IMG/VR virus record: IMGVR_UViG_3300020034_000012
Span: 1-64,000 of that record
Direction: 5' to 3' (one strand)
Length of the DNA: 64,000 bases
Source of the DNA: a virus
Part shown: positions 1 through 64,000 of the stretch, piece after piece
Layout of the letters: every line of letters starts with the position of its first letter
Position numbering within the stretch: the first letter of the stretch is position 1
Made by a program: the position numbers and the translations under genes
The notes under the pieces: generated by a model
Told to the model about the DNA's origin: nothing
The model's database searches: none
Seen by the model: only the letters and a program-made list of their open reading frames with translations

Positions 1-388
1 CTTCTACATCGTGCGCGTTTGCGAAGTTGACGATCGCATTGGCTTGCTTTCCACTCCAGCCTTCAGCAATCAACTTCGCACGCATCGCTGACTTGTCTGC
101 GCTGCTGGCGCTTCGCACTGCAGCGCGCGCAGCGTTGACCTTCTTCACTGACTTCGCGGTGTACGCGTTCGCACCCTTCACTGAGTTGAGGCGACTCAGG
201 ATCGTGGACTGCTTGAGCGGCGCAAATGCAGTGCCATCCCAGTTGGTCTGCGCTTTGAAGTGGGTATCCGTCTTGGTGACGATGTCTTCCCCGAAAAACT
301 GCAGCGCAGGACCCAGCGCCTTTACGCGGTCAGAGCGCGCGCGCATCAACTCGAGTGCTTCCGCTAGCCCGCTGGCTTCGATGAGCAT
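1..388 (-). CDS. Mu gpG-like virion morphogenesis protein (3' end cut by window)
   Basis: The reading frame is open from an ATG at 388 to the window edge, so the C-terminus is missing. The ATG overlaps the TGA of the gp36-like gene as TGATG, which fixes the start. The visible 129 residues include the motif WDGTAFAPLKQST, typical of the Mu gpG / tail-completion (virion morphogenesis) family, followed by a basic Ala-rich segment. In Mu-like heads this protein follows gp36 and acts in head or head-tail completion. Family assignment rests on the motif plus gene order. Confidence 0.75.
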   Translation of the reverse strand, partial: MLIEASGLAEALELMRARSDRVKALGPALQFFGEDIVTKTDTHFKAQTNWDGTAFAPLKQSTILSRLNSVKGANAYTAKSVKKVNAARAAVRSASSADKSAMRAKLIAEGWSGKQANAIVNFANAHDVE

Positions 389-813
389 CAGTAGCCCCGA
401 AGTCTTCCAGCACCTGTCTTGCTGATGATGTCTGAAAAGAGCCAGCCACCCGGTGCGCTGCTGGTGCTCTGACCGCTGCCAAGCTGCAGCGTCCCGTCAC
501 CGATGCCATCGAGCGCGCGCCTGTAAGGCATGTCTGCCCAGTTGTCTGGCAGCTCAAGCGAGTAGCGTGGACGCAGCGCCATCCGTTCCCACACGCCGCA
601 CATAGTGGCGCTGCGCACGGATGGATGAACGTTGGCAACTACGATCGGGGAAGCAGGAAGATCATACCCAGAGTTACGCATCAGCCCTGCGACTTCGGCC
701 GATGAGTCCTCTATGAATAGGTTGATCTCGTCTGCGTTCTCAGCAAGCGAGAGACGGACCGATAGCTCTAGGCACGCATCCACATAAGCGATGTCAATGT
801 ACCTATCAGCCAC
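388..813 (-). CDS. gp36-like head-tail protein (DUF1320)
   Basis: This 141-residue protein begins MADRYIDIAYVDACLE, has an acidic helical N-terminal half and lies between the capsid genes and gpG. That matches the DUF1320 / Mu gp36 family, thought to be a head-tail connector component. It has the usual family length. It overlaps the next gene by one base (TGATG), so translation is probably coupled. The family call comes from recognition and order; no catalytic residues are expected. Confidence 0.7.
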   Translation of the reverse strand: MADRYIDIAYVDACLELSVRLSLAENADEINLFIEDSSAEVAGLMRNSGYDLPASPIVVANVHPSVRSATMCGVWERMALRPRYSLELPDNWADMPYRRALDGIGDGTLQLGSGQSTSSAPGGWLFSDIISKTGAGRLRGY

Positions 814-846
814 GGTCCCGCCTCAATCACTTGGTGTTGCCCCGCG

Positions 847-1428
847 TTACTTGGTGCTGCTCTTATTGGCCTGCGCAGCAGCTTGTGCCGCAGCAGCGAT
901 GACAGACGGCAGCACTGACGCCAACGCTTGCGCGACTTCACGCGCAATCGTGGTGGCCAGAAACGACTGCTGCTCTAGCTGCCCCTGATTGACCGGTGCT
1001 GGGAGCCCCGTCTCCAACACTTCAACCGAGTCCAGCGGCAGGATGTCCCGCTTGTGCAGGAAGTAGAACGTACCTTCCACACTGCCGCTGTACTCTTGGC
1101 GCGCCTTGCTCAGTCGAGCGCGCTTGCCTTCTTCATCCGGGATGTCACGCAGCTCATCTTTGATTTCCTGTTCAACTGCCTTCAGGAAAAACGCTTCAGC
1201 CTGCGCGATCGCTTGAGGCTCTGTCTCAATCATCGCTTGGATGACGGGCAGGTCAGGCGCGTAGACCAGGCAGGTGCTCTCACCCTTCGGCAAGATGTAC
1301 CCGCCCGGGATAACCTGATTCTCAGCGCGGGACTTGATCCGCACCTTGACCATCGGGTCACGCCGCTGCAACGCGTTCGCACGCGAGTCACGCGGTAGCT
1401 GCAGTAACTGCTCTTTTACCAGTTCCAT
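847..1428 (-). CDS. Hypothetical protein downstream of the major capsid gene
   Basis: A 193-residue protein I cannot assign to a family. The N-terminal part is mixed and basic (PRDSRANALQRRDPMVKVRI), the middle is an acidic helix-rich segment and the C-terminus is a long Ala-rich helix ending in NKSSTK. It sits between the capsid gene and gp36, so it is probably a virion or head-assembly protein. A 42-bp gap with a short palindrome separates it from the capsid stop. Confidence 0.7.
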   Translation of the reverse strand: MELVKEQLLQLPRDSRANALQRRDPMVKVRIKSRAENQVIPGGYILPKGESTCLVYAPDLPVIQAMIETEPQAIAQAEAFFLKAVEQEIKDELRDIPDEEGKRARLSKARQEYSGSVEGTFYFLHKRDILPLDSVEVLETGLPAPVNQGQLEQQSFLATTIAREVAQALASVLPSVIAAAAQAAAQANKSSTK

Positions 1429-1445
1429 GGTTCAACCTTCAGCAC

Positions 1446-1461
1446 AGCGCAGAGCTGCGCT
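1446..1461 (-). other. Short palindrome after the capsid gene
   Basis: AGCGCAG and CTGCGCT arms face each other across two bases, 10 bp downstream of the capsid stop codon on the transcribed strand. There is no T tract, so it is not a clear intrinsic terminator. It could stabilise the capsid mRNA end or attenuate read-through into the next gene. Confidence 0.3.
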
Positions 1462-1470
1462 CTGTAGTCT

Positions 1471-2460
1471 TCAGCCGAGTGCGGTCCCTGTGGCGCGGTA
1501 GCCCGTCATCCACATGCCACCGCCCACGGTGAAGTCACCTTCCAGACCAAAGATGAAGTCATCGTTGAAGTAGCGCGGCAGGTCCGTCATCTTGTCCAAG
1601 TGGATCGGAATCGGCTTCCGTCCCTCATACAAAACAATCGGCTTCACACCGGGCTTACTGAGATCGTACAGATCCCAGTAGTAGTTGGTGATGCGCTGGT
1701 CAACGATGACGTCCAGTTCACCGTGCCAGATGTTGACGATCGGTGCGGCTGCAACCACCGATGCCACAGCATCCTGAACGCCAGCGCTGCTGTAAGCCGT
1801 GATGCGCTGCTCAGCGCCCACGATTTCCTTGGCGCGCGTTTCGAGCTTCGGCCCAACGCGGATGTGCGTGGGTCGAATCTGCGCAGGCTCACCGTTCTCA
1901 AACTTCAGCTGACTCATCGCGGTGCGCGCAGCATCGAAGTTCACCCAGCTCAGGTTGATGCCTGCACCAAGGTTACTCTGCACGCCAGCACTCGGACCGT
2001 GCGGGTGACTCGCGTTGAACAGTGACCCACCATCGAAGCACGTAGGACCTGCACCCGTGTTGCTATCAAGCGCGGTAGCGCACGCAGAGTCATACGCAGA
2101 GGCAGCGCCCCCTACGAAGTTACTCACCGTGTCACCGATGAGGTTCATGTTGTTATTGTACTCAAGCAACATGCGCGCGATGGGCAACGTCGCTTCGTAC
2201 TTTTCAAGCACGTAGCTTTGTTGGTATGCGCGGACATACTTCTGAATGCGGGACCCGAGCCACTTCCGCATCATCGGGTTGTTGGTGGTCCATCGCAGAT
2301 CCAGGCTCATCGTGTTGCCACTGATGACCCGGGTGTATTGCGAGTAAACGCCCGGTAGAGTCTGTGAGTACAGCTCCCCGTAAGCTGTCTCAAAAGTGGT
2401 GTTAGCCGCAGCTAGCCCCTCTATCAGACTGAAGTTCGTGGCCTGTGTTGCGAATGGCAT
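1471..2460 (-). CDS. Major capsid protein, Mu gpT-like
   Basis: This 329-residue protein matches the Mu major head subunit (gpT) family. It has an N-terminal region with ANTTFETAYGEL, the RKWLGSR segment, and the mid-protein GSLFNASHPHG motif, which corresponds to the conserved DG-x-PLF-x-x-SH signature. It would form the icosahedral shell. Neighbours support the call: protease/scaffold gpI and a small decoration-like protein lie upstream, and gp36 and gpG downstream. The start is ATG at 2460. No slip or truncation is seen. Confidence 0.9.
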   Translation of the reverse strand: MPFATQATNFSLIEGLAAANTTFETAYGELYSQTLPGVYSQYTRVISGNTMSLDLRWTTNNPMMRKWLGSRIQKYVRAYQQSYVLEKYEATLPIARMLLEYNNNMNLIGDTVSNFVGGAASAYDSACATALDSNTGAGPTCFDGGSLFNASHPHGPSAGVQSNLGAGINLSWVNFDAARTAMSQLKFENGEPAQIRPTHIRVGPKLETRAKEIVGAEQRITAYSSAGVQDAVASVVAAAPIVNIWHGELDVIVDQRITNYYWDLYDLSKPGVKPIVLYEGRKPIPIHLDKMTDLPRYFNDDFIFGLEGDFTVGGGMWMTGYRATGTALG

Positions 2461-2498
2461 GGCTTGTTAGCTCTCTGGTTCAATCCAATAGAAGGAAA

Positions 2499-2924
2499 TC
2501 AGGTGCCCTTCGCCATGACAGCGCGGCGTAGTTTGACCCAGCCATCATTGGCTGCGATGCGTTCAGTGATGGTTCCGACTTGCGGACCCTGCGTCGCCAG
2601 GTTCGTAATGGCGTTGTCGTCTTTGGCGTAGGCGATCGTTCCCACCAGACCAACAGTCACGGTGGTCATCAGGAAGATTCGGATCTCGATGTCATCGACG
2701 ACTTCAACTCGACGGGTTCCGTTGCCCGTCAGCTGCTCTTCAATCGCCAGACCTGCGAACTTGGCAGTCGTGCTGTCCGCGCATGGCGTGACACTGCCGT
2801 TGGCAGTCTGCATCACCAGCGCGTTCGCATAGATCTTGGCGCCAGTCTTCACGATGTAAGACTGTTTCGACTTCGCAAGATCGTTGCGAATCTCACGTCC
2901 CGCGTTTGCACTCAATGCCGTCAT
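2499..2924 (-). CDS. Probable capsid decoration or head-stabilising protein
   Basis: A 141-residue protein rich in Thr, Val and Gly, predicted mostly beta, lying directly between the protease/scaffold gene and the major capsid gene. That is the usual place for a capsid cement or decoration protein. The segment ADSTTAKFAGLAIEEQ followed by a Gly/Val run resembles small DUF2190-type phage head proteins. The function is inferred from position and composition. There is no signal peptide or metal motif. Confidence 0.65.
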   Translation of the reverse strand: MTALSANAGREIRNDLAKSKQSYIVKTGAKIYANALVMQTANGSVTPCADSTTAKFAGLAIEEQLTGNGTRRVEVVDDIEIRIFLMTTVTVGLVGTIAYAKDDNAITNLATQGPQVGTITERIAANDGWVKLRRAVMAKGT

Positions 2925-2963
2925 GGTGTCCTGTCCCTTTGATCCTGTTAGGTGGAAACGCGC

Positions 2964-4466
2964 TCAGCTCTTCAGATCGGTGCGCTTCTTCAGCACGACT
3001 GCAACGGCCTGCGCCTGCGTCTTGCGTGCACCCATCAAGCAATCGATCGTCATCAGCTCAGCGCGGCTGAACTGCGACATATCAATCACCTCATTGCCTG
3101 GCGTGTGCTGCGCTCCACCTGCCGCAGCGGGCGTGGTGGTGGACTGACGCTGCCCGATGGGAACCACCTGCGTGGCGTAGATCTGTTCAGCGCGCGCACG
3201 GTTCTGCGTGAATGCCCAGATGGCGTTATCACGCTGGTCTGGCATGACGTGACCGCTTGCGATCCGCTCATCCACCAGCTGCGCGATCGCCTGCTTCTTC
3301 TCTTCAGCGCGCTCTGCTTCCAGCGCATCAAGGCGCTGCTTCATGCGCTCGATGGTTGCCTTATCGTTGTCACGCTCAAGCTGGTCCAGCGTCAGACCTG
3401 TTGGCGCTGTAGCCACTGGCGCCACCACTGCGGGTGCCGCTGCTGGCGTGGACAATACAACTGGCGCTGCTGCTGGTGCCGCTGGCTGCGCCGCTTCGGG
3501 TTTCTTCTCAACGGTCATGGTGCGTGTTGCCTCTGCTGGCGTGCCATCACGTTTCACTGTCTTCTGCAGCGCGTTGACGATCATGTCTTTCATGTCCATC
3601 AACGCAGCGATCGTCTGTGACTTGTCTAAACCCGCCGCATCAGCGAACAGGTTTAGGAGCGCGTTCCCATCCGCTTCACTGCCATCACCCAGCGCTGCAT
3701 CTGCAACGTTGGGATCTGCCGCAGCTGGTGGCGGCGGACCCGGTGCGGCGGGTGGCGGTGGTGCTGCCAGCTGCTTGTCTTCTTCCTTCGGAGGGAAGGG
3801 CGGCGGGTGCGCTGGTGGGTGCGGCTGCTGTGGCGGACCCTTGGGTTCTGCGCTCTGTTGCGCATGCTGCGGGTCAGCCGGTGGCTGCTTGTCTTTGTCG
3901 CTCTGCGGCGGTGGCGGCGGGAAGTTCAGCGCCTTCCACGTCAGTGCGATCTTGTGCTGCCCATCCAGGAACGGGTTGTTAGTCAACGCTACAGACAGAA
4001 GCTCTGCACCGATGACGTCCCCTGACTTCCGATCGATGGACTCAAAGTCCACCACTGGCGAGCAATAGGCGTACTCACCATCGCGAATCATCTGCGCTGC
4101 GCGGGGTGTCCAATCGACGTAAGCCCACAGCTCAGTGCCATTGTTCCGCAGCTCCATCCGCTTGACCCAGCCGCTTGCTGGCTTCGGTCCGGACGTCGAT
4201 GGATTGAAGCTATCGTGTTCGTAATCCCAGGGAATCGGGTTCGATTGCGCGCTGAAGTTCTTGAGGATCTGCGTGAACGAATCGCGCGTAAACTCAAACT
4301 CACCGGAGTGATGGCCGCGCCATTCACCCAGCATCGCAACGTGCGCCCATCCACTGTTGGTGCCTGCGTCAAGCTGCGCGTCCTTCAATGCGATGAACGT
4401 GCGTAGGCATTTGGCCTTACGCCCCGTTACGTCCACCGCATACGCTGGCAACGCACCGTCAAACAT
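2964..4466 (-). CDS. Mu gpI-like head maturation protease with scaffold tail
   Basis: A 500-residue protein. The N-terminal 190 residues match the Mu gpI prohead protease family: a conserved IPWDYEHDSF segment supplies the probable catalytic His and the later YAYCSPVVDFE segment the probable Ser. The middle is a very Pro-rich linker and the C-terminal 200 residues are charged and helical, as in a scaffold domain fused to its protease. In Mu, in-frame internal initiation in I produces the scaffold Z; internal starts here were not resolved. The start overlaps the stop of the upstream 122-residue gene. Confidence 0.85.
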   Translation of the reverse strand: MFDGALPAYAVDVTGRKAKCLRTFIALKDAQLDAGTNSGWAHVAMLGEWRGHHSGEFEFTRDSFTQILKNFSAQSNPIPWDYEHDSFNPSTSGPKPASGWVKRMELRNNGTELWAYVDWTPRAAQMIRDGEYAYCSPVVDFESIDRKSGDVIGAELLSVALTNNPFLDGQHKIALTWKALNFPPPPPQSDKDKQPPADPQHAQQSAEPKGPPQQPHPPAHPPPFPPKEEDKQLAAPPPPAAPGPPPPAAADPNVADAALGDGSEADGNALLNLFADAAGLDKSQTIAALMDMKDMIVNALQKTVKRDGTPAEATRTMTVEKKPEAAQPAAPAAAPVVLSTPAAAPAVVAPVATAPTGLTLDQLERDNDKATIERMKQRLDALEAERAEEKKQAIAQLVDERIASGHVMPDQRDNAIWAFTQNRARAEQIYATQVVPIGQRQSTTTPAAAGGAQHTPGNEVIDMSQFSRAELMTIDCLMGARKTQAQAVAVVLKKRTDLKS

Positions 4467-4834
4467 CAGGCGATGTGTCCCTGTGATCGCAACACGCGTT
4501 CGATGCGCGTCAGTCGATCTTCGGTGCTCAGCTTCTCATTAGGGTCAGCAGCCTTTACGCCTGCTGCTTCATTCGCCTTGCGCGCGTTCTCATCTTCCGC
4601 AGCCTTCTCTTCAGGCGAAGGCATGAACATCACGCCTTCAGTGTTCGGCTTGATGATGACCGCGGGATCGTTGGTCGGCGTTTGTTCCGCCGCAGCTTTG
4701 GCAGTCGGATCGATCGGAGGACTGTCGAAGTCCTTCAACCGTGCGGCAGGGTCCGCACCTTCCTGCGTGCCAATGCCAACGATAGGCGCTGGCGAAGCAC
4801 CCTCTGGTAGATCGGTTTTCTTGCCGAAGGCCAT
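4466..4834 (-). CDS. Hypothetical head-module protein
   Basis: A 122-residue, hydrophilic, Pro/Ala/Glu-rich protein with a predicted C-terminal helix (LSTEDRLTRIERVLRSQ). It lies between gpF and the gpI-like protease and its stop overlaps the protease start. I do not recognise a family. A head-assembly or scaffold-associated role is inferred from position only. A 24-bp element shared with the portal leader lies 24 bp upstream. Confidence 0.65.
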   Translation of the reverse strand: MAFGKKTDLPEGASPAPIVGIGTQEGADPAARLKDFDSPPIDPTAKAAAEQTPTNDPAVIIKPNTEGVMFMPSPEEKAAEDENARKANEAAGVKAADPNEKLSTEDRLTRIERVLRSQGHIA

Positions 4835-4857
4835 AGCGTGCTGAAGCTGACAGCTGC

Positions 4858-4881
4858 GCTAGTGGGTAGAAGAGTGAAAAA
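4858..4881 (-). repeat. 24-bp repeated leader element, copy 2
   Basis: This sequence (minus strand TTTTTCACTCTTCTACCC then A, then CTAGC) occurs again upstream of the portal gene at 7609-7632 with a single mismatch. Both copies are non-coding and lie 20-24 bp before a minus-strand start codon in the head module. It is a candidate regulator-binding site or late-gene control element. Confidence 0.55.
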
Positions 4882-4883
4882 CT

Positions 4884-5828
4884 TCAGCCTGCTTCTTCTT
4901 CTTCGCCAGTCCCTGTGTCTGTGTCAGACACATTGAGCACTGCGGTAGGTGGCTGATCAAACCCTGGCGTAGGGATGTAACCGTCAGGGATTGCAGTGCT
5001 GATGGGTACGCCTACCGCTTGCGCCTTGCTGAGCGTGATCATTGAGCAGCGGCAGTTGAATCCGTTCGGTGGTGCGATGCGCTGCCAGACTGGATCGTCC
5101 ACCGCGTAGGTCTGGCCATCCAGCACCGCATGCTCATCCCGCACGCGCGCATCACCCACCGTGCGGTATTGAACGTAGGGGCGGCTGCTTGCCACCACTG
5201 GGTTATTGATCGCTTTGTAGCGGCCAGCTCCATACGCGCTCTGCACGTTGGTGCGGAAGACCATCTCTAAGTAGCTGGGTTTCCCCGGTGCTAAGCCTAG
5301 CGATGCAGTCAGCTCATTCACTTTGTCAGCGAACTGCGGCAACGTTTCGCCTGCAGTGATTGCATCGGTCAGGTGCCGCATCACTTCGGACTGCACCTGG
5401 TCAAGCATCAGCTGGCGCGCCACTGCTGACCGCTGCGCGTAGTCACCTAGCAGCGTTTCAAAGTCCGTGTCTTCCACCAGGCCACGCGCCTTGAACGCCT
5501 CGATTGCATCGGACCATGGCAGGTCAAGGAACGGCTTCGGGGATGGCGGCGGGTCAGCCATCGCAATCACGCGCAGCTGCACTGCCTCTGCTTCACGTCC
5601 CGCTACCATCAGCTGACCGCCCATGTCTGCTAGCGCGGTGGTCACGAATAGCACGTCACCCAGCCGATCAAAGATCGCTGTGTCCTGCTTCCAGTCTGTC
5701 AGCGCAGCGTTGACCGCATCAGGGGATGACGCACCGCGGATGATGTCCGCTAGCTCTTCCCCCGCTTCAGTCATCAGCGCTGCTGCTTGGTACGTCCCAC
5801 GCACCACTAGCGTGGACGGCCGTCCCAC
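4884..5828 (-). CDS. Mu gpF-like minor head protein
   Basis: This 314-residue protein carries the hallmark gpF / SPP1 gp7 head-morphogenesis signature near residues 235-275: DARVRDEHAVLDGQ followed by PPNGFNCRC. The family consists of minor capsid proteins packed near the portal. The gene follows the portal directly and its start lies 22 bp inside the portal 3' end. The acidic C-terminal tail (TDTGTGEEEE) is not part of the core family. Confidence 0.9.
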   Translation of the reverse strand: MGRPSTLVVRGTYQAAALMTEAGEELADIIRGASSPDAVNAALTDWKQDTAIFDRLGDVLFVTTALADMGGQLMVAGREAEAVQLRVIAMADPPPSPKPFLDLPWSDAIEAFKARGLVEDTDFETLLGDYAQRSAVARQLMLDQVQSEVMRHLTDAITAGETLPQFADKVNELTASLGLAPGKPSYLEMVFRTNVQSAYGAGRYKAINNPVVASSRPYVQYRTVGDARVRDEHAVLDGQTYAVDDPVWQRIAPPNGFNCRCSMITLSKAQAVGVPISTAIPDGYIPTPGFDQPPTAVLNVSDTDTGTGEEEEAG

Positions 5829-7588
5829 TTGGCGCGCAGCACTGTCTCTAGAGGCCCTGTCGAGCGCGAGGAAGTCAGCGAAGTCTGCGCTGGTGTCGTC
5901 ACTGTCTGCCGCACCTGAGTCGTGCGGCTCTGGTCTTTTGGGATGGATGCTGCTGCGGGTGGTGCATCCCCCGGTGGTGGCGGTGGCGCATCCGCTTGCT
6001 GCTTCGGTGGTCCGCCGCCGAACGGTGGCGCAGCTGCTGGTTCAGGGGTGGGCGTGAACGCCGCAGTACCGATAGTCCCAAGCAACTGCTCAGCCGTTGT
6101 AGCATCCAAGTTGTAGGCAACCTGGATGAGCACAGCCGCACTCTCGCGGGGTAGCCCACCGATCGCCACTTCCTTGAGCACGTCCACCAGCGATGTGACT
6201 TGCGCACCATTGAGTGCGGTCTCTTGCTTCTTCACTTCCGCTGGTGCACTCGGGTCAGCCGGTGCAGGGGGAGCGTTGGGATCTGCGGGTGGTGCGTTCG
6301 GGTCAGCCGGTGCAGGCGCAGGGTTCAGTGCGTCTTCAAGCCCGGGCGATGCGCTGCCGCCGCGCACTTCGTACGGTGCGCCGCTGGTGGCTGCAGCACC
6401 GTTACCCGATGCGCGGTCCTGCGCGTTCTGCTCAGCGAGATCTTGGACGTCGGTCTTCTGCTCATCGGACGCAGTCTTCATCCGCATCTTTGGAATGGGA
6501 GGGAGCTGGTCAAACTTGTGTCGGTTGAAATGAATCAGCCAGTAGAAGAGCGTGCGGTGTAGCGTGCCGCAGAAGTTGGAGCCATCGGTCACCATACGTG
6601 GGTCAGTGGTGGCGCTGATGCGGCCAGACACTGCAGCTTGTGAACCGTTCTCACCAGGCATCGACACATCCGATGCACCCAGCCACGTCGAGCCAAGCGA
6701 GCGCGCAGCGAAGTCCATATACAACTCATGCTGCGATGCAGTCCCCGTGCCCATCGCTGGTGGCGTAACGGTGAGCTTGCCACCCGCCTCCATCACTGCA
6801 GCGCGGTCAATGCCTAGGTCAACGATCGCTGCTTTGATCTGCTGACGCACCGCCTCGGGTGTGTTCGGCTGAACTTCAGCGCTGATGAATGGCGCGCCAT
6901 ACTTCTCAAGGTTCTGAATCCAGAACGTGTCTGCCCATCGACGAAAGAGCCAGCGCCAGATGGACATGCGCATCAGCCCTGCATCGCACGGGTCACCCGC
7001 TAGTTCATTGTGCTGATGAACGATCCAGTTGGGTGGGTACAGAACTTCGCCATACATGTTGCCCGAACTGATGGCGCGCAAACCGTGGTCGTACAGACGC
7101 AGCTTCCACTGGTCATCATAGCGGAACCGGTTCGGGTTGATGTAGTGGATGGCGCGCGCGTAAGTGGTGCGCGACATCCCGTCCCTGTCCCACTCGATTT
7201 CATTCGGTGAGTAACCGAGTGCAATCGCATGCAGCGCATTGCGCACGAACTGATCCCAGTTCGTGATGCGACCTAGACACTCTTCAATGAATGTGGCTGC
7301 TTCACGCGCTAGCCGCTGGTCACCAAACTCATTGGGAACGATCTGGTAATCGGCTTGTGCTACACGCGTAATACGAGTGGTATACAAGTGGATGAGTAGA
7401 TCATCCTTGAGCGCGTGGCTAACCAGCTCTGCCCAGTGCTCTACCTCACCCCGCTGAAGCTGCAGCAGGATGGACGTCAAACGCTGCGCGGTCAGGTCAC
7501 CGTATGCACCGGGTAACCGCTGGCGCTCTGATGAACCAAGTAGCGCGCGCCGCTCGATTATCGGGAAGGCAGTGAGGGACGCAGCCAC
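5807..7588 (-). CDS. Portal protein, Mu gp29-like (DUF935)
   Basis: A 593-residue protein matching the DUF935 portal family: conserved WDGRPR-type ends, the WDQFVRNALHAIALGYSPNEIEWD segment, and a central tryptophan-rich region before LGASDVSMPGENGSQAAVSGR. The final 200 residues are a Pro/Ala-rich extension, longer than Mu gp29. It forms the dodecameric vertex through which DNA is packaged. Translation appears to start at a GTG (7588) with no strong SD. An intrinsic terminator and the 24-bp element lie just upstream, so it probably opens a separate head transcript. Confidence 0.9.
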   Translation of the reverse strand: MAASLTAFPIIERRALLGSSERQRLPGAYGDLTAQRLTSILLQLQRGEVEHWAELVSHALKDDLLIHLYTTRITRVAQADYQIVPNEFGDQRLAREAATFIEECLGRITNWDQFVRNALHAIALGYSPNEIEWDRDGMSRTTYARAIHYINPNRFRYDDQWKLRLYDHGLRAISSGNMYGEVLYPPNWIVHQHNELAGDPCDAGLMRMSIWRWLFRRWADTFWIQNLEKYGAPFISAEVQPNTPEAVRQQIKAAIVDLGIDRAAVMEAGGKLTVTPPAMGTGTASQHELYMDFAARSLGSTWLGASDVSMPGENGSQAAVSGRISATTDPRMVTDGSNFCGTLHRTLFYWLIHFNRHKFDQLPPIPKMRMKTASDEQKTDVQDLAEQNAQDRASGNGAAATSGAPYEVRGGSASPGLEDALNPAPAPADPNAPPADPNAPPAPADPSAPAEVKKQETALNGAQVTSLVDVLKEVAIGGLPRESAAVLIQVAYNLDATTAEQLLGTIGTAAFTPTPEPAAAPPFGGGPPKQQADAPPPPPGDAPPAAASIPKDQSRTTQVRQTVTTPAQTSLTSSRSTGPLETVLRAKWDGRPR

Positions 7589-7608
7589 GTGGCTAGGCTG
7601 CGCTGCTG

Positions 7609-7632
7609 GCTAGGGGGTAGAAGAGTGAAAAA
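7609..7632 (-). repeat. 24-bp repeated leader element, copy 1
   Basis: It matches 4858-4881 at 23 of 24 positions and sits 21 bp upstream of the portal start. Its T run is also the tail of the terminator hairpin at 7638-7669, so the two signals are adjacent. A role as a late regulatory site is inferred. Confidence 0.55.
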
Positions 7633-7669
7633 GACTACGCCCCGCTAGGAACCATTCCCTAGCGGGGCG
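7628..7669 (-). terminator. Intrinsic terminator after the P-loop gene
   Basis: On the minus strand a 12-bp GC-rich stem (arms 7638-7649 and 7658-7669, CGCCCCGCTAGG paired with its complement, 8-base loop) is followed by TAGTCTTTTT. This is a textbook rho-independent terminator. It lies between the P-loop gene and the portal gene and would insulate the head operon. Confidence 0.85.
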
Positions 7670-7750
7670 CATCCCCGGTGTGCTGAAACAGTAACGGAAG
7701 ACGAGGTAGCTGCTGTGAACCGCAAGCATGCTGCAGCTATCGGCTGCGGG

Positions 7751-8149
7751 TCAAGCTTCCCAGTTCAGCAAGTAGCTATTCACCCGGACCTGCACGTAGC
7801 GCGCGCGTAATCGTGGGGAGATCTCGCGGTACACGGATTCAATCGCAGCATTGAGCGCGTGCTGCTTCGGGGTCAGTGCGACCATCGGTGTAGATAGATG
7901 CACGTACTCAGTGCATGGGCGGATGCGTGGCCGCTTCATCATCTTGCGTAGTGACCGCACAGTGGCGACACCTTCGTAGACGCCATCCCGCCCATGCGCG
8001 ATGACGTCCGCAAACGCTTCGCTGGCTTCTGACCAGCCTAGGTGGATCAGATCGTCCGCGTGGTAGACGGGCAACTGCAGCGCACGTCCGATGTGCTCAG
8101 CCAGCGTGGACTTGCCGCACCGTGTACCACCACCGATCACAAGTTTCAT
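7751..8149 (-). CDS. Small P-loop NTPase / kinase-like protein
   Basis: A 132-residue protein with a clear N-terminal Walker A motif, GGGTRCGKST (residues 6-15), and an HADDLIH segment near residue 30 resembling the acidic pair of adenylate-kinase-like P-loop enzymes. It is shorter than most nucleotide kinases. It lies between terminase and portal, where such a gene is not expected, and has strong hairpins on both sides. That suggests an inserted, separately controlled gene (moron-like). The substrate is unknown. Confidence 0.75.
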   Translation of the reverse strand: MKLVIGGGTRCGKSTLAEHIGRALQLPVYHADDLIHLGWSEASEAFADVIAHGRDGVYEGVATVRSLRKMMKRPRIRPCTEYVHLSTPMVALTPKQHALNAAIESVYREISPRLRARYVQVRVNSYLLNWEA

Positions 8150-8207
8150 AAAATGAAACAGCCCCTGCTTCCTAGCGGCTTATTGGCGTGCGCTAGAAAG
8201 CAGGGGC
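8150..8207 (-). terminator. Long hairpin with T-rich tail upstream of the P-loop gene
   Basis: Arms 8161-8177 and 8191-8207 pair over 17 bp with one mismatch. On the minus strand the stem is followed by TGTTTCATTTT and then directly by the P-loop gene ATG at 8149. It looks like an intrinsic terminator or attenuator. The start codon also lies in a second palindrome, GTTTCAT-AAA-ATGAAAC (8142-8158). Confidence 0.7.
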
Positions 8208-8295
8208 AGTCCACGGACGATTGACGTTGACCCGCCGCCAACTTGCCTACGGCTGCCCACGTTGTCAAGCAGGGTTGCGCGCATACGGCTGTGGC

Positions 8296-8430
8296 ATGTT
8301 CGTAACAATCCTCATCTGCGTAGCTGTGTTGGTCCTGGCTGCCGCACCTTCCCCACCGGGGAACTGGATTGCAACGGTACTGATTGTGATAGCGCTGCTA
8401 GCTACCTGCCTTCGGTGGCAGCCCTTCTAA
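8296..8430 (+). CDS. Possible tiny membrane protein on the plus strand
   Basis: From ATG 8296 the frame encodes 44 residues with two hydrophobic stretches (TILICVAVLVLAAA and WIATVLIVIALLA). The frame extends upstream to a TTG at 8221 with a CPRC segment. It fills a gap without a minus-strand gene but overlaps the end of the 8398-8652 gene by 33 bp. No good SD is seen. It may be spurious. Confidence 0.25.
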   Translation: MFVTILICVAVLVLAAAPSPPGNWIATVLIVIALLATCLRWQPF

Positions 8431-8652
8431 GTCAGCCTGCCACGTAGACACCAACAGTGTAGACAGTTGGTTACGGCGGCAGTAGCGCTGCACGTCTTGC
8501 CACAGCCAGCCGCGCACGTGTTTCAGTATCGGTGCAGCTTCGGTGCAGTAGGGTCCGCGGAATACCAGGCCAGCGCAGAACGCGCGCGGTGCGTGCTTCG
8601 CAGTCATCACGCGCACTAGGGCCATGGGATAGAGGCGGTCAAGTTCGGTCAT
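8398..8652 (-). CDS. Hypothetical protein
   Basis: An 84-residue protein whose ATG (8652) overlaps the upstream stop as ATGA and is preceded by GAAGGGGAAG; the longer frame to 8811 is therefore rejected. It contains FRGPYCTEAAPILKHVRGWL and two Trp/Arg-rich helices. I do not recognise a family. It is the last gene before the hairpin-bounded P-loop gene. Confidence 0.6.
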   Translation of the reverse strand: MTELDRLYPMALVRVMTAKHAPRAFCAGLVFRGPYCTEAAPILKHVRGWLWQDVQRYCRRNQLSTLLVSTWQADLEGLPPKAGS

Positions 8653-8864
8653 GTCTTCCCCTTCGGTACTGACCACCACCGCATATACGCTGCGCCGAAC
8701 CAAGACAGCACCATCAGCGATAGGTGCAGCGGTGCGTGCGATGGGTGCACGATCGCTAGGATTGCGTTGGCGCTGCAGCCAAAGCAGTTCAGCCAAAACC
8801 CGGACTCGCATAGCCAGCGCTCAAACACGCCTTCATCCCATCCGCAGATTGCGTGTGCTTGCAC
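8649..8864 (-). CDS. Small membrane protein after terminase
   Basis: Up to 71 residues with a hydrophobic region (NCFGCSANAILAIV and LSLMVLSWFGAAYM) that suggests two short membrane segments. Its frame overlaps the terminase end by about 30 bp; a GTG at about 8828 is an alternative start. The stop overlaps the next start (ATGA). The function is unknown. Confidence 0.5.
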   Translation of the reverse strand: MQAHAICGWDEGVFERWLCESGFWLNCFGCSANAILAIVHPSHAPLHLSLMVLSWFGAAYMRWWSVPKGKT

Positions 8865-10338
8865 CCATCAGCTGACGCAGACCCGCAGTGCGCAGCGTGG
8901 GCTTGGCCACATCGATCCGAAACTCGCCCTTGTATTCGTTGCTCAGGAAGTTGAACGCGCCAGACGCTGCATCAATCATGTCGTCGTGCGACACGTACGG
9001 ATACGCGTGCAGGTATTCAAGCAAGCGGCGTGTCTTCGGTCCGCGCACGATGGACAGCTTGCGATTGTAGACAGCAGCGGACAGAGGCTTCGCGCGCTCA
9101 AGCTTGGTGCCTGTGCTGCGGATGCCATCGACTGAGTAGCCTGGCAAGTGCGTCTGGTATACGCGCGTTGCAAGCTTGCCGCTGTGTCCGCCTTCTTCTT
9201 CCACCCGCACCGCAGTGCTGCGCCCATCTTCATCCGCCTGCAGCAGCATGCGGCTAGGCAGCTCACCCACGTCCCACTTGTCTTCCGTTGAATCGAGAAT
9301 GACGTAGCTCTGATCATTGGCCACGCCCATGCGGCAGCTGGCAGTGAAGTCACCTTTGTCTTGCTTATCCCCGGTGCGCGTTGGTGCTGGCGTTGCAGCG
9401 CAATCCCAGTAGCGCACCCATGCAGTCAAGTTCGGTGGCGCCACATCCAGCAGGATGATGCGATCGGTCTTGAATACGTCGCCTTCCTGCAGTGCATCCC
9501 AGATGCCTTCAAGCAGCTGCGCTTGCTCTACCGGTGACAGCTTCGATAGCGATAGCCGATACGCTGCCTGATCTTCATGCGGGTTATCCGCCAGGAACGA
9601 AGGCAGGAACACTGCCCCCTGTTCACGTGTCTCTAGGTTGATGAACCGCTGCCACACCCAGAAGTGACCCACGCCACCGGGGTTACCTGTCGAGCGCATG
9701 CGCAGCGGGACCTTGCTAAGCGGTCCTCTCTCTGGCCGTGACAAGCGGCTGAACATGTAGCGATACATGCTGCCCGTGAAGTGCGTCAGCTCTTCCATCA
9801 CGATGAGCTGCAGCCGCGCACCCTGGTAGCGGTACTTGCTTTCCTCCCGTTCGATGTGACCGAAGCTGATAGTGCTGGTTCCGCCCCCGGGGCATTGGAA
9901 CACAAACCCTGGTAGCTCATGATCCCAGCGCACTCCGGTCCTACCGCGCAGCCATTCGTTCGCACGCGCAAGCACCGCATCGGGCAGCGTCAGCTGATTG
10001 TAGTAGCGCCTGCAAATGAGCGCTGCGTACCCAGGTACATGCACATAGCGTAGTGCACTCTGCAGAGCGCCATCTGTTTTGCCACCGCGTGCAGCGCCAC
10101 CGAAGAAGACTTCCAGGATGTGGTCAAGCGCGTGCAGCTCACGTTGCTTGGCCGTAGGCGTGTGCGGACAGAAGGGGATCGGGTCGTCTGCACCGGGGAT
10201 GATGCTGCCGTAACCGTTGTCATTGGCAGGTGGTGGAGACGCAGTGAACTGACCGGACTGCGCGCGCGCCGCTAGCTCTGCGGTCAGTGCCGCAATGCGT
10301 GCAGCCGTGCGAGTGGCGCGCGATACGTTCTTACCCAT
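8833..10338 (-). CDS. terL: Terminase large subunit
   Basis: A 501-residue packaging motor. Walker A FFGGAARGGKTDGA lies at about residues 78-91 and the Walker B/catalytic segment LIVMEELTHF near residue 170. The RNase H-like nuclease domain supplies acidic residues in YWDCAAT, DKGDF and near the C-terminus DDMIDAASG. The start is ATG 10338, which overlaps the upstream stop (TAATG); an in-frame extension to 10389 is rejected. A PPPANDNGYG linker near residue 36 carries a word shared with five other genes here. Confidence 0.92.
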   Translation of the reverse strand: MGKNVSRATRTAARIAALTAELAARAQSGQFTASPPPANDNGYGSIIPGADDPIPFCPHTPTAKQRELHALDHILEVFFGGAARGGKTDGALQSALRYVHVPGYAALICRRYYNQLTLPDAVLARANEWLRGRTGVRWDHELPGFVFQCPGGGTSTISFGHIEREESKYRYQGARLQLIVMEELTHFTGSMYRYMFSRLSRPERGPLSKVPLRMRSTGNPGGVGHFWVWQRFINLETREQGAVFLPSFLADNPHEDQAAYRLSLSKLSPVEQAQLLEGIWDALQEGDVFKTDRIILLDVAPPNLTAWVRYWDCAATPAPTRTGDKQDKGDFTASCRMGVANDQSYVILDSTEDKWDVGELPSRMLLQADEDGRSTAVRVEEEGGHSGKLATRVYQTHLPGYSVDGIRSTGTKLERAKPLSAAVYNRKLSIVRGPKTRRLLEYLHAYPYVSHDDMIDAASGAFNFLSNEYKGEFRIDVAKPTLRTAGLRQLMGASTRNLRMG

Positions 10339-10661
10339 TAGTAATATGGACCTGTGTCGTTTTCCCAGAATGGAACATGCTTGCGGCAATAGCCACCCGT
10401 TGCATTGTCGCAGTCCACGCAGCAGTCAGGGCATGGCCCGTTCTCACACTCCCACAGCTCAAGCTTATTGAACGATTCACGGATGCGCAGCCCTGCGTTG
10501 CCGAACATGACTGCAGCGATGAACGTGTCCAGCTCTGCACGGCTTGCGCCTGCGCGACTGCTGGCCACGCGCCACATCATCGTGATCATGTCCGTGCTGA
10601 TGCACGCATCTTCTAGGAGCGCATCCGCAGCTAGCTTCGCTTCTTCCTGGGTGGTGGTCAT
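10338..10661 (-). CDS. Hypothetical Cys-rich protein upstream of terminase
   Basis: A 107-residue protein with a helical N-terminal part and a C-terminal Cys/His cluster, CENGPCPDCCVDCDNATGGYC, that probably binds zinc. The start is ATG 10661, overlapping the upstream 32-codon gene as ATGA. The stop overlaps the terminase start (TAATG), so the two are translationally coupled. The family is unknown. Confidence 0.65.
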   Translation of the reverse strand: MTTTQEEAKLAADALLEDACISTDMITMMWRVASSRAGASRAELDTFIAAVMFGNAGLRIRESFNKLELWECENGPCPDCCVDCDNATGGYCRKHVPFWENDTGPYY

Positions 10662-10756
10662 CGCCCTAGCTTCTTCCCCGCATCGATCCACATCAAGCGC
10701 ACGTCATACGCAAGGCAGCATCGATGGCAATGCTTGTAGCCCCGGTTAGGCTTCAT
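10658..10756 (-). CDS. Tiny Cys/His protein (32 residues)
   Basis: The frame from ATG 10756 encodes 32 residues beginning MKPNRGYKHCHRCCLAYDV. The CHRCC cluster resembles half of a zinc knuckle. Both ends overlap the neighbours by four bases (ATGA), the same packing as the rest of the operon, which supports it as a real gene. Confidence 0.55.
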   Translation of the reverse strand: MKPNRGYKHCHRCCLAYDVRLMWIDAGKKLGR

Positions 10757-11013
10757 GAGAACGGTCCTCTCTTCATGCGCTGCATCACGGCGGTGGCTTC
10801 GATGACTGCACGCTGCGCCTGTGGCGATGCTTCAGCCAAGTCACTGCGGCTGACCTTGCGTAACGCCAGCTGCTTCTCATCGCCGATCGATACGGTGCTT
10901 AGCCGTTCGCACAACATGCAGATATACCAGTCCCCTGACGTAGGCTCGACGCCATCCACGTCCACGTCCCCGCCGCAGTGAGGACACTTCACCAGCGTGG
11001 GTGCGTCAGCCAT
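10753..11013 (-). CDS. Zinc-ribbon protein
   Basis: An 86-residue protein with two CxxC pairs, CPHCGG near residue 11 and CMLCE near residue 35, forming a likely zinc ribbon, then a helical C-terminal half. ATG 11013 is chosen because it overlaps the upstream stop. It could bind nucleic acid or a partner protein; no family is recognised. Confidence 0.65.
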   Translation of the reverse strand: MADAPTLVKCPHCGGDVDVDGVEPTSGDWYICMLCERLSTVSIGDEKQLALRKVSRSDLAEASPQAQRAVIEATAVMQRMKRGPFS

Positions 11014-11251
11014 CAGTGCCATCCGCTTCAAACGTCAACACAGCCTGCTTGAACTGCTCTACGTCATCAGGGTCCATGTACTTCTGCACTGCCAGCCACG
11101 TGTTGTGCACGCTGAACTGGACCCCCTCTGGGAAGCCCCGGTTATAGCCAGACTTGAAGCCAGCTCTAGCGCCCAGCCAAAAGCCCACTGCGCTGAAGAC
11201 AACGGCAGTCATGATGATGTCAACCACTTGCGTCAGCCCCCTCTGGTTCAT
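11006..11251 (-). CDS. Small membrane-anchored protein
   Basis: Up to 81 residues with one membrane segment near the N-terminus (IIMTAVVFSAVGFWLGA) and a soluble C-terminal tail rich in Asp/Glu. ATG 11251 gives a 32-bp overlap with the upstream gene; an internal ATG at 11212 would leave almost no overlap. The function is unknown. Confidence 0.55.
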   Translation of the reverse strand: MNQRGLTQVVDIIMTAVVFSAVGFWLGARAGFKSGYNRGFPEGVQFSVHNTWLAVQKYMDPDDVEQFKQAVLTFEADGTDG

Positions 11252-11429
11252 CGGTGAACCGCTCTACAAGATGCGCGTTCGGTGGAGCGATGACGCACCA
11301 GTGGATCGCGTTGTGTCGCAAGATGATGCGTTGGTCTGGCCGCACGTCTTCGATGACAGCCACACGCTTGCAGGTAGGGCAGCGCGCGAGCATACCAACG
11401 TGTTCGGGTTGTATGCTGGATGTAGTCAC
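11220..11429 (-). CDS. Small Cys-pair protein
   Basis: A 69-residue protein with CPTCKR near residue 17 and a later HWC, then a short basic/acidic tail. It could be a minimal zinc-binding protein. It overlaps the upstream stop by four bases. No family is recognised. Confidence 0.55.
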   Translation of the reverse strand: MTTSSIQPEHVGMLARCPTCKRVAVIEDVRPDQRIILRHNAIHWCVIAPPNAHLVERFTDEPEGADASG

Positions 11430-11833
11430 CCGGTGATACTCTTTCGTACTATGATCGCCACTCCAGCAGCTGCCTCCAATGCCTTGAGTAGCGCATCGCG
11501 CTGAGTGCAGATGGTTTCAAAGTCCATCACAGCGCGGGCCATGTCACCACCTGTGCTTGAGCGCTGCTGCGGCTGTGGATGCAACTCTCGCACGCACCAC
11601 GCTGTACGCATCGCACGCGCGTGGTCCGGGTCGGTGCGGGTTGTGACACCCAGCCAGCGCCATGCGTCTTGCTCGGAATGGAAGACCAGGTTGCACTGGA
11701 CTGCATCGGGCTTGATTGACTCGCTGTAGTCATGCGGCTGCACGCCAAGGTTAGCCCCGTAGCCCTGATGCGCTGGGTCATCGACGTTATGCATGATGAC
11801 GTAGAGCGATGGCGGCAGTTTACTGGTGGTCAT
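11426..11833 (-). CDS. Hypothetical protein
   Basis: A 135-residue protein. The start is ATG 11833, overlapping the upstream stop as ATGA; the longer frame to 12052 would overlap the upstream gene heavily. It has an N-terminal YVIMHNVDDPAHQGY segment and a predicted C-terminal helix with CTQRDALLKALEAAAG, like the helical tails of other genes here. The function is unknown. Confidence 0.6.
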   Translation of the reverse strand: MTTSKLPPSLYVIMHNVDDPAHQGYGANLGVQPHDYSESIKPDAVQCNLVFHSEQDAWRWLGVTTRTDPDHARAMRTAWCVRELHPQPQQRSSTGGDMARAVMDFETICTQRDALLKALEAAAGVAIIVRKSITG

Positions 11834-12192
11834 GGCCGCACCACTTCCTTGCTTGGGTCCCCGTCCTCTCTGCGCCGTCCACTGGTGGGGTGTCGATGCC
11901 ATCCGACTGGCGCATCGCCTTCCCCTGTCCACACCTGCGCTGCTGCGATCGCTGCCACGGGTGTGGGGTAGCAATACGCATCGATGATGCATCGCGAGTG
12001 CTGTTCGCTGTAGCACAAGCGCGCCTTGCCGAACGTCATCGGGTAGACGCATACCTCGTAACCGTCTGGCAACTCACGCCAGTAGAGTGCGCCTTCTTCC
12101 ATGCGCTCAGTGGCCGCGCTGGCCTGGTTTGCAACGCGGTGGCCGAATGTCGCGGCCATGAAATCAATCAGTGCTTTTGCTACCTGGGTCAT
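11830..12192 (-). CDS. Hypothetical protein
   Basis: A 120-residue protein with an N-terminal amphipathic helix (VAKALIDFMAATFG), a central Tyr/Cys-rich stretch and a Pro/Arg-rich C-terminus. Its start lies 29 bp inside the upstream gene. No domain is recognised. Confidence 0.55.
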   Translation of the reverse strand: MTQVAKALIDFMAATFGHRVANQASAATERMEEGALYWRELPDGYEVCVYPMTFGKARLCYSEQHSRCIIDAYCYPTPVAAIAAAQVWTGEGDAPVGWHRHPTSGRRREDGDPSKEVVRP

Positions 12193-12460
12193 CGTCTGGG
12201 TCCTTTCGTTCTAGCTCATACGCAAGCGAGTCACGCAGCCGCTCTGTCTTGGCGCGGATGGTCCGCCACACCCAGCTACGCGGCTGCTGCTCATACTCGT
12301 CAATCAGCTCCACCATCACCGATGCCTGTTCATGCAGCTCACGCATGGCGTTACGCATCCGTACGAAGCGCGTGCCTATCCGCTCTAGCGCTGGGTCCGG
12401 GTGCTGCACCCACTTGCCTGGTTTTGGTGCTGGCTGGGTGCCGCTCTTCTTCGTTGCCAT
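12164..12460 (-). CDS. Hypothetical basic helical protein
   Basis: A 98-residue protein starting MATKKSGTQPAPKPGKW, with a long charged helix and an acidic tail (DPDDDPGSKSTD). ATG 12460 is chosen over an upstream ATG at 12475. It is divergent from the plus-strand gene at 12500, with only 39 bp between starts. Confidence 0.55.
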   Translation of the reverse strand: MATKKSGTQPAPKPGKWVQHPDPALERIGTRFVRMRNAMRELHEQASVMVELIDEYEQQPRSWVWRTIRAKTERLRDSLAYELERKDPDDDPGSKSTD

Positions 12461-12461
12461 C

Positions 12462-12492
12462 TTGATTTCACGCATGTCCCTGTGGGTAGAAT
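12462..12492 (+). promoter_or_regulatory. Candidate promoter for the lone plus-strand regulator
   Basis: TTGATT (12462-12467) and TAGAAT (12487-12492) are spaced 19 bp apart. The predicted transcript would begin at about the ATG at 12500, implying a leaderless or nearly leaderless mRNA. The 19-bp spacer is long, so support is moderate. Confidence 0.4.
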
Positions 12493-12499
12493 CCCCGCC

Positions 12500-13597
12500 A
12501 TGGACGATCGGATTGCTGAACTACTGTGTGACAAATGCAGGCCACTTCTGGCTGCAGCTCTCAAACTCGAACGCGCTGAGCTTCAGCGCAAGCAAGCAAG
12601 GGATGAACTGAAGGCGCTGACGCAGGGCAAGATAGCCACTGCGGATGATGATGCCCCGGACATGGTGGCTGCGATGCAGCTGTCCAAGGGGAAGATGAGC
12701 GGTAGGACTGCTGCGCCTGCTGCAGTGGTGGATGATGATGACAAGGGGCTGACCCGCCATGGTGTCCCACGCTTGCGTGCTGCACCGAAGCTTGACCGTC
12801 ATGAAACCAAGCGACGGATCAACAACGCGCACGATGACATCCTGCGTGTCATCCGCGGGGACTTCCCGCTGGCCACGTTGACCCGTCATCTGAGCATTGC
12901 ACCTGCCAGTCTCTACTTTCGGGTAGAACAGATGATAGGCGCCCACCGCCATGGAGTAGATCCACATTGGCAGGCTGGCTATGGCTACAAGCGACACGGC
13001 AAACGTGCTTATGACGTACTGAAGAAGAAGGCTGGTAAGGCTTGGAAGGAACCCAGTCAGCGCACTGCGCCCAGTGGTCCTGCGTTTCCTGAGCGGAGCG
13101 GCGCCACGGTCAGCGCTGAACCAAGACGCAAGCCTGGTAGACCACGCAGCGATGCCGCGCCTAGACCCACGATCACCACTCCAGACCTGCAGGCGCTGAG
13201 TAACGGCGAAGTCCATAGGTTCGCCATCAGTAAGAAATATAAAATCGGCTACACCACGGTCAACCGACAGCTTGAAGCCTTTCGCGCGCGCTTCGGTGCG
13301 GACGTCCCGGAGGACGGCACGTCTGCGCAAGCGGATGCCCCGGTGGCTGAAGAAGACCCGGCCGCACGCATCACGGACACGGACCTGATGAGACTCAGGT
13401 TGAAGCGCATAGCCGTGTCCGTGATCGCTGACCGCTATGCGCTGACTGATGATGAAGTCCGTGCGCAGCTGTCCGAGTGGATGACCGCTAGGGTGGTGGA
13501 TACCGTGGTTGCAGCGGAAGAGCTGAAGCGGACAAGCAACGGGGATAGCGCACCGCCCACGCTCGAAAGCATTGCACAGCAGGTGCTGCGGAACTGA
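12500..13597 (+). CDS. Putative DNA-binding regulator with AT-hook
   Basis: A 365-residue protein, the only well-supported plus-strand gene inside the long minus-strand unit. It has an AT-hook-like core RRKPGRPRSD near residue 215 and three helix-turn-helix-like segments: LTRHLSIAPASLYFRV, AISKKYKIGYTTVNRQ and AVSVIADRYALTDDEVR. Each has the shape of a short helical homeodomain-like repeat. No enzyme motif is seen. Its opposite orientation and own promoter candidate suggest it is expressed independently of the late genes, perhaps to control them or to act in lysogeny. Confidence 0.7.
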   Translation: MDDRIAELLCDKCRPLLAAALKLERAELQRKQARDELKALTQGKIATADDDAPDMVAAMQLSKGKMSGRTAAPAAVVDDDDKGLTRHGVPRLRAAPKLDRHETKRRINNAHDDILRVIRGDFPLATLTRHLSIAPASLYFRVEQMIGAHRHGVDPHWQAGYGYKRHGKRAYDVLKKKAGKAWKEPSQRTAPSGPAFPERSGATVSAEPRRKPGRPRSDAAPRPTITTPDLQALSNGEVHRFAISKKYKIGYTTVNRQLEAFRARFGADVPEDGTSAQADAPVAEEDPAARITDTDLMRLRLKRIAVSVIADRYALTDDEVRAQLSEWMTARVVDTVVAAEELKRTSNGDSAPPTLESIAQQVLRN

Positions 13598-13602
13598 GCG
13601 CA

Positions 13603-13938
13603 TCAGTTCACCCGGTGGTCCTTCGGTGGCTGCTGCCGGGACGATGACCGCGCGCGCAACATCTCTTCAGCGCGTGCGGTCATCTCTTCGTAGGCTTCTA
13701 TCCTGCCTGCGATGCGTATCATCTGAATGCGTAGCCGCACTATCTGAACGCTGCTGACTACGGCGATCACCAGGTTGACCCCTATAAGCCCGTCGCGCGC
13801 TAGATGGCGTATCTGTTCTGTGGGTCCGAAAAACCACACTGCACTAAGAGGGATGTTGAACAGCGCCCAGCAGCAGACCGATGGCGCGCGATGCCACCAA
13901 CGGTGCAGCCGTTCCTTCATCCGGGTCAGCGCGCGCAT
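13603..13938 (-). CDS. Membrane protein
   Basis: A 111-residue protein with two predicted membrane segments (APSVCCWALFNIPLSAVWFF and GLIGVNLVIAVVSSVQIV) and a charged cytoplasmic helix at the C-terminus. The start overlaps the upstream stop (TGATG). It ends tail-to-tail with the plus-strand regulator, 5 bp apart. It could affect the envelope or superinfection; that is only inference. Confidence 0.6.
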   Translation of the reverse strand: MRALTRMKERLHRWWHRAPSVCCWALFNIPLSAVWFFGPTEQIRHLARDGLIGVNLVIAVVSSVQIVRLRIQMIRIAGRIEAYEEMTARAEEMLRARSSSRQQPPKDHRVN

Positions 13939-14249
13939 CAGTCCGCCTTAGCCTTGCGCTCAGCTGCCCTGATGATGGTGTGCTGCCTGATGATGGCCTG
14001 CGCTGTGTCAACGTTCTGAAGCAGCAGGTCTAGCGGTAGGTCCTGGTCAACCGTATTGCAGCTGTATCGCCACGTGAGTGCAGACGCCAACACCAGTACT
14101 GAAGTGGCATCGCTGTAGCCTTGCTCACGTAGAGCGAAGATGATTGCATCTGCATGCTGCAGCGCGTCATGCATGGGCAGGCTGACAAGCTCATCGTCAT
14201 CCGCGTCATCCGCGATCGCTTCATCGGTGGGCTGCTCTTCATCAGTCAT
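13938..14249 (-). CDS. Hypothetical acidic protein
   Basis: A 103-residue protein with a very acidic start (DEEQPTDEAIADDADDDE), then helices. It is coupled to both neighbours by 1-base overlaps. No motif is recognised. Confidence 0.6.
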   Translation of the reverse strand: MTDEEQPTDEAIADDADDDELVSLPMHDALQHADAIIFALREQGYSDATSVLVLASALTWRYSCNTVDQDLPLDLLLQNVDTAQAIIRQHTIIRAAERKAKAD

Positions 14250-14473
14250 CAGTCATGCCCTGGTCCTTGGTGCATCGTGGCCAGCTTGCACTCAGCGGGT
14301 GAGTGCGTTGCTTGCACGCATGCCTTGAACGTCTCTGCTTCGATGGTTCTCTTTTTCGTGTCGCAGTCCGTAACGATGAACATGAACGCTAGGAAGGCTG
14401 TGAGCACCAGCGCAGTGATGAGCGCTGGTCCGAGCCACTCACCCACGAAGTTGTCGTCACCTGGCCTAGTCAT
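14249..14473 (-). CDS. Single-span membrane protein
   Basis: A 74-residue protein with one membrane span (ALITALVLTAFLAFMFIV) and a soluble tail with two Cys residues and several His residues. It overlaps the upstream gene by four bases. The function is unknown. Confidence 0.6.
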   Translation of the reverse strand: MTRPGDDNFVGEWLGPALITALVLTAFLAFMFIVTDCDTKKRTIEAETFKACVQATHSPAECKLATMHQGPGHD

Positions 14474-14742
14474 ACCTTCCCCGCACGCGTCGCTTCATTC
14501 ATGCGTCTGGCGACTTCATCCAAGTTGGGTGCATCCACGATGGCGCCGCCCATCTTCTGGATCCACTCAGCGCGGGGTATGCCCATCTTGTCTAGCGTGG
14601 TGGCCAGCACCATCACCAGCGCCATCTCAACATCCGCTGCGGGTTGCCGCTGGCACACGTGGATTAGTGCGAACGCAAGCCGGGTGATTCTGTCCGTAGC
14701 TTCATTCAGCTCAGCGTCAGTGAACCTGGGTTTGTCAGTCAT
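14470..14742 (-). CDS. Hypothetical helical protein
   Basis: A 90-residue, all-helical looking protein (DAELNEATDRITRLAFAL, then LDEVARRMNEATRAG). It sits in the ATGA-linked run of small genes between the regulator and the small terminase. No family is recognised. Confidence 0.6.
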   Translation of the reverse strand: MTDKPRFTDAELNEATDRITRLAFALIHVCQRQPAADVEMALVMVLATTLDKMGIPRAEWIQKMGGAIVDAPNLDEVARRMNEATRAGKV

Positions 14743-14981
14743 GGTGCGGCCACCCAGTCATCAGCCGGGTCACCCAGCACAAGCACCATCTGCTTCTCTA
14801 AGTGCCGCATGCCTTCGATGCTTGCCATCTGCGGGGAGTGCAGCTCACCCCACGGACCATACAGGTGGCGCTGCAAGCGTTCGCTCCACTCGACGCTGAG
14901 TATCAGCACGTCATCGGGGAACGCCCAGTGTGGTTTGCGTATGCGGCTGATGCCTTGCTCAACTGCTTCACTGATGGTCAC
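14739..14981 (-). CDS. Hypothetical protein
   Basis: An 80-residue protein with a Trp-rich middle (SVEWSERLQRHLYGPWGEL). It is coupled at both ends by 4-bp overlaps. No domain is recognised. Confidence 0.6.
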   Translation of the reverse strand: MTISEAVEQGISRIRKPHWAFPDDVLILSVEWSERLQRHLYGPWGELHSPQMASIEGMRHLEKQMVLVLGDPADDWVAAP

Positions 14982-15256
14982 GGCACCCTGCCAATCACTT
15001 CACGCAGCTGCTGCGCGCGTTGCCGCAGCTTGTCCACGTCCATCGGTGCAGGCCACGCATCGGGCGCAGGGATGAGCGCTGCCACTGCTGCAGCTGCGTC
15101 CCGCAGTTCGGTCAGCAGTTTGACGCTTGCTATGCAGTCCTGCTGCAGGTCCAACATCTGCGACCCAGCTGCATCCGCACACGCTTTGGCTAGGGCCAGC
15201 TCCATCTTCAATAAGCGACACTCGGGGCAGGTGCCTTCACGTGGTGCTTCGGTCAT
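14978..15256 (-). CDS. CPEC/coiled-coil protein
   Basis: A 92-residue protein with one CPEC pair at residues 10-13 followed by a long heptad-like helix and a second helix near the C-terminus. The same plan (Cys pair then coiled coil) appears in the genes at 15237 and 18078. It may dimerise through the helix and share a zinc site between subunits, which is inference. Confidence 0.6.
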   Translation of the reverse strand: MTEAPREGTCPECRLLKMELALAKACADAAGSQMLDLQQDCIASVKLLTELRDAAAAVAALIPAPDAWPAPMDVDKLRQRAQQLREVIGRVP

Positions 15257-15503
15257 CGCTATCCCCCTTGGGTAGTTCGCTTATCAGATCACCGATCCGC
15301 TGCAGGTCCCGCATCATGTCAGCCTGCCCATCCATACGCGCGTTCAGCAGGTCACATGCGTGCGTGAGTTTGACCACCGTGCGCTCTAGCCTTTCGATGC
15401 GCTCTGTGAGCAGCCGCTCCCCGCGCCTACTGCAGCCAAGCTTATGCACCTTGCCCATGTGACATTCAGGGCAGGTGCGCGTTTCAAGCTTCTTCATCGC
15501 CAT
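15237..15503 (-). CDS. CPEC/coiled-coil protein
   Basis: An 88-residue protein with TCPECHMGKVHKLGC near the N-terminus (CxxC plus His and Cys, a plausible zinc site), then a strong coiled coil (LLTERIERLERTVVKLTH). It overlaps the next gene by 20 bp. It has the same architecture as the 14978 and 18078 genes. Confidence 0.6.
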   Translation of the reverse strand: MAMKKLETRTCPECHMGKVHKLGCSRRGERLLTERIERLERTVVKLTHACDLLNARMDGQADMMRDLQRIGDLISELPKGDSDDRSTT

Positions 15504-15738
15504 CCCCCCGTGGTGCAGCTACCCACTGCGCTTTGCCAATCACCACGTAGCCACCGTGGTCAACGCGCAGGAACATCTGGCTGGGTGGCTCGCCACGCTT
15601 CTCAGCGTGGAGCGCATAGCAAAGCACTCCGCCTACACGCAGCTCATCGACGATACACAGCAGCGGTCCCCACCCAGCCGAGTGGTCCGGGTCTAGCTGG
15701 ATGACGTCGCCAGCGGTAACGCTCCATGCGTCAGTCAT
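15484..15738 (-). CDS. Hypothetical beta-rich protein
   Basis: An 84-residue protein, beta-rich by composition (VTAGDVIQLDPD and LRVGGVLCYALH), possibly a small barrel. The C-terminus is acidic. It overlaps the upstream gene by four bases. No family is recognised. Confidence 0.6.
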   Translation of the reverse strand: MTDAWSVTAGDVIQLDPDHSAGWGPLLCIVDELRVGGVLCYALHAEKRGEPPSQMFLRVDHGGYVVIGKAQWVAAPRGDGDEEA

Positions 15739-15965
15739 GGCTTGGCCTTGACCGTTGGTTCAGGCAGTGACAGCCCCGAAGCCTTCAGCTCTAGCGCAAT
15801 CGCTTCTTCAGTCTCACCCCACACGATGACCACTTCGCCAGCGAAGCCGAACGGTTCACCTGCGAACTTGATGGGCTTGCCTTCCTGCAATCGCTGCAGG
15901 TTCAGCGTGGACAGACCCAGCAGCATCAGCTTGCGTCCCCCGATGTCACCACCTGCTTTGATCAT
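15735..15965 (-). CDS. Hypothetical protein
   Basis: A 76-residue protein with STLNLQRLQEGKPIKF followed by alternating hydrophobic strands (GEVVIVWGET). The LQ(x)LQ(x)GKPI pattern resembles small phage proteins of unknown role. It is coupled at both ends. Confidence 0.6.
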   Translation of the reverse strand: MIKAGGDIGGRKLMLLGLSTLNLQRLQEGKPIKFAGEPFGFAGEVVIVWGETEEAIALELKASGLSLPEPTVKAKP

Positions 15966-16198
15966 GACAGCACCACCCCTGGCTTGCTGACGTCTTCGGG
16001 CACAGACATCAGTTCTACCGCCAAGTCTCGGACGTCGATGAGTGCAGCATCGATCGTGCGTGACTCTGCCTCGCTCACCACGATGAGCGCAGCCAGCACC
16101 AGCATCACGTCCGTGGGCAGACCCTGGTCACAGAAGTGTTGTGCTAGCTGCTGATATGTGATGTGCGCGTGCGTCAGTAGCGTTATGTCTATCTTCAT
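15962..16198 (-). CDS. Hypothetical helical protein
   Basis: A 78-residue protein starting at ATG 16198, which overlaps the upstream stop; the longer frame to 16282 is not needed. It is helical throughout with a hydrophobic middle (VMLVLAALIVVSEAE) that could be buried rather than membrane-spanning. The function is unknown. Confidence 0.55.
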   Translation of the reverse strand: MKIDITLLTHAHITYQQLAQHFCDQGLPTDVMLVLAALIVVSEAESRTIDAALIDVRDLAVELMSVPEDVSKPGVVLS

Positions 16199-17337
16199 GG
16201 TTCGTATCCCGTGCACGCGGTGCAGTCTGCGCATACGCCAGCGATACCGGTGTGCGATGCGGGTGGGTGGCCGCACGTGCACTCCAAGCGTGCCCTACCA
16301 GCCAGCAGCTGCTGATTGCTGAGCATGTCCACCTGACCACGTGACCCCTGGATCAGAGGCGCTGCATCCATGCGGTTCCCATGCGCCAGCGCATCGAGCA
16401 CACCACCCACCCATGCATGGTTGGTCCGCAGCTTCCCGACGATGACCATCACGCGGTCAAGCTCATCGGCCGCAAGCTTCTTCTCTCTGCGCTCAGCGTG
16501 CAGCGCATCGAGTGCTTGCAGGTTCCGCTTGCGCAGGTCAGTCAGTAGCGCGTTATGGTCTTCGGCCAAGATGATGGACGGTGCGCCATTGAGTTGACGC
16601 AGTAGCTCAGCGCGCTGAGCATCGGTCACGCTACCAATGGTCACCCCGTTCTGATGACTCCACAGTGCGCGCGCGCTCTGCTCATTCTCCCAGATGAGCA
16701 GGTCACACTCGGACTCAAGTTCCTTGCAGCGCACACATGGCTTCACCGTATAGGTCATGGCCACACGGTCCGCCTCTGATGCTGCCAGCTGCTCAGTCAG
16801 CTCAGCGTTCGCAGTCTCAAGCTGCTGGATGCGCTGCACGTAGCTGGCTGCTACCCGCAGTGCTGCACCCACCACGGGGTCAGTGGATTCCAGCTCTAGC
16901 AGTTCACGCTGAAGGTCAGCCAGTCCTTCGGTCCTGTCGCGCACCACGGGTGGACCACCCAGTGCATCGCGCACATCCCAGCACCGGTTATCGCCTTCCA
17001 CTTTGTTCAGCACAGCCACTGCTTCGCTGACCATCGACATGATGAGCAAGCTTGATATTGGGTTCTCACGTGCATCCGCTTGCTTAGTCCAGCGTGCGCA
17101 CAGTGCGCTGACTTCTTCCAATGCACCCCACAGCACATCGATGCGCTGGCCATAGAGGGACAGTAGCTGGCCGCGTCTGTTCATCAGTTCATGCTCAGTG
17201 CGGAACTGATCATGGTGTGCACGTTGTCTCGCAACGCGCAGCCAGTGCATGCGCTGGGTTGCTTCAGCGTCATCGGTCTGCAGTGCTTCATCCACCACCG
17301 CACCCGCCGCTGCAATCAGCTCTTCAATCGGTCCCAT
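16195..17337 (-). CDS. Large coiled-coil protein with Cys clusters
   Basis: A 380-residue, mainly helical protein. A central coiled coil (QLETANAELTEQLAASEADR) is followed by CVRCKELESEC, and the C-terminus is a Cys/His-rich zinc-like module, CTCGHPPASHTGIAGVCADC then CTGYEP. It is the largest member of the Cys-pair plus coiled-coil set in this operon. ATG 17337 is chosen over 17364. A structural or adaptor role is inferred. Confidence 0.6.
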   Translation of the reverse strand: MGPIEELIAAAGAVVDEALQTDDAEATQRMHWLRVARQRAHHDQFRTEHELMNRRGQLLSLYGQRIDVLWGALEEVSALCARWTKQADARENPISSLLIMSMVSEAVAVLNKVEGDNRCWDVRDALGGPPVVRDRTEGLADLQRELLELESTDPVVGAALRVAASYVQRIQQLETANAELTEQLAASEADRVAMTYTVKPCVRCKELESECDLLIWENEQSARALWSHQNGVTIGSVTDAQRAELLRQLNGAPSIILAEDHNALLTDLRKRNLQALDALHAERREKKLAADELDRVMVIVGKLRTNHAWVGGVLDALAHGNRMDAAPLIQGSRGQVDMLSNQQLLAGRARLECTCGHPPASHTGIAGVCADCTACTGYEP

Positions 17338-17815
17338 GGTCCCCGTCCTTTGCTGGCTCTTCAATCAGCTCTTCAGGTCCAATCAGCTCCACTACACCCA
17401 CGTCATAGGCAAGCTTGAGCGCTGCATCTGCAAGGTCCACGATGGCGTCCGCACGCAGGCATATCAGGCGCGGCATCTGTCCCTGTTGCGCGAGACTCGT
17501 ACCTTCCCCACTCTCGATGGCCTGCGCGTGGATGCGGACTGCATGCCATGCCAAGTGGTTTGCCTGGATGACTTCAAGCAGGTTCGCCGCATCCATGTCA
17601 CGCACGTAGTTCGCCTCCAGTCTGGCGCACTGCTGCTTGACGTCAGCGGTCACCTGCTTCAGGCGATCCAGCTCTGTGATTGCCAACTCCCGCAGCCGCA
17701 GCACTTCATCCCGCAGCACCATGGCGCACTTGGCTGCACGTCCCTTGCCGCTGAAGCCATCGTTGCGCGCTACCTCTGCAAGCACAGCGTCCACGCTATC
17801 GGGGTCATGCGTCAC
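17324..17815 (-). CDS. Hypothetical helical protein
   Basis: A 163-residue, mostly helical protein with LRLRELAITELDRLKQVTAD forming a likely coiled coil and an acidic C-terminal end. It overlaps the next gene by 14 bp. No family is recognised. Confidence 0.6.
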   Translation of the reverse strand: MTHDPDSVDAVLAEVARNDGFSGKGRAAKCAMVLRDEVLRLRELAITELDRLKQVTADVKQQCARLEANYVRDMDAANLLEVIQANHLAWHAVRIHAQAIESGEGTSLAQQGQMPRLICLRADAIVDLADAALKLAYDVGVVELIGPEELIEEPAKDGDHGTD

Positions 17816-18081
17816 GGCTCATTCTCCATGAAGAAGAGCACGCGTTCAGGGCAGTCACACGTGCGGTGCTTGCTATCACGCAGGCGCTGGACGTAACCGT
17901 GCAGCACCAGCGTGCGCGCGCGCATGCGGGTCACGTCTGCACGCAGCGCGCGCACTTCATCCACCAACCATTCCGCTTCCTGCAGTGAGTGGCGCATGGG
18001 TCCACCCACGTCGGCTGCTTCAGCGTCCACGTACTTGATTGCTTGCTCCACCTTCTCAGGTGCTGGCCGTGGTCTGGTCAT
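17812..18081 (-). CDS. Small coiled-coil protein
   Basis: An 89-residue protein with a central coiled coil (EAEWLVDEVRALRADVTRMR) and a C-terminal CDCPERV segment. It resembles the other Cys plus coiled-coil genes of this run with the order reversed. It is coupled by 4-bp overlaps. Confidence 0.6.
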   Translation of the reverse strand: MTRPRPAPEKVEQAIKYVDAEAADVGGPMRHSLQEAEWLVDEVRALRADVTRMRARTLVLHGYVQRLRDSKHRTCDCPERVLFFMENEP

Positions 18082-18710
18082 CGCGTACCCCGTATGCCAG
18101 GGGGTGGGCCAAGCTCAGGCTTGCAGTCCACCAAGCCCGGGTGCATGTCCATCGGCTGACCGTGCGCTGCATCGACTGTCGCATCGCACCGCTGACACCA
18201 GCGTGTGCGATCAGCAGGCAGTGCGACTGCATCCGCATCCATGTCAATCACCGTGTCCACCGTATCGTTCGGTAGCCACACCATATCAACCAGCAGCACC
18301 AGCGAGTGCAGGTCCGGGGGGATGGCCACCAGCCTGCCCTGCGATGGGTTGCCGATGAACTTATCCACCATCGCGTGCACCTGCAGCTTGATGGCGCGCA
18401 GCTGACTCAGCCACTGCTTGGCGGACTTGCCGTAGCTCAGCCGCCCATCATCGATCGCCTTCTCAAACTCAGCGCGATAGGCGTTGACCTTCAGGTCCGC
18501 CATGCGTTCGGTCTGCACGCGTGCGTCATGCTGCTGCATGGCGAACTGGCACCACGCGGTGGATGCGGCGCGCGCTTCGGCCAGATCAGTCAGCAGCTTC
18601 TCACCTTCCTTGCGGTGCAGTGCGATGTCAGCCAGCGCAGCAGCCAGGTCATCGTTCAGTGCCGTGGCTGCCGCCTGCCAGCGCGCGCACTCAGGGCACG
18701 GGTCAGTCAT
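18078..18710 (-). CDS. CPEC/coiled-coil protein
   Basis: A 210-residue protein with CPEC at residues 5-8, a long helical region (LNDDLAAALADIALHRKEGE), and a C-terminal CQRC followed by His residues. It shares the architecture of the 14978 and 15237 genes and is the longest simple version. The function is unknown. Confidence 0.6.
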   Translation of the reverse strand: MTDPCPECARWQAAATALNDDLAAALADIALHRKEGEKLLTDLAEARAASTAWCQFAMQQHDARVQTERMADLKVNAYRAEFEKAIDDGRLSYGKSAKQWLSQLRAIKLQVHAMVDKFIGNPSQGRLVAIPPDLHSLVLLVDMVWLPNDTVDTVIDMDADAVALPADRTRWCQRCDATVDAAHGQPMDMHPGLVDCKPELGPPPGIRGTR

Positions 18711-18868
18711 GGCCGCACCCGCTTGCGCAACACGTCACTGGCTCTAGTGAGCACAAGGCCCACCACTTTCCAGAGGCTTGGTGGTAGCAGCCGCTTCACT
18801 GCCCGCTGACAATCCGGGTCAAGCAGTTGCGCCCACAGCTCAGCCGGTTTGCTCTCGCCTTGCGTCAT
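18707..18868 (-). CDS. Small basic protein (53 residues)
   Basis: The frame from ATG 18868 to TGA 18707 encodes 53 residues (MTQGESKPAELWAQLLDPDC at the start, basic end). The stop overlaps the next start (ATGA), and the start lies 29 bp inside the small-terminase gene. It fills what would otherwise be the only gap in this operon. No family is recognised. Confidence 0.5.
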   Translation of the reverse strand: MTQGESKPAELWAQLLDPDCQRAVKRLLPPSLWKVVGLVLTRASDVLRKRVRP

Positions 18869-19487
18869 CGTCCCCACCATCGGCTGCGCCTAGCCTGCGT
18901 AGGTCAGGCGTATGCCCGTTGTCATTCGCGGATGGGGCTGCTTCTACCACGGTGGCTTGCACGAAACCAAGGGATTGCAACTCGCTGACCATCTCTGCAT
19001 TGGTCATCGACGCAGGCGCACGGTCCTCGTGCTCGATGAGCAGCTCAGCACGGCTGCCGTAGTGCATCGGTCTACGCCGCTCTAGCCACCACGCCGCAGC
19101 ACGCCAGTCCTTGGCAGCCTGCTGGTGGATGTGCCTGGTGTAGCCCCCTTCAGCGCGCGCATACGCCCGCTGCACTTCAGTCACCAGGTGCACAAACTCC
19201 AAGCGCACCGGGTCAATCAGCGCCAGTAGGTCCGCCTCATCGGGGTCCGTGTCCGGGTGCTGCGCGTCCCACGCCGCGCGTGCATCAGCAATGGCGGTGC
19301 GCCCCCGTCGCAGCCACGCGTAGAACGTCTGGCTGGTCACCCCTTCCTGTTCAGCCGCGCACTCGACGCTGACCCCGTACGCAAGGAACTTGCAGATGTT
19401 CGCACGCAGGGTGGGGTTCAACTTGTAGCGCCCGATGCCCACCACGGTGGGTCTGCGTGCGCGCTTTGCTTTGGACTTCTTCGCCAT
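18840..19487 (-). CDS. terS: Probable terminase small subunit
   Basis: A 215-residue protein. After a basic N-terminus (MAKKSKAKRARRP) comes a helix-turn-helix (GVSVECAAEQEGVTSQTFYA), then a helical region with QAAKDWRAAAWWLERRRP, the classic small-terminase pattern. It would bind the packaging site and recruit TerL. It lies 8.5 kb upstream of terL rather than next to it. The C-terminal tail carries a SANDNGH word. ATG 19487 is chosen because the longer frame adds residues unlike the family. Confidence 0.75.
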   Translation of the reverse strand: MAKKSKAKRARRPTVVGIGRYKLNPTLRANICKFLAYGVSVECAAEQEGVTSQTFYAWLRRGRTAIADARAAWDAQHPDTDPDEADLLALIDPVRLEFVHLVTEVQRAYARAEGGYTRHIHQQAAKDWRAAAWWLERRRPMHYGSRAELLIEHEDRAPASMTNAEMVSELQSLGFVQATVVEAAPSANDNGHTPDLRRLGAADGGDDDARREQTG

Positions 19488-19527
19488 CGGTGATCGATCT
19501 ACGTGCGAGGGTTCGGGGCAGGCAGGC

Positions 19528-20043
19528 TCACACCGTCGAGCCCACACGGCAGTTGCGGTGCGGGTCCTTCACTGCATCGAAGCCGCACCGCTTGCATACG
19601 TTGGTCTGCGTCTGCGCTGTGCCATCGCTACCGCTGAAGTCATGGTCCAGTAGCGCAAGCGTTCTCGCGCCGGCCACCATCGGACATGACAGCCAGTGAT
19701 CGTTCGGGTTGTCACGTGTGGCTGGGTAGCGATCATCCCGGATGCAGATGCACACGGACCACGCCTTCATCCGGATGCGGCCTTGCTCATCCGTGTCCAC
19801 CTGCTTGAGGCCAAACGCCTCGCCTTCATCGGGGCTGAAGTTGACCCACCATGCCCATGCTTTCAGCGGGTCACCCCCTTCATCGATGTCCGCTTGATGC
19901 GCCTGCTTCCATCCGCCCAGCAGCAATGCGGCATGGACGCGATGCCACGCATACCAGTCATGTTCAGTCTGAAAGATGCGCGCGTTAGCCTGCGCCTCAT
20001 CGCTGGCCAGCACTGCACGCAGGAACGTTTCGCTGTGGTTCAT
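19528..20043 (-). CDS. Hypothetical protein
   Basis: A 171-residue protein with a Trp-rich middle (AWAWWVNFSPDEGEAFGL) and a C-terminal CKRCGFDAV zinc-like pair. I do not recognise the family. Its 1-bp overlap with the next upstream gene fixes the start. Confidence 0.6.
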   Translation of the reverse strand: MNHSETFLRAVLASDEAQANARIFQTEHDWYAWHRVHAALLLGGWKQAHQADIDEGGDPLKAWAWWVNFSPDEGEAFGLKQVDTDEQGRIRMKAWSVCICIRDDRYPATRDNPNDHWLSCPMVAGARTLALLDHDFSGSDGTAQTQTNVCKRCGFDAVKDPHRNCRVGSTV

Positions 20044-20354
20044 CAGTGCCTGCCTTCCTGGATGCGGCGGATGCTATCCCGCGTGTGACTCAGCCACGTC
20101 TTCACTGCGTCCTGAACCACGCCCATATTGTAGTCACGCAGCAGCCGGTCAATCGGCAACGTGCACTCAAGCGTCTCACCACGGACCGGACCACGCAGAA
20201 CCAGGTTGACGTAGTGCGCGGGAGCTGCGTAGTCATCATCCAGGTAAGCGGGGTCTGCGTGGTCCACGTAGAACGATAAGCCCATCTCGCCCGCTGCCTG
20301 CTGACACAGGTCAAGCACTTCAATAGGGATGACTAGGTCTGGTTGGATGTCCAT
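20043..20354 (-). CDS. Hypothetical protein
   Basis: A 103-residue protein with mixed strand/helix pattern (YVNLVLRGPVRGETLECTL) and a basic C-terminal helix. No motif is recognised. Only 3 bp separate it from the upstream stop. Confidence 0.6.
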   Translation of the reverse strand: MDIQPDLVIPIEVLDLCQQAAGEMGLSFYVDHADPAYLDDDYAAPAHYVNLVLRGPVRGETLECTLPIDRLLRDYNMGVVQDAVKTWLSHTRDSIRRIQEGRH

Positions 20355-20357
20355 GGC

Positions 20358-20603
20358 TCACAGTCCTTTCTCAATCGAGCTACACGCAAACACGCTGAGC
20401 ACCACACCATCATCACAGTACGCAATCAGCTGCAGCTTGCCTTGCTCGCCATCGCCTACGCGCGGTGACTCGCTAAGTACCTGGTCAAGGAACGCGTCGA
20501 GCACACCGTGCGCCGCTTCACGCACGCGCTTGGTTTCCCGCTGCGCCCACGCTTCAGTCTGCTCATCGTCCGCATCAGCTCTCAGGTTGATTCGCTCTTC
20601 CAT
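20358..20603 (-). CDS. Hypothetical protein
   Basis: An 81-residue, highly charged protein (RADADDEQTEAWAQRETKRV) ending in a hydrophobic strand region. It overlaps the Maf-like gene by 29 bp. The function is unknown. Confidence 0.6.
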   Translation of the reverse strand: MEERINLRADADDEQTEAWAQRETKRVREAAHGVLDAFLDQVLSESPRVGDGEQGKLQLIAYCDDGVVLSVFACSSIEKGL

Positions 20604-22080
20604 CTGTCTCTTCCCCTACCGCAACGATGTCTTTGCATGCCTGCCTGATGGCCGCTGCCATCCGGTGGCCACGCTCTTCCATGCTCAGATCCAAGCGGCG
20701 CATGCGCAGCCGCTCGGGTGCGCTCCACATGCCAAGGATGGGATGGCGCCTTGACCACTCAATGATCTCCGCATCGGTGCAGTGCAGCGTGCGCCCGTGC
20801 CTCGCCATCCCTTGCAGGTGGCGATACACCTTGCCAGCGTTGCGCCTGAAGTCCCCGGCCTCTAGCTGCTGTCTGTTAGGGTTCAGCCGGTAGGGCTCGG
20901 GTCTGCCACTGTCGATGCAGTCACGCAGCGGGGCATGCTCGATGCCATCGATGATGGCGCCGCTTGCAGTGCAGTTGGTGATGCGCTTGCGCACGTCTTC
21001 AGGCTGGTCTCTAAACCAGTTGGCAAAGCTCAGCATCCCGTGCGTGGTCCATGCCACCCCTACTGGCTGGTGGTCTTTAGTCCAGTGACTGTGACCAGGC
21101 ACTGCGATCACATCCTGCTCAAACTCACCCACCGTGGGCTTCTCTATCAGCGCACGCTTGAAGATGGGATCGATGGTAACGGTGGTCTCTTCATACGGGC
21201 AGCCGCTGGCGTACATGCGTGCGGTCAGTAGCCGGTGGTCAGGCTGCTCAGCCTCTAGCTTGAAGCTGCAGTCCTGACCCACCAGCAGCACGCGGTCAGC
21301 ACCAAGCGACAGAGCCATCGACACAGCCGCAGTGGTGCAGCTTGAGCCGTACGCAAGCGGCAACATGCCCAGCCTCTGCGCATACGGGATGAGATTGGGT
21401 TCAGTGTTCACAAAGCACAGCAGCGGGTTCGGTGCGTACAGATTCTCAACGTCAGGCCAGTTGTCTGGGTGACCGGTCATGTCCATGGCGAAGTGACTAG
21501 AGCTATGGTTCATCCGCGCGATGCCTTCCACCACGGGCTTACTCTCAGTGCAGACCACCACGTCCGGATGCACGTCCCCTTGAGCGCACGCACCAGCGGA
21601 CGTGTTGACTGCGATGATGGGTCCGCGGTGCAGGCGCACTAGCGCAGTGCTCTGTTCAAGCGACACGCCAGCGCCCACGATGATGCAGGTCTGCCCCGTC
21701 ATGTGCGTCAGCCCTTGACGCAGGTCCCGCATGCGCTCATCCGCAAGCATCACGCGCTTGAGGTTCCGCACGAAGTTCGTGCCCTGCCGCGCACCAATCG
21801 CTTCCACCGTGTGCTGGTTCAGGCGCGCCTGCTTGTAGTGCGCGCTGACCAGTTCCACGATCGCCTGCGTCTGCGGCCAGCTCCGATAGTCAGGCTGCAC
21901 GAACACTGTGCAGGTGGTGGAGTCATACTTGACCGTGTCATTGAGGAACGCCAGCGCCTGCGCATACCACTGCGCGCGCTCCTCTGGATGCAGATGCAGA
22001 CGCATCGCGGTGGGTCCGCTCATCGCATCATGGCAGCCAATCAGGATGAACCGCTCTGCACTATGCGGGTCCACCTTCAT
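20575..22080 (-). CDS. MptE-like / Maf-type glycosyltransferase-family protein
   Basis: A 501-residue protein. The central part, from about residue 130, carries the DUF115 (MptE-like / motility accessory factor) pattern: a Rossmann-like GQTCIIVGAGVSLEQS loop, PIIAVNTSAG, HPDVVVCTESKP, the YGSSCTTAAVSMA helix and GADRVLLVGQDCSF. Cellular relatives are flagellin nonulosonate transferases (Maf) or a pterin pyrophosphokinase (MptE). A phage copy could modify DNA, a virion protein or a host surface glycan; the substrate cannot be read here. ATG 22080 overlaps the upstream stop. The N- and C-terminal 100-150 residues are not recognised. Confidence 0.7.
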   Translation of the reverse strand: MKVDPHSAERFILIGCHDAMSGPTAMRLHLHPEERAQWYAQALAFLNDTVKYDSTTCTVFVQPDYRSWPQTQAIVELVSAHYKQARLNQHTVEAIGARQGTNFVRNLKRVMLADERMRDLRQGLTHMTGQTCIIVGAGVSLEQSTALVRLHRGPIIAVNTSAGACAQGDVHPDVVVCTESKPVVEGIARMNHSSSHFAMDMTGHPDNWPDVENLYAPNPLLCFVNTEPNLIPYAQRLGMLPLAYGSSCTTAAVSMALSLGADRVLLVGQDCSFKLEAEQPDHRLLTARMYASGCPYEETTVTIDPIFKRALIEKPTVGEFEQDVIAVPGHSHWTKDHQPVGVAWTTHGMLSFANWFRDQPEDVRKRITNCTASGAIIDGIEHAPLRDCIDSGRPEPYRLNPNRQQLEAGDFRRNAGKVYRHLQGMARHGRTLHCTDAEIIEWSRRHPILGMWSAPERLRMRRLDLSMEERGHRMAAAIRQACKDIVAVGEETDGRANQPES

Positions 22081-22313
22081 CCGCAACGCACCCAGACCCA
22101 GTCATATGCATCCAGCTCAAACGCGATATGCCAATCGTGCGGCATGCCGTAGGTGCGTTCAATCGTGAACAGTGCGCGGTCCTTATCCCAGACCAGCACA
22201 TCACGCGCGTTGACTTCCAACTGCCGCGCATCGCTGTCCGTGCTGCTGCTGCGGCGAAAGTGCGCAGTCTCGCCATCCGTCATCAGCGGCAGCAGCTCAA
22301 TCAGCTTGCTCAT
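22077..22313 (-). CDS. Hypothetical protein
   Basis: A 78-residue protein with a Trp-rich C-terminus (HIAFELDAYDWVWVRCG). It overlaps the Maf-like gene start and the interrupted zinc-ribbon gene by four bases each. No family is recognised. Confidence 0.6.
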   Translation of the reverse strand: MSKLIELLPLMTDGETAHFRRSSSTDSDARQLEVNARDVLVWDKDRALFTIERTYGMPHDWHIAFELDAYDWVWVRCG

Positions 22314-22519
22314 CGGTTAGTCCCTACGATGACCTTGCCTGCACGCTCGCCACTCAAGCTGACCCCGGTCACTCGGAACTGCACCACGTGCAAACAAGGT
22401 CATCGTTTCCACTGGTAGGTCCCTGGTTCCATCAGCAGGTGCGATGGCGGTGCGTGACCCGGGTCATTGCATGGCGTGGTGCCATACGGCGGAAGGTCCT
22501 CTAGCTTGGTGAGTGTCAT
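22310..22519 (-). pseudogene. Small zinc-ribbon-like gene interrupted by one in-frame TGA
   Basis: A 70-codon frame runs from ATG 22519 to a TGA at 22310, with a single internal TGA at 22400. Both outer ends overlap their neighbours by four bases, as expected for one intact gene. The N-terminal half has PCNDPGHAPPSHLLMEPGTY, the signature of short phage proteins that continue WxCPxCGH; here the Cys-pair region reads WKR-stop-PCLH and the frame goes on as VVQFRVTGVS. Either the gene is decayed, the stop is read through, or the first 39 codons suffice alone. A GTG at about 22385 could restart the second part. Confidence 0.5.
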
Positions 22520-22785
22520 TCGATTTCAATCCCTAGGTTCCTGCAGTTGTCTTGCACGCTCTTCACTAGCTCTGCTTGCATGTCTTCCACGATGATGCGG
22601 TGCGCCTTCGCCAGCACGACACATTGACCGGTTGCCCACGCCTGACGCGTGCGCGCTTGCAGTTCCTTCCACGTTGGCATGGTCGCACCCGTGTCGCGCA
22701 GCGCCTGTGCATACGCTTCGTAGGCATCGCGTGCCACGTCATCGATGCTGTCCCATCGGCGCACCTTCTTCAGTTGCTTGCTCAT
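22516..22785 (-). CDS. Hypothetical protein
   Basis: An 89-residue helical protein with a basic start (MSKQLKKVRRWDSIDDVAR) and a Trp/Arg-rich middle. It overlaps the upstream gene by 47 bp. The function is unknown. Confidence 0.6.
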   Translation of the reverse strand: MSKQLKKVRRWDSIDDVARDAYEAYAQALRDTGATMPTWKELQARTRQAWATGQCVVLAKAHRIIVEDMQAELVKSVQDNCRNLGIEIE

Positions 22786-23194
22786 CCTGCTTACCTATCT
22801 CGACTGCGAGTGCTGCCATCACTTGAATGTCTGCAAGCACACCCGCTGCATTGCAATAGGCTTCGTACTTGCCTTGCGCATAGCCGCGCCAGAAGGCAGC
22901 CGTGACGTCAGTCACTGGATGTTCAATGGGCGCCACGTTATCGAACGCTGCGCTTAGGTACGTGGCGCAAGCACGGTGCACCGCATCGAGTATCACCCCG
23001 CGGTAGCGCTCCATCGCCATCAGCTCAGCGCGGATGGCGCGCCCTAGCTCGACGTCAATCGGTTCATCTGAACCCATGATGAACTTGGCCAGCAGCGTGG
23101 GGTTGATGCGATCTGTGACGGGGTCACGGAACCCGTAGAGATAGAGTGCAGGCTGCGGCTCTGTGTCCGGGTCCGGGTCAGTGCTTGGTTCCAT
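22739..23194 (-). CDS. Hypothetical protein
   Basis: A 151-residue protein with an acidic Pro-rich start (STDPDPDTEPQP), then helices, including AAFWRGYAQGKYEAYCN. No domain is recognised. The overlap with the next gene (47 bp) is longer than usual for this operon. Confidence 0.6.
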   Translation of the reverse strand: MEPSTDPDPDTEPQPALYLYGFRDPVTDRINPTLLAKFIMGSDEPIDVELGRAIRAELMAMERYRGVILDAVHRACATYLSAAFDNVAPIEHPVTDVTAAFWRGYAQGKYEAYCNAAGVLADIQVMAALAVEIGKQDEQATEEGAPMGQHR

Positions 23195-23474
23195 GCGTGG
23201 CCCTCATCAAGCGGCCTAGCTCACGTGCTTCAGCATAGGCGCTGGCGTTCTGCGTTCCGTACTCTTCAGCCATCGCAGTCACACGCTGGCTGACCACCCC
23301 GATATCTTCATCGCAGGCAGCGCTGCGCAGTGCGAGCGTGCGCGCCACGAACGTTTCCATGTAGAGGTTCGGCAGACCCTTGGCCATCAGCCCCTTCAGG
23401 ATCTGCTGCATGCATTCGACAAACAGCGCATCAAAGCTCTCTCTGTCCACGTCCGCAATGTTATCGGCTGCCAT
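23178..23474 (-). CDS. Hypothetical helical protein
   Basis: A 98-residue, all-helical looking protein ending in ELGRLMRATHGTKH. It is overlapped by both neighbours. No family is recognised. Confidence 0.6.
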   Translation of the reverse strand: MAADNIADVDRESFDALFVECMQQILKGLMAKGLPNLYMETFVARTLALRSAACDEDIGVVSQRVTAMAEEYGTQNASAYAEARELGRLMRATHGTKH

Positions 23475-23787
23475 CGGGGGGACCCTTGCCGCCTATGCCT
23501 TGCTCGATGGGCGCAAGTAGGTGCGCCACAAACTGCTTGGTTTGTGAGTGGCGACTGAGCGCAATCAAGTCAGCGTAGGTCAGGTGACGTCTGTCATCGT
23601 TGACATTGAACGAATCATAGACGTGGGATATCGCGCGCCCAGTCACGTTAGCAATGCGCTCATACGTAGTGCCACTCTCACTGCGGCAACGTTGCATGAA
23701 CCGCTTGGCTTCTAGTTTGGTTTCAGTTCGCTGCGGGATGCGCAGCTGCCCATTCGGACTTGGCAACCCGTCAGTCAGTCTGCTCAT
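23461..23787 (-). CDS. Putative helix-turn-helix DNA-binding protein
   Basis: A 108-residue protein. ATG 23787 is chosen because a perfect GGAGGT lies 8 bp upstream; the long frame to 23961 is rejected. The stretch SGTTYERIANVTGRAISHVYD looks like a helix-turn-helix, followed by LTYADLIALSRHSQTKQF and an LLAPIEQG tail as in small CII/Cro-type regulators. It could control the minus-strand operon; that is inference. Confidence 0.55.
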   Translation of the reverse strand: MSRLTDGLPSPNGQLRIPQRTETKLEAKRFMQRCRSESGTTYERIANVTGRAISHVYDSFNVNDDRRHLTYADLIALSRHSQTKQFVAHLLAPIEQGIGGKGPPDGSR

Positions 23788-24007
23788 ACGCATTACCTCC
23801 ATCGAACAGCACCACATCAAACGCGTGTGCCGCTCGAAGTCGTGCACACAGACTATCGCCGCACCGCTCGAATAGCCCAGACACTGCTGCCTCAAAGTCC
23901 CGTTCACGCAGCGCTGAAGGCAGATGCACATCAGGCTCTGAGTCCAGCGCGCCCACCACATCCGACGCGGACCACGGGAAGTTGCGTGACCCAGTGCTGC
24001 TACTCAT
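23771..24007 (-). CDS. Hypothetical protein
   Basis: A 78-residue protein with a helical region around LRERDFEAAVSGLFERCGDS and a C-terminal FDVVLFDGGNAYEQ. It overlaps the methyltransferase stop by four bases. The function is unknown. Confidence 0.6.
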   Translation of the reverse strand: MSSSTGSRNFPWSASDVVGALDSEPDVHLPSALRERDFEAAVSGLFERCGDSLCARLRAAHAFDVVLFDGGNAYEQTD

Positions 24008-24762
24008 CGCTCTTCCCCTGCTGCGGTAAGCAAACTCTGCTGCACTGGCTTCGGTTGCTCATCTCCGAATCGCATCACGGGTGTGTAGCCACGCGCAATA
24101 CGCGCTTGCGCTTTGGCATACGTGACCGGGTCCATCTCCGCTCCGATGGCGCGCCGTCCCTCGATTGCTGCAGCCAATAGGGTGGTGGCACCCCCCGCAC
24201 ACGGATCGCAGATGAGATCCCCGGGGCGTGAGTAGTCCCGCACCAGGTGCCGCATCAAGGCCAGTGGCTTGCCACCGATGTGGCTGCCCGGTTCGCGCAG
24301 CGCATTGTACCAACACGGCAGAGAACCCCACGAAGCGAAGGCCTTTGATCGTGGCCGCGCTACCAGCAAGTACACGGCACCGCTTCCCGGACCATCGCCA
24401 CCCAGCCGGGGACGATGGGTCAGCACGGGGACAGGTGCGAAGTCAGCGCGTCCAGCTGCCACATACGCATCGCGGTACGGGGTAATCAGATCATCACTGG
24501 TCATGCAGACCATCCAGCTGCGGGTGCGCTGCGCCCAGTGTGCCACGAACGAAGCGACATCATCCGCAGTCCAGCGCGCATAGCTCAGGTCAGTACGCTC
24601 AAAGCGCGTATCCATCTCTGCGTTGCCATCGTGCGTGCGCTGCCCATACGGCGGGTCCGTAATCAACGCATCGCACTCGACGTCAGCCAGCACGTCTTGC
24701 CACTGGCCGCACCGCAGCTCTATCGCACTGCCGTTGTCATTGGCTGCGGTGGTCACGTCCAC
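24004..24762 (-). CDS. DNA methyltransferase (amino-MTase)
   Basis: A 252-residue protein with the catalytic TDPPYGQ motif at about residues 35-41 and the S-adenosylmethionine-binding motif LICDPCAGGATTLLAAAIEG near residue 195, followed by GAEMDP. This order (catalytic before SAM motif) is the beta class of N6-adenine or N4-cytosine methyltransferases. No restriction partner lies nearby, so it is an orphan enzyme, probably protecting phage DNA or modifying control sites. The N-terminus carries an AANDNG word. Confidence 0.85.
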   Translation of the reverse strand: MDVTTAANDNGSAIELRCGQWQDVLADVECDALITDPPYGQRTHDGNAEMDTRFERTDLSYARWTADDVASFVAHWAQRTRSWMVCMTSDDLITPYRDAYVAAGRADFAPVPVLTHRPRLGGDGPGSGAVYLLVARPRSKAFASWGSLPCWYNALREPGSHIGGKPLALMRHLVRDYSRPGDLICDPCAGGATTLLAAAIEGRRAIGAEMDPVTYAKAQARIARGYTPVMRFGDEQPKPVQQSLLTAAGEER

Positions 24763-25019
24763 CCTTGCAGCTTCTTCAGCGCGTTACGACAAAGGTGGAT
24801 AGCGCAGCGGATGGCTGCTGCCTTGCCTTCTTCCACCGTGTCCGCCGTCCCGTTCTCCCAATCGTCCTGCCAATGGCATTGCCAGAAGACATCACCACCA
24901 TGCATGTCTGACTTGCCCACGCTCAGGCTGAATGGCGGGACGTCCGCAACCCAACCGTGTTCATCATCGTCCGGCTTCCACACGATGGGAGTGGACCATC
25001 GCAGTTGCGGGTCGGTCAT
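24753..25019 (-). CDS. Hypothetical Trp-rich protein
   Basis: An 88-residue protein starting at ATG 25019, which overlaps the stop of the tiny membrane gene. It is rich in Trp and Asp (WKPDDDEHGWVADVPPFSL), then ends in a helix with CAIHLCRNALKKL. No family is recognised. Confidence 0.6.
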   Translation of the reverse strand: MTDPQLRWSTPIVWKPDDDEHGWVADVPPFSLSVGKSDMHGGDVFWQCHWQDDWENGTADTVEEGKAAAIRCAIHLCRNALKKLQGWT

Positions 25020-25105
25020 GCGTTCCCCCTTACGAACCCTGCCAGCAGCAGAGCCATCAGCATCAGCAGCACGAACATCACAACGTTGCGATCGATGCTG
25101 GTCAT
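25016..25105 (-). CDS. Tiny single-span membrane protein (29 residues)
   Basis: From ATG 25105 to TGA 25016. The core VVMFVLLMLMALLLAGFV is a single membrane span. It overlaps neighbours by four bases at both ends, so it fits the operon as a true small gene. The role is unknown. Confidence 0.5.
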   Translation of the reverse strand: MTSIDRNVVMFVLLMLMALLLAGFVRGNA

Positions 25106-25323
25106 GGCTCGCCTTCCAGTTGCTTGAGCCTTGCGCACGCAGGCTCTGGATCCACTGCGACCCAGCGTCCTTCCACATCTTGCATTGCGTGACAGAGCAC
25201 ACCCCACGTCATGCACGACGCATCGCGCAGCGTGTCCCGTGTTGCACCTGCCTCAGTCACCCTGCCGCACGCGCCGCAGACCCAGCGCTGGTCTGGCCCT
25301 GCCTTCTCATTCCAGTTGCTCAT
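25102..25323 (-). CDS. Small zinc-ribbon-like protein
   Basis: A 73-residue protein from ATG 25323 (the upstream frame is rejected because this ATG overlaps the previous stop). WVCGACGRVTEAG supplies a Cys pair; later Cys and His residues could complete a zinc site. The function is unknown. Confidence 0.6.
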   Translation of the reverse strand: MSNWNEKAGPDQRWVCGACGRVTEAGATRDTLRDASCMTWGVLCHAMQDVEGRWVAVDPEPACARLKQLEGEP

Positions 25324-25622
25324 GACTTCCCCCGCCACAGCGCGGCTGCACGCTCGATGCCTGGCCACGGGTCACAGCTCTTAGGCCGATGACTCGCCGC
25401 AATGATGCCTGCCACCTGCGTGCGTTTGGTCACCCTGCCCATGCGCTTGGACCTACGAAGCGCACGGTGCGCTGCATCCACCAGCCGTTCACCCGGCTGC
25501 TTGAGCAGTGCATCGCAGCATGTCTCCCAATCATAGAGCTGCTTACCGAACACACCCGGGGTGGAGCTGTCTTCCCCGCAATCGAGCAAGCGCACTGACC
25601 TGCGTTCCAATCGAGTGGACAT
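25320..25622 (-). CDS. Hypothetical basic protein
   Basis: A 100-residue protein with a strongly basic middle (AAHRALRRSKRMGRVTKRTQ), which could bind nucleic acid. It is coupled at both ends. No family is recognised. Confidence 0.6.
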   Translation of the reverse strand: MSTRLERRSVRLLDCGEDSSTPGVFGKQLYDWETCCDALLKQPGERLVDAAHRALRRSKRMGRVTKRTQVAGIIAASHRPKSCDPWPGIERAAALWRGKS

Positions 25623-25954
25623 CAGTAGTCCCCCGATGCACCGCCACCACCGCCATCACCACCGCCCCCACTGAAGTCACCACCGCCCCCACTGCCGCCG
25701 CTATCGTATGAGCTGCCGCCGCTATCGCTACTGCCCACGCTTGTAACTTCATCGTTGCCAATCACCACCGCGCTGAACGCATCTGCTGCAGCGCGTTCCT
25801 GCTGGGCGGTGGGCGCTGGCCGCTCGGACTTGATCGGTCCGTAACCGTGGCGGCAGTTGTAGCAAAGATCACTGCGGTTCAATGACCACTCGGGTCGTGA
25901 CACCTTGCGCACGCACTTCTTACATACGAAGTCTGTCCAGCCTGGCGTTGTCAT
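25622..25954 (-). CDS. Zinc-ribbon protein with Gly/Ser tail
   Basis: A 110-residue protein. Two Cys pairs (FVCKKCVRKV and DLCYNCRHGY) near residues 10-35 form a likely zinc ribbon. The last 40 residues are almost only Gly, Ser and Asp, a low-complexity disordered tail. A nucleic acid or protein tether role is possible but unproven. Confidence 0.6.
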   Translation of the reverse strand: MTTPGWTDFVCKKCVRKVSRPEWSLNRSDLCYNCRHGYGPIKSERPAPTAQQERAAADAFSAVVIGNDEVTSVGSSDSGGSSYDSGGSGGGGDFSGGGGDGGGGGASGDY

Positions 25955-26238
25955 GGTTGCACCGGGGTCCCTGTTTCTACTGCGTTTAGTTCTGCGTCCG
26001 CCTTAGCGCGTTCACGCAGGGTCATGTTGTTGATGTGCAAGCGTGCGCGCCTGCACATGCTCTCTGCATCGCTGAGCATCGCATCGCATTGCCGCTCTTC
26101 ACCCACTGCACGCAGCTGATAGGCGGAGTCGCATAGCGCATAGACAACATCGTTCCACACGCCGAAAGCAACCCGGATGGATTCGTATCCGCTCTGCTCT
26201 TCAGTCAGCTCAAGCATGAAGTTCCTGCTTGCGCTCAT
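25951..26238 (-). CDS. Hypothetical protein
   Basis: A 95-residue helical protein from ATG 26238 (overlapping the small membrane gene stop). It has RQCDAMLSDAESMCRRARL with regularly spaced Cys/Met. No family is recognised. Confidence 0.55.
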   Translation of the reverse strand: MSASRNFMLELTEEQSGYESIRVAFGVWNDVVYALCDSAYQLRAVGEERQCDAMLSDAESMCRRARLHINNMTLRERAKADAELNAVETGTPVQP

Positions 26239-26363
26239 CGTCCACCCCGCATCAGCGCCCACAGCTTGTGCGTCATGATGGATAGCGTGGCTGTGGTCAT
26301 CACCACCGCGATGACTGCAACTGCATGCGCCGCATCGATGTAGTCCTGATGACGTGGCTTCAT
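26235..26363 (-). CDS. Tiny membrane protein (42 residues)
   Basis: From ATG 26363 to TGA 26235. One membrane span (AHAVAVIAVVMTTATLSIMT) with a basic C-terminus. The 4-bp overlaps with the RuvC-like gene and the following gene support it. Confidence 0.5.
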   Translation of the reverse strand: MKPRHQDYIDAAHAVAVIAVVMTTATLSIMTHKLWALMRGGR

Positions 26364-27286
26364 GCTGCCACCCGAAGCTTGATGGGTAGTGCTGCGCCCA
26401 CTTCACCAGAGCGCACAGCCCAGCTGCCAATGCAGATGGCGGTAGCTCTGTCTTGCTCGATGGTCTGCGCGTCTGCGTCTTCCACGCCAATCTTCTTCAG
26501 CTGGATAACAGCCCAGTCCCGTTCGAAATCTGCGTGAGTCTTGCCCCTGCCCAGTGTCTTCTTCAGGCCACCACCCCACAGCTGGCCGCGCCAGCGGGAT
26601 GGGACCACGGACACACGGCGAGTCTTCAAGCCACCCGCTGCACTCCATGCCTCAAGCCATGCCTGCCGCGCTTGCCCTAGCGCGATGAGCGTGGATGCAC
26701 CACGCCCCGGATACACGAAGCCTGCCGCACTCTCAGTCACCAGCACCGCGGGACGATCGTATGCATGCACCAGCTTGCATACATGGATGAGGCTATCGCG
26801 CTGGTCCTTCTTCGCTTCCCCCGATGAGCGCAGCTCACCATCCACCCAGATGGACCAGCCGCTATTGTTCGCTGTGTCCACCGCAAGCAGCGCGCATCGC
26901 CATGGCTGCAGCACTGCATCGGGCTTCGGCTTCTTCGGTCTGCCCATCGGGCGCGATGCTAGGCGGGTGCGTTGCCGCTCGAGTTGCGCCGCTAGCCGCT
27001 CGGCTTTCTTACTGACCGCGGTTGCACGTGGCTCTGCTTGCAAGCGGCCAGCTAGGTACAGCTCTTCAGCAGTCACACCGTTCAGGTCACGCCGATTGTA
27101 GGGACCGATGAGAACGATCACCCCTTCGGTCAGCACGTCATGGACCTTCCAGGTCTGCCCCTGAAAGAGCCACGTCTGACCTTTGCGGATGAGCGGCTGC
27201 CCGTTGTCATTCGCTGGCTGGTTCACGCATGCATCGGTGTGCGGATACTGACCGCACACGCACGCGCCCGTTCCCTCTGTGCTCAT
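26360..27286 (-). CDS. RuvC-like nuclease / Holliday junction resolvase-type protein
   Basis: A 308-residue protein. A Cys-rich N-terminus and a small beta domain precede an AT-hook-like GRPKKPKPD (about residue 114). The C-terminal half has an RNase H / RuvC pattern: ALLAVDTANNSGWSIW (first catalytic Asp), VLVTESAAG (Glu) and QDRATAICIG (late Asp). Phage RuvC-like resolvases cut branched DNA before packaging. Gene position near the replication proteins fits. A PANDNG word lies near residue 24. Confidence 0.65.
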   Translation of the reverse strand: MSTEGTGACVCGQYPHTDACVNQPANDNGQPLIRKGQTWLFQGQTWKVHDVLTEGVIVLIGPYNRRDLNGVTAEELYLAGRLQAEPRATAVSKKAERLAAQLERQRTRLASRPMGRPKKPKPDAVLQPWRCALLAVDTANNSGWSIWVDGELRSSGEAKKDQRDSLIHVCKLVHAYDRPAVLVTESAAGFVYPGRGASTLIALGQARQAWLEAWSAAGGLKTRRVSVVPSRWRGQLWGGGLKKTLGRGKTHADFERDWAVIQLKKIGVEDADAQTIEQDRATAICIGSWAVRSGEVGAALPIKLRVAA

Positions 27287-27723
27287 GAGATCCCCATCAA
27301 CCGCTTGGCTGCCAGCCGCTCTTCACGCCGCAGCTGTGCGACGCATGCAGTGCAGCCGCGCACTCTGACCTTGCTGCTTCCCCAGTCGCTGGACTGGAAG
27401 GTCCGGGTGCGGCCACCGCAATAGAGGCCGGTGCACTTGGCCACCACCTGAAACCCACCGTTAGCCGTAACGTCTGTGATGCGGGTGACTTCGTACAGCC
27501 CACGGCGGGGTGCCATGTCCTCTGGCCTATGCCGCGCAACCGGACCCTGCTTGGTGGGCTTCGGCTTCGCCACCGGGTGCAGCTTGAACTTGCCTTCGGT
27601 GGAGCGGCGCATCCCGTCCCGCTGAAACCATGGCTCAAGGATCCAGGTGTCCCGTGAAAAACGGTTGGGTCCCAACTCAACTGCGACACTTCGGTAGTGG
27701 TACTGCTGCACCCGCTTACCCAT
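27283..27723 (-). CDS. Hypothetical Cys-rich basic protein
   Basis: A 146-residue protein from ATG 27723. Basic and aromatic N-terminal half, then a Cys-rich part, CTGLYCGG and CTACVAQLR, that could form a zinc finger. Some of it (FQSSDWGSSKVRVRGC) resembles a small zinc-ribbon. The function is unknown; DNA binding is plausible. Confidence 0.6.
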   Translation of the reverse strand: MGKRVQQYHYRSVAVELGPNRFSRDTWILEPWFQRDGMRRSTEGKFKLHPVAKPKPTKQGPVARHRPEDMAPRRGLYEVTRITDVTANGGFQVVAKCTGLYCGGRTRTFQSSDWGSSKVRVRGCTACVAQLRREERLAAKRLMGIS

Positions 27724-27731
27724 CGCTTGTC

Positions 27732-28247
27732 TCACCCTTCCAGACGCACCCACTGCAGGGTCACGCCCAGCTGCTTGAAGACTTCCCCGATCGTCCACTG
27801 CGCTACGTCATGCGGGTGCGGCGCCACCATCCCGCCTACCGCTTCCGCCCAGTCGAGTGACCAGCTGGGTTCGCCCACCTTGCGCGCCCACCACGCATCC
27901 AGTTGCGGCGCGTAAGCACGGCCAAGCGCCGCAGCTTGAGCCATGCGCCCTAGCTCCTTGCCGCTGAACGCAACCGTCCCGCTGACCAGCGCCTGCGCGT
28001 AGACAGTGCGGCTGGTGGTGATCACAAACTCAAGGCCACCCGCCACGCAGCCAAGCGTGGTGGCCAGGTTCATCGTGGCCAGCAGGTAGGCAGGACAGGC
28101 CAGCACGTCAGCGCCTTCCACAGGCGCGCCAACTTCCACAGGCTCGGATGCCACGGCCTCTGGTTCGAGCGGCAGGGGCGCAGGCGCAGGCTCTGCAACG
28201 GGGGCTTCAGGTCCCTCTGCTACCAGGCTGCTGGGTCTGCGGGTCAT
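27732..28247 (-). CDS. Hypothetical protein
   Basis: A 171-residue protein. The first 50 residues are Pro/Ala/Glu-rich and disordered; the rest is helical and hydrophobic (YLLATMNLATTLGCVAGGLEF), then DAWWARKVGEPSW. No family is recognised. It follows the origin candidate directly. Confidence 0.6.
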   Translation of the reverse strand: MTRRPSSLVAEGPEAPVAEPAPAPLPLEPEAVASEPVEVGAPVEGADVLACPAYLLATMNLATTLGCVAGGLEFVITTSRTVYAQALVSGTVAFSGKELGRMAQAAALGRAYAPQLDAWWARKVGEPSWSLDWAEAVGGMVAPHPHDVAQWTIGEVFKQLGVTLQWVRLEG

Positions 28248-28582
28248 GCCACCCCCCTGTGAAACACTCTCTGTTTCCCGTGAAACAGTCTCAGGTGTAA
28301 CGGTGTAAGACCTGTGTAATCTAACGACCTTACTATTGTTGTATGATTACGGATACTTTCAGTATCGATTACACTCGTACACGGCTTACACGAAAAACAG
28401 AGTGACCTAGGAGTCGTTTTTGTTTTTGCTGCTCGGACGATCTGCCGTGCGCAAATACCAAAACCATTCCTAGGTATCTCCAAAGTCTGTGTAAGTAGTG
28501 TAAAGCGTGTAAGGTCCACGGGATCGTTAGACAAACCCGTGTACGGGCTTGTGTAAACCCATGTAACAACCGACCTGTTCAC
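28244..28582 (-). CDS. ORF spanning the iteron region; doubtful protein
   Basis: A 112-codon frame opens with a GTG that overlaps the helicase stop (GTGA) and closes with a TGA that overlaps the next ATG. These 4-bp overlaps at both ends are the style of this operon and support translation. Yet the sequence is AT-richer than its neighbours and its residues (TRFTLLTQT and similar repeats) follow a 9-bp DNA repeat. It could be a replication gene that contains the origin, as lambda O does, or a chance frame over an origin. Confidence 0.4.
   Translation of the reverse strand: MNRSVVTWVYTSPYTGLSNDPVDLTRFTLLTQTLEIPRNGFGICARQIVRAAKTKTTPRSLCFSCKPCTSVIDTESIRNHTTIVRSLDYTGLTPLHLRLFHGKQRVFHRGVA
28255..28566. 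other. Iteron-like cluster; candidate replication origin
   Basis: The hexamer GTGTAA occurs at 28295, 28303, 28314, 28489, 28498, 28507 and 28551 on the plus strand and inverted (TTACAC) at 28369 and 28386. Three copies at 28489-28512 are spaced exactly 9 bp apart. GTGAAACA at 28259 and 28279 flank a TGTTTCCC. The stretch is less GC-rich than its surroundings and directly follows the primase-helicase gene, as origins do in P4-like and lambda-like systems. Confidence 0.55.
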
Positions 28583-31224
28583 GCGCCCACCGCCTCAGAA
28601 ACTACGGGCAGGGACAGCAGAACCACCATGCGTTGCGTGCGGCCATGGATGCTGACTGGTTTCTGCCAGCGTCCATCGTTGCCTGATTCAATCCAGCCGC
28701 GTGTGAACCAGTCCCTACATACCTGTTCGTACGCGTAGCCGCTGGCCTCAAGGTACTCGCGCAGCTGCTTCGGCCAGAAAACGATCGCCCCGTCGCGACG
28801 CAGATAGCCGTGAATAATCCCGTGCGGCATGGAGCGCGATGACGCCTCATCTTCCCCGCTGCTGGCTGTCCGCAGTTCCGGGAAGGCGCGTGGCTCGATG
28901 CCTGTCCACTCTTCAACATGCTGGCGTGCGCGTTCGCTGGCTGGGCGCAGTTGATCACCACTGCCGCTCAGCCGTTCGAATAACCCTATGACAGTTTTGC
29001 CACTCCGTAAACCAACCCCTAGTTGCGCCGCCATACTCTCTGCCTGGCAGAGCAAGGCCCAGTATGCGGCTGTACGGTTTTGCAGGCTGTTCTTAGCTAG
29101 CGCTCGCAGCTGGTCACGATACATAGCCAATGACGTGCGGTAGCTAGTCCAGTCCTCAATCGAGAGTAGCTCTTCCAGCCACCGCTTCCCGAATGACCCC
29201 GCATGCTGGATGCAGGCATCGCGGATTGCGTCTATCTCGCCGCTGTTCAGCTGGCCTATCCCACTGACGGGCAGCTGCACTACCCGGACCTGCGCGCCGC
29301 TGGCCGCGGACTCTTCCGCTAACCCACGCTCACCGGTGGATAGGACAATCGTGCGCCACGCGAATGTTTCTCGGATGGTCAGGTCCCGCTGACTGCGGGT
29401 GCGTCCGGACCCGTTGACCAGCATGTAAATCAGCTTCTCAATCTGGCTGCGGTCACCCTGGCTGATCTCATCGAAGCACAGGGGCAGGTCACACAGGACC
29501 GCAGCTCTCATCTCCGCAGCGGTGGCAGTGGTGTTCCAGTTCGCAACCCAGTGTTCATTATTGGGATCGCCATACACGCTGGCCGCTTGCTTCAGCATGG
29601 TGGTCTTACCCCGCGATGAATCCCCTGGTAGGTGCACCGCGAAGTTCGGGCAACCCAGCGGTTCAAGCAGGGGCGCAGCGAGTGCAGCGCAAATCATCAC
29701 CCCGCTGATGGGATCGGATGCGAACGCTGCAGCAAGCGCGGCAGTGTGTTCCTTCAACTCGCCCCGTGGCTGCAGCGCAGTGAACATGCGGCGCCTGTCG
29801 CCACGCGAATCAAGCGCAAGCGGTGGCGCCTCTTCGGGGTCAGCGAACATGGGTTCATGCGCCACGAACGTGCGGACCCCGTCAATGGTGTGCCAGCCGC
29901 AGCTGCCCACGCATGCGGTGCGCTCAAGCTTGCCCGTGTTGACGTGTTCAAGTTCATCGAACCAATCGATGACGCGAGTGGCGTTGTTACTGGTGACCGG
30001 CGCGCCGAACGGAACCAGCGATCCAATCATCGTGCGTGAATCGCAGATGGCCTTGCGCTCGACGCACACGCTTATCCAGCGGCCGTCCCGAGGGAACGCC
30101 ACGTCCACCCGGCCCTCGCTGGTGTAGTAGTCATCAAGATAGCGCTGGATGAGAATGGGTCCGCGCGCCACCACCGCATCTGAGTGGCGCTCATCTTGTG
30201 CGGTGCGCCACAGCACCCCGTCCTTCTCAATCGAGTAGCCCATCGGCAAGCGCAGGTCTTCAGGCACTGGCGCGCGCTCCATCCCCTTGATGCTCTTGAT
30301 GCGTGCGGTGGGCTGCATCGGATTGATCGGTTCAATCTCGGATGCGCTCGCAAGCAGCTGCAGTGTGGCGGCGGCTCCGTGCGCGCCTAGATAGTCATCG
30401 ATCCCCTTGTGCTCGGGAGACGGCGGCATGACAAACCGCACGCTGACCGCACCCGCAGCAAGCAGCACACCAGCGAGGCGCCCCGCCGCCTGCATCACTT
30501 GCGGTTTCTCCTTCGCGTCTGCGTCATAGGCAATGACGCAAGCGCGGCCACTGACCGTGACGTGTTCACGGATGGTGCGGTGCAATCGCTCGGGTGCGTC
30601 GTTTGCGGGGACGTCCGCACCGGTGGCCGCGTAGTTCCACACGCCAGTCAGACCGATACACGGCAGCCGCAGTTGGTCTAGCGCAAGTGACTTCTTCTCA
30701 CCTTCAGTGAAGTAGAGAACTTGCGTGGTGTCATTGAGCGCACCGGACTCCCGCACCCACGGCGGCAGATAGACGAGCGTACTCTCGTCACTCGTTTGGT
30801 CATACTTGATGGGCTTGCGTTTGCCTGCGCGGTTTGGCTTACCCATCCGCGGGTTGGTAGGCTTGATGCGAAACGCAAACGGTCGCACCTGCTTTGGCAG
30901 GTGGAACGGGAACACCAACGCGGGACCGCACGTGCGTGGGTACGCGCGCCCAATGATCTCACTCAGCGCTAGGGGGCGGTCTTCGGTGTACAGACCAGCA
31001 GCGCGGATGGTGTCGTCATCCAAGCCTGACTTGCGCAGGTCCGCGATGAAGTAGTCACTGACCGAACGCTTATCGATCGGTGGTGGTTCGTGAAGCTTAC
31101 GAACCTTGCGCGCAGCACGTGGTGGATGCGACCCATCATCGGTGGGTGCGGTCACAGAGTGCGCCGATTGAACGGCAGAGTAAATGGACTGGCTGCTGTG
31201 CAGCTCAGGGGGGGTAGAGCACAC
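28579..31224 (-). CDS. Primase-helicase (DUF3854 + DUF927 type)
   Basis: An 881-residue replication protein. The N-terminal part holds a Toprim-like DUF3854 domain (YFTEGEKKSLALDQLRL near residue 172, then GLTGVWNY). The C-terminal half is a DUF927-type ATPase: Walker A HLPGDSSRGKTTMLKQA at about residue 525-540 and Walker B PLCFDEISQG near residue 583. It would prime and unwind phage DNA at the adjacent iterons. The start at GTG 31224 is the first in the open frame; the first 45 residues are low in structure, so a later start is possible. Confidence 0.8.
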   Translation of the reverse strand: MCSTPPELHSSQSIYSAVQSAHSVTAPTDDGSHPPRAARKVRKLHEPPPIDKRSVSDYFIADLRKSGLDDDTIRAAGLYTEDRPLALSEIIGRAYPRTCGPALVFPFHLPKQVRPFAFRIKPTNPRMGKPNRAGKRKPIKYDQTSDESTLVYLPPWVRESGALNDTTQVLYFTEGEKKSLALDQLRLPCIGLTGVWNYAATGADVPANDAPERLHRTIREHVTVSGRACVIAYDADAKEKPQVMQAAGRLAGVLLAAGAVSVRFVMPPSPEHKGIDDYLGAHGAAATLQLLASASEIEPINPMQPTARIKSIKGMERAPVPEDLRLPMGYSIEKDGVLWRTAQDERHSDAVVARGPILIQRYLDDYYTSEGRVDVAFPRDGRWISVCVERKAICDSRTMIGSLVPFGAPVTSNNATRVIDWFDELEHVNTGKLERTACVGSCGWHTIDGVRTFVAHEPMFADPEEAPPLALDSRGDRRRMFTALQPRGELKEHTAALAAAFASDPISGVMICAALAAPLLEPLGCPNFAVHLPGDSSRGKTTMLKQAASVYGDPNNEHWVANWNTTATAAEMRAAVLCDLPLCFDEISQGDRSQIEKLIYMLVNGSGRTRSQRDLTIRETFAWRTIVLSTGERGLAEESAASGAQVRVVQLPVSGIGQLNSGEIDAIRDACIQHAGSFGKRWLEELLSIEDWTSYRTSLAMYRDQLRALAKNSLQNRTAAYWALLCQAESMAAQLGVGLRSGKTVIGLFERLSGSGDQLRPASERARQHVEEWTGIEPRAFPELRTASSGEDEASSRSMPHGIIHGYLRRDGAIVFWPKQLREYLEASGYAYEQVCRDWFTRGWIESGNDGRWQKPVSIHGRTQRMVVLLSLPVVSEAVGA

Positions 31225-31286
31225 ACCAGCCAGTCAACACGGCTTGTCATACGTTCCACCATCCCTGTCAAGATTGCGTCGAGCGT

Positions 31287-31523
31287 TCACGCAGCGCTGG
31301 CGTTGTCTTCACTGTCTGCCAGTGGGACTAGACGCAGCACCGTGTTCGCATCAGAGCTGAGCACACGCATCAAAGCTGCGAAGCGCGGCAGGTGCGGGAA
31401 CGTTTCACCGTTCTCCCACCGACCCACTACGGACACGTTGCAGCGCACGTAACGGGCAAGGTCCGCGCGATCCCATCCACGCGCTTCACGTTCCTTGATG
31501 AGCCAGTCAGCAAATGCGTTCAT
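31287..31523 (-). CDS. XRE-family helix-turn-helix repressor candidate
   Basis: A 78-residue protein from ATG 31523. REARGWDRADLARYVRCNVSV and VGRWENGETFP form a clear XRE/Cro-C1-type helix-turn-helix. It is short, with no peptidase domain, so it is not a LexA-like cleavable repressor. It is divergent from the Cro-like gene at 31628 and first in the minus unit, so it may be either the lysogeny repressor or its antagonist. Confidence 0.75.
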   Translation of the reverse strand: MNAFADWLIKEREARGWDRADLARYVRCNVSVVGRWENGETFPHLPRFAALMRVLSSDANTVLRLVPLADSEDNASAA

Positions 31524-31627
31524 CGACGTCCCGCAAACTAGTGCGAAAACGCGCAACGCATCAAGCATCAACGTTGAAATAAAATGGCAGATGTGCGCAA
31601 GTCCAAGCTGTATAGCTCAGACGTCTA
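31524..31627. promoter_or_regulatory. Divergent switch region
   Basis: A 104-bp gap separates the two helix-turn-helix genes. On the minus strand TTGGAC (31601-31606) and TTTATT (31578-31583) are spaced 17 bp, a fair sigma-70 promoter for the minus unit. GACGTC occurs near both ends (31525 and 31619) and CTAGTG occurs at both sides too; these could be operator parts. A plus-strand -10 candidate TATAGC lies at 31611-31616, close to the GTG start. Confidence 0.5.
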
Positions 31628-32032
31628 GTGACCACGATAGAAGAGCGATTCGGCCGTAGGCTGCGGCGGATTCGCAAGTTGGTTGGCGACTCAAGCCAGC
31701 GCCTTGCGGATGTCTGCGGCGTGGACGTGTCTCAAGTGCCGCGCTGGGAGAAGGGTGAAGCATCGCCCCGGGGGAGCGCGATGCTGCTTCTGCTGCAGCA
31801 CTACAGGGAACATCAGCACTACCTCATCCACGGTGAACCGGGTGAGGAGCCTGCTCCAAGCGAACACGTGGAAGTGCTGCGCGCGTTCCTGCGAACGGCC
31901 ATCGGACAGCTGGCAGCCAGCGCAGGGATCGTACCCGCACTGTCAAGCATACAGTTCACGAACACGCCAAGCGTACAGCTGTACTCTGTCATCGCACTTG
32001 AGCTAATGCGCGATTCCGAGCATGACAGCTAG
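31628..32032 (+). CDS. Cro/XRE-type regulator
   Basis: A 134-residue protein with GTG start at 31628. N-terminal helix-turn-helix: RRLRRIRKLVGDSSQRLADV then VSQVPRWEKGEASP. The C-terminal 60 residues are helical, with a Ser/Thr-rich end, possibly for dimerisation. It opens the plus-strand unit. Together with the 31287 gene it forms the genetic switch. Confidence 0.75.
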   Translation: MTTIEERFGRRLRRIRKLVGDSSQRLADVCGVDVSQVPRWEKGEASPRGSAMLLLLQHYREHQHYLIHGEPGEEPAPSEHVEVLRAFLRTAIGQLAASAGIVPALSSIQFTNTPSVQLYSVIALELMRDSEHDS

Positions 32033-32173
32033 CTAAAGACTACAGTTTGTCCTGTTGTAGGGTGCACGCTTCAGACTGTAGCAGCCTTGCCGACATTCCC
32101 GCATATATGGAATTTCATGGTGTCCGCGAAATCCTTGTAGATCGTTTGTGATTACGATCGTAGGTTCCGCCGC
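32033..32173 (+). promoter_or_regulatory. Non-coding leader with inverted repeats
   Basis: No gene is seen. There are short inverted repeats: CTACA/TGTAG around 32040-32060, and GATCGT/ACGATC around 32138-32157. They may be operator sites or RNA hairpins ahead of the early plus-strand genes. No convincing promoter pair was found. Confidence 0.35.
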
Positions 32174-32362
32174 ATGCATCCGGTCGAGCTTGGTTCGGAA
32201 ACGCACCCCGCGAATGACAACGCGGTGGCATCGTACCTTGAAACGCCGCAAGCCGAACGCGCACAGCTTGGGACCACCCTGAGTGTGTTGCGTCTGGCGA
32301 AGTGCGCCCCACTGACTGCCCGTCAGCTGCTGCGTCTTCAGTCCGCAATCGAGTCAGCCTAG
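32174..32362 (+). CDS. Small hypothetical protein
   Basis: A 62-residue protein carrying a HPANDNAVASYL word near residue 12. The C-terminal helix (TARQLLRLQSAIESA) is Leu-rich. It is the first small gene after the Cro-like gene. No family is recognised. Confidence 0.55.
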   Translation: MHPVELGSETHPANDNAVASYLETPQAERAQLGTTLSVLRLAKCAPLTARQLLRLQSAIESA

Positions 32363-32481
32363 GTCATCCGCGAAAACGCGCGTTCTGCATTGCGCGTTAT
32401 TGCATTCCGAACAGAGCTGAAGTAACACGCGTATTCGCGCAGTGGGAAACCGCCCCCCTGTGCGAAGCGAAAGGACTCGCT

Positions 32482-32850
32482 ATGCCTGCTGCCGCCGATA
32501 CCACCCGGCACGGTCAGCTGTTTGACGTGCTGATGGACCACGCACCGGACGTGCGTGCGTCAATGCCATGCGAAGCGCAGCGTGCGCGCCGTGACATCGC
32601 ACGCGCGCTCGCTCTATCCGAGGACATCATCCAGCCGCGCATGCGGATGGCTGTGCAGCGCGCTCTGTTCACCGTCGCAGCAGACCTAGGCTGCGCGGTG
32701 TGCGGCAAGACGATTGCTGTAGCTGAGCTTGAGTCTTGCTCGATGACACGGCAGTCGCTTGTGCACCTGTGGGGTAGCTGCAGTGACCAGTTCGCTACGT
32801 GGCTCGGGACCACTGTGGATGAAGCACTCGAGGGAAACGCGTGGCTGTGA
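32482..32850 (+). CDS. Hypothetical protein with Cys pairs
   Basis: A 122-residue protein from ATG 32482, preceded by AAGGA; the longer frame to 32302 is rejected. Two Cys sets (GCAVCGKT and SCSMT) may form a small zinc site. Helical otherwise. The role is unknown. Confidence 0.6.
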   Translation: MPAAADTTRHGQLFDVLMDHAPDVRASMPCEAQRARRDIARALALSEDIIQPRMRMAVQRALFTVAADLGCAVCGKTIAVAELESCSMTRQSLVHLWGSCSDQFATWLGTTVDEALEGNAWL

Positions 32851-32878
32851 CGTGGACCAACACGAAAGGGACGGGACG

Positions 32879-33133
32879 ATGAGCAAGCATGAAGTGCAGC
32901 ACTACGTTTCGGTAGCACCCGATGAGCAAGTTATCACACGCGCGCGCGTGGTGACTGGTGACCGCACCGATGATGTCAGCCTGTTCATCGGTGACAACAT
33001 CTGCGGGACGCTGTGCGTACCAGCTGGTAGGGGGCGCGCGTTCTGCGAACAGCTCCACCTGGTGGATCGCAACGTGTGTTCGCTCGCAACGATTCAGCGT
33101 GAGTTCAAGCGGATGTTATCCGCACAGGAGTAA
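32879..33133 (+). CDS. Hypothetical protein
   Basis: An 84-residue protein from ATG 32879 with an AAGGGACGGGA ribosome site. Mixed beta/helix (DVSLFIGDNICGTLCVPAG). It lies directly before the iron-staple nuclease. The family is unknown. Confidence 0.6.
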   Translation: MSKHEVQHYVSVAPDEQVITRARVVTGDRTDDVSLFIGDNICGTLCVPAGRGRAFCEQLHLVDRNVCSLATIQREFKRMLSAQE

Positions 33134-33138
33134 GCAGT

Positions 33139-34314
33139 ATGGCGTGGGACTATAAGCGGTGGGCAACGATTGACGATCCAAGTCACAAGTCAGACTTGAA
33201 CGCGATCGCAGGGGACTACGGTTGTCTGCGCGCGTTCAAGTACGGGAAGGACGCCACCGCTGAAGGCAAGTCCCGCGAGAGTGAAACCGAATGCAACGGC
33301 CGCATGATGAGCGGCACTGCCACCCACGAAACTGTTGCGCGCGCACTCGGCAACCCAAAGGTGCAGCCGAAGATGCTGAGTCACAGTGACACGTGGTCAG
33401 TGGACGTTGCCAGCTGCCAGCGCGTCTACGATCTTGAGATGGCGCAAGCAGTCGGTGGACGGCGGGTCCATTGGTACGATGCGGACGATGAGAAGATCAC
33501 TGTGCAGCGGGCAGAGATGATCGCTGGCGTGCTGAACGACATGAAGCACCACGTGATGAGCGTGCGCCTGCTAGAGGCTGGCTTCATCGTGAAGATCGGG
33601 GACTACTGGTGCAGCGGCCACACCGATCTGATTTACGAACCAATGCGTCATCCGGGAACGATTGCGCTGGCAGACTGGAAGACGGGCCAGACCAAACCGA
33701 ATCAGATAGCGCTGGACCATTCGTGGGAGTCCGGGGTCTACAGCGCGGCCATGAAGTCTGGCCTGTGGATCGCACGTGAACACGTCGAGCTTCCCATCAA
33801 CACGGTGGGTCGCTACATGAAAGAGCGCGAAGCATTGGAAACGGAACTGATCCGTGTTGCCAAAGCGTACACCGAACACGGCGAGTTACCGGACCACGTG
33901 CAGGTGCTGGGTCAGTTCCCATCCGAGATCCATTACGTCCACCTGGCAGACTATGTCCCGTATCAGAAGGCTGGCAAGAAAGAGGCAAAGCGTCCTGAAG
34001 AGCTTCGGTTCTACGGACTCGATGAACCGGGTGACGTCAAGTATGCGAAGGGCCAGCAGCGCGGACCTGCCTGGTACGAAGTGCGGCGGACTGAGCAGGA
34101 CATCCCGCGTCTTGAATCGCTGCTGCGCAACGTAGTCGGAACGATCCGCATGGGTCGATTCTTCGAATCAGTTGGCGAGAAGTGCACGCGCTGTCCGCAC
34201 AAACAGCCCTGCCTCAATAGTGGATATGAGCTACGCGGCGATCCCAAGCAGGTCATGGACCGCATGCTGAAACAGCTGGCCATCGAAGATGACGGCTTGG
34301 GGGAAGTCGGTTGA
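33139..34314 (+). CDS. Cas4/AddB-like iron-staple PD-(D/E)XK nuclease
   Basis: A 391-residue protein. The nuclease core has GHTDLIY (Asp) and IALADWKTGQ (Asp-x-Lys) near residues 155-180. A lone N-terminal Cys (DYGCLRAFKY) plus a C-terminal C-x2-C-x5-C (KCTRCPHKQPCLNSGYE) is the Fe-S staple seen in Cas4, AddB and related exonucleases. It would process DNA ends for recombination, like lambda Exo. A GGAG site precedes the ATG at 33139. Neighbouring recombination genes support the role. Confidence 0.8.
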   Translation: MAWDYKRWATIDDPSHKSDLNAIAGDYGCLRAFKYGKDATAEGKSRESETECNGRMMSGTATHETVARALGNPKVQPKMLSHSDTWSVDVASCQRVYDLEMAQAVGGRRVHWYDADDEKITVQRAEMIAGVLNDMKHHVMSVRLLEAGFIVKIGDYWCSGHTDLIYEPMRHPGTIALADWKTGQTKPNQIALDHSWESGVYSAAMKSGLWIAREHVELPINTVGRYMKEREALETELIRVAKAYTEHGELPDHVQVLGQFPSEIHYVHLADYVPYQKAGKKEAKRPEELRFYGLDEPGDVKYAKGQQRGPAWYEVRRTEQDIPRLESLLRNVVGTIRMGRFFESVGEKCTRCPHKQPCLNSGYELRGDPKQVMDRMLKQLAIEDDGLGEVG

Positions 34315-34370
34315 CCGGTGTAGAGTCTGTGCAGAAGTGCAGCGAATGGGCTGCGCTACGCACAAGGACG

Positions 34371-34748
34371 ATGACCATGGGTAATACGAACGTAGTCAAG
34401 CTGAAGACCAGCAGGGATACATTCGGTCAGCGCGCAGTAGTGGCTGGCAAGTATGCGGCGATGGACTTTCCGCCCATCACCGATGTGGAAGAAGAGTTTC
34501 TGAAGCGGCTGATGCACGACTGGGGATCCACTCGAGTAGCCAAGTGGATGAAGGTGTCCGAGGCAACCGCGTTGCGCGTGGCGGCGGGGCTCGGGTTCAA
34601 GTGCAGGCCGGACACGATGGCAAGCATCAGAGAGTTTTTCGCTGTGGCGGATCTGAAGTCGGCCAAGCGCGGGATAGGTCCGGATGGACGTGACAGTCCA
34701 AAACAACGAGGCATCAATCGTAATGGCAAAAGAGAAGGCAAACGGTAA
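34371..34748 (+). CDS. Hypothetical helix-turn-helix-like protein
   Basis: A 125-residue protein from ATG 34371 (AAGGA five bases upstream). STRVAKWMKVSEATALRVAAG looks like a helix-turn-helix. The C-terminus is basic and disordered (RDSPKQRGINRNGKREGKR). It lies between the nuclease and a probable recombination gene. DNA binding is inferred. Confidence 0.55.
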   Translation: MTMGNTNVVKLKTSRDTFGQRAVVAGKYAAMDFPPITDVEEEFLKRLMHDWGSTRVAKWMKVSEATALRVAAGLGFKCRPDTMASIREFFAVADLKSAKRGIGPDGRDSPKQRGINRNGKREGKR

Positions 34749-35697
34749 CGCACCCGCAAACACCACGCTTGCACTGGCCGATAGTTCGGCCAGTGCAGTT
34801 GTACTAAATGGACCTGCGTCAGCACTCGCACTCGCTGACGGTGACCAACTCGCTGCGCTGGAGGGCTTTGACGCAATCGAGATTGAAGATGATGGCCTAA
34901 CCGAGATTGGCCAAGAGGACATCAAGCTTGCAACGAAGGTCTTCAACTTCAAGGGAACGCAGAGTAACGGCGATCCCATTCAAGCGAACATGTTCTATGA
35001 CACGTTGACTGAGAGCCTTGACCGCGATCTGGATCTGGTCCTCATCAAGACGCACAAAACGAATGAGTGGCGCGAGTATGATGAAGCCGCCAAGAAATCG
35101 AACGTGCGTTGTAGAAGCTTTGACCGCATCAAGGGTGTGATGGATGACGGGACGATCCGTCCCTGTCAGGGCTGCCCTGATGCGGAGTGGAAGACCGGAC
35201 CCGATCCCAAGACCGGACGCATGAAGCGGTCACGTCGCTGCGGTCCCGTTCACAACGTGTTCGCAGTAGAGCTGCCGTCCCTGCAACCGTGCGTCATCCG
35301 GTTCCGGAGGACATCGCTCAAAGTCGCTCAGGATTATTTCAGCCGCTACCACATGGGTAAGCGCCGAACGCGTGACCCGAAGACGGGAACGATCGCGCTA
35401 TCGAACTACCCGCTGTTTAGCTTCTACTGCAAGGCATCGCTCAAGATGAGTGAGGACCGTCAGCCCTACGCTATCCCCGTGCTGACGTGTGGTGCGGTGG
35501 TCTCCCCGGAACTGTTTCGCATGGCGAATGAAACCGTCAAGTATGTGAACACGGTGCTGCTGGGTGAGCTGACTAAGATCATCGATGCACCAGAGCCGTC
35601 CACCGATGACGGTGACGCAAGCTTTGACACCAGCACGATGAGCAACGGTGCGGATACCGGTGGCGGCGAGGGACAGGACTTCGTAGCCGGTAGCTGA
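34684..35697 (+). CDS. Unknown recombination-region protein; possible ssDNA-binding protein
   Basis: Up to 337 residues; ATG 34684 has a better ribosome site but overlaps the upstream gene by 65 bp, while ATG 34726 overlaps by 23. An acidic, disordered N-terminus precedes a folded domain with CQGCPDAEW and RRCGPVHNVFAVELPS, then CVIRFRRTSLKVAQDYF, and an acidic Gly-rich tail with DGDASFDTS. Beta-rich core plus acidic C-terminal tail and position between an exonuclease and a helicase suggest an SSB-like role; this is inference. Confidence 0.6.
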   Translation: MDVTVQNNEASIVMAKEKANGNAPANTTLALADSSASAVVLNGPASALALADGDQLAALEGFDAIEIEDDGLTEIGQEDIKLATKVFNFKGTQSNGDPIQANMFYDTLTESLDRDLDLVLIKTHKTNEWREYDEAAKKSNVRCRSFDRIKGVMDDGTIRPCQGCPDAEWKTGPDPKTGRMKRSRRCGPVHNVFAVELPSLQPCVIRFRRTSLKVAQDYFSRYHMGKRRTRDPKTGTIALSNYPLFSFYCKASLKMSEDRQPYAIPVLTCGAVVSPELFRMANETVKYVNTVLLGELTKIIDAPEPSTDDGDASFDTSTMSNGADTGGGEGQDFVAGS

Positions 35698-35792
35698 GAC
35701 TCCAGCACGCGCGCGCGCCGCAGCCCTAGCCGGGTGGTGGCGATGCGCTGCACATGGCGCGCGTGCTTGCAGTGAGACCCGATGAAGCTGGG

Positions 35793-35835
35793 CAGGCCAG
35801 CGGCTTCTAGTACGGGTGTTCGCGGTACTGGCCTG
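35793..35835 (+). other. Stem-loop in the gap before the RecD2 gene
   Basis: CAGGCCAG (35793-35800) pairs with CTGGCCTG (35828-35835), with an inner GTAC pair, then ACTTTACGG. It could be a weak terminator or a leader structure. Nothing else is recognised in 35698-35851. Confidence 0.35.
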
Positions 35836-35851
35836 ACTTTACGGGTGCACC

Positions 35852-36757
35852 ATGCCTGCCGTTGAACACACCACCCAGAAGCTACGCGGGACCCTGCGAT
35901 CGCACAAAGTACTTGCGGCCGATGGGTGGGGACGGGGTGAACTGGAAGTGGGTGGGCTGTGCGTTACGCTGGTGGGCAAGCTTCTGAACGTGCGACCGGG
36001 TGACACGGTTGAAGTCATCGGGGAGCACAGCCGCCACGATAAATACGGTGAGCAGTTCACGGTGAAGAGCTGCACGCCAGTGCAACCGGACACAGCTGAT
36101 GGCGTAGTCCTGTGGATGGCATCGCGGCTGCCTGACGTGGGCGCATCCCGCGCGCGCGCATTGGTGGAAGCGTTCGGAGAATCGCTCTGGTCCATCATCG
36201 AGCGTGAACCGCTCAAGCTGATGGAAGTCAGTGGCATCACTGAAGCGCGCGCACTTGCTATCGCCACCGCCTACGCTGAAGTCAGCCACGAACGTGAGCA
36301 CATGTCTCAGCTGCGTGGGTGGGGGCTGACTGAAAGCCAGGTGGCCAAGTGCCTTGCTACGTGGGGATCGCTCGCCAGTGTGGTGGAGCACGTGCGCGCG
36401 GACCCGTTTGAGCTGGCATCGATCGTCGACGGGTTCGGCTTCAAGCGCGCGGACCAGGTGGCGCGCAAGATGGGTATTGCGCTCGACGCACCCGGACGCA
36501 TCCGCGCAGCGATCCTGTACACGCTAGAACTGAGCGCGCAGGACGGGCATTGCTTCATGTGGGGTGGACGGTTGCGTGAAGTTGCAGCGGACCTGCTGAG
36601 CGTATCGCCAGACCTGGTCATCAATCAGATCTTCGCCGTGTTGGAAATGCAGCGGTGCGTCAAGCGTGGCGCGCGCATCTACAGCGTGAAGCTGGACAGG
36701 GCAGAAGAAGCGTGCGCGGTCAGCATCGCGCGCATGCTGGAAAGGCAAGCGTCGTGA
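35852..36757 (+). CDS. RecD2-like helicase, N-terminal part
   Basis: A 301-residue protein. It begins with an OB-like segment (KLLNVRPGDTVEVIGEHSRH), then tandem helix-hairpin-helix motifs around VGASRARALVEAFGES and SGITEARALAIATAYAE, as in RecD2/TraA N-terminal regions. It lacks the ATPase motifs, which lie in the separate gene at 36966. The stop overlaps the start of a small Cys-rich gene (GTGA). The two parts presumably act as one helicase. Confidence 0.75.
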   Translation: MPAVEHTTQKLRGTLRSHKVLAADGWGRGELEVGGLCVTLVGKLLNVRPGDTVEVIGEHSRHDKYGEQFTVKSCTPVQPDTADGVVLWMASRLPDVGASRARALVEAFGESLWSIIEREPLKLMEVSGITEARALAIATAYAEVSHEREHMSQLRGWGLTESQVAKCLATWGSLASVVEHVRADPFELASIVDGFGFKRADQVARKMGIALDAPGRIRAAILYTLELSAQDGHCFMWGGRLREVAADLLSVSPDLVINQIFAVLEMQRCVKRGARIYSVKLDRAEEACAVSIARMLERQAS

Positions 36758-36963
36758 AGCCACCCGCAGAACCTCCGTCGACACTATGCCGCTGCGTGTC
36801 CAGTCCTAGCTGGGGGTGGACGCGCAGCCACAGCGCTGACTGTTCATCGGATGAGCGCGCAGGGTTCGGACCCGCATGCAAGCACTGCGGACACAGCTAC
36901 TGCAAGTGTTCGTGGTGGAAGCGGTGGCGCACGGGCAACACGCATAAGCGGGATGGGTGGTAG
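36754..36963 (+). CDS. Small Cys-rich protein between the two RecD2 halves
   Basis: A 69-residue protein with GTG start at 36754, overlapping the upstream stop. Cys pairs CRCV and CKHCGHSYCKC plus many Trp and His residues form a probable zinc-binding module. It is absent from ordinary RecD2 and sits exactly at the split. It could bridge the two halves. The role is unproven. Confidence 0.6.
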   Translation: MKPPAEPPSTLCRCVSSPSWGWTRSHSADCSSDERAGFGPACKHCGHSYCKCSWWKRWRTGNTHKRDGW

Positions 36964-36965
36964 CG

Positions 36966-38159
36966 ATGACCATCGAGCTAGACCCGTCGCAGCTGATGGC
37001 TGTTCGGTTGATGGTGGAGTCACGCTTCGCCTGCGTGACCGGTGGCGCTGGCGTGGGTAAGACCACGTCCCTACGCTTTGCCATCCAAGAGATTGACGCC
37101 AAGGGGTTGCCGTTCGAACTGGCAGCGCCGACTGGCAAAGCGGCCAAGCGCATGACTGAAGCGACGGGCCAGCCAGCGCAGACGATCCACCGCTTGCTGC
37201 AGTGGCGTAATGGTCCGCAGCTAAACCATCACTTCCCGATAGACACCAGCGTGGTCATCATAGATGAGGCGTCGATGCTGGACATCGTCCTACTGCAGTT
37301 CCTGCTGGACGCGATTGACCCGACGCAGACGCGGCTGATTCTGATTGGCGATGCGAACCAGCTTCCCCCGGTGGGACCTGGCTGCCCGTTCGGTGAGCTG
37401 TGCGAGTCAGGCTTAGTCCCCGTCGCACGCTTGACCAAACTCCACCGCGCAGCAGAGCTGAGCTGGATCAATCAGGCCAGTCAGGCCGTGCTGCAGCGCA
37501 AGCTTCCTGACCTGCACACTGAGCGCGATGATTTCCGCTTCATCCCAGTGGCCACGTCCGCTGACATCGCACCCGCCATCACCGAACTGTTCACGCGTGC
37601 GACGTCCGAAGATCTGCAGGTGCTCATCCCGCAGAACCCGCGCACTGGTGGCGTGACCGAAGCGAACCTGGCGCTACAGGCGCGCATCAATCCACCGCGT
37701 GAAGGCGAAACGCATTACCGCAGACGGGACAAGACTGAGCTGCGCATCCATGACCGGGTCATCCAAACGAAAAACGATTACCAGCTGCAGATTTTCAACG
37801 GTGAAGTGGGGACGGTAGTGGACGTGGCCACAGACAAAGTCACGGTCAACTTCATGGACCGTGGGGATGTGGGCTACACGCCGCAGCAGGCAGGCGCACT
37901 GCAGCTGGCGTATGCATTGACCGTGCACAAGATGCAGGGTTCGGAGTTTCCGTGGATCTGTTTTGTGTGCCACTCGACACACACGCATCTGCTTTCGCCG
38001 CAACTGATCTACACTGCGATCACCCGGGGCAAGAAAGGCGTAATCATCGTGGGTGATGAGAAGGGAATGCAGCAGGGTTTGCGAATGAAAAACCCACCAC
38101 GCCGCAACTCAGGACTCATTCAACGGCTGACCAAACACGTGGACTTCATCGCAGCATGA
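36966..38159 (+). CDS. RecD2-like helicase, ATPase part
   Basis: A 397-residue superfamily 1B helicase. Walker A GGAGVGKTTSLRF at about residue 26-38, motif Ia AAPTGKAAKRM, motif II VIIDEASML near residue 100, motif III LIGDANQLPPVG, and the late TVHKMQGSEFPWI and YTAITRGKK motifs. All ATPase motifs of RecD2 are present. ATG 36966 is used; an in-frame GTG at 36957 also exists. The N-terminal domains lie in the separate 35852 gene. Confidence 0.85.
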   Translation: MTIELDPSQLMAVRLMVESRFACVTGGAGVGKTTSLRFAIQEIDAKGLPFELAAPTGKAAKRMTEATGQPAQTIHRLLQWRNGPQLNHHFPIDTSVVIIDEASMLDIVLLQFLLDAIDPTQTRLILIGDANQLPPVGPGCPFGELCESGLVPVARLTKLHRAAELSWINQASQAVLQRKLPDLHTERDDFRFIPVATSADIAPAITELFTRATSEDLQVLIPQNPRTGGVTEANLALQARINPPREGETHYRRRDKTELRIHDRVIQTKNDYQLQIFNGEVGTVVDVATDKVTVNFMDRGDVGYTPQQAGALQLAYALTVHKMQGSEFPWICFVCHSTHTHLLSPQLIYTAITRGKKGVIIVGDEKGMQQGLRMKNPPRRNSGLIQRLTKHVDFIAA

Positions 38160-38500
38160 CTGGACTGCCAGAGTTGTGGTGCAGGTTTTGTAAAGAGCTA
38201 ACCAAGCAGGTGGTTAGCGAAGTGAACCCGCACCATCGAACATGCATCACCTGCTGGCGCAGACAGAAGGACGGGGTACGCATTGAGATTACGGACGGGG
38301 AACGCTTCAGCGAGCAAGCACCCCGCAGAGATACGCGGCCACCCACGCTGCCGCCGCCGCCAATGATTCCCGCGGTGGACTACGTAGAGCGGCTAGAGTT
38401 CAACGATGTCCTGCGCCGCATCGAGACGATTGAGCGTGTGCTAGCCGCGCAAAGTAACCAGTTGTCAGGAGTAGCTGCACTAACCACGCTGTATAAATAG
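38156..38500 (+). CDS. Hypothetical zinc-ribbon protein
   Basis: A 114-residue protein. WCRFCKELT and HRTCITCWRRQ give two Cys pairs 20 residues apart, a probable zinc ribbon, followed by a Pro-rich linker and a C-terminal helix with EFNDVLRRIETIERVLAAQ. Its start overlaps the helicase stop by four bases. A helicase-associated DNA-binding protein is plausible. Confidence 0.65.
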   Translation: MTGLPELWCRFCKELTKQVVSEVNPHHRTCITCWRRQKDGVRIEITDGERFSEQAPRRDTRPPTLPPPPMIPAVDYVERLEFNDVLRRIETIERVLAAQSNQLSGVAALTTLYK

Positions 38501-38508
38501 AGGGACCG

Positions 38509-38934
38509 ATGTCCAAAGATGCAACGGCAGTAAGCGACGATGAGGGGGCGCGTTCGGCCACGCGCTTCATCGAACATGTAGCCGATGGCCAATGCGCTGC
38601 GGATCTGTCGCACGCAATCCATAAGCTGGGCTTGCGCCTGCTTGCTGAAACCAAGCAGCGCGCGGACAAGTGCACGGGCGAAGTTACGCTCAGGCTGAAG
38701 TTCATTTCAGAGCCTAGTGGGATCGTCGGCGTGGGCTACGAAGTCAACAGTAAGGAACCGAAGTCCAAGACCAGCGGTTCAGTCTTCTGGCTGACCAAAG
38801 GTGGCAACTTCAGCACGGACAATCCGCGGCAGCAGTCATTGCCAGGCATCCGCGAAGTGAAACGTAACGATGAAGTCCGTGACCTGGGTGCAGTCGACCC
38901 AGCCAATGACAACGCTGAACCTAGGAGCGTGTGA
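38509..38934 (+). CDS. Hypothetical protein
   Basis: A 141-residue protein with VTLRLKFISEPSGIVGVGYE, then a Gly/Ser-rich strand region, and a C-terminal DPANDNAEPRSV word. It lies just before the YfdQ-like gene. It resembles short phage proteins of unknown function found next to DUF2303 genes. Confidence 0.6.
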   Translation: MSKDATAVSDDEGARSATRFIEHVADGQCAADLSHAIHKLGLRLLAETKQRADKCTGEVTLRLKFISEPSGIVGVGYEVNSKEPKSKTSGSVFWLTKGGNFSTDNPRQQSLPGIREVKRNDEVRDLGAVDPANDNAEPRSV

Positions 38935-38935
38935 C

Positions 38936-39799
38936 ATGGCCAGCTACTCAGAGGCAACCACGGATGCAGCTGCCATCATCCAAGCCACGCTAGACAACTC
39001 AGCGGTGGATGTAATTGATCTGGACCGCACGAAGATCGTATCGGTCCCCGATGGTCAAGAGCTGAAGTCACTCAAGCCATTTCTGGATGAGTACCTTGAA
39101 CGCCCAGAGCGCATCAAAGGTTGCGCGCACCTGTCCACGCTGGCCAGCTTCATCGATCACATCAAGCGGTTCAAGAAACCCAGCTCTGCAGTCTTCGTGG
39201 GTGAGAAGAGTCTGCAGGCCATCTATGACTATCACGATGATGTGCCTGCGTTCTGCGTGCACCGCGCTAGGTACATGTTCCCCTGGTCACCCGAGTGGCT
39301 GGCGTGGGAAGGCATCGACGGGGATCCACGTGGACAGCTGGGGTTCGCACAGTTCCTTGAGGACCACATCAGTGACATCACCACTGCGGAAGACGAGGAC
39401 AGCAAACGTCTGTTCGGGGAGCTGGGCTTCAAGCTTGCAACGCCCGCGCAGATGCTGGCCATGTCGCGTGGCTTGACCGTGCGTGTGGATTCAGAAGCCA
39501 CAGCCAAAGCCAACCTGAGCACCGGCGAGATTGAAGTAGCGTACAAGGAATCGCACACGGACACGGCGGGTCAGCCGCTCAAGGTCCCCGGTGGGTTCCT
39601 GCTTCTCATCCCTGCGTTCAAGCGTGGGGTGCTCTACCGCATCCCCGTGCGCCTGCGCTACCGCGTGCAACACGGCAAAGTGCTGTGGACCACGCTGATG
39701 CTGCGTAAGGATGCAGTGGTGCAGGATGCCATCAAGGATGCGTGCGAGCGCGTCATTGAAGAGACTCAGGCGCCGCTCTTCCACGGTGACCCGGAATAA
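38936..39799 (+). CDS. YfdQ-like phage protein (DUF2303)
   Basis: A 287-residue protein with the DUF2303/YfdQ pattern: FLDEYLERPERIKGCAHLST early and FKKPSSAVFVGEKSLQAIYDYH, then CVHRARYMFPWSPEW and GQLGFAQFLEDH. YfdQ occurs in many prophages near recombination genes; its molecular role is not established. ATG 38936 lies one base after the upstream stop, so the longer frame is rejected. Confidence 0.8.
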   Translation: MASYSEATTDAAAIIQATLDNSAVDVIDLDRTKIVSVPDGQELKSLKPFLDEYLERPERIKGCAHLSTLASFIDHIKRFKKPSSAVFVGEKSLQAIYDYHDDVPAFCVHRARYMFPWSPEWLAWEGIDGDPRGQLGFAQFLEDHISDITTAEDEDSKRLFGELGFKLATPAQMLAMSRGLTVRVDSEATAKANLSTGEIEVAYKESHTDTAGQPLKVPGGFLLLIPAFKRGVLYRIPVRLRYRVQHGKVLWTTLMLRKDAVVQDAIKDACERVIEETQAPLFHGDPE

Positions 39800-39838
39800 C
39801 CTTGCGCGCGTACCACGGGACTTGATATCACGCAAGGT
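39799..39838. repeat. Inverted repeat with CTTGC core
   Basis: ACCTTGCG (39799-39806) and CGCAAGGT (39831-39838) are separated by 24 bp between the YfdQ-like gene and the next gene. The arms share the CTTGC core of the other palindromes at 41368, 44399 and 45686. It is a possible operator of the same regulator. Confidence 0.4.
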
Positions 39839-39863
39839 CGGACCCTTGAAAGGACGCAAGGAT

Positions 39864-39902
39864 ATGACCCACCACCAAAGCAGCAGCAGTGTCCCCCGAT
39901 GA
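39864..39902 (+). CDS. Possible 12-codon leader ORF
   Basis: ATG 39864 has a good AAAGGA site nine bases upstream and runs for 12 codons to TGA 39900-39902, overlapping the GTG start of the next gene in another frame. It could couple translation to the next gene. The peptide itself (MTHHQSSSSVPR) is unlikely to be functional. Confidence 0.3.
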   Translation: MTHHQSSSSVPR

Positions 39903-40200
39903 GGCGGATGCACGGATTCAGAAGGCGCTAGCAGAAGCGCGCTACGTACAAGAGTTTGTCAGCAAGCACTACGCAGAGGTCGTGCTTGCTGGCGAAGTCG
40001 TGCGGCTGACCAACGTGCAGGCGCGCATCCACGTCATGATCAAATCGTGGCGAGAGATTGCCGCAGAACAGCGCGCGCTCGCACTCGAGTGGCGCACGCA
40101 GGGCGAGACACTTGCGTGGCATGCCATTCGCTTGGATAGCCGCGCTGAGATTCTGGAAGTGCAGGCGTTGTTACTCGAATCGATATTGACCACCCGCTGA
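39889..40200 (+). CDS. Hypothetical coiled-coil protein
   Basis: A 103-residue, strongly helical protein (QALALEWRTQGETLAWHAIR region). It starts at GTG 39889, which lacks its own ribosome site and lies inside a short upstream ORF that has one. No family is recognised. Confidence 0.55.
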   Translation: MSPDEADARIQKALAEARYVQEFVSKHYAEVVLAGEVVRLTNVQARIHVMIKSWREIAAEQRALALEWRTQGETLAWHAIRLDSRAEILEVQALLLESILTTR

Positions 40201-40213
40201 GAGGACAAGACCG

Positions 40214-40498
40214 ATGACCACCGAGAACGATACGGAACTAGGGGACGCAACCTTCAGCAGCATCCCGGACCACCTGGGTGCGATGGCTGTGATGGACAAG
40301 ACCGGTGATAGCAAGGTGACGTGGGACCCGAACCAACCCGCTGAAGTGGAAGCAGCGCGCGCGCAGTTCGATGTGTTGAAGAAGAAAGGTTACAGCGCGT
40401 TCCGCATGGGCGCGGATGACCAGCAGGGTGCACGCATGCAGGACTTCGATCCCGCTGCGCGCCGCATCATCTTCGTTCCGCAGATGCAAGGCGGGTGA
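40214..40498 (+). CDS. Conserved hypothetical phage protein
   Basis: A 94-residue protein with the recurring phage pattern MDKTGDSKVTWDPNQPAEVE, then a Lys-Lys-Lys-Gly-Tyr turn and FDPAARRIIFVPQMQGG. Such proteins are common between tail or early genes in proteobacterial phages, with no known function. It has a clear ribosome site (GAGAGGA). Confidence 0.65.
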   Translation: MTTENDTELGDATFSSIPDHLGAMAVMDKTGDSKVTWDPNQPAEVEAARAQFDVLKKKGYSAFRMGADDQQGARMQDFDPAARRIIFVPQMQGG

Positions 40499-40502
40499 TG
40501 CG

Positions 40503-41198
40503 ATGCCAATGGCTATGTGGAAGCAGCACCTGACGTGGACCAACGCCAGCAATGCAACTACCGCCACCACTGTCACACCCATCATCGTTTGGGATGCAGC
40601 GGCAAACGTGACCAGCGGATCGTCAGCGTGGACATCTGTCACATGGAACACGGACGGGACTGCTGCATACGATATCACTGCCGCAGCGCTAGCAGCTGCG
40701 CGCAAGTGGTTGGTGCAATGGCCGCCCCCGAACTTCGTACAACCATTGCCGCAGCCAGCGGACATCAGACAAGAGACACCTGAAGAGCGCAATGCACGGT
40801 GGGCCATGCGGGATCGCTACGCACAAGAGCAGGCAGGCCATGACCATGCAGCGCGCTTGGCATCGCGTGGCAGGTTCTTAGAACACGAACGTGCGAACGC
40901 GCGCGCTGAGAAGCTGCTGGTGGAAATGCTGTCACCACACCAAGCAGAAGAGCTGCGCGCAAGCGGACACTTCCACGTGCGGCTGATGAACGGCAGGCGC
41001 TACCGCATCAGCCGCGGTCAGCATGGCAACGTGGTTGAAGTCGATGGTGCGGGACGTGGTCTGCGTTCGCTGTGCGTGCAACCGGTGGGTCACCTGCCTG
41101 ATGCAGACGCGATGCTGGCGCAGAAGCTGTGGCTTGAAACGGATGAGGCTACGTTACTGAGAACTGCGAACATCACCCCGATGCGCGCGCGCGCGTAG
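40503..41198 (+). CDS. Hypothetical phage protein
   Basis: A 231-residue protein from ATG 40503. Trp-rich N-terminal third (WKQHLTWTNASN and SSAWTSVTWNTDG), a helical centre, and a C-terminal part with LMNGRRYRISRGQHGNVV and MLAQKLWLETDEATLLRTAN that matches a family of uncharacterised phage proteins. The role is unknown. Confidence 0.6.
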   Translation: MPMAMWKQHLTWTNASNATTATTVTPIIVWDAAANVTSGSSAWTSVTWNTDGTAAYDITAAALAAARKWLVQWPPPNFVQPLPQPADIRQETPEERNARWAMRDRYAQEQAGHDHAARLASRGRFLEHERANARAEKLLVEMLSPHQAEELRASGHFHVRLMNGRRYRISRGQHGNVVEVDGAGRGLRSLCVQPVGHLPDADAMLAQKLWLETDEATLLRTANITPMRARA

Positions 41199-41207
41199 GT
41201 GAAACCC

Positions 41208-41360
41208 ATGATCCCCTGGCCGCTATGTGCCCTAGTTTGCCTGGCCTGTTTCTTCTCTGGGCTGTGGCTCGGATACGGCCAGGGGATCAGTCACCGTCGA
41301 TGGTTTGACCAGACGAAACACCGGATAGACAACGGTGATGACGGGGAAGAAACCAAGTAG
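41208..41360 (+). CDS. Small membrane protein (50 residues)
   Basis: From ATG 41208 (AGGTGA seven bases upstream) to TAG 41358-41360. One membrane span (CALVCLACFFSGLWLGYG) and an acidic tail. It fits neatly between two genes. The function is unknown. Confidence 0.55.
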   Translation: MIPWPLCALVCLACFFSGLWLGYGQGISHRRWFDQTKHRIDNGDDGEETK

Positions 41361-41367
41361 CTGCCTA

Positions 41368-41387
41368 GCCTTGCAAGAATGCAAGGC
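41368..41387. repeat. Perfect palindrome with CTTGCA core
   Basis: GCCTTGCA-AGAA-TGCAAGGC, eight-base arms, in the gap before the small gene preceding the integrase. There is no T tract, so it is not a normal terminator. It shares the CCTTGCA word with the 31-bp repeats at 44399 and 45686. Confidence 0.5.
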
Positions 41388-41426
41388 GTGAATCAACTGG
41401 CATGGTATGACACAGGGGTAGAGCCG

Positions 41427-41645
41427 ATGACGCCAGCCAACGATAATGACGATCCCATTGTGGCTGAGCTGCGCTCGCTTCAAGCGGATTGCGAGGCGTT
41501 CGCTAAGCGGATGAACGAACGGCTGGCCAAGCTTCAGGCGCGCGTGGCAGGGAAGCCTACGCGCGCGAAAGCTGGCGCACCTACGCCAGAGGACTGGGAT
41601 ATTGTTTACCGCGCCAAGGCTCGCAAGCAGCGGCGCATGGGGTAG
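41427..41645 (+). CDS. Small protein preceding the integrase
   Basis: A 72-residue protein from ATG 41427 (AGGGG site); the frame extends upstream to ATG 41379. It begins MTPANDNDDP, then a helix with CEAFAKRMNERLAKLQARV, then basic residues. Three bases separate it from the integrase. It could be an excisionase or accessory factor by position, but no winged-helix pattern is seen. Confidence 0.55.
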   Translation: MTPANDNDDPIVAELRSLQADCEAFAKRMNERLAKLQARVAGKPTRAKAGAPTPEDWDIVYRAKARKQRRMG

Positions 41646-41648
41646 TTC

Positions 41649-42926
41649 ATGGGACGCAAGCTAAAGGGATACACGCGCAGCCACAATGGCGTCATCGAAG
41701 TCTGGGTCGGTGGTGACTACATCAGTTCAGTCACAGACCCTGACCAGGCTGAGCGCGTAAAGAATGCTGCAGTCCAGGACCGCACAGGCACTGCGCCGTC
41801 CATCTTCTCTGTTTACGCGAAGGCGTGGTGGATAGCGCGTGAAGAGCTGGCGCAGAAGCTTGGCCGTGTGCGTGCATTCGAAAAAGAGAAAAGCGTGTGG
41901 GACTTCCACGTTACCGGTGCGAAGTTCTTTCACGCACCGCTGAAGAGCCTCAAGCCGAAGATGATTCAGCAGTGGATCGGTGTGATGGGAAAGAAGCACG
42001 CGATGCACGCCATCACCTGCAAGGGTAAGGACGGCAAGCCGAAGACGATTCTGCGTGACACGGGACGTCCGCTCGCAAGGCGCGTAATCGAACAGGCTTT
42101 GAAATACGTCAAGCAAGTTCTGGATGCGGCGATCGTCGATGGCAAGATGAGCGGCAACGTCAACCCTGCGCGGCTGGTACGCTTACCGCGTGAAGGGGTG
42201 CCGCAGACCGATGGCCAGCTCATCGTGCACTTGTTAGTGGAAGAGATTGAGCAACTGCTAGCGATGGACTTGCCGCCACTGCAGCGCGCTGTGTTCACCG
42301 TCGCCATCTATACGGGGCTGCGTGATGATGAGCTGTGGGGATTGCGCTGGGTGGATGTCATCCTAGATGGAGCGCAGCCAGAGATTCGCGTGCGTCGCAG
42401 CTACGCTGGTCCGTGCAAGACAAAACACTCCATCCGGGATGTGCCGCTATTCGATGAAGCGATCGATGCGCTCAGAGAGTGGCGCGCTGTTCGGTCTGCG
42501 TTAGCAGCGCCTGTCATCGGGGACGCGCTGGTCTTCCCGGCTGAGTCCGGTGGATGCCACCACGAAAGCTTCACGGCTGGATGGCGAGACAAGTACCGCA
42601 AAGTAAATGGCAAGGTGGTGCGGTCCCCTGGCTGGCGCGCGCGCGCTGGCATCCGTGAAGAAGTGGACTTCAAAGACATGCGCCACACATGCGGCTGCCA
42701 CCTGGTGCAGGGGACGTGGACCGATGGGGAATCTATGCCCCTGGGTGCAGTGAAGACGTGGCTAGGCCACAGCTCTGAAGCCACCACAGAGAAGCACTAC
42801 GCGGCGTTCACATCGGACAATCTGCATTCGCGTTTGCGGGGACGTCGCAACCAGAAACCACGTGCGGATAAAGCGGGAATAAAGCGGGAGGGTAAAACGA
42901 CCATACGTGCTAAGTCTGCGGATTGA
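41649..42926 (+). CDS. int: Tyrosine integrase
   Basis: A 425-residue site-specific recombinase. Catalytic residues are recognisable: Arg in YTGLRDDELWGLRW (near residue 226), DMRHTCGCHL (His/Arg pair) near residue 350, WLGHSSEATTEKHYA with the nucleophilic Tyr near residue 378. The N-terminal part carries a SAM-like core-binding region. The gene ends 9 bp before a tRNA-like attP core, and its 3' end contains arm-type repeats. Confidence 0.92.
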   Translation: MGRKLKGYTRSHNGVIEVWVGGDYISSVTDPDQAERVKNAAVQDRTGTAPSIFSVYAKAWWIAREELAQKLGRVRAFEKEKSVWDFHVTGAKFFHAPLKSLKPKMIQQWIGVMGKKHAMHAITCKGKDGKPKTILRDTGRPLARRVIEQALKYVKQVLDAAIVDGKMSGNVNPARLVRLPREGVPQTDGQLIVHLLVEEIEQLLAMDLPPLQRAVFTVAIYTGLRDDELWGLRWVDVILDGAQPEIRVRRSYAGPCKTKHSIRDVPLFDEAIDALREWRAVRSALAAPVIGDALVFPAESGGCHHESFTAGWRDKYRKVNGKVVRSPGWRARAGIREEVDFKDMRHTCGCHLVQGTWTDGESMPLGAVKTWLGHSSEATTEKHYAAFTSDNLHSRLRGRRNQKPRADKAGIKREGKTTIRAKSAD

Positions 42927-43034
42927 TTGAAGTTGCACCCATAGCTCAGCCGGAAGAGCAGCGGCCTTCTAAGCAGCCGCTACGCTGAATGATTTCATAG
43001 ACTTAGATGAGCATCCCGCTCTATTCCGCTTTAT
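42868..43034. other. Probable attP with arm-type repeats and tRNA-Arg(UCU)-like core
   Basis: ATAAAGCGGGA occurs as a perfect tandem pair (42868-42878 and 42879-42889). Two inverted, slightly diverged copies lie on the far side (TCCCGCTCTAT 43014-43024 and TCCGCTTTAT 43025-43034). Between them, 42935-42974 reads like the 5' 40 bases of tRNA-Arg with UCU anticodon (acceptor strand, D-arm, anticodon stem and CTTCTAA loop). The variable region and T-arm are missing, so it is not a tRNA gene. The layout fits P and P' arms around a core. Confidence 0.7.
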
Positions 43035-43064
43035 AAAACCGCAGCACCCGGACAGGGGGTCCGC

Positions 43065-43409
43065 ATGGACTCGCGAGACAACGCACCGCCTAGGCCAGCC
43101 ATCTGCTTGCACGCAATCGGGGACGATGACGCGCCCCGTCCCCTGATGCTGGTCATCACCCCGGACTCATTCGCCGTGTACGAAACGCTGCCCCTGAACT
43201 GCGTGGCGAATGGGACCGCAGCTTGGGAAGTCCATGGCCCACTTGGATCGGTGGTGCTGCGTGGTAGCGGGGACTTCCCGCTGACCCGTGAACTTGAACG
43301 CGAGATTGTGCAGTGTTGGTATGAGCACTACGTCAGTAGCGATGGCGCAGACCCCGTGCACACGTTCAGCAAGTACACGCGCAGCACTCCACCGGATGGG
43401 ATGCACTGA
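43065..43409 (+). CDS. Hypothetical protein
   Basis: A 114-residue protein, beta-rich at first (VITPDSFAVYETLPL) and ending in a helical segment (LERELEREIVQCWYEHYV-like). It is the first gene after attP. It is coupled to the next gene by a one-base TGATG overlap. No family is recognised. Confidence 0.6.
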   Translation: MDSRDNAPPRPAICLHAIGDDDAPRPLMLVITPDSFAVYETLPLNCVANGTAAWEVHGPLGSVVLRGSGDFPLTRELEREIVQCWYEHYVSSDGADPVHTFSKYTRSTPPDGMH

Positions 43410-43789
43410 TGAGCAACTCGCCACCGAAGTTCAGTCCTGAAGAAGCGGTTGCGTGGGAAGCGTTCTGCGCTGGTGTGCCTGACTACGTGGCTGCAGTGGC
43501 TCGCAAGTATCCGTGTGATCGGTGCTACCGCTCGACGGAAAACCCGGGCTTCCACTACTGGATCTATTCGTACGAAGAAAACGCAGACTGGGTCTGCACG
43601 CTCAAGCTCATCCACGGTTTGGACAGCACGCTCCCCGGGACCTACACGTTCGGTCAGCCCCCGGACCAGCTGCTTCCATGCGACTGCGGCAAGTGGGAAA
43701 TGCCTAGCAAAGAAATCTGCGATGCGGTGGCGGCAAGCGCGCGTGCAGAAGGCGATCGCATGCGTGCGAAAAACAAGCGGCGGAACTGA
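43409..43789 (+). CDS. Hypothetical Cys-rich protein
   Basis: A 126-residue protein with KYPCDRCYRSTENPGFHYW and LLPCDCGKWEMPS, giving four to five Cys that may bind zinc, and Tyr/Trp-rich stretches. The C-terminus is basic (RMRAKNKRRN). The function is unknown. Confidence 0.6.
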   Translation: MSNSPPKFSPEEAVAWEAFCAGVPDYVAAVARKYPCDRCYRSTENPGFHYWIYSYEENADWVCTLKLIHGLDSTLPGTYTFGQPPDQLLPCDCGKWEMPSKEICDAVAASARAEGDRMRAKNKRRN

Positions 43790-43791
43790 CC

Positions 43792-44022
43792 ATGGAAAAG
43801 ACCATCGTTCCCCGCTGGCTGCTGCTCAAGGTGATGGAGCAAAACATGAAGCGGCCACCGGACGTCTGCACGTTCTGCGGCAATGGCGGCAAGCTGGAAG
43901 CGCACACGGTTACGTTCACGCGTGACAACCACAGCGAGATAGATGGCAAGTATGACGTGCGCGTGTGCGAGCGGTGCGAAGCCATCATGTGGAACCACCC
44001 TAGCTTCATGCTTGAGCAATGA
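43792..44022 (+). CDS. Hypothetical zinc-finger-like protein
   Basis: A 76-residue protein with CTFCGNGGKLEAH, CERCEAIMW and several His residues, the pattern of a zinc-binding HNH-adjacent or ribbon fold. It is too short for an HNH nuclease. The role is unknown. Confidence 0.6.
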   Translation: MEKTIVPRWLLLKVMEQNMKRPPDVCTFCGNGGKLEAHTVTFTRDNHSEIDGKYDVRVCERCEAIMWNHPSFMLEQ

Positions 44023-44399
44023 AGCTGTGCGTGACCGGTGGCCGCAAGTACAGCGATCGCTCCACAGCGTTTGAAGTTCTAGACTCGACGCACGAACTAC
44101 TGAGCATCGATGCGCTGGCGCATGGCGATGCACCCGGTGCGGATGCGCTGGCCGATGAGTGGTGTCTGCTGCGTGGCGTCCCGTGCGAACGCTTCGCCGC
44201 TGAGTGGACGCGCTACCGCAAGCCCGGACGTAAGAACCCAGCTGGCGCCATCCGCAACCGGCTGATGCTGAGCACGTTCAGACCGGACGTGCTCATCGCG
44301 TTCCCCGGTGGCAGCGGCACTGCGGACTGCGTAGCTACAGCGCGCACACTTGGCATCACCGTGCTTGACCTGCGCGAAAGGCTTAGGGATTCAGGCTGA
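44019..44399 (+). CDS. SLOG-family protein (DUF2493)
   Basis: A 126-residue protein with GGRKYSDR at the N-terminus, the GDAPGADALADEWC turn and IRNRLML, then VLIAFPGGSGTADCV. This is the nucleotide-binding Rossmann-like SLOG/YspA fold (DUF2493). Family members sense nucleotide or NAD-derived ligands. In phages the role is unknown. The start overlaps the upstream stop by four bases. Confidence 0.75.
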   Translation: MKLCVTGGRKYSDRSTAFEVLDSTHELLSIDALAHGDAPGADALADEWCLLRGVPCERFAAEWTRYRKPGRKNPAGAIRNRLMLSTFRPDVLIAFPGGSGTADCVATARTLGITVLDLRERLRDSG

Positions 44400-44429
44400 C
44401 TTGATTGTCGCCTTGCACGCAATCAAGTT
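44399..44429. repeat. 31-bp palindromic repeat, copy 1
   Basis: Arms ACTTGATTG and CAATCAAGT face each other across TCGCCTTGCACG. An identical 31-bp copy lies at 45686-45716. It overlaps the -35 box of the promoter candidate for the 44451 gene, so it is a likely operator. Confidence 0.6.
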
Positions 44430-44441
44430 GCATCCTAGAAT
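44413..44441 (+). promoter_or_regulatory. Promoter candidate for the 44451 gene
   Basis: TTGCAC (44413-44418), 17 bp, TAGAAT (44436-44441). The predicted transcription start is at most a base or two from the ATG at 44451, implying a leaderless mRNA. The -35 box lies inside the 31-bp palindrome. Confidence 0.5.
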
Positions 44442-44450
44442 AGTAGTCCA

Positions 44451-44978
44451 ATGACTACTGCAACTAACCGAGTGCACCCGTTCGAGCAAGCTGGCCTAGG
44501 CATCGCACCGTTCAAGCTGGTGGGTACGTTCGTATCCAAGTACCAGGCGATCCCGGGTGACCCGAACTGCCCGATCCAACCGGGGTCATCGTGTGACTAC
44601 TGCGCGCAGGGCATCATGCTGGTGTGCGTCATCCGCGGTGCGGACGGTCGTGACTTCAAGGTGGGCTATGACTGTGCGGCGAAGACCACGCGCGATGCGG
44701 CCACCACCGCGGACCAGAAGCTAGCCGCTGCCATCGACGGTGCGCGCCGCAAGCTGAACCGAAAGAAGGCGCACGTGCGCGCAGCGGATAAGGCCGCTGA
44801 GCTTGCGATGCTTTTGGATTCAGAGTTTGCGCGTGTGCGCCTCGCTAGCCTGCCGCACCCAAACAAGTGGCGCGCCAGCGAAGGTGACACCTTGCTGCAG
44901 TGGGCAATGTGGATGCTGAACAAAGCGGGCGCAGCTGGCCAAGCGCGCGCGCTCAAGGCGGTCAAGGCTGCGCTGTGA
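44451..44978 (+). CDS. Hypothetical protein
   Basis: A 175-residue protein with CDYCAQGIMLVCVIRG, then RKLNRKKAHVRAADKAAELA, a long helix, and a C-terminal helical part. The N-terminal half may be a small Cys-containing sheet. It is first after a promoter candidate with a palindromic operator. No family is recognised. Confidence 0.6.
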   Translation: MTTATNRVHPFEQAGLGIAPFKLVGTFVSKYQAIPGDPNCPIQPGSSCDYCAQGIMLVCVIRGADGRDFKVGYDCAAKTTRDAATTADQKLAAAIDGARRKLNRKKAHVRAADKAAELAMLLDSEFARVRLASLPHPNKWRASEGDTLLQWAMWMLNKAGAAGQARALKAVKAAL

Positions 44979-45682
44979 ACCACTCAATCAGAACCTGGCA
45001 GCGCACAGCGAATGAGGCGCGCGCTGCCTACGTGCAGCTGCGGCGGGAAGCGTTGACCGCTGGCAGCCAGCACCGTGCGCACCGCACCGGGGTCAACCGG
45101 CTGGCGCTGGAAGATGCGATCGGTGGAGCCATCATGGCGCGCCATCGAGTGCTTCAGGTGCAGGCGCAGCTGGCCCGTGCACACGCGCAACACACCTTGA
45201 AAACGCGCAAGCCAGCCGCAAGTTCAGGACCTATGGAACACACACCAGAATCGCAACCCCCCGCAGCTGCACCCACCGAAGCGTCCCCCTACGCAACGAT
45301 GGCTAGTGACCTTGCCCGTAAGCTGGCTGGCCTGGCTGCGCTGGCGAGTGACGCAGACCCATACGGCAACGCTGGCCATGACACAGCCCTATGCGATTGC
45401 AGCGCGTGCACTAACTGGCGCCACGCAGTGGCGTCCCACGCAGCTCCAGCCCCGGAGTCGCCAGCAGAACCCGAGCCTACCCCAGGGCAGAAGAAGCACG
45501 GCGGCTACCGTCCTGGCAGCGGCAGCAAGCGCAGACCGGTGCAGAAGAAGAAGCAGAGCAAGCCCGCGTATGTGCACCTGACCCCAAAAGAAAAGCGGGA
45601 AGTGGAAGCGAAGGCCTACAAAGCAGACCTGAGCATCAGCGCCTACATCCGGAAACGATTAGGGTTTCCCACGGCCAGCTGA
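44975..45682 (+). CDS. Putative ribbon-helix-helix DNA-binding protein
   Basis: A 235-residue protein with GTG start 44975 overlapping the upstream stop. The C-terminal 45 residues (YVHLTPKEKREVEAKAYKAD then SISAYIRKRLGF) look like an Arc/MobC-type ribbon-helix-helix. A basic, Pro-rich region precedes it. The N-terminal half is helical with CDCSACTNW. It is flanked by the 31-bp palindromes and could bind them. Confidence 0.6.
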   Translation: MNHSIRTWQRTANEARAAYVQLRREALTAGSQHRAHRTGVNRLALEDAIGGAIMARHRVLQVQAQLARAHAQHTLKTRKPAASSGPMEHTPESQPPAAAPTEASPYATMASDLARKLAGLAALASDADPYGNAGHDTALCDCSACTNWRHAVASHAAPAPESPAEPEPTPGQKKHGGYRPGSGSKRRPVQKKKQSKPAYVHLTPKEKREVEAKAYKADLSISAYIRKRLGFPTAS

Positions 45683-45685
45683 ATA

Positions 45686-45716
45686 ACTTGATTGTCGCCT
45701 TGCACGCAATCAAGTT
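45686..45716. repeat. 31-bp palindromic repeat, copy 2
   Basis: Identical to 44399-44429, with one further matching base pair (AACTTGATTG / CAATCAAGTT). It follows the ribbon-helix-helix gene stop and precedes the 45769 gene. A TTGCAC inside it could serve as a -35 box (see next feature). Confidence 0.6.
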
Positions 45717-45728
45717 CTCTCCCAGAGT
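45700..45728 (+). promoter_or_regulatory. Weak promoter candidate over the second palindrome
   Basis: TTGCAC at 45700-45705 and CAGAGT at 45723-45728 are spaced 17 bp. The -10 box is weak. Its value is that it repeats the arrangement at 44413-44441, with the palindrome covering the -35 box. Confidence 0.35.
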
Positions 45729-45768
45729 GAACGTTGTTGGTTGAGTGGTTGGAAGGAAGAAGGCGAAG

Positions 45769-45984
45769 ATGAAATCAGGTTGGCAAGTTTTGAAGGCATC
45801 GGTCAGCGCGCGTAACGGCGGGCTCTACGTGGAAGGCATCAACCACGAATCGACTGACCCCCTCTTTCGCACCTTCTGCTGGCATATCGGGAAAGACAGT
45901 CTGAAAGATACGCGGTTTGATTTCAGTAGCTGCCAGTTTGCGTCTGGCGCGCTGACTGTTGCCGCTCGACTTTTGGAACGCTGA
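45769..45984 (+). CDS. Small hypothetical protein
   Basis: A 71-residue protein from ATG 45769 with a strong GGAAGGAAG site; a GTG at 45745 is rejected. Mostly beta (LKASVSARNGGLYVEGINHE), ending in a helix. The function is unknown. Confidence 0.6.
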   Translation: MKSGWQVLKASVSARNGGLYVEGINHESTDPLFRTFCWHIGKDSLKDTRFDFSSCQFASGALTVAARLLER

Positions 45985-46068
45985 TTAGACTGACGCTGCT
46001 GCCGCAGCCACCGCACTGCGGCACATGCGTAAGCGAATCAACGCTGAAACGAAAGTAGTACCACCACC

Positions 46069-46314
46069 GTGACTCTGAGTATTCGTGATGACGGGCAGAT
46101 CCATAACACCGCGATCAACCTTGAGGGCTGCACCCCTGAAGAGCTGAAGGAAGTGTCCAAGCATCCCGCGATCCACAGGGACGTGCGGCAAGCTGCGCTG
46201 CTGAGCATGAACGCGCGCGCGCTCAGGCTGGACGGTCAGATCGCGCAGGCGCTCATCATGGAAGGCGCGATTGAGCGCATCTACAACTTGCTGCCCAGCC
46301 ATCTGCGTTGGTGA
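46069..46314 (+). CDS. Small hypothetical protein
   Basis: An 81-residue protein with GTG start at 46069. Helical with LEGCTPEELKEVSKHPAI. The stop overlaps the lipoprotein ATG (TGATG). No family is recognised. The 84-bp gap upstream contains a CTGCCGCAG...CTGCGGCA near-palindrome around 46000. Confidence 0.5.
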   Translation: MTLSIRDDGQIHNTAINLEGCTPEELKEVSKHPAIHRDVRQAALLSMNARALRLDGQIAQALIMEGAIERIYNLLPSHLRW

Positions 46315-46769
46315 TGAAGGGACTGAAGACGATGACCAGAATATTCACGCTCATCACTGCCGCGCTGCTCATCGCGTGCGGCAGTGATGACGCGGCTGAC
46401 CCCGTCTGTGACTCGGACGTGTGCGCGCTCATCGACACACGCGAAACGCTGACCTGCTTCTCACACACGTACAGCTACGAAGTGCAGCGCACGGGCTTGC
46501 AGCTTGCGGTCAAGTGCAGCGCTGCGGGTGACTTGGATGGCAAGACCATCAAAGTTCCTGACACCACGCAGGTCCTCATCAGTCTGGGTGAAGAGCCTGG
46601 CGCATGGCCCACCGCTACGTGTGGTGTGCGGTTCATGCTGCAAGGCGGACCGTTCGTGTACGCGGAGATGGAAGCGAACGACCTAGGGACTGCAGACGTT
46701 GCGGCGGACTACACCGCTGCGAACTTCAGGTTTGACCGGTGCGATTACTCGGGAGTGCTGCCGCTATGA
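46314..46769 (+). CDS. Predicted lipoprotein
   Basis: A 151-residue protein. An N-terminal signal (MTRIFTLITAALLIACGSDD, or six residues longer from ATG 46314) ends in the lipobox LIAC followed by Gly, so it would be lipidated at Cys and sent to the outer membrane (no Asp at +2). The mature part is small and has four or more Cys residues. Phage lipoproteins near integrases often block superinfection; that is inference. ATG 46332 is an alternative start. Confidence 0.7.
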   Translation: MKGLKTMTRIFTLITAALLIACGSDDAADPVCDSDVCALIDTRETLTCFSHTYSYEVQRTGLQLAVKCSAAGDLDGKTIKVPDTTQVLISLGEEPGAWPTATCGVRFMLQGGPFVYAEMEANDLGTADVAADYTAANFRFDRCDYSGVLPL

Positions 46770-47014
46770 CCATCACCAAGTACCCAGGTTTGTTGACCGA
46801 ACTGCAGCGGCTGGAGTCCGAAGCGGGAAAGGTCTGGACCCAGACAGAAGGCCCGCGGTTTGAGTTTGATGACGCTGGGTGGACAGCTGTGCTGCGCGTT
46901 CGCAGGGACAAGCGTGGGCGCTGGATGACCATCAGTGCGACAGACAAAACACCACGCGCTGCAGCGGACAAGCTGATTACAGACTTCGCTTTGTGGGCGC
47001 AAGTACAGCCGTGA
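46766..47014 (+). CDS. Hypothetical protein
   Basis: An 82-residue protein from ATG 46766, which overlaps the lipoprotein stop (ATGA). It is a mixed alpha/beta protein with WTAVLRVRRDKRGRWMTIS. The GTG of the next gene overlaps its stop. The function is unknown. Confidence 0.6.
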   Translation: MTITKYPGLLTELQRLESEAGKVWTQTEGPRFEFDDAGWTAVLRVRRDKRGRWMTISATDKTPRAAADKLITDFALWAQVQP

Positions 47015-47232
47015 ACAGCTACCGCGTAACACTGGCAGTGCAGGGGATCGCTGCCAGCGGAACCGCAGCGTACGTGGTCCGTGCGGCGGATGAAGATGAA
47101 GCCATCTTGAAAGCACGCAAGGCAGCGCGTAGGGATTTCCTTCACGTCACGCGCGTTGTAGCGTGCACGTCCCCGGACGTGACCCCGTGGAAGGACCTGG
47201 CCAATGCGGATGAGGGAGTGGGCAAAGCGTGA
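47011..47232 (+). CDS. Hypothetical protein
   Basis: A 73-residue protein with GTG start 47011 overlapping the upstream stop (GTGA). YRVTLAVQGIAASGTAAYVV and then EDEAILKARKAARRDF suggest a small alpha/beta fold of the kind seen in many phage small proteins. No family is recognised. Confidence 0.55.
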   Translation: MNSYRVTLAVQGIAASGTAAYVVRAADEDEAILKARKAARRDFLHVTRVVACTSPDVTPWKDLANADEGVGKA

Positions 47233-47236
47233 ATCA

Positions 47237-47803
47237 ATGTACCTGCCAGACACGACTGCGCGCACCAGGCGCGCGCGCCGCAACGATGAAGTGATCCGTA
47301 ACCGGATGCGCAGACAGCTGTGGTTATCCACATCGCAGATGGTGCGACGCTTGGAACGCATGGAGCCCTCGCTTGCGAACTTTCCTCTCTACCTCAATCG
47401 ACAGGGCTTTCCGATCGGTCTGAAGTGGTTCACGCGGTACAAGCAGGATGCGCGCTATCAACGCGTGGCGCGGACGCGAATCAACGCAGACCTGATTGTC
47501 AGCACCATCTGGGATGGCATGAACGTCAACCCGTTCGGTGCACCGCCACTATTCGAGACTGCGATCCTGCAAGGTGATGACGTCACCCCGGTGGCTCGAT
47601 GGATGACAGAGGCTGAAGCGTTCGCAGGTCACGCGTTGGTGGTGAAGCTGGCGAAGGCCGGGAAGCTGGATGAGATCTATGGACTCGACGATGAACGATG
47701 CAGTGATGGCGATGGTGCAGAAGAAGATGCGCGCGCTGAACCGCCACAGGGAACGCTTCATGAAGGCGTGGATGCTGAAGACCGGGGTGATGGATCCACG
47801 TGA
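47237..47803 (+). CDS. Hypothetical basic protein
   Basis: A 188-residue protein from ATG 47237. Very Arg-rich N-terminus (TARTRRARRNDEVIRNRMRR), then QGFPIGLKWFTRYK, and an acidic C-terminus. The last 113 bp overlap the next gene in another frame. DNA binding is possible. The function is unknown. Confidence 0.6.
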   Translation: MYLPDTTARTRRARRNDEVIRNRMRRQLWLSTSQMVRRLERMEPSLANFPLYLNRQGFPIGLKWFTRYKQDARYQRVARTRINADLIVSTIWDGMNVNPFGAPPLFETAILQGDDVTPVARWMTEAEAFAGHALVVKLAKAGKLDEIYGLDDERCSDGDGAEEDARAEPPQGTLHEGVDAEDRGDGST

Positions 47804-48050
47804 AGCAGTGATGTGTTCGCAGGACACGGTCAACTACAGCAGCGATCAATCGGTCCGCTTCGATAACGATGGCGGACCTGCGATCGTTACGCGCATCTGG
47901 TTTGAACACAAACCTGAGCTGCGTGCGGAAGTGCAGGCTGTGGTGGACCACATGCGTGCAGAGATAGCGGGTGGATCGCTCGACGGCGGCTGCTGTCATC
48001 CGATGCTTGTGAAGTACGTGGCCAAGCTAGAGGCTGCGCTCAAGCCATGA
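47691..48050 (+). CDS. Hypothetical protein overlapping the previous gene
   Basis: A 119-residue protein; ATG 47691 and ATG 47679 are both possible. RERFMKAWMLKTGVMDPREA and VMCSQDTVNY form a segment common in small phage proteins, showing that the overlap is truly coding in this frame. The central part is AIVTRIWFEHKPELRAE. The stop overlaps the next ATG. Confidence 0.6.
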   Translation: MNDAVMAMVQKKMRALNRHRERFMKAWMLKTGVMDPREAVMCSQDTVNYSSDQSVRFDNDGGPAIVTRIWFEHKPELRAEVQAVVDHMRAEIAGGSLDGGCCHPMLVKYVAKLEAALKP

Positions 48051-48289
48051 CCATCCCCACGCATAACTTCGTTATCACGCGAGCCGTGATGCAGTACGCG
48101 ACAGATGCTGCAGAGCACGCGCTCAAGAAAGCGCGCGCAGCTGGTGTACAAACGCCCAGCTTGCTGGTGGTGGCAGCGATCTTGGTGGGCACCTACGCGC
48201 GTGCGAAGAAGGTTCCCACCGCTGCAGCACTCGAGTCCGTGGGTGAAGTCCTCAAGTACGTGGAAGAGCTTGCAGTGAAAAGCCAGTGA
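48047..48289 (+). CDS. Hypothetical protein, last gene of the plus unit
   Basis: An 80-residue helical protein (EHALKKARAAGVQTPSLLVV and then AAALESVGEVLKYVEELAV). It overlaps the upstream gene by four bases. Its stop abuts the endolysin stop on the other strand with no base between. Confidence 0.6.
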   Translation: MTIPTHNFVITRAVMQYATDAAEHALKKARAAGVQTPSLLVVAAILVGTYARAKKVPTAAALESVGEVLKYVEELAVKSQ

Positions 48290-48871
48290 CTAAGGCTTGA
48301 CCAGCTCCCAGTGCATCGCATCCGGGTTACCGAAGTCACCACCCCACGCCCAGCCCAGTTCATTCGCGATCGGCACAAGCAGCACTAGCGAACCCGGTGC
48401 GCCTTGCACTGCGGGTCTCTGACCTAGCCGGTTCCACTGCGCGTTGATATCGAACGCAGTTCCCCACGAATGGTTGCTTAGGTCCATCGGACCGCCACCC
48501 GCTTTGCCCCGCTTGTAGCGGCTGACGTGGCTGCCGTTCCACGTGCGGATGAGAAGGGTCAACCGTGCGGTGCGCCAAGCATCGAACAGCTGCAGCAGCT
48601 TCGGAGCTACCAGCTTGTGCACGCGCGCCTTCACTGGCGTCCCCCCGTTGACGTGGCTCAAATGCGGCAGGGGGACCACTACGATATTGGCCGCAAGCCA
48701 AGACGTGTTGATCTCGACCTTCTCTGGCGCGGTATCGGTGGGCGTAGCTCTGTAAGCGAACGTCCCGAAGATGGCGCAGCGCTGAGAGTGGCTGAGCGGA
48801 CGCAGCGCTATGCGCACGGGTGTAGCGGCGGATGGCAGCGGCGGTGGCTTCGGCTTGTCTTCAGTTGTCAT
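48290..48871 (-). CDS. Endolysin: M15-type D-Ala-D-Ala carboxypeptidase / L-Ala-D-Glu peptidase
   Basis: A 193-residue peptidase. SNHSWGTAFDIN supplies the first zinc His and Asp and NPDAMHWELV the last His, with GWAWGGDFG between, which is the Peptidase M15/VanY pattern. It would cut peptide bonds of peptidoglycan. It has no signal peptide, so a holin is needed. ATG 48871 overlaps the upstream gene. The lysis genes lie directly upstream. Confidence 0.85.
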   Translation of the reverse strand: MTTEDKPKPPPLPSAATPVRIALRPLSHSQRCAIFGTFAYRATPTDTAPEKVEINTSWLAANIVVVPLPHLSHVNGGTPVKARVHKLVAPKLLQLFDAWRTARLTLLIRTWNGSHVSRYKRGKAGGGPMDLSNHSWGTAFDINAQWNRLGQRPAVQGAPGSLVLLVPIANELGWAWGGDFGNPDAMHWELVKP

Positions 48872-49187
48872 CGGGCAGCTTCCCGTCAATGCGGCCACAC
48901 ATCCCGCACGCTTCACCAAGCTTGAGCGGATACGCGTTCGGACACTCCCCGCACAGCCGCTCATCGGCCAGCAGCACAGTGCGCCTGGCTTGCAACTCCA
49001 GCAGCGTGCGCCTGGCTTGCAGCTCTGCACGCCTCTGCTCTTCCAACCTGAGAGCGCGCGCCGCTTCACTCTCACCCAGCGGCGGGTCAAGGGTCCGCTT
49101 GCCACTCGACGCAGCGCCACGCACCGCATCGATGATGCGCGGGACTGCGGTCAGCGCTGCAACAAACAAGCGACCCACCACGCTCAT
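48861..49187 (-). CDS. Membrane-anchored coiled-coil protein in the lysis module
   Basis: A 108-residue protein. An N-terminal hydrophobic segment (VVGRLFVAALTAVPRIIDAV) precedes a charged coiled coil with an internal duplication (ELQARRTLLELQARRTVLL) and a C-terminal CGECPN...CGMC zinc-like site. The coiled-coil repeat reflects a duplicated DNA segment of about 25 bp near 48970-49030. It could be an inner-membrane spanin partner of the lipoprotein upstream; that is inference. Confidence 0.5.
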   Translation of the reverse strand: MSVVGRLFVAALTAVPRIIDAVRGAASSGKRTLDPPLGESEAARALRLEEQRRAELQARRTLLELQARRTVLLADERLCGECPNAYPLKLGEACGMCGRIDGKLPDDN

Positions 49188-49690
49188 GATGCCCCCACTG
49201 CTACTGCGGACAGAGTTGTCGCTTTGACCTTGCGCACGCACGTAGCCCCGGGCTTGCTCAGCGCGATCAAACTGATCTCGATGATGTTCAGCGCCTGCGT
49301 CAGCTGCGGTGGCGCGTTCGCTTCGTGTCCCCGCAGTAGCGCTCTGATCAGTTGCAGGTCCTGAACCACGCACGGGACTATCTCTGTGAACATGTGGCCA
49401 CCATCCGCTTGCGCGTCCCATGTTTGTACCGCCAAGTTCAGCAGCTGCGTTGCACGCCTCGCTTCTTCAATCGCTTCATTGACCACCACGAACGCAGCCA
49501 TGTGCTGCTTGTAGCCTTCATCGTCCATGCCGCGCGCCTTCGCAATCTCGTCTTGCACAAGCGGCGCCCAGACGTCATCCACTGCAGTCAGCACGGACTG
49601 CGCTGTGTTGGTGGCGAGCGTTGCGTTATCACGCAGCGAACCCGCGCACGCTGCGGCCATTACGGTTAGTGCGATCACTAGCAGCCTCAT
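49184..49690 (-). CDS. Predicted lipoprotein in the lysis module
   Basis: A 168-residue protein with a short signal (MRLLVIALTVMAAACAGS) ending in the lipobox AAAC. The mature part is helical. Position just upstream of the coiled-coil protein and endolysin suggests an outer-membrane spanin or an adhesion-blocking lipoprotein. It is longer than typical o-spanins. Its stop overlaps the next start. Confidence 0.55.
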   Translation of the reverse strand: MRLLVIALTVMAAACAGSLRDNATLATNTAQSVLTAVDDVWAPLVQDEIAKARGMDDEGYKQHMAAFVVVNEAIEEARRATQLLNLAVQTWDAQADGGHMFTEIVPCVVQDLQLIRALLRGHEANAPPQLTQALNIIEISLIALSKPGATCVRKVKATTLSAVAVGAS

Positions 49691-49983
49691 GATTGACCAC
49701 CCGCTGCCGGGGGCTGCATGCTGTCAACCTTTGCCACTGCTTCACGCATCTTCGCTGCATCATCTTTGCTGGGCGCGTGCACACTCACCAGTCCCTTGGC
49801 TTTACGCACCGCCTTCAGCGGCGTATTGAAGCTGACGCCACCGTAGCCCGCACCTGCCATGCCGCTTACGATCGCAAGGATCGCAGGTTGGTTTGGTAGC
49901 AGTAGCGCGCAGGCGATGATCAGACCGGCTGTGACCACGAAGCCCAGATACTTCACGAGTGCGTCTTGCGTTTCAGCTGTCAT
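49687..49983 (-). CDS. Holin candidate
   Basis: A 98-residue protein with two membrane spans (LGFVVTAGLIIACALLL and ILAIVSGMAGAGYGGV) and a charged C-terminal tail with a KxxK region. Size and location upstream of endolysin fit a class II holin. No family motif is recognised; the call is based on topology and order. Confidence 0.6.
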   Translation of the reverse strand: MTAETQDALVKYLGFVVTAGLIIACALLLPNQPAILAIVSGMAGAGYGGVSFNTPLKAVRKAKGLVSVHAPSKDDAAKMREAVAKVDSMQPPAAGGQS

Positions 49984-50324
49984 GCGGGATTGCTCTTTCT
50001 GCGGCGGGAACCGGGGGACGTGTCTTCCTTCTCAGTCTCATCAAACGGTCCACGGTTGTAGTCACCGTCTCCCGTGAATCCGTAGGTGCCTGTGCTGGCT
50101 TCACGCGCGATGGTGTCTGCTGCACTCAGGCGGCAGCACGCCAGGCCAAACGCTTCAATCACTTCACGCTCATCTGCGGGGAATGAGCGTGGCGTCATCC
50201 CGTCGCCACGTAGGTAAGCCAGCTTTTGAATGAGTGACGTCAGCTCTAGTTCAATCAGTTCCCTGTGTCTGGCTGCGCGTCTGGGCACTGAGCATGCTCC
50301 TAAGTTCAACGGTCTGGGCGCCAC
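49980..50324 (-). CDS. Hypothetical protein in the lysis module
   Basis: A 114-residue, mainly helical protein with a basic start (SVPRRAARHRELIELELTSL) and a disordered basic C-terminus (SPGSRRRKSNPA). It overlaps the upstream gene by 19 bp; a GTG near 50288 is an alternative start. The function is unknown. Confidence 0.55.
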   Translation of the reverse strand: MAPRPLNLGACSVPRRAARHRELIELELTSLIQKLAYLRGDGMTPRSFPADEREVIEAFGLACCRLSAADTIAREASTGTYGFTGDGDYNRGPFDETEKEDTSPGSRRRKSNPA

Positions 50325-50782
50325 GTTTCTAGCAGCGCCAAACGCGCAGCTTCAGCGGGATCGTTCGCATGCGTCTTGAGCTGCGCTTCAAACTGCAGCT
50401 CATAAAAACCCTGCGCTTGCTCGATGTACTTGGAACGCGTTGGCGCATCCTGCCGTCCGTACTCTCGCAACACTCTAAGCTCAGCACGCATCGCTACGAT
50501 GTGCCACCACATGGAATGCAGTTCAGTGGTGTGGCCATCCGCAATGCTGGCTGCGTGGTGCGCGTCAGTCTGTGCAGCCTTCGCATCAATCGACACCACC
50601 GCTACCGCAGTGCCCACGTCATCAATCGATGCGCGCGAGCCAAACCACCGATACGTGAAGAGCACCGCGGCTAGAACCGCTCCACTCGATGGCGCGAGCC
50701 ACGCCGCCATGCGCCAGATCCTCTGAATGGTGGACGCTGGTACATGCAAGCTTTGCATGGTGGCTGCGGCTGCGTACATCAC
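50306..50782 (-). CDS. Membrane protein with helical tail
   Basis: A 158-residue protein with a membrane segment around WLAPSSGAVLAAVLFTYRWF, then His-rich and coiled-coil helices (HAASIADGHTTELHSMWWHI). It lies between tail and lysis genes. It could be a lysis or adhesion protein. The family is unknown. Confidence 0.55.
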   Translation of the reverse strand: MMYAAAATMQSLHVPASTIQRIWRMAAWLAPSSGAVLAAVLFTYRWFGSRASIDDVGTAVAVVSIDAKAAQTDAHHAASIADGHTTELHSMWWHIVAMRAELRVLREYGRQDAPTRSKYIEQAQGFYELQFEAQLKTHANDPAEAARLALLETWRPDR

Positions 50783-51282
50783 AGGCTTGCTTCAATCTCA
50801 CCTTCAACGATGAAGCTTGGTAGGACGTACCCTGTATCAAGTGTGGCCGTGAACTGCGCTGAAAACAAGCAAGCCGTGGCCATCTGCCCAGCACTCGGCC
50901 GATAGGCGAGCACGCCATCCACCACGGTCTGGCATGGCTGCGCGTCTATAAGAGTTGTGTCATTGGCCACGTTGACCAACGTGAACCTTGCATAGGCGAT
51001 GTCCGTGCGTGGCGTCCCGTCTTGGTGGCGCACGGTAATGCTAAACGGTGTGGCCGTTTCGCCTGTGTGCCATGGCTTGGTGAAGGCTTTACGTAGAGCC
51101 ACAGGGCTACCGTCCTCTCTGGTTACGAACGTGACCGGTGCAGTGACCACTACGCGCGTGATGACTTCCCCGTCTGCATCTTCCACAAATAGTGGGTCAT
51201 CGACGTGGGTTAGCTCGGATCCCTCAAACATCAGGAAGGACCCGAGCCACGTACGCACTGCTGAAGGCGTGATGAAGTTCAT
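50779..51282 (-). CDS. Hypothetical tail-region protein
   Basis: A 167-residue beta-rich protein from ATG 51282. GSELTHVDDPLFVEDADGE and VTAPVTFVTREDG suggest an Ig-like or similar beta-sandwich. Found directly after the tail fibre gene, it may be a fibre accessory or chaperone. No family is recognised. Confidence 0.55.
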   Translation of the reverse strand: MNFITPSAVRTWLGSFLMFEGSELTHVDDPLFVEDADGEVITRVVVTAPVTFVTREDGSPVALRKAFTKPWHTGETATPFSITVRHQDGTPRTDIAYARFTLVNVANDTTLIDAQPCQTVVDGVLAYRPSAGQMATACLFSAQFTATLDTGYVLPSFIVEGEIEASL

Positions 51283-51283
51283 C

Positions 51284-53260
51284 CTAGAAGTTCCACACGT
51301 CCCGATCGACTTCAAGCAGCGCTGCTCTGAGCGCTGCGCTTGGCACCGTGGTGCAGACGCGTACTCGCGCAACTGCAAGGTTCGAGAACCACGAAGCAGT
51401 AACGTAGGCGCCAATCATGATGCGCTCCACGATGACAGCTGTGGTGTTGCCACCCAGTCCATCGCCAACATCGACGCCATCGATCGCGTAGTAACGTTTC
51501 CCCGTGCCGTCGAGAAAGATCTCAAATAGGTGTTGCGCGGTGTCAGGGGTTGAACCGCCTGAGTGCGCAAACCCTCCAAGCTGATACGAGTTCCAGACTG
51601 ACGTATCGGTTCTGCTGAACTGCATTCCGATCGTGGTGTTCGCATTGTCGAGCATGTTGACGTAGCCCTGGTGGGTGCCTGTCGTGGTCCCACTGGTCTG
51701 ACGCGCAACGAAGCTGATGTAGTAAGCGCCCACCCCCGCAGAGAAGATCGTGGCGCCGCTGGCGCCCGTGTCCATGGACTGACTCGACGCGGCCACGAAC
51801 TTCCAGACGTTGCGGCCACCGAACTTGCCAGCGTCTACGCCGAACGTTGGCGAGCCTGTGCCTGTGAGCACGCGCCCCGTGACACTGTCAGTCCAGATGT
51901 TTGAGCCAACACCGATGCGCGCATCCCACTCAGCCAGCAGCGTTGCGCCCAGAAGGTCGGCGGGGTTTGGCTCGCGATATGAGCGCCACTTCGTACCGGT
52001 GTAATACTGCGGGACCTTCGCAACGTTGTTATAGACGTGGTCGTTTTCAACAACGTTCGAAAGTGCTGCGCGCTGTGCAGGGGTGAAGCTTGCAAGCTGG
52101 ATCGGTAGACCGAAGTTTGCAGACTTGTGCGTGATGTCCGGGTGCGTGGGGGCTGCGGTCCCGACCGAAAGGTTGCCCGGGTTGAAGAAGACCGTGCGCG
52201 TCTGCGTGTCCGCATCGAGATCGAACATCGCAGGATCGGGCGTTAGATTGATTCCGATCAGGCTTGCATCGATCGCCTTCAGCACGGGGATAGTAACGGC
52301 GCCGCCGATGTCTTCAAGGTGGACGTCATAACTGTCCACGTCCATAAACATGTGAGTGCCATTGTTCGTGCAGTCACACACCTTGATGAAACCACCGAAG
52401 CCAAAGCCAGTCGTGGCGGCGTACGCCTTGAACGTGTTCGCAGGACCGGTCACTTCGCAATATAGACCGTACGCACGGAAGTTGACTGAGCTCACAGCAG
52501 TAGGACGAAACTCAAAGACGGCGCCGCCACCCTGAAGCAGGCCACCGAACCACGCGAGCGTTCCGCCACGGAAGATACCGTTGATTAGATTCTGGTTCAG
52601 CTTCAGCTCATACGCAGACATAGCCTGCACAGCGTCCACGTCCAGACCCACGTCAAGGCCCTGGATCATCACGTTGTTTAGAACGACGTGCTGTGCTGTG
52701 ACACCACCATTATCAATGAGTATGCCCGTCCCGCCCGATGAGCCGTAACCGAATATGGCCACATCATTGAAGCGCGTCATGTAGCCATCGGTCACGTGAA
52801 ACACGGGGCCCGTCGCACTCGGACTCATGCACTTGACTAGCAGCCGTTCGGCACCACCGCCTGCGTAGTAATCGCCGCTCGTGAACCAGCGCACTAGATA
52901 GTCAGCGTCATCCAGTGGATCCCAGATGATGATGCTTTCGTTTTGCCCCGCACCCACGAGCATCACCGAGTGCAAGCCAGCGACGTGCGTGCTTGTACTA
53001 AAGACCTTGCCCTGTCTGATGCGCACGGGTTTGTTCTCAGGGAACACAACGCGCGCGCATCCGCCCGCCGTGACCGCTGCCGCACACGCAGCGAGGTACG
53101 CAGCAGTGTCGTCGGTAGTGCCATCGGCAACTGCGCCGTAGTTCATGACGTGGAACTGATTGTTCGTGTTGGCGTAGCGAAGTTGCAACGCTGCAGCCAC
53201 GTCCATCTTGTGGTTCGCCAACTCGAGCGATGGTCCGAGAATCTCAGCTAGTTCAGTCAT
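51284..53260 (-). CDS. Tail fibre / receptor-binding protein with beta-helix
   Basis: A 658-residue protein. After a short N-terminal adaptor comes a pectate-lyase-3-like beta-helix (NYGAVADGTTDDTAAYLAA, then ARVVFPENKPVRI) through about residue 400. The C-terminal 230 residues form a laminin-G/lectin-like domain (WDARIGVGSNIWTDSVTGRV, SFVARQTSGTT). The latter is related to the next gene upstream. It would bind, and possibly degrade, a surface polysaccharide. Confidence 0.75.
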   Translation of the reverse strand: MTELAEILGPSLELANHKMDVAAALQLRYANTNNQFHVMNYGAVADGTTDDTAAYLAACAAAVTAGGCARVVFPENKPVRIRQGKVFSTSTHVAGLHSVMLVGAGQNESIIIWDPLDDADYLVRWFTSGDYYAGGGAERLLVKCMSPSATGPVFHVTDGYMTRFNDVAIFGYGSSGGTGILIDNGGVTAQHVVLNNVMIQGLDVGLDVDAVQAMSAYELKLNQNLINGIFRGGTLAWFGGLLQGGGAVFEFRPTAVSSVNFRAYGLYCEVTGPANTFKAYAATTGFGFGGFIKVCDCTNNGTHMFMDVDSYDVHLEDIGGAVTIPVLKAIDASLIGINLTPDPAMFDLDADTQTRTVFFNPGNLSVGTAAPTHPDITHKSANFGLPIQLASFTPAQRAALSNVVENDHVYNNVAKVPQYYTGTKWRSYREPNPADLLGATLLAEWDARIGVGSNIWTDSVTGRVLTGTGSPTFGVDAGKFGGRNVWKFVAASSQSMDTGASGATIFSAGVGAYYISFVARQTSGTTTGTHQGYVNMLDNANTTIGMQFSRTDTSVWNSYQLGGFAHSGGSTPDTAQHLFEIFLDGTGKRYYAIDGVDVGDGLGGNTTAVIVERIMIGAYVTASWFSNLAVARVRVCTTVPSAALRAALLEVDRDVWNF

Positions 53261-54021
53261 AGCGTTCCCCAGATGGATGAATCATAAGCGCGCAGCTGCG
53301 CGCGTTGAAGTCCGGTAGGTGCAGGCGTGATGATGCGAAGGCTCGCAACGTTGATGCCTGCCGATCCAGAGGCTGCGTTGCGCGGTAGCTGCACGCGAGT
53401 AAGGTCACGCGCAAGGCTTGTACCGAACGTTGCGCCACTGGCGCGCAACGATCCATCGATGAACATCATGGAACGGCCGCCTATAATCCCGTATTCGTAA
53501 CGGTGGACGTTTGTGTCTGGCACAAACGGTGCCGTGATTGTGGATGCTGTAACGTTGCCACTGCCTGATGCAGTTTGAAGCAAGTTTATGGTTGGGTTAT
53601 TGCCGTTGTCAGTGAGGTACACGAGTGGTTGTGACAACTGCGGGGCTAACAGCCTGCAGATGAACGTGACCCAGATATCATTGTTTCCTGTGGTAGCGAT
53701 CGCCGTGAACATAGGGGAACCCATGCCTGCGCCTGCGCCCATCAACCAAACAGACTGGCCGTTGAAAAACGACCCGTCCGCGCCAAACGTGGTGGTGCCT
53801 GAGAAGTTAGTCAGCACACGTGAACCGATCTGATCAGTCCACGTGGCCGCAACTCCAGCGCGCGAATCCCAGTCCGCCTTGAGCGTTGCACCAAGCAGCG
53901 TTCCCGGGTCAACGATGTCTAGCTGCGTGCCATCGACGAGGGTTGCGTCCGCTCCGATCGATGGTGAGATCGATGGTGCAACGCTTTGGTCCCCGATGTT
54001 TGGGACTGAGAAGGTGGCCAT
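53257..54021 (-). CDS. LamG-like tail protein, paralogous to fibre C-terminus
   Basis: A 254-residue protein. LLGATLKADWDSRAGVAATW then GSRVLTNFSGTTTFGADG parallels the C-terminal domain of the 51284 fibre (LLGATLLAEWDARIG, TGRVLTGTGSPTFGVDAG), and both end in a similar WGTL/VWNF stretch. It is probably a second receptor-binding subunit. It overlaps the fibre gene by four bases. Confidence 0.65.
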   Translation of the reverse strand: MATFSVPNIGDQSVAPSISPSIGADATLVDGTQLDIVDPGTLLGATLKADWDSRAGVAATWTDQIGSRVLTNFSGTTTFGADGSFFNGQSVWLMGAGAGMGSPMFTAIATTGNNDIWVTFICRLLAPQLSQPLVYLTDNGNNPTINLLQTASGSGNVTASTITAPFVPDTNVHRYEYGIIGGRSMMFIDGSLRASGATFGTSLARDLTRVQLPRNAASGSAGINVASLRIITPAPTGLQRAQLRAYDSSIWGTL

Positions 54022-54024
54022 GGC

Positions 54025-54498
54025 TTAGCGCCTACTCGTGGACGTCTGGTAACACGTGGCAGTGTTGGGTGATGCGCCTGACCCGCTAGCGAAGACGTAG
54101 TTGCAGCGGATGACGCCCGCGGGAATACGGCCTAGGTTGATTTCCAACCGACCGGTCACCACAGCGGTCAGCGTTACCTCTGGAGATGGGCTAGGCGCTG
54201 CAGCAAGTGTTACTTGCGTCATCGACGTGTGCAGACTGCCAAGCGGCAGCATGATACGTGACCCGTTCGTGGGTGGCGTTCCCGTTAGCTGCGCGGTGTG
54301 CTCCACCACAATCGTTCCAGTTACGTTGCCTGCGCCCAACGCGAAGACCCACTCAAAGCAGATGCCATCAAGGCCATCGCTTGCATAGATCCAATCACCC
54401 GTCTTCGATGCGAGCGCGCTAACTGCGTTGATGTACGGTTGACCTTGCGGAGATATAGACACGGGGCCTTTCAGTTTCAGCCGCCACCGGAATCCCAC
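54025..54498 (-). CDS. Hypothetical beta-rich tail protein
   Basis: A 157-residue protein rich in Thr, Gly and Ser with strands (GTIVVEHTAQLTGTPPT, VTLTAVVTGRLEINLG). A tail spike or tip accessory role is inferred from position. It overlaps the upstream gene by 22 bp. No family is recognised. Confidence 0.55.
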   Translation of the reverse strand: MGFRWRLKLKGPVSISPQGQPYINAVSALASKTGDWIYASDGLDGICFEWVFALGAGNVTGTIVVEHTAQLTGTPPTNGSRIMLPLGSLHTSMTQVTLAAAPSPSPEVTLTAVVTGRLEINLGRIPAGVIRCNYVFASGSGASPNTATCYQTSTSRR

Positions 54499-55499
54499 AT
54501 CGATATGCCAAGCAGGTAGAGAGTCTGACCACCGCTTGCAACCTTCACTTCCACCTTCAACTCATCACGCGTTCCACCGCGAATGCCGCCGTCAGTTTCC
54601 CAACGTGTTGGGTCATCCACTTCCACGGTCAGCGTCTGCGTGGTGTGCCACGTAGCGGACGTGCTGGTCACGGTGAACGTGCACGTAGCACCGTTGGTCA
54701 TGGTCATCAGGATGGTCCCTGTCGCACCGCTACTGACCTTTGCGTAGACGTTGACCTTGACGTCCCGCGTAGTCTCACCGTTGTACATCAAACGGTTTTG
54801 AATCGCAGGATTGATCGGATAGTTCTGAAAGAGCAGCTGGTAAACGAAGTGCAAGACGGTGGTGAAGCCATCGCCGCCATGCGCCCAGTTGAAAACTGTC
54901 CCGCGCCTGAAGTATGTGGAACGTAGATCATCGACTGCACGCGCCAGTCCAGCGATGGACTGGCGTGCGTCGTGGCCATCGAATACTTGCGAGCGCGCTT
55001 TGATTGGGTCCACGCCCACGTCAGCAGTCAGCTGCGCCATCGGGCAGTGATAGACGTTCAGCTGGTGCAGCTGTACCCAGTCAGTCTGCTCAGCAAACCA
55101 ACTGAACGTAGGTGAATACGCAACCTCTGCGTTACCATCATCATTGCGAACCGCAGTGTGGATGACCGTGGGTAGACTGTTCCCCACTTGATAGGTCTCA
55201 CCGTCAATGGTTACGCCAGCTGTGCGCTCTGAGCTGATGACAAACGTTCTACCCACCATCGGATGCGCGTCATCCACTTCATACCGATAGTGAAGAGTCT
55301 TACTCACTGGTCCTGATGGACCCCCACCCCACATATGACCGCCGTCAATGACTAGGGGGATTGCTCTACCCAGTAGCCAGTTCACCGTTTTGCTAGTGGC
55401 TGTGATGACGTCCGCAGCCACAGGCCATGCGGCGCGGATGCTTCCTTTCGTCATGCCTTCCACGTCCGGGTGAAGGCCTACTGTTCGGCTGACACTCAT
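54477..55499 (-). CDS. Hypothetical tail tip protein
   Basis: A 340-residue beta-rich protein with ITATSKTVNWLLGRAIPLV, a middle with repeated aromatic/His residues (WVQLHQLNVYHCPMAQL), and a C-terminal part KVEVKVASGGQTLYLLGISMW. It lies in the row of tail tip genes after the large 56161 gene. I cannot assign a family. Confidence 0.6.
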   Translation of the reverse strand: MSVSRTVGLHPDVEGMTKGSIRAAWPVAADVITATSKTVNWLLGRAIPLVIDGGHMWGGGPSGPVSKTLHYRYEVDDAHPMVGRTFVISSERTAGVTIDGETYQVGNSLPTVIHTAVRNDDGNAEVAYSPTFSWFAEQTDWVQLHQLNVYHCPMAQLTADVGVDPIKARSQVFDGHDARQSIAGLARAVDDLRSTYFRRGTVFNWAHGGDGFTTVLHFVYQLLFQNYPINPAIQNRLMYNGETTRDVKVNVYAKVSSGATGTILMTMTNGATCTFTVTSTSATWHTTQTLTVEVDDPTRWETDGGIRGGTRDELKVEVKVASGGQTLYLLGISMWDSGGG

Positions 55500-56161
55500 C
55501 GCAGGTATTCCCTGACCTGAAGCGAAACGATGTGAACAGCTGGATCTTCTTCAAGGTTGAATGGCTCGGACTCCACCATCAACTTGAGCCAAGCCATGTC
55601 ACCCACGGCAACCGGATCCGTTTCCGTAGTGGGCGCGTGAATCAGATGCAGCGGCGCATCCACGATCTTGCGTGATGGGATGGTGGCTTGCGCGTACGCA
55701 AACGTATTGAAGTTGGTAACCCCTGAAAACGTACCAAGCACACCACGCGCAAGGCCTCGCACCGGTGGTTGCACGTCCGGTGTGCACAGAGTCACTTGGA
55801 AGGTGTGACTGGGAAACTTATTCCAGCTCACGCAGATGCGAATATCAAAGCGCGGATACTGCGAATCCAAGACCAGCTGCGTTGGAAACCACGTCCACCA
55901 AAGTATCGGACCCGTGTCCCCGTCTGAGTCTGCGTCGTTCGCGATCATGAACGCGCCGTCTGCATCCGATCCCTGGTTGCACCAGTTGATGCGGTAGAAG
56001 CCAGACTCATCCACCATGTGCTGAACGTTATCCACCAGCTTCCACACGAAGCCCGCATCCATCGGCCGACCTTCACGCAAGACGTCATTGGCTACGCGTT
56101 CGTAATAGCCCTTTACACTAAGCCGTGTAGTGGGATGCAGCGGGGTGATTGGGATGGGCAT
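55496..56161 (-). CDS. Hypothetical tail tip protein
   Basis: A 221-residue protein beginning MPIPITPLHPTTRLSVKGYY. Aromatic, beta-rich (WWTWFPTQLVLDSQYPRF). A tail distal or baseplate protein is inferred from order. It overlaps both neighbours by four or one bases. Confidence 0.6.
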   Translation of the reverse strand: MPIPITPLHPTTRLSVKGYYERVANDVLREGRPMDAGFVWKLVDNVQHMVDESGFYRINWCNQGSDADGAFMIANDADSDGDTGPILWWTWFPTQLVLDSQYPRFDIRICVSWNKFPSHTFQVTLCTPDVQPPVRGLARGVLGTFSGVTNFNTFAYAQATIPSRKIVDAPLHLIHAPTTETDPVAVGDMAWLKLMVESEPFNLEEDPAVHIVSLQVREYLR

Positions 56162-58971
56162 TAGACAAACTCCCGCGCGGCAGGGAAGTTCAGAGGGTAG
56201 AAGTCAAACATGTATTCACCGTCTTCCCCTGCAATCCAGCAGTAAGCAGCTTGACGTTCGGTCGCCATGATGTGCAGGTCTTCGCCGATCCCAATCAGGA
56301 AGCGCAGATCCCAGACCGCGAAGCCACGGTCCCATGGATCATCAAACTGAATCGTGACGTGCGTAACGTCAGGCTTCGCTGTGATTGTTCCCTGGGCAGT
56401 TGTAGGGGAATCCGTATCTGCCTGCACTAGCTGAACCGCATCACCCACTGCAAAGTGCTTGGCCACGTCATCGCCTGACTCGGACCACGCAACGTTGTCT
56501 CCGATGACAGGGTTGAGGTTGAGCGTGAACAAATCGCCACCATGGTCCACGCTTGCTCCAATGCGCGCAGTGGGCGCGTACCCAGCCACGCGCCCACTGT
56601 CGCGTGCAAACCAGAGCGTTAGCGTGCCCATGCCTTCAGCCGCTGGGTCTAGGTTCCAAGTGCGACCCACACAGATGGCTTTCTTACCGGTCACCCCGCG
56701 GCCACCCAGCCCATCGGGGATGAAGCGGCTGGTGACTTCAACGATGTCACCCACCAGCACGCCAAACAAAGTGAACGGAACTGCGACCGTTACGATCGCA
56801 TAATCCTGCGCTAGCGTGCGCAGATACGGTAGCGCCATCTCAACCACCAGGTCCGCTGAGATACCGTAGCGTCGCGTCTGCTTGAGGGTGAATCCTCCAA
56901 CACGGATCTCAGTCGTTCCCACTGTCGCAGGCTGCGATCGGATCTCGATTTCCTGCAGCGCACGGTTGCCACTCTTGTGCTCTGCGATGCTCTGCGTCAT
57001 GCGAACGGTGTAGTCCTGCGCTTCATCAAAGCTGTCATCGTTCGGGTCATACCCGAGACGCAACTTGGCAATGTTCACCAAGCCGTCTGCTTGCGCTTCC
57101 CACGTGGGCCAAGTGCCACTCTGCTCTTCTGCGGGCAGCAGGATCTCATCATCGGTCAGCGCCCAGTCTGCACTGCGTTGACTCGCAATGAATGGCATGG
57201 GCGCCACGTCTAGCCGTCCATCGAGCGCTAGCCGCGCCATCCATCCAGTTGCCATCAGCTCAGGTGCGAACACGTCCCGGATGCGAACCTGCTTACTGAA
57301 CTGGTAAGTGCGATGGCGCCAGTAGTTCTGAAAGGAATACGTGCGCCAGTAACCCAGCCAGTTGGTTGTATCCACGTCACGGTCAGTCAACCATGGTGTC
57401 TTGCCTAGGTTGGCTTTCGGTGACTGCTCCACCAGCGCGTTGATAAAGTCAGCCCAGTTCCCATCATCGCTGTACGTGCGCACGGGAATGATGCTTGACT
57501 CGCTCGTGATATAGAGCACGTCAGTATTGCCGATGAACTCGACGTATATCCACCGCTCAGCCTCAAGTGCGTTGATGCCAGTGATGCGCAGGTAGCGCCC
57601 CGCATCATCGCCATTCCGAACTAGCAACACATCATCAACCTGTAACCCGTCCACCTTCTCTAAGTAGACGCGGTTATTTGGCCAAGTGATCTCATCGTCC
57701 ACGCCATAGGGGCGGAACAGTTTGTAATCACGCGGTGCGTCACGATCGATCCGAAGCGTAGGCTTGCCCACCAGCGTGCGCGCTGCAGGCAACGGATAAC
57801 CCATCGGGGTGGATTGCGGGCGAAAGTCGCAATACCATTTGCCGCTGACGTCGCCCGCGTAGAAACTCATGCGGCCTTCACGAGGTGATGAACCATTCGC
57901 GTCTGGGCTGCCCTGACATCCCCGGTTAGTACAACCATCGAGCGCATCCATCACGCCCACGGTCACGTCATAGTCATCACTGCCGCCACCGGAAAACCCG
58001 AGATAGACCGTGTAACGTCCCGGGCTCGGATCGATTCGGCTGGGTCCGTTATAAGCAAAGTCCGGAGTGTTTATATCTAACAGGCCACCCGTAGCCTGGG
58101 CTGCTATCGCAGCGATCATCTCAGTAGTAACGGCGCTCGCAAACGCATCTTCTGTTTCATAGAAACCATACATGGGATTTAGGATGACAAGTCCCACGTT
58201 ACTGAAGTCGACATCAAAGCTTTCGATGCCCATGCGCAGTGGACACGCAGCGGAGTGATACACGCCGCGGACTTTGTATTCAAACTCCTCGGATGCTCCA
58301 ACGTTCTGATCAAACTGCGTAGTGATAGGGCCAAGCTCGATCTGCCATGACAGCCCATCTGAGTTCATGCGCGGTGGACGCAGCACCACACCACGCCAGA
58401 CGATCTGGCCGTCACTCTCCGGATGATCTGAGGGACCGTACGCATACAGAAACGCGTGACGTCCCTCCATCGTGGGCGGCCAGTTGTAGATGCTGACCGG
58501 GTTCTCTGACGTGAAGTCAGTGACCGCGTGTTCCTGTGGAACGCTATCCCAGTAGCCGCGCACGATGGTCGATTCGTTCGCTAGCACGCACTCACTGCCC
58601 AGATGGTAAACGCCTAACCCTAGTTCCCTGCGCGTGGTCCACGTGCTGGCCGTTGCATCCAGATCCTGCGTGAGCACGGCTACAACTTTGGGGTCACGCG
58701 TGAACCCGTTTACCGTGTCTTCATTCGCGTCAGACGGAACGATCGTAACGGTGATGCCATCGACTTCGGGCCACGCCTCGCGCAACACCACGCGTTCACT
58801 GATGCGCAGCCCATCGTATTGCAAACCCGGATAGACCTTGCGTGTACCTAGGCCAATCTGATGCGTGATGCGGGGGTCTGTGACCCACTGGTGTGGCCAC
58901 CCCTCAATCATCAAGCGGTAGGCTAAGAAGCCTGACCCACCGGTAAGCAGCTGTTCATTCCATTCGGTCAT
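56161..58971 (-). CDS. Large tail tip / hub-like protein
   Basis: At 936 residues, the longest gene in the window. It is beta-rich throughout (ITVTIVPSDANEDTVNGF, GPITTQFDQNVGASEEFEYKVR), with CTNRGCQGS in the middle and a helical section near residue 640. By order (after the tape measure and two paralogous proteins) and size it would be the tail hub or host-specificity-type protein. No catalytic motif is recognised. Confidence 0.6.
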   Translation of the reverse strand: MTEWNEQLLTGGSGFLAYRLMIEGWPHQWVTDPRITHQIGLGTRKVYPGLQYDGLRISERVVLREAWPEVDGITVTIVPSDANEDTVNGFTRDPKVVAVLTQDLDATASTWTTRRELGLGVYHLGSECVLANESTIVRGYWDSVPQEHAVTDFTSENPVSIYNWPPTMEGRHAFLYAYGPSDHPESDGQIVWRGVVLRPPRMNSDGLSWQIELGPITTQFDQNVGASEEFEYKVRGVYHSAACPLRMGIESFDVDFSNVGLVILNPMYGFYETEDAFASAVTTEMIAAIAAQATGGLLDINTPDFAYNGPSRIDPSPGRYTVYLGFSGGGSDDYDVTVGVMDALDGCTNRGCQGSPDANGSSPREGRMSFYAGDVSGKWYCDFRPQSTPMGYPLPAARTLVGKPTLRIDRDAPRDYKLFRPYGVDDEITWPNNRVYLEKVDGLQVDDVLLVRNGDDAGRYLRITGINALEAERWIYVEFIGNTDVLYITSESSIIPVRTYSDDGNWADFINALVEQSPKANLGKTPWLTDRDVDTTNWLGYWRTYSFQNYWRHRTYQFSKQVRIRDVFAPELMATGWMARLALDGRLDVAPMPFIASQRSADWALTDDEILLPAEEQSGTWPTWEAQADGLVNIAKLRLGYDPNDDSFDEAQDYTVRMTQSIAEHKSGNRALQEIEIRSQPATVGTTEIRVGGFTLKQTRRYGISADLVVEMALPYLRTLAQDYAIVTVAVPFTLFGVLVGDIVEVTSRFIPDGLGGRGVTGKKAICVGRTWNLDPAAEGMGTLTLWFARDSGRVAGYAPTARIGASVDHGGDLFTLNLNPVIGDNVAWSESGDDVAKHFAVGDAVQLVQADTDSPTTAQGTITAKPDVTHVTIQFDDPWDRGFAVWDLRFLIGIGEDLHIMATERQAAYCWIAGEDGEYMFDFYPLNFPAAREFV

Positions 58972-58974
58972 GGT

Positions 58975-59847
58975 TCACGCACTGAAAGTAGCCAGCTGCT
59001 GCACGCGGTAGCCCACGTCAAACAAAGCGTGGTCGATTTCTCCGCCCGCACGCTTGCAGTTGGTGAGATCCCACAGGCACCCATCCGGCCGAAGCTTGAA
59101 CAGGTAGTTGAACCCGTCATCAAACCCATCGAGCACAGCGAACGGCAGCACCGATCGGCAGGACTCGAATAGCAACTGGTGCGTAAACGGGTGCGTCGGG
59201 ACCGCGTCATCGCGCAGCGTCTTCTCACGCGTTTCACTTTGCTGCACGAAGTCCCGGTAGAGTGGCGTAGCTGACCGCGTCAGACCGAACTGCACACCAC
59301 CTGCGCTCATCGCGGCCGCACTGATCTTCGTGGGTTCGTAGACGTAGCCCTTCGTGTCCTCCATCGTGATGGAGGACAGCACAGGCTCAATGATGAAGTT
59401 CGGTAGACGCGTCCCTGTGACGACTTCAGCAGACCCCGTGAAGTCATCCGCGAAGCCGAACAGTCTGCGCGTATGGATGTTTGAAAAACGGATGGCCGTG
59501 AACGCATCGCTGAAGTAGCTGAAGCTGTACGTGCTGCCGTTGAACTCGCAGTAGAGCTGGCTGACGTCAGGCCAGCTTGCGTCATCACGCATGCGCGCGG
59601 TCATCGCTTCACCTAGGCCAGCGGCTGCAAGGTTACGGCCAGCGTACGGAACCGCTTCACCGTCTTCCCCTACGAACGTGTTCATTAGGTAGTGGTTGAA
59701 CACGGACACGTCCCGTGACCCGTCGAGCGTGACGTACCTAAGCGATGTGATGTCAATCGTGAAGTCGGTTGAACCAGAGCGGCTGAACGTGACGCTGCCA
59801 AGGACATGGCGCGCATCCATCACATTGAAGAAGGCTGCGTATTGCAT
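58975..59847 (-). CDS. Tail protein, paralog A
   Basis: A 290-residue protein. FTAIRFSNIHTRRLFGFADDF matches a motif in the next gene upstream (59847): ITFSNATIRRLFGFAANF. The later REKTLRDD and CRSVLPFAVLDGFDDG also align (AKTFRR and CRSSLPFAVMDGFLDG). The pair probably arose by gene duplication and forms part of the tail tip or tube end. It ends just 3 bp before the large hub-like gene. Confidence 0.65.
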   Translation of the reverse strand: MQYAAFFNVMDARHVLGSVTFSRSGSTDFTIDITSLRYVTLDGSRDVSVFNHYLMNTFVGEDGEAVPYAGRNLAAAGLGEAMTARMRDDASWPDVSQLYCEFNGSTYSFSYFSDAFTAIRFSNIHTRRLFGFADDFTGSAEVVTGTRLPNFIIEPVLSSITMEDTKGYVYEPTKISAAAMSAGGVQFGLTRSATPLYRDFVQQSETREKTLRDDAVPTHPFTHQLLFESCRSVLPFAVLDGFDDGFNYLFKLRPDGCLWDLTNCKRAGGEIDHALFDVGYRVQQLATFSA

Positions 59848-60752
59848 CAGACGATGAGCCCCTCACCCTCAAACGTCAGGCTGTCCCCGTCGATGGTCAC
59901 GCCTTCCACTCGGCCGACTGCCACCGTTTCGAACGGGACGTGAAACTGATCACGGCTGCCAGCCACAGCGGTCATTGCGTGGAAGTTTTCCGAACCGTTC
60001 TCAAAGCAGTAGGCGGTCAGCGCCCCGTCAAGGAAACCATCCATCACTGCAAACGGCAGGCTGCTTCGACAGTCCTTGTACAAGTCTTCAAACGTGTACT
60101 CAGCTGGCTCTGCGCCTGCGTAGCGTCGAAACGTTTTGGCGCGCGTTTCATATTGCTGCACCCACTTGCGGCGAAGGGGCGCCTGCGTGCGTGCGATGCT
60201 GTAGCTGCGCCCCGTCGCACTGAAGGCGACTGTGCTAATCGCGTCAGTCTCATACACTGTGCTGGCCGATGACGCGCCATCGATCGTGGGTTCGATGATG
60301 TGCGAAGGGATCTGAGTTCCCGCGATGCTGTCATCGCTGCCGCTGAAGTTTGCTGCGAAGCCGAACAGTCTGCGGATGGTTGCGTTACTGAACGTGATCG
60401 CCGTGATGCCCGTGGGATATTCGAGCGTGACCCTGCGTGTCACTGAGTTGAACCCCACGTTGATGCTGTCTGGGTCTGACCAGCCTGCGACGTCCGCAGC
60501 TGCGCGCAGCGTTACCGCTATGGCTTGGTAGAAGGTGTATTGACTGAAGGTCTTCAGCTGATTGGAGTGGCCATAGTCCATGCCACTCCAGTTGTTGGTC
60601 ACGATGTAGTTGTAATAGAACGCAACGTTCCCGTACGCATTGATGAATGCCAGCGCGCTAGGTGAAACCGCGATCGTTCCACCGCCACTCTTGGTAACGC
60701 TGATGTTACCGGTGGGCAGCAGTCGCCGATCAAAGCTTGCGAAATAGGCCAT
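59847..60752 (-). CDS. Tail protein, paralog B
   Basis: A 301-residue protein (from ATG 60752; ATG 60758 is also possible), paralogous to the 58975 gene by the shared RRLFGFA, FSGS/FTGS and CRSSLPFAVMDGFLDG segments. It follows the tape measure gene. In siphophages this position holds the distal tail proteins. No named family is recognised. Confidence 0.65.
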   Translation of the reverse strand: MAYFASFDRRLLPTGNISVTKSGGGTIAVSPSALAFINAYGNVAFYYNYIVTNNWSGMDYGHSNQLKTFSQYTFYQAIAVTLRAAADVAGWSDPDSINVGFNSVTRRVTLEYPTGITAITFSNATIRRLFGFAANFSGSDDSIAGTQIPSHIIEPTIDGASSASTVYETDAISTVAFSATGRSYSIARTQAPLRRKWVQQYETRAKTFRRYAGAEPAEYTFEDLYKDCRSSLPFAVMDGFLDGALTAYCFENGSENFHAMTAVAGSRDQFHVPFETVAVGRVEGVTIDGDSLTFEGEGLIV

Positions 60753-60761
60753 GGTCATCAG

Positions 60762-62693
60762 TCATCCGTAAACACGCATGGCCTGGCGCGTCGCTTGCTG
60801 GATGCGTGCGCCATCGACAGCTGATGGCGACAGCATCGTGGGGAAGTTGATGTTGATGATCATCGGTCCGGTGGCCGTGCTGCCGTAACGCGCTGTGTCA
60901 CCGAAGGGGTCTGCGTAGTTCGTGCGCGCTGGTTCGCCACCGCCACCGCCGCCACTCGCGCCTGCGCTTGAACCACCGGACGCGCGCGCGCCTGCCGCAC
61001 CTAGCGCTAAGCCCGCGGCGATCTCCGCTGCACCTACGCCAGCAAGCCCGGCCGCAAACGGTGCAGTGGGTGGAAAGAACGCCATGGCTGCTGCTTGGAA
61101 AAGCACGCGCGTCCCCTCTGCAACCATCTGATCACCGATGCCTTCGATGACTGAACCCAGCGCAATCTCGTGACCCTTCGCCATTTCGCTGAACAGCTTG
61201 ACCGAAGTGCTTGCGCCAATCTGCGCAACATTGGTGACTGCGTCCGTATACGCTTTGTGTTTTGTCTGCAGTGCAGCGTAGTACTTATCTAGACGTTCCT
61301 TCTCTGCTTCGGCTGCGCGCTTCCTGGTGACTTCATCTTCTTCTGCAAAGTACTCGTTTAGATCGTGGATGGCCTTCATCCGAATCATCTTGATATCGGA
61401 CTCTTTAGCTTCGGCTTCTGATTCCTTGTCTGTCACCTTCTTCTTCGATGCTGCTATCAGCGCATCGATCTGCTTCATCTTCCCCTGAGTAGTCTCGAGA
61501 CTTTCAGGGGTGCTCCACTTGTGCGCCTTCGTGTAGTCTTCGATGCCAGCAAGGCGTGCAGCTTCATCGGCTTCTGCTTGCCCGATGTCACCTTGCGCGT
61601 CCTTGGTTTTCTTATCCCCCTCCAACTTCGCCGCAGCGTCTTGTGCGCGCCTAGACATCACGCGGCTGTACGCGGACTCCGTCTCATCGAGAACTTTTGT
61701 TAGGCGCGCGTACTCTGCAAGCGCCGCCTGCACGCCAGTCTCACCACCGCCTGCACTCTCAGGACGATTGCGGATCCTGTTGAGTTGTGGCGCAGTAAAC
61801 CGCTCTGCCAAACGATGGCGGCGTGCAGCTAGGTCCGCGTTGAACTCCTGGTCTGTCGCGGTCCCGTTCGCTAACCGTGTACCAAGATCACCCTCACTCT
61901 GAAGCGCGCCCACCTTGCCAGATGCTTGGCTGCGCAAGTTGGCGATGGCGCCCACGTAATCCGCTAGAGCGCCCGTGTTTTTCTTGGTGGCTTCGGCGAG
62001 TGCATCCGCTTCTTCTTTCGCGGATGCCATGTAACTGCCTAAGCCACTGACGGCTGCAACCAAGCCAGCGCCGATCAACATCCCAGCAGGTCCACCCGCT
62101 GACCCTGCTGCCGCACCGCCTGCCGCACCACCTGCACTGGCGCCACTCAAAGCTGCACCGCCTGCTGTGCCAAGGATGCCAAGCATCTGCGACATGGCAG
62201 ACCCTGCGCCACGTAGCGCAGTGGTAACGCCCGATGTGCTTGGAGCAAGCTGGCTTAGGCTCTGACTCAGGTTACCCACCAGCGCAGCGGTCTGGCCGCT
62301 TGCTGCTTTGAGCTTATCCGTGCTGGTGAATAGCGCTGTGCTGGAGGACGAAACTTTTTCCCACGCAGATTTATTTTTGACCAGTGCATCAGTCTCTGCG
62401 TTGACCGCAGCAGCTTCCTTCTTCAGCTGCTCAATCACATTGCTTCGCTGTATCTGCGCAGACGTTTGGGCCAGCATCTTCTGCGTGCTGTCCAAGCGTG
62501 CCCATGCGTCCGCTTCCTTCTGAATCTCCCCGATGACTTGCGCGCGTTTCAGATCCTTGCTGGTGTCAGCAATCAGCTTCTGCGTCTTGAGCTGCCGCTC
62601 CATCGAAGCGGCAACCTTGTCAAACGCCTGCGCTACTTCCGCAGTGCCATCGGCTGCAACTTCAAACTGGATCTTCTTATCTGCCTCTGACAT
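60762..62693 (-). CDS. Tape measure protein
   Basis: A 643-residue protein with a helical N-terminus (AEVAQAFDKVAASMERQLKT), a long Gly/Ala-rich hydrophobic region near residues 180-215 (GGAALSGASAGGAAGGAAAG), coiled coils in the middle, and a Gly/Ser-rich C-terminal stretch. This is the usual tape measure plan. At roughly 1.5 A per residue it would set a tail of about 95 nm. The gene starts 17 bp inside the tail chaperone extension. Confidence 0.85.
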   Translation of the reverse strand: MSEADKKIQFEVAADGTAEVAQAFDKVAASMERQLKTQKLIADTSKDLKRAQVIGEIQKEADAWARLDSTQKMLAQTSAQIQRSNVIEQLKKEAAAVNAETDALVKNKSAWEKVSSSSTALFTSTDKLKAASGQTAALVGNLSQSLSQLAPSTSGVTTALRGAGSAMSQMLGILGTAGGAALSGASAGGAAGGAAAGSAGGPAGMLIGAGLVAAVSGLGSYMASAKEEADALAEATKKNTGALADYVGAIANLRSQASGKVGALQSEGDLGTRLANGTATDQEFNADLAARRHRLAERFTAPQLNRIRNRPESAGGGETGVQAALAEYARLTKVLDETESAYSRVMSRRAQDAAAKLEGDKKTKDAQGDIGQAEADEAARLAGIEDYTKAHKWSTPESLETTQGKMKQIDALIAASKKKVTDKESEAEAKESDIKMIRMKAIHDLNEYFAEEDEVTRKRAAEAEKERLDKYYAALQTKHKAYTDAVTNVAQIGASTSVKLFSEMAKGHEIALGSVIEGIGDQMVAEGTRVLFQAAAMAFFPPTAPFAAGLAGVGAAEIAAGLALGAAGARASGGSSAGASGGGGGGEPARTNYADPFGDTARYGSTATGPMIININFPTMLSPSAVDGARIQQATRQAMRVYG

Positions 62694-62976
62694 GACCGCC
62701 CCTCATAGGCAGCGGACGCACGCGCGCGCGTTCCTGCTTCTCCAGCTCCATCTGCTTGGACCACACGCGGTTAGTGACGTGGTGGTAGTGGCGGATGCCT
62801 GCGACTAGGCGCGCGCTTGGCTGCGGCAATGCAAACGCAAGCTGACCGGATTCGAAAAATGGCATGGCGTAGATCACACGCTGCACAAACGGATCACGCA
62901 GTGCACGCCACGGGCAACCGGATACGAACTGCGTACCGGTTAGTTCCTGGATGCTTGCGAAGATCCGATCGGTCAT
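62677..62976 (-). CDS. Tail chaperone extension (T-like); probable -1 frame product
   Basis: From ATG 62976 the ORF gives 99 residues (MTDRIFASIQELTG). But the same frame stays open upstream to about 63260, inside the 62994 gene, and reads sensibly there (CGGAQQREAIGALYTQPG, NGDQPIGRWNPG). A slippery TTTTTTG lies just inside the start of this open stretch. By analogy with lambda G/GT, I infer the main product is a fusion to the upstream chaperone made by -1 frameshifting. A separate start at 62976 is also possible. Confidence 0.7.
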   Translation of the reverse strand: MTDRIFASIQELTGTQFVSGCPWRALRDPFVQRVIYAMPFFESGQLAFALPQPSARLVAGIRHYHHVTNRVWSKQMELEKQERARVRPLPMRGGHVRGR

Positions 62977-62993
62977 GCCTGGGTTCCAACGTC

Positions 62994-63629
62994 CTATGGG
63001 TTGATCACCGTTGCAGTCACAGCCATACGATCGTCTGAGCGTTCTGCGGCGGTTGAGCTGGTCTTGTCTGTTCCTGCCTGGCTGGGTATAGAGGGCACCG
63101 ATGGCTTCCCTTTGCTGCGCCCCGCCGCACTTTTCTGGCTCGACTCCGCAAGGCGCAGCTCCAATGCCGTCATGGGTGCGTGTAACGAAGGCAGCAGCAG
63201 ATAGGTTGCTGCAATCCGTCGTGGCAAAAAAGAGTGTGTATAGATCACCGCACCAATCTCAGCGCGTTCCGCTGGTGAGAACAGGCGCAGGTCATCATCA
63301 TCCAAGATGATGGCGCTGGTGCGCGTGTTAATTGTGGTGGGCGCCCACGTCCCGAGTGTGACCCCGTCTAGCTGCGGCAGGTTCTCAACCTTCTCAATCC
63401 CGCAGATGAATGCGCGTCTGTATTTTTCAGACGCTGCATCGGGCGCATCGACGTACTCATCGAACAGCCCATGAGGCACTTCGCGCACGTGGTAGACGAC
63501 GGGCTTACCTGCAGGCTTGACCTTGACCAGATCGTAATCACGCGTCTTGCCGTAACGGATGCGCACATCGATGTCCATGTCTAGATCTTCATCCAGCATC
63601 GACACACACTTGAAGCGTTCTGCTCTCAT
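62994..63629 (-). CDS. Tail assembly chaperone (G-like)
   Basis: A 211-residue protein directly upstream of the tape measure gene, where siphophage tail chaperones lie. N-terminal part is beta-rich (VRIRYGKTRDYDLVKVKPAG), the middle contains AERAEIGAVIYTHSF, and the last 70 residues after the slip site are Ser/Ala-rich and disordered in this frame. The alternative -1 product (see 62677) is longer. Chaperones of this type bind the tape measure protein. Confidence 0.7.
   Translation of the reverse strand: MRAERFKCVSMLDEDLDMDIDVRIRYGKTRDYDLVKVKPAGKPVVYHVREVPHGLFDEYVDAPDAASEKYRRAFICGIEKVENLPQLDGVTLGTWAPTTINTRTSAIILDDDDLRLFSPAERAEIGAVIYTHSFLPRRIAATYLLLPSLHAPMTALELRLAESSQKSAAGRSKGKPSVPSIPSQAGTDKTSSTAAERSDDRMAVTATVINP
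63225..63231 (-). other. TTTTTTG slippery heptamer; probable -1 frameshift site
   Basis: In the chaperone frame the heptamer reads T TTT TTG, a canonical X-XXY-YYZ slip site. The -1 frame has a stop (TGA) about ten codons upstream and then is open for about 190 codons to 62677, running over the chaperone stop into the T-like ORF. That is the arrangement of known programmed frameshifts in tail chaperones. Confidence 0.7.
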
Positions 63630-63641
63630 CGCTAACCCCGA

Positions 63642-64000
63642 TCAAAAGAGATGGATGCGCAGCGCTGACTTTTGAAGCGCGCTGGTGTTCGTGTTGGTTT
63701 GCGAGTCCAGCCGCGCGTACCAGGTCACGCGCTGGCCTGCGATGCCTCCCACCGTTTCGCGCTGGAAGCCGTCCACTACCGCATGCGGAACACTGATCAT
63801 GAATCCGCCACCGGCTAGGCTTGAACCCACCTGATAAGCGAGCGCGTATGCAGTCTCGCTATCGCGGGCAGTGCGCCACACGACAGACTCATAGGGCAGC
63901 GCGAAGTTACCCGTGACTGCAGGGCCGGACGCACGCGTCCGCACCCACTGCTTGATATTGTTCACCCCGCCTGGCGTGATGTGCGGTTCGTAAACGATGT
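63642..64000 (-). CDS. Probable major tail (tube) protein, 5' end cut by window
   Basis: The frame is open from the window edge to the stop at 63642; the last 118 residues are seen. The protein is beta-rich (VTGNFALPYESVVWRTARD, AGQRVTWYARLDSQTNTNT), ends in SALRIHLF, and sits just upstream of the tail chaperone, the usual place for the major tail or tube subunit. The start near 63965 is only an internal GTG. The true start is outside the window. The family is inferred from order. Confidence 0.55.
   Translation of the reverse strand, partial: IVYEPHITPGGVNNIKQWVRTRASGPAVTGNFALPYESVVWRTARDSETAYALAYQVGSSLAGGGFMISVPHAVVDGFQRETVGGIAGQRVTWYARLDSQTNTNTSALQKSALRIHLF

What the first reader, a model, noticed from the sequence alone, without database searches (positions are those of the whole stretch)
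62677..63629. Programmed -1 frameshift in the tail chaperone at a TTTTTTG slip site
Gene 62994-63629 contains T TTT TTG in frame (63225-63231). The -1 frame carries a stop about ten codons upstream, then is open without a stop for about 190 codons through the chaperone stop to 62677. The encoded text in that frame looks protein-like (for example CGGAQQREAIGALYTQPG). The layout matches lambda G/GT and the gene sits right before the tape measure gene. It is unusual that the 0 frame also continues about 79 codons after the slip.
Basis: partly seen in the sequence, partly recalled or inferred. Interest (0 to 1): 0.7.

Follow-up and report, generated by a model that had tools for sequence, protein, structure and literature searches.

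The report
Phage tail-chaperone -1 frameshift site
An uncharacterised phage has, in the gene just before its presumed tail length-ruler gene, a T-rich slip site that probably makes some ribosomes step back one base and produce a longer tail-assembly chaperone; this is a well-known trick of long-tailed phages, here in a gene with no detectable relatives.

Summary
On the minus strand, T TTT TTG (63231-63225) lies in phase in a 211-codon gene (62994-63629). The -1 frame closes 9 codons upstream of it and is then open for 182 codons, through the 0-frame stop, to 62677, overlapping the next gene (presumed tape measure). This is the only TTTTTT run in 64 kb on either strand. Recoding Ser-Phe-Leu with the phage's own codon usage gives T TTT TTR 0.7% of the time, and an open -1 frame over the 76-codon overlap 1-2% of the time. 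Codon-usage signal is 0-frame before the heptamer, ambiguous over the overlap and -1 after it, the same three-step pattern as in JBD5. D3112-like phages (JBD5, MP22, MP42, VW-6B) have the same layout with T TTT TTC/T; two records annotate the slip. P2 E/E+E' uses the same heptamer. Best reading: lambda G/GT-type -1 frameshifting giving about 317 aa besides 211 aa. No homologue of this tail module was found, so conservation could not be tested and the chaperone assignment rests on position. An own ATG at 62976 leaves separate translation of the downstream part possible. A new member of a known kind; the long 0-frame tail modestly exaggerates the D3112-like layout.

The parts
62994..63629 (-). 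0-frame tail assembly chaperone (G-like), 211 aa, ending in a Ser/Thr-rich tail
   Evidence: ORF and codon-usage signal strongly 0-frame up to the heptamer; lies between the presumed major tail and tape measure genes; no family match, so the name rests on position
63225..63231 (-). slippery heptamer T TTT TTG, codons 133-135
   Evidence: direct reading; only TTTTTT run in the window
62677..63224 (-). -1 frame (T-like extension), 182 codons after the slip; fusion about 317 aa
   Evidence: open frame; codon usage ambiguous over the overlap, then -1
62997..63224 (-). 76-codon overlap with both frames open; dual-coding signature
   Evidence: LL0-LL(-1)=9.5, against a mean of 71 in 386 windows of the phage's other genes (231 bases each, against 228 here); 1.6th percentile
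63259..63261 (-). -1 frame stop (TGA) that closes the extension frame just upstream of the slip site
62677..62976 (-). 99-codon ORF in the -1 frame with its own ATG; possible independent start of the T-like part
   Evidence: Shine-Dalgarno-like match -4.3 kcal/mol
60762..62693 (-). presumed tape measure protein (643 aa), overlapping the end of the -1 frame by 17 bases
   Evidence: position and Ala/Gly/Lys/Glu-rich sequence; no informative family match
63642..64000 (-). C-terminal part of the presumed major tail protein (gene continues beyond the window to about 64919)
   Evidence: position only; no family match

Best explanation
This is a programmed -1 ribosomal frameshift in a tail assembly chaperone gene, working like lambda G/GT and P2 E/E+E'. 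Most ribosomes read the 0 frame and make the 211-aa G-like protein. A minority, with the two tRNAs on TTT and TTG in the P and A sites, slip back one base onto TTT TTT, continue in the -1 frame through the 0-frame stop and make a fusion of about 317 aa (133 residues, the two slip-site residues, and 182 from the -1 frame). By analogy with lambda, the shared N-terminal part would coat the tape measure protein and the rare -1 extension would recruit the major tail protein. Shown here: the sites, frames, codon-usage signal and gene order. Inferred: that slippage occurs, its efficiency, and the chaperone role.
For: In-phase T TTT TTG, the only TTTTTT run in 64 kb. Given the amino acids, T TTT TTR 0.7% and an open -1 frame about 1-2%. 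Coding signal 0-frame, then ambiguous from the heptamer to the 0-frame stop, then -1; JBD5 gives the same pattern. JBD5, MP22, MP42, VW-6B and HKPH_J3 have T TTT TTC/T at codon 109-126, 37-47 0-frame codons left, a -1 stop 12-14 codons upstream, and a -1 frame open up to the tape measure region; MP22 and MP42 records annotate the slippery sequence and a joined product. PMC4378225 reports the same for PaMx73. P2 uses TTTTTTG, 91-aa E and 142-aa E+E' (PMC3091744). Position between presumed major tail and tape measure genes, downstream of identifiable head genes.
Against: No homologue of the chaperone, the -1 domain, the tape measure or other tail proteins was found, so neither conservation of the heptamer nor of the -1 frame could be tested. 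No profile similarity to the D3112-like chaperones. No significant RNA structure after the site (z -0.47) and no strong upstream Shine-Dalgarno-like stimulator, though PMC3091744 reports no structure for P2-like phages either. Synonymous resampling does not by itself show excess -1 codon usage in the overlap (14.6% of recodings as low). The overlap's -1 text has about six Cys in about 80 residues, which is odd for a protein.
Confidence: 0.85

Rival explanations
1. Two ordinary consecutive genes: the 211-aa chaperone and a separate 99-aa protein started at its own ATG (62976). The heptamer and the open -1 frame over the overlap are coincidences.
For: ATG at 62976 with a moderate Shine-Dalgarno-like match, 17 bases after the 0-frame stop; the -1 codon signal is strong only from about there; the -1 text before it is Cys-rich.
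Against: Requires an unlikely T6 run in the right phase and place (0.7%) and a chance-open -1 frame (1-2%), and does not explain the loss of 0-frame signal from the heptamer on. Independent initiation and frameshifting are not exclusive.
Confidence: 0.12
2. Assembly or sequencing error in the T run: the true gene is one continuous frame and the 0-frame tail is an artefact, or the reverse.
For: The site is a homopolymer run in a sequence taken from a virus contig collection; the raw reads were not available.
Against: A simple indel would make the signal switch cleanly to the -1 frame; instead both frames look coded over the overlap, as in JBD5, and the 0-frame tail is Ser/Thr-rich like the JBD5 tail.
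Confidence: 0.03

Closest known systems
D3112-like Mu-like siphophages (Casadabanvirus; JBD5, MP22, MP42) tail assembly chaperone -1 frameshift
   Same: Gene between major tail and tape measure; in-phase T6 heptamer late in the gene; a -1 stop about ten codons upstream; a dual-open stretch with a Ser-rich 0-frame tail; -1 frame ending at the tape measure region; Mu-like head genes
   Different: Heptamer ends in C or T rather than G; 0-frame tail 37-47 instead of 76 codons; -1 extension 85-93 instead of 182 codons; no detectable sequence similarity
Phage P2 E/E+E' -1 frameshift
   Same: Same heptamer TTTTTTG and -1 direction; same place between tail tube and tape measure genes; no downstream RNA structure reported for P2-like phages (PMC3091744)
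   Different: Myophage; much shorter proteins (91 and 142 aa); homology of the proteins not tested
Phage lambda G/GT
   Same: Same gene position, -1 direction and overall logic (review PMC5009743)
   Different: Lambda uses GGGAAAG (own knowledge) near the end of G; here the 0 frame runs 76 codons past the site

Membership tests
Programmed -1 frameshift in a tailed-phage tail assembly chaperone (G/GT type) | In-phase X XXY YYZ heptamer within the upstream ORF | tested here: met
   T TTT TTG, codons 133-135
Programmed -1 frameshift in a tailed-phage tail assembly chaperone (G/GT type) | -1 frame closed upstream, open from the site past the 0-frame stop | tested here: met
   TGA at 63261-63259; open 182 codons to 62677
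Programmed -1 frameshift in a tailed-phage tail assembly chaperone (G/GT type) | Gene lies between the major tail protein and the tape measure protein | tested here: inconclusive
   Neighbours fit by size, position and composition, but neither has an informative family match
Programmed -1 frameshift in a tailed-phage tail assembly chaperone (G/GT type) | Downstream frame is coding | tested here: met
   Codon signal ambiguous over the overlap, then clearly -1; JBD5 gives the same pattern
Programmed -1 frameshift in a tailed-phage tail assembly chaperone (G/GT type) | Heptamer and -1 frame conserved among relatives | tested here: inconclusive
   Relatives were sought and none found
Programmed -1 frameshift in a tailed-phage tail assembly chaperone (G/GT type) | Fusion protein made in low proportion | not testable with these tools
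   Needs mass spectrometry or a reporter
D3112-like tail assembly chaperone family | Sequence homology of the 0-frame protein | tested here: not met
   hhalign probability 0.5%; no tblastn match in the phage collection

The most novel reading that the evidence does not exclude
The gene makes two functional C-terminal regions over the same 76 codons: a long Ser/Thr-rich 0-frame tail and a -1-frame linker, each selected for, in a tail chaperone lineage unrelated in sequence to the families searched here.
Probability: 0.35. Interest if true: 0.35.

Novelty: new member of a known kind. Interest (0 to 1): 0.25.

Why it matters
It adds a sequence-orphan tail module to the phages that keep the G/GT frameshift layout, in line with the view that the mechanism is conserved while the proteins diverge (PMC5009743). 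For annotation, it means the gene pair should be joined. The long two-frame overlap makes it a usable test of how far before the 0-frame stop such a slip site can sit.

Tried and rejected
Homologue searches of the chaperone, -1 ORF, presumed tape measure, presumed major tail and four other tail proteins, spread over phages, viral contigs and one species-genome collection (not every protein in every collection): nothing. A capsid-based viral-contig scan matched nothing; terminase relatives carry no matching tail module. Family libraries: nothing for the chaperone or -1 domain. PDB sequence search: one match, to an unrelated protein, E 0.45. AlphaFold2 on the single 211-aa sequence: mean pLDDT 35, not used. 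Downstream RNA structure: not different from shuffles. The distant profile comparison with D3112-like chaperones was negative. BLAST matches between our presumed tape measure and the JBD5 one were made without composition correction and show many overlapping pieces; I give them no weight.

Full report
Observation. The minus-strand gene 62994-63629 (211 codons) carries T TTT TTG at 63231-63225 in the phase needed for a -1 tandem slip. In the -1 frame a TGA at 63261-63259 lies 9 codons upstream; after the heptamer 182 codons are open, past the 0-frame TAG at 62996-62994, to the TAA at 62679-62677. The -1 frame overlaps the start of the next gene (ATG 62693) by 17 bases. After the TTG codon the 0 frame continues for 76 codons.

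More than chance. The heptamer holds the only TTTTTT run on either strand of the 64-kb window. With the phage's codon usage, Ser-Phe-Leu would be written T TTT TTR 0.7% of the time, and a T6 would appear in phase in the relevant part of the gene in 0.7% of synonymous recodings; any X XXY YYZ site with Y = A or T would appear in 11%. The -1 frame would be open over the overlap in 2.4% of synonymous resamplings and 0.9% of codon permutations; 3.0% of 76-codon stretches of the other genes are that open.

Codon-usage test. A frame model was trained on 22 long genes of the phage, leaving out this region. Among 386 windows of those genes, each scored with its own gene left out of training, the true frame wins in 98.7%. 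In our gene, 0 minus -1 log-likelihood is +180 before the heptamer, +9.5 over the overlap and -66 after it; the overlap value is at the 1.6th percentile of normal windows, whose mean is 71 (the windows were 231 bases, the overlap 228). Given the 0-frame amino acids, 14.6% of recodings score as low, while the phage's other gene windows score higher than their recodings (mean z +1.3, ours -1.1, 2.0th percentile). So the overlap looks shared between frames, though part of that comes from its amino-acid make-up. JBD5, used as a control because its layout is conserved in several phages, gives the same steps: 84, 15 and -55 per 123 nt.

Surroundings. The record is 65,961 bases. A head module with terminase, portal, MuF, protease, decoration and capsid proteins was recognised, and Neck1-like matches at both ends of the record suggest a circularly permuted contig (inference). 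The genes called major tail (63642 to about 64919) and tape measure (60762-62693) are named by position and composition; the libraries give no informative match.

Relatives. Tail-module searches returned nothing. The capsid protein has 26-28% matches, most of them in Pseudomonas phages including D3112-like siphophages, which led to the comparison. There the chaperone gene has T TTT TTC or T TTT TTT at codon 109-126, 37-47 trailing codons and a -1 frame open 85-93 codons. MP22 and MP42 annotate the slippery sequence, the -1 product is conserved among JBD5, MP22 and MP42, and PMC4378225 describes it for PaMx73. JBD25, B3 and JBD67 have C CCT TTC at the like place. The 0-frame protein here shows no profile similarity to that family.

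Mechanism. Simultaneous slippage of the tRNAs on TTT and TTG onto TTT TTT, giving a minor fusion of about 317 aa, is the simplest account. Its role as a G/GT-type chaperone pair is by analogy (PMC5009743). No stimulator was found: the downstream structure is not different from shuffles and the upstream Shine-Dalgarno-like match is weak; PMC3091744 reports no hairpin for P2-like phages with the same heptamer. Efficiency is unknown.

Alternatives. Independent initiation at ATG 62976 is possible and may coexist. A read error in the T run is unlikely but unchecked.

Verdict. A probable, ordinary member of the tail-chaperone frameshift kind, with an unusually long overlap.

Noticed in passing
window 5936-5942 and 4884-6044 (-): Portal gene end: in-phase C CCA AAA at codon 549 of 593, -1 frame open from 6041 through the MuF gene; codon signal favours -1 after the heptamer (LL -12 over 126 bases). 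A portal-MuF fusion by frameshift, a non-ATG start or an indel are all possible; an open -1 frame there is not itself unlikely (47% of recodings).
   Followed up: partly
window 58975-59847 and 59847-60758 (-): Two adjacent tail genes after the presumed tape measure are paralogues (36% identity, shared RRLFGFA and IIEP motifs); no relatives found.
   Followed up: partly
window 2-388 (-) and L002:3479-3961 (-): Neck1-like matches at both ends of the record, as expected if a circularly permuted genome was cut inside a neck gene; the match at the second place is weak (E 0.027).
   Followed up: no
window 36957-38159 (+): In-phase G GGT TTG 28 codons before the end of a helicase-like gene, -1 frame open 139 codons, past the start of the next ORF (38156-38500); could be chance.
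   Followed up: no
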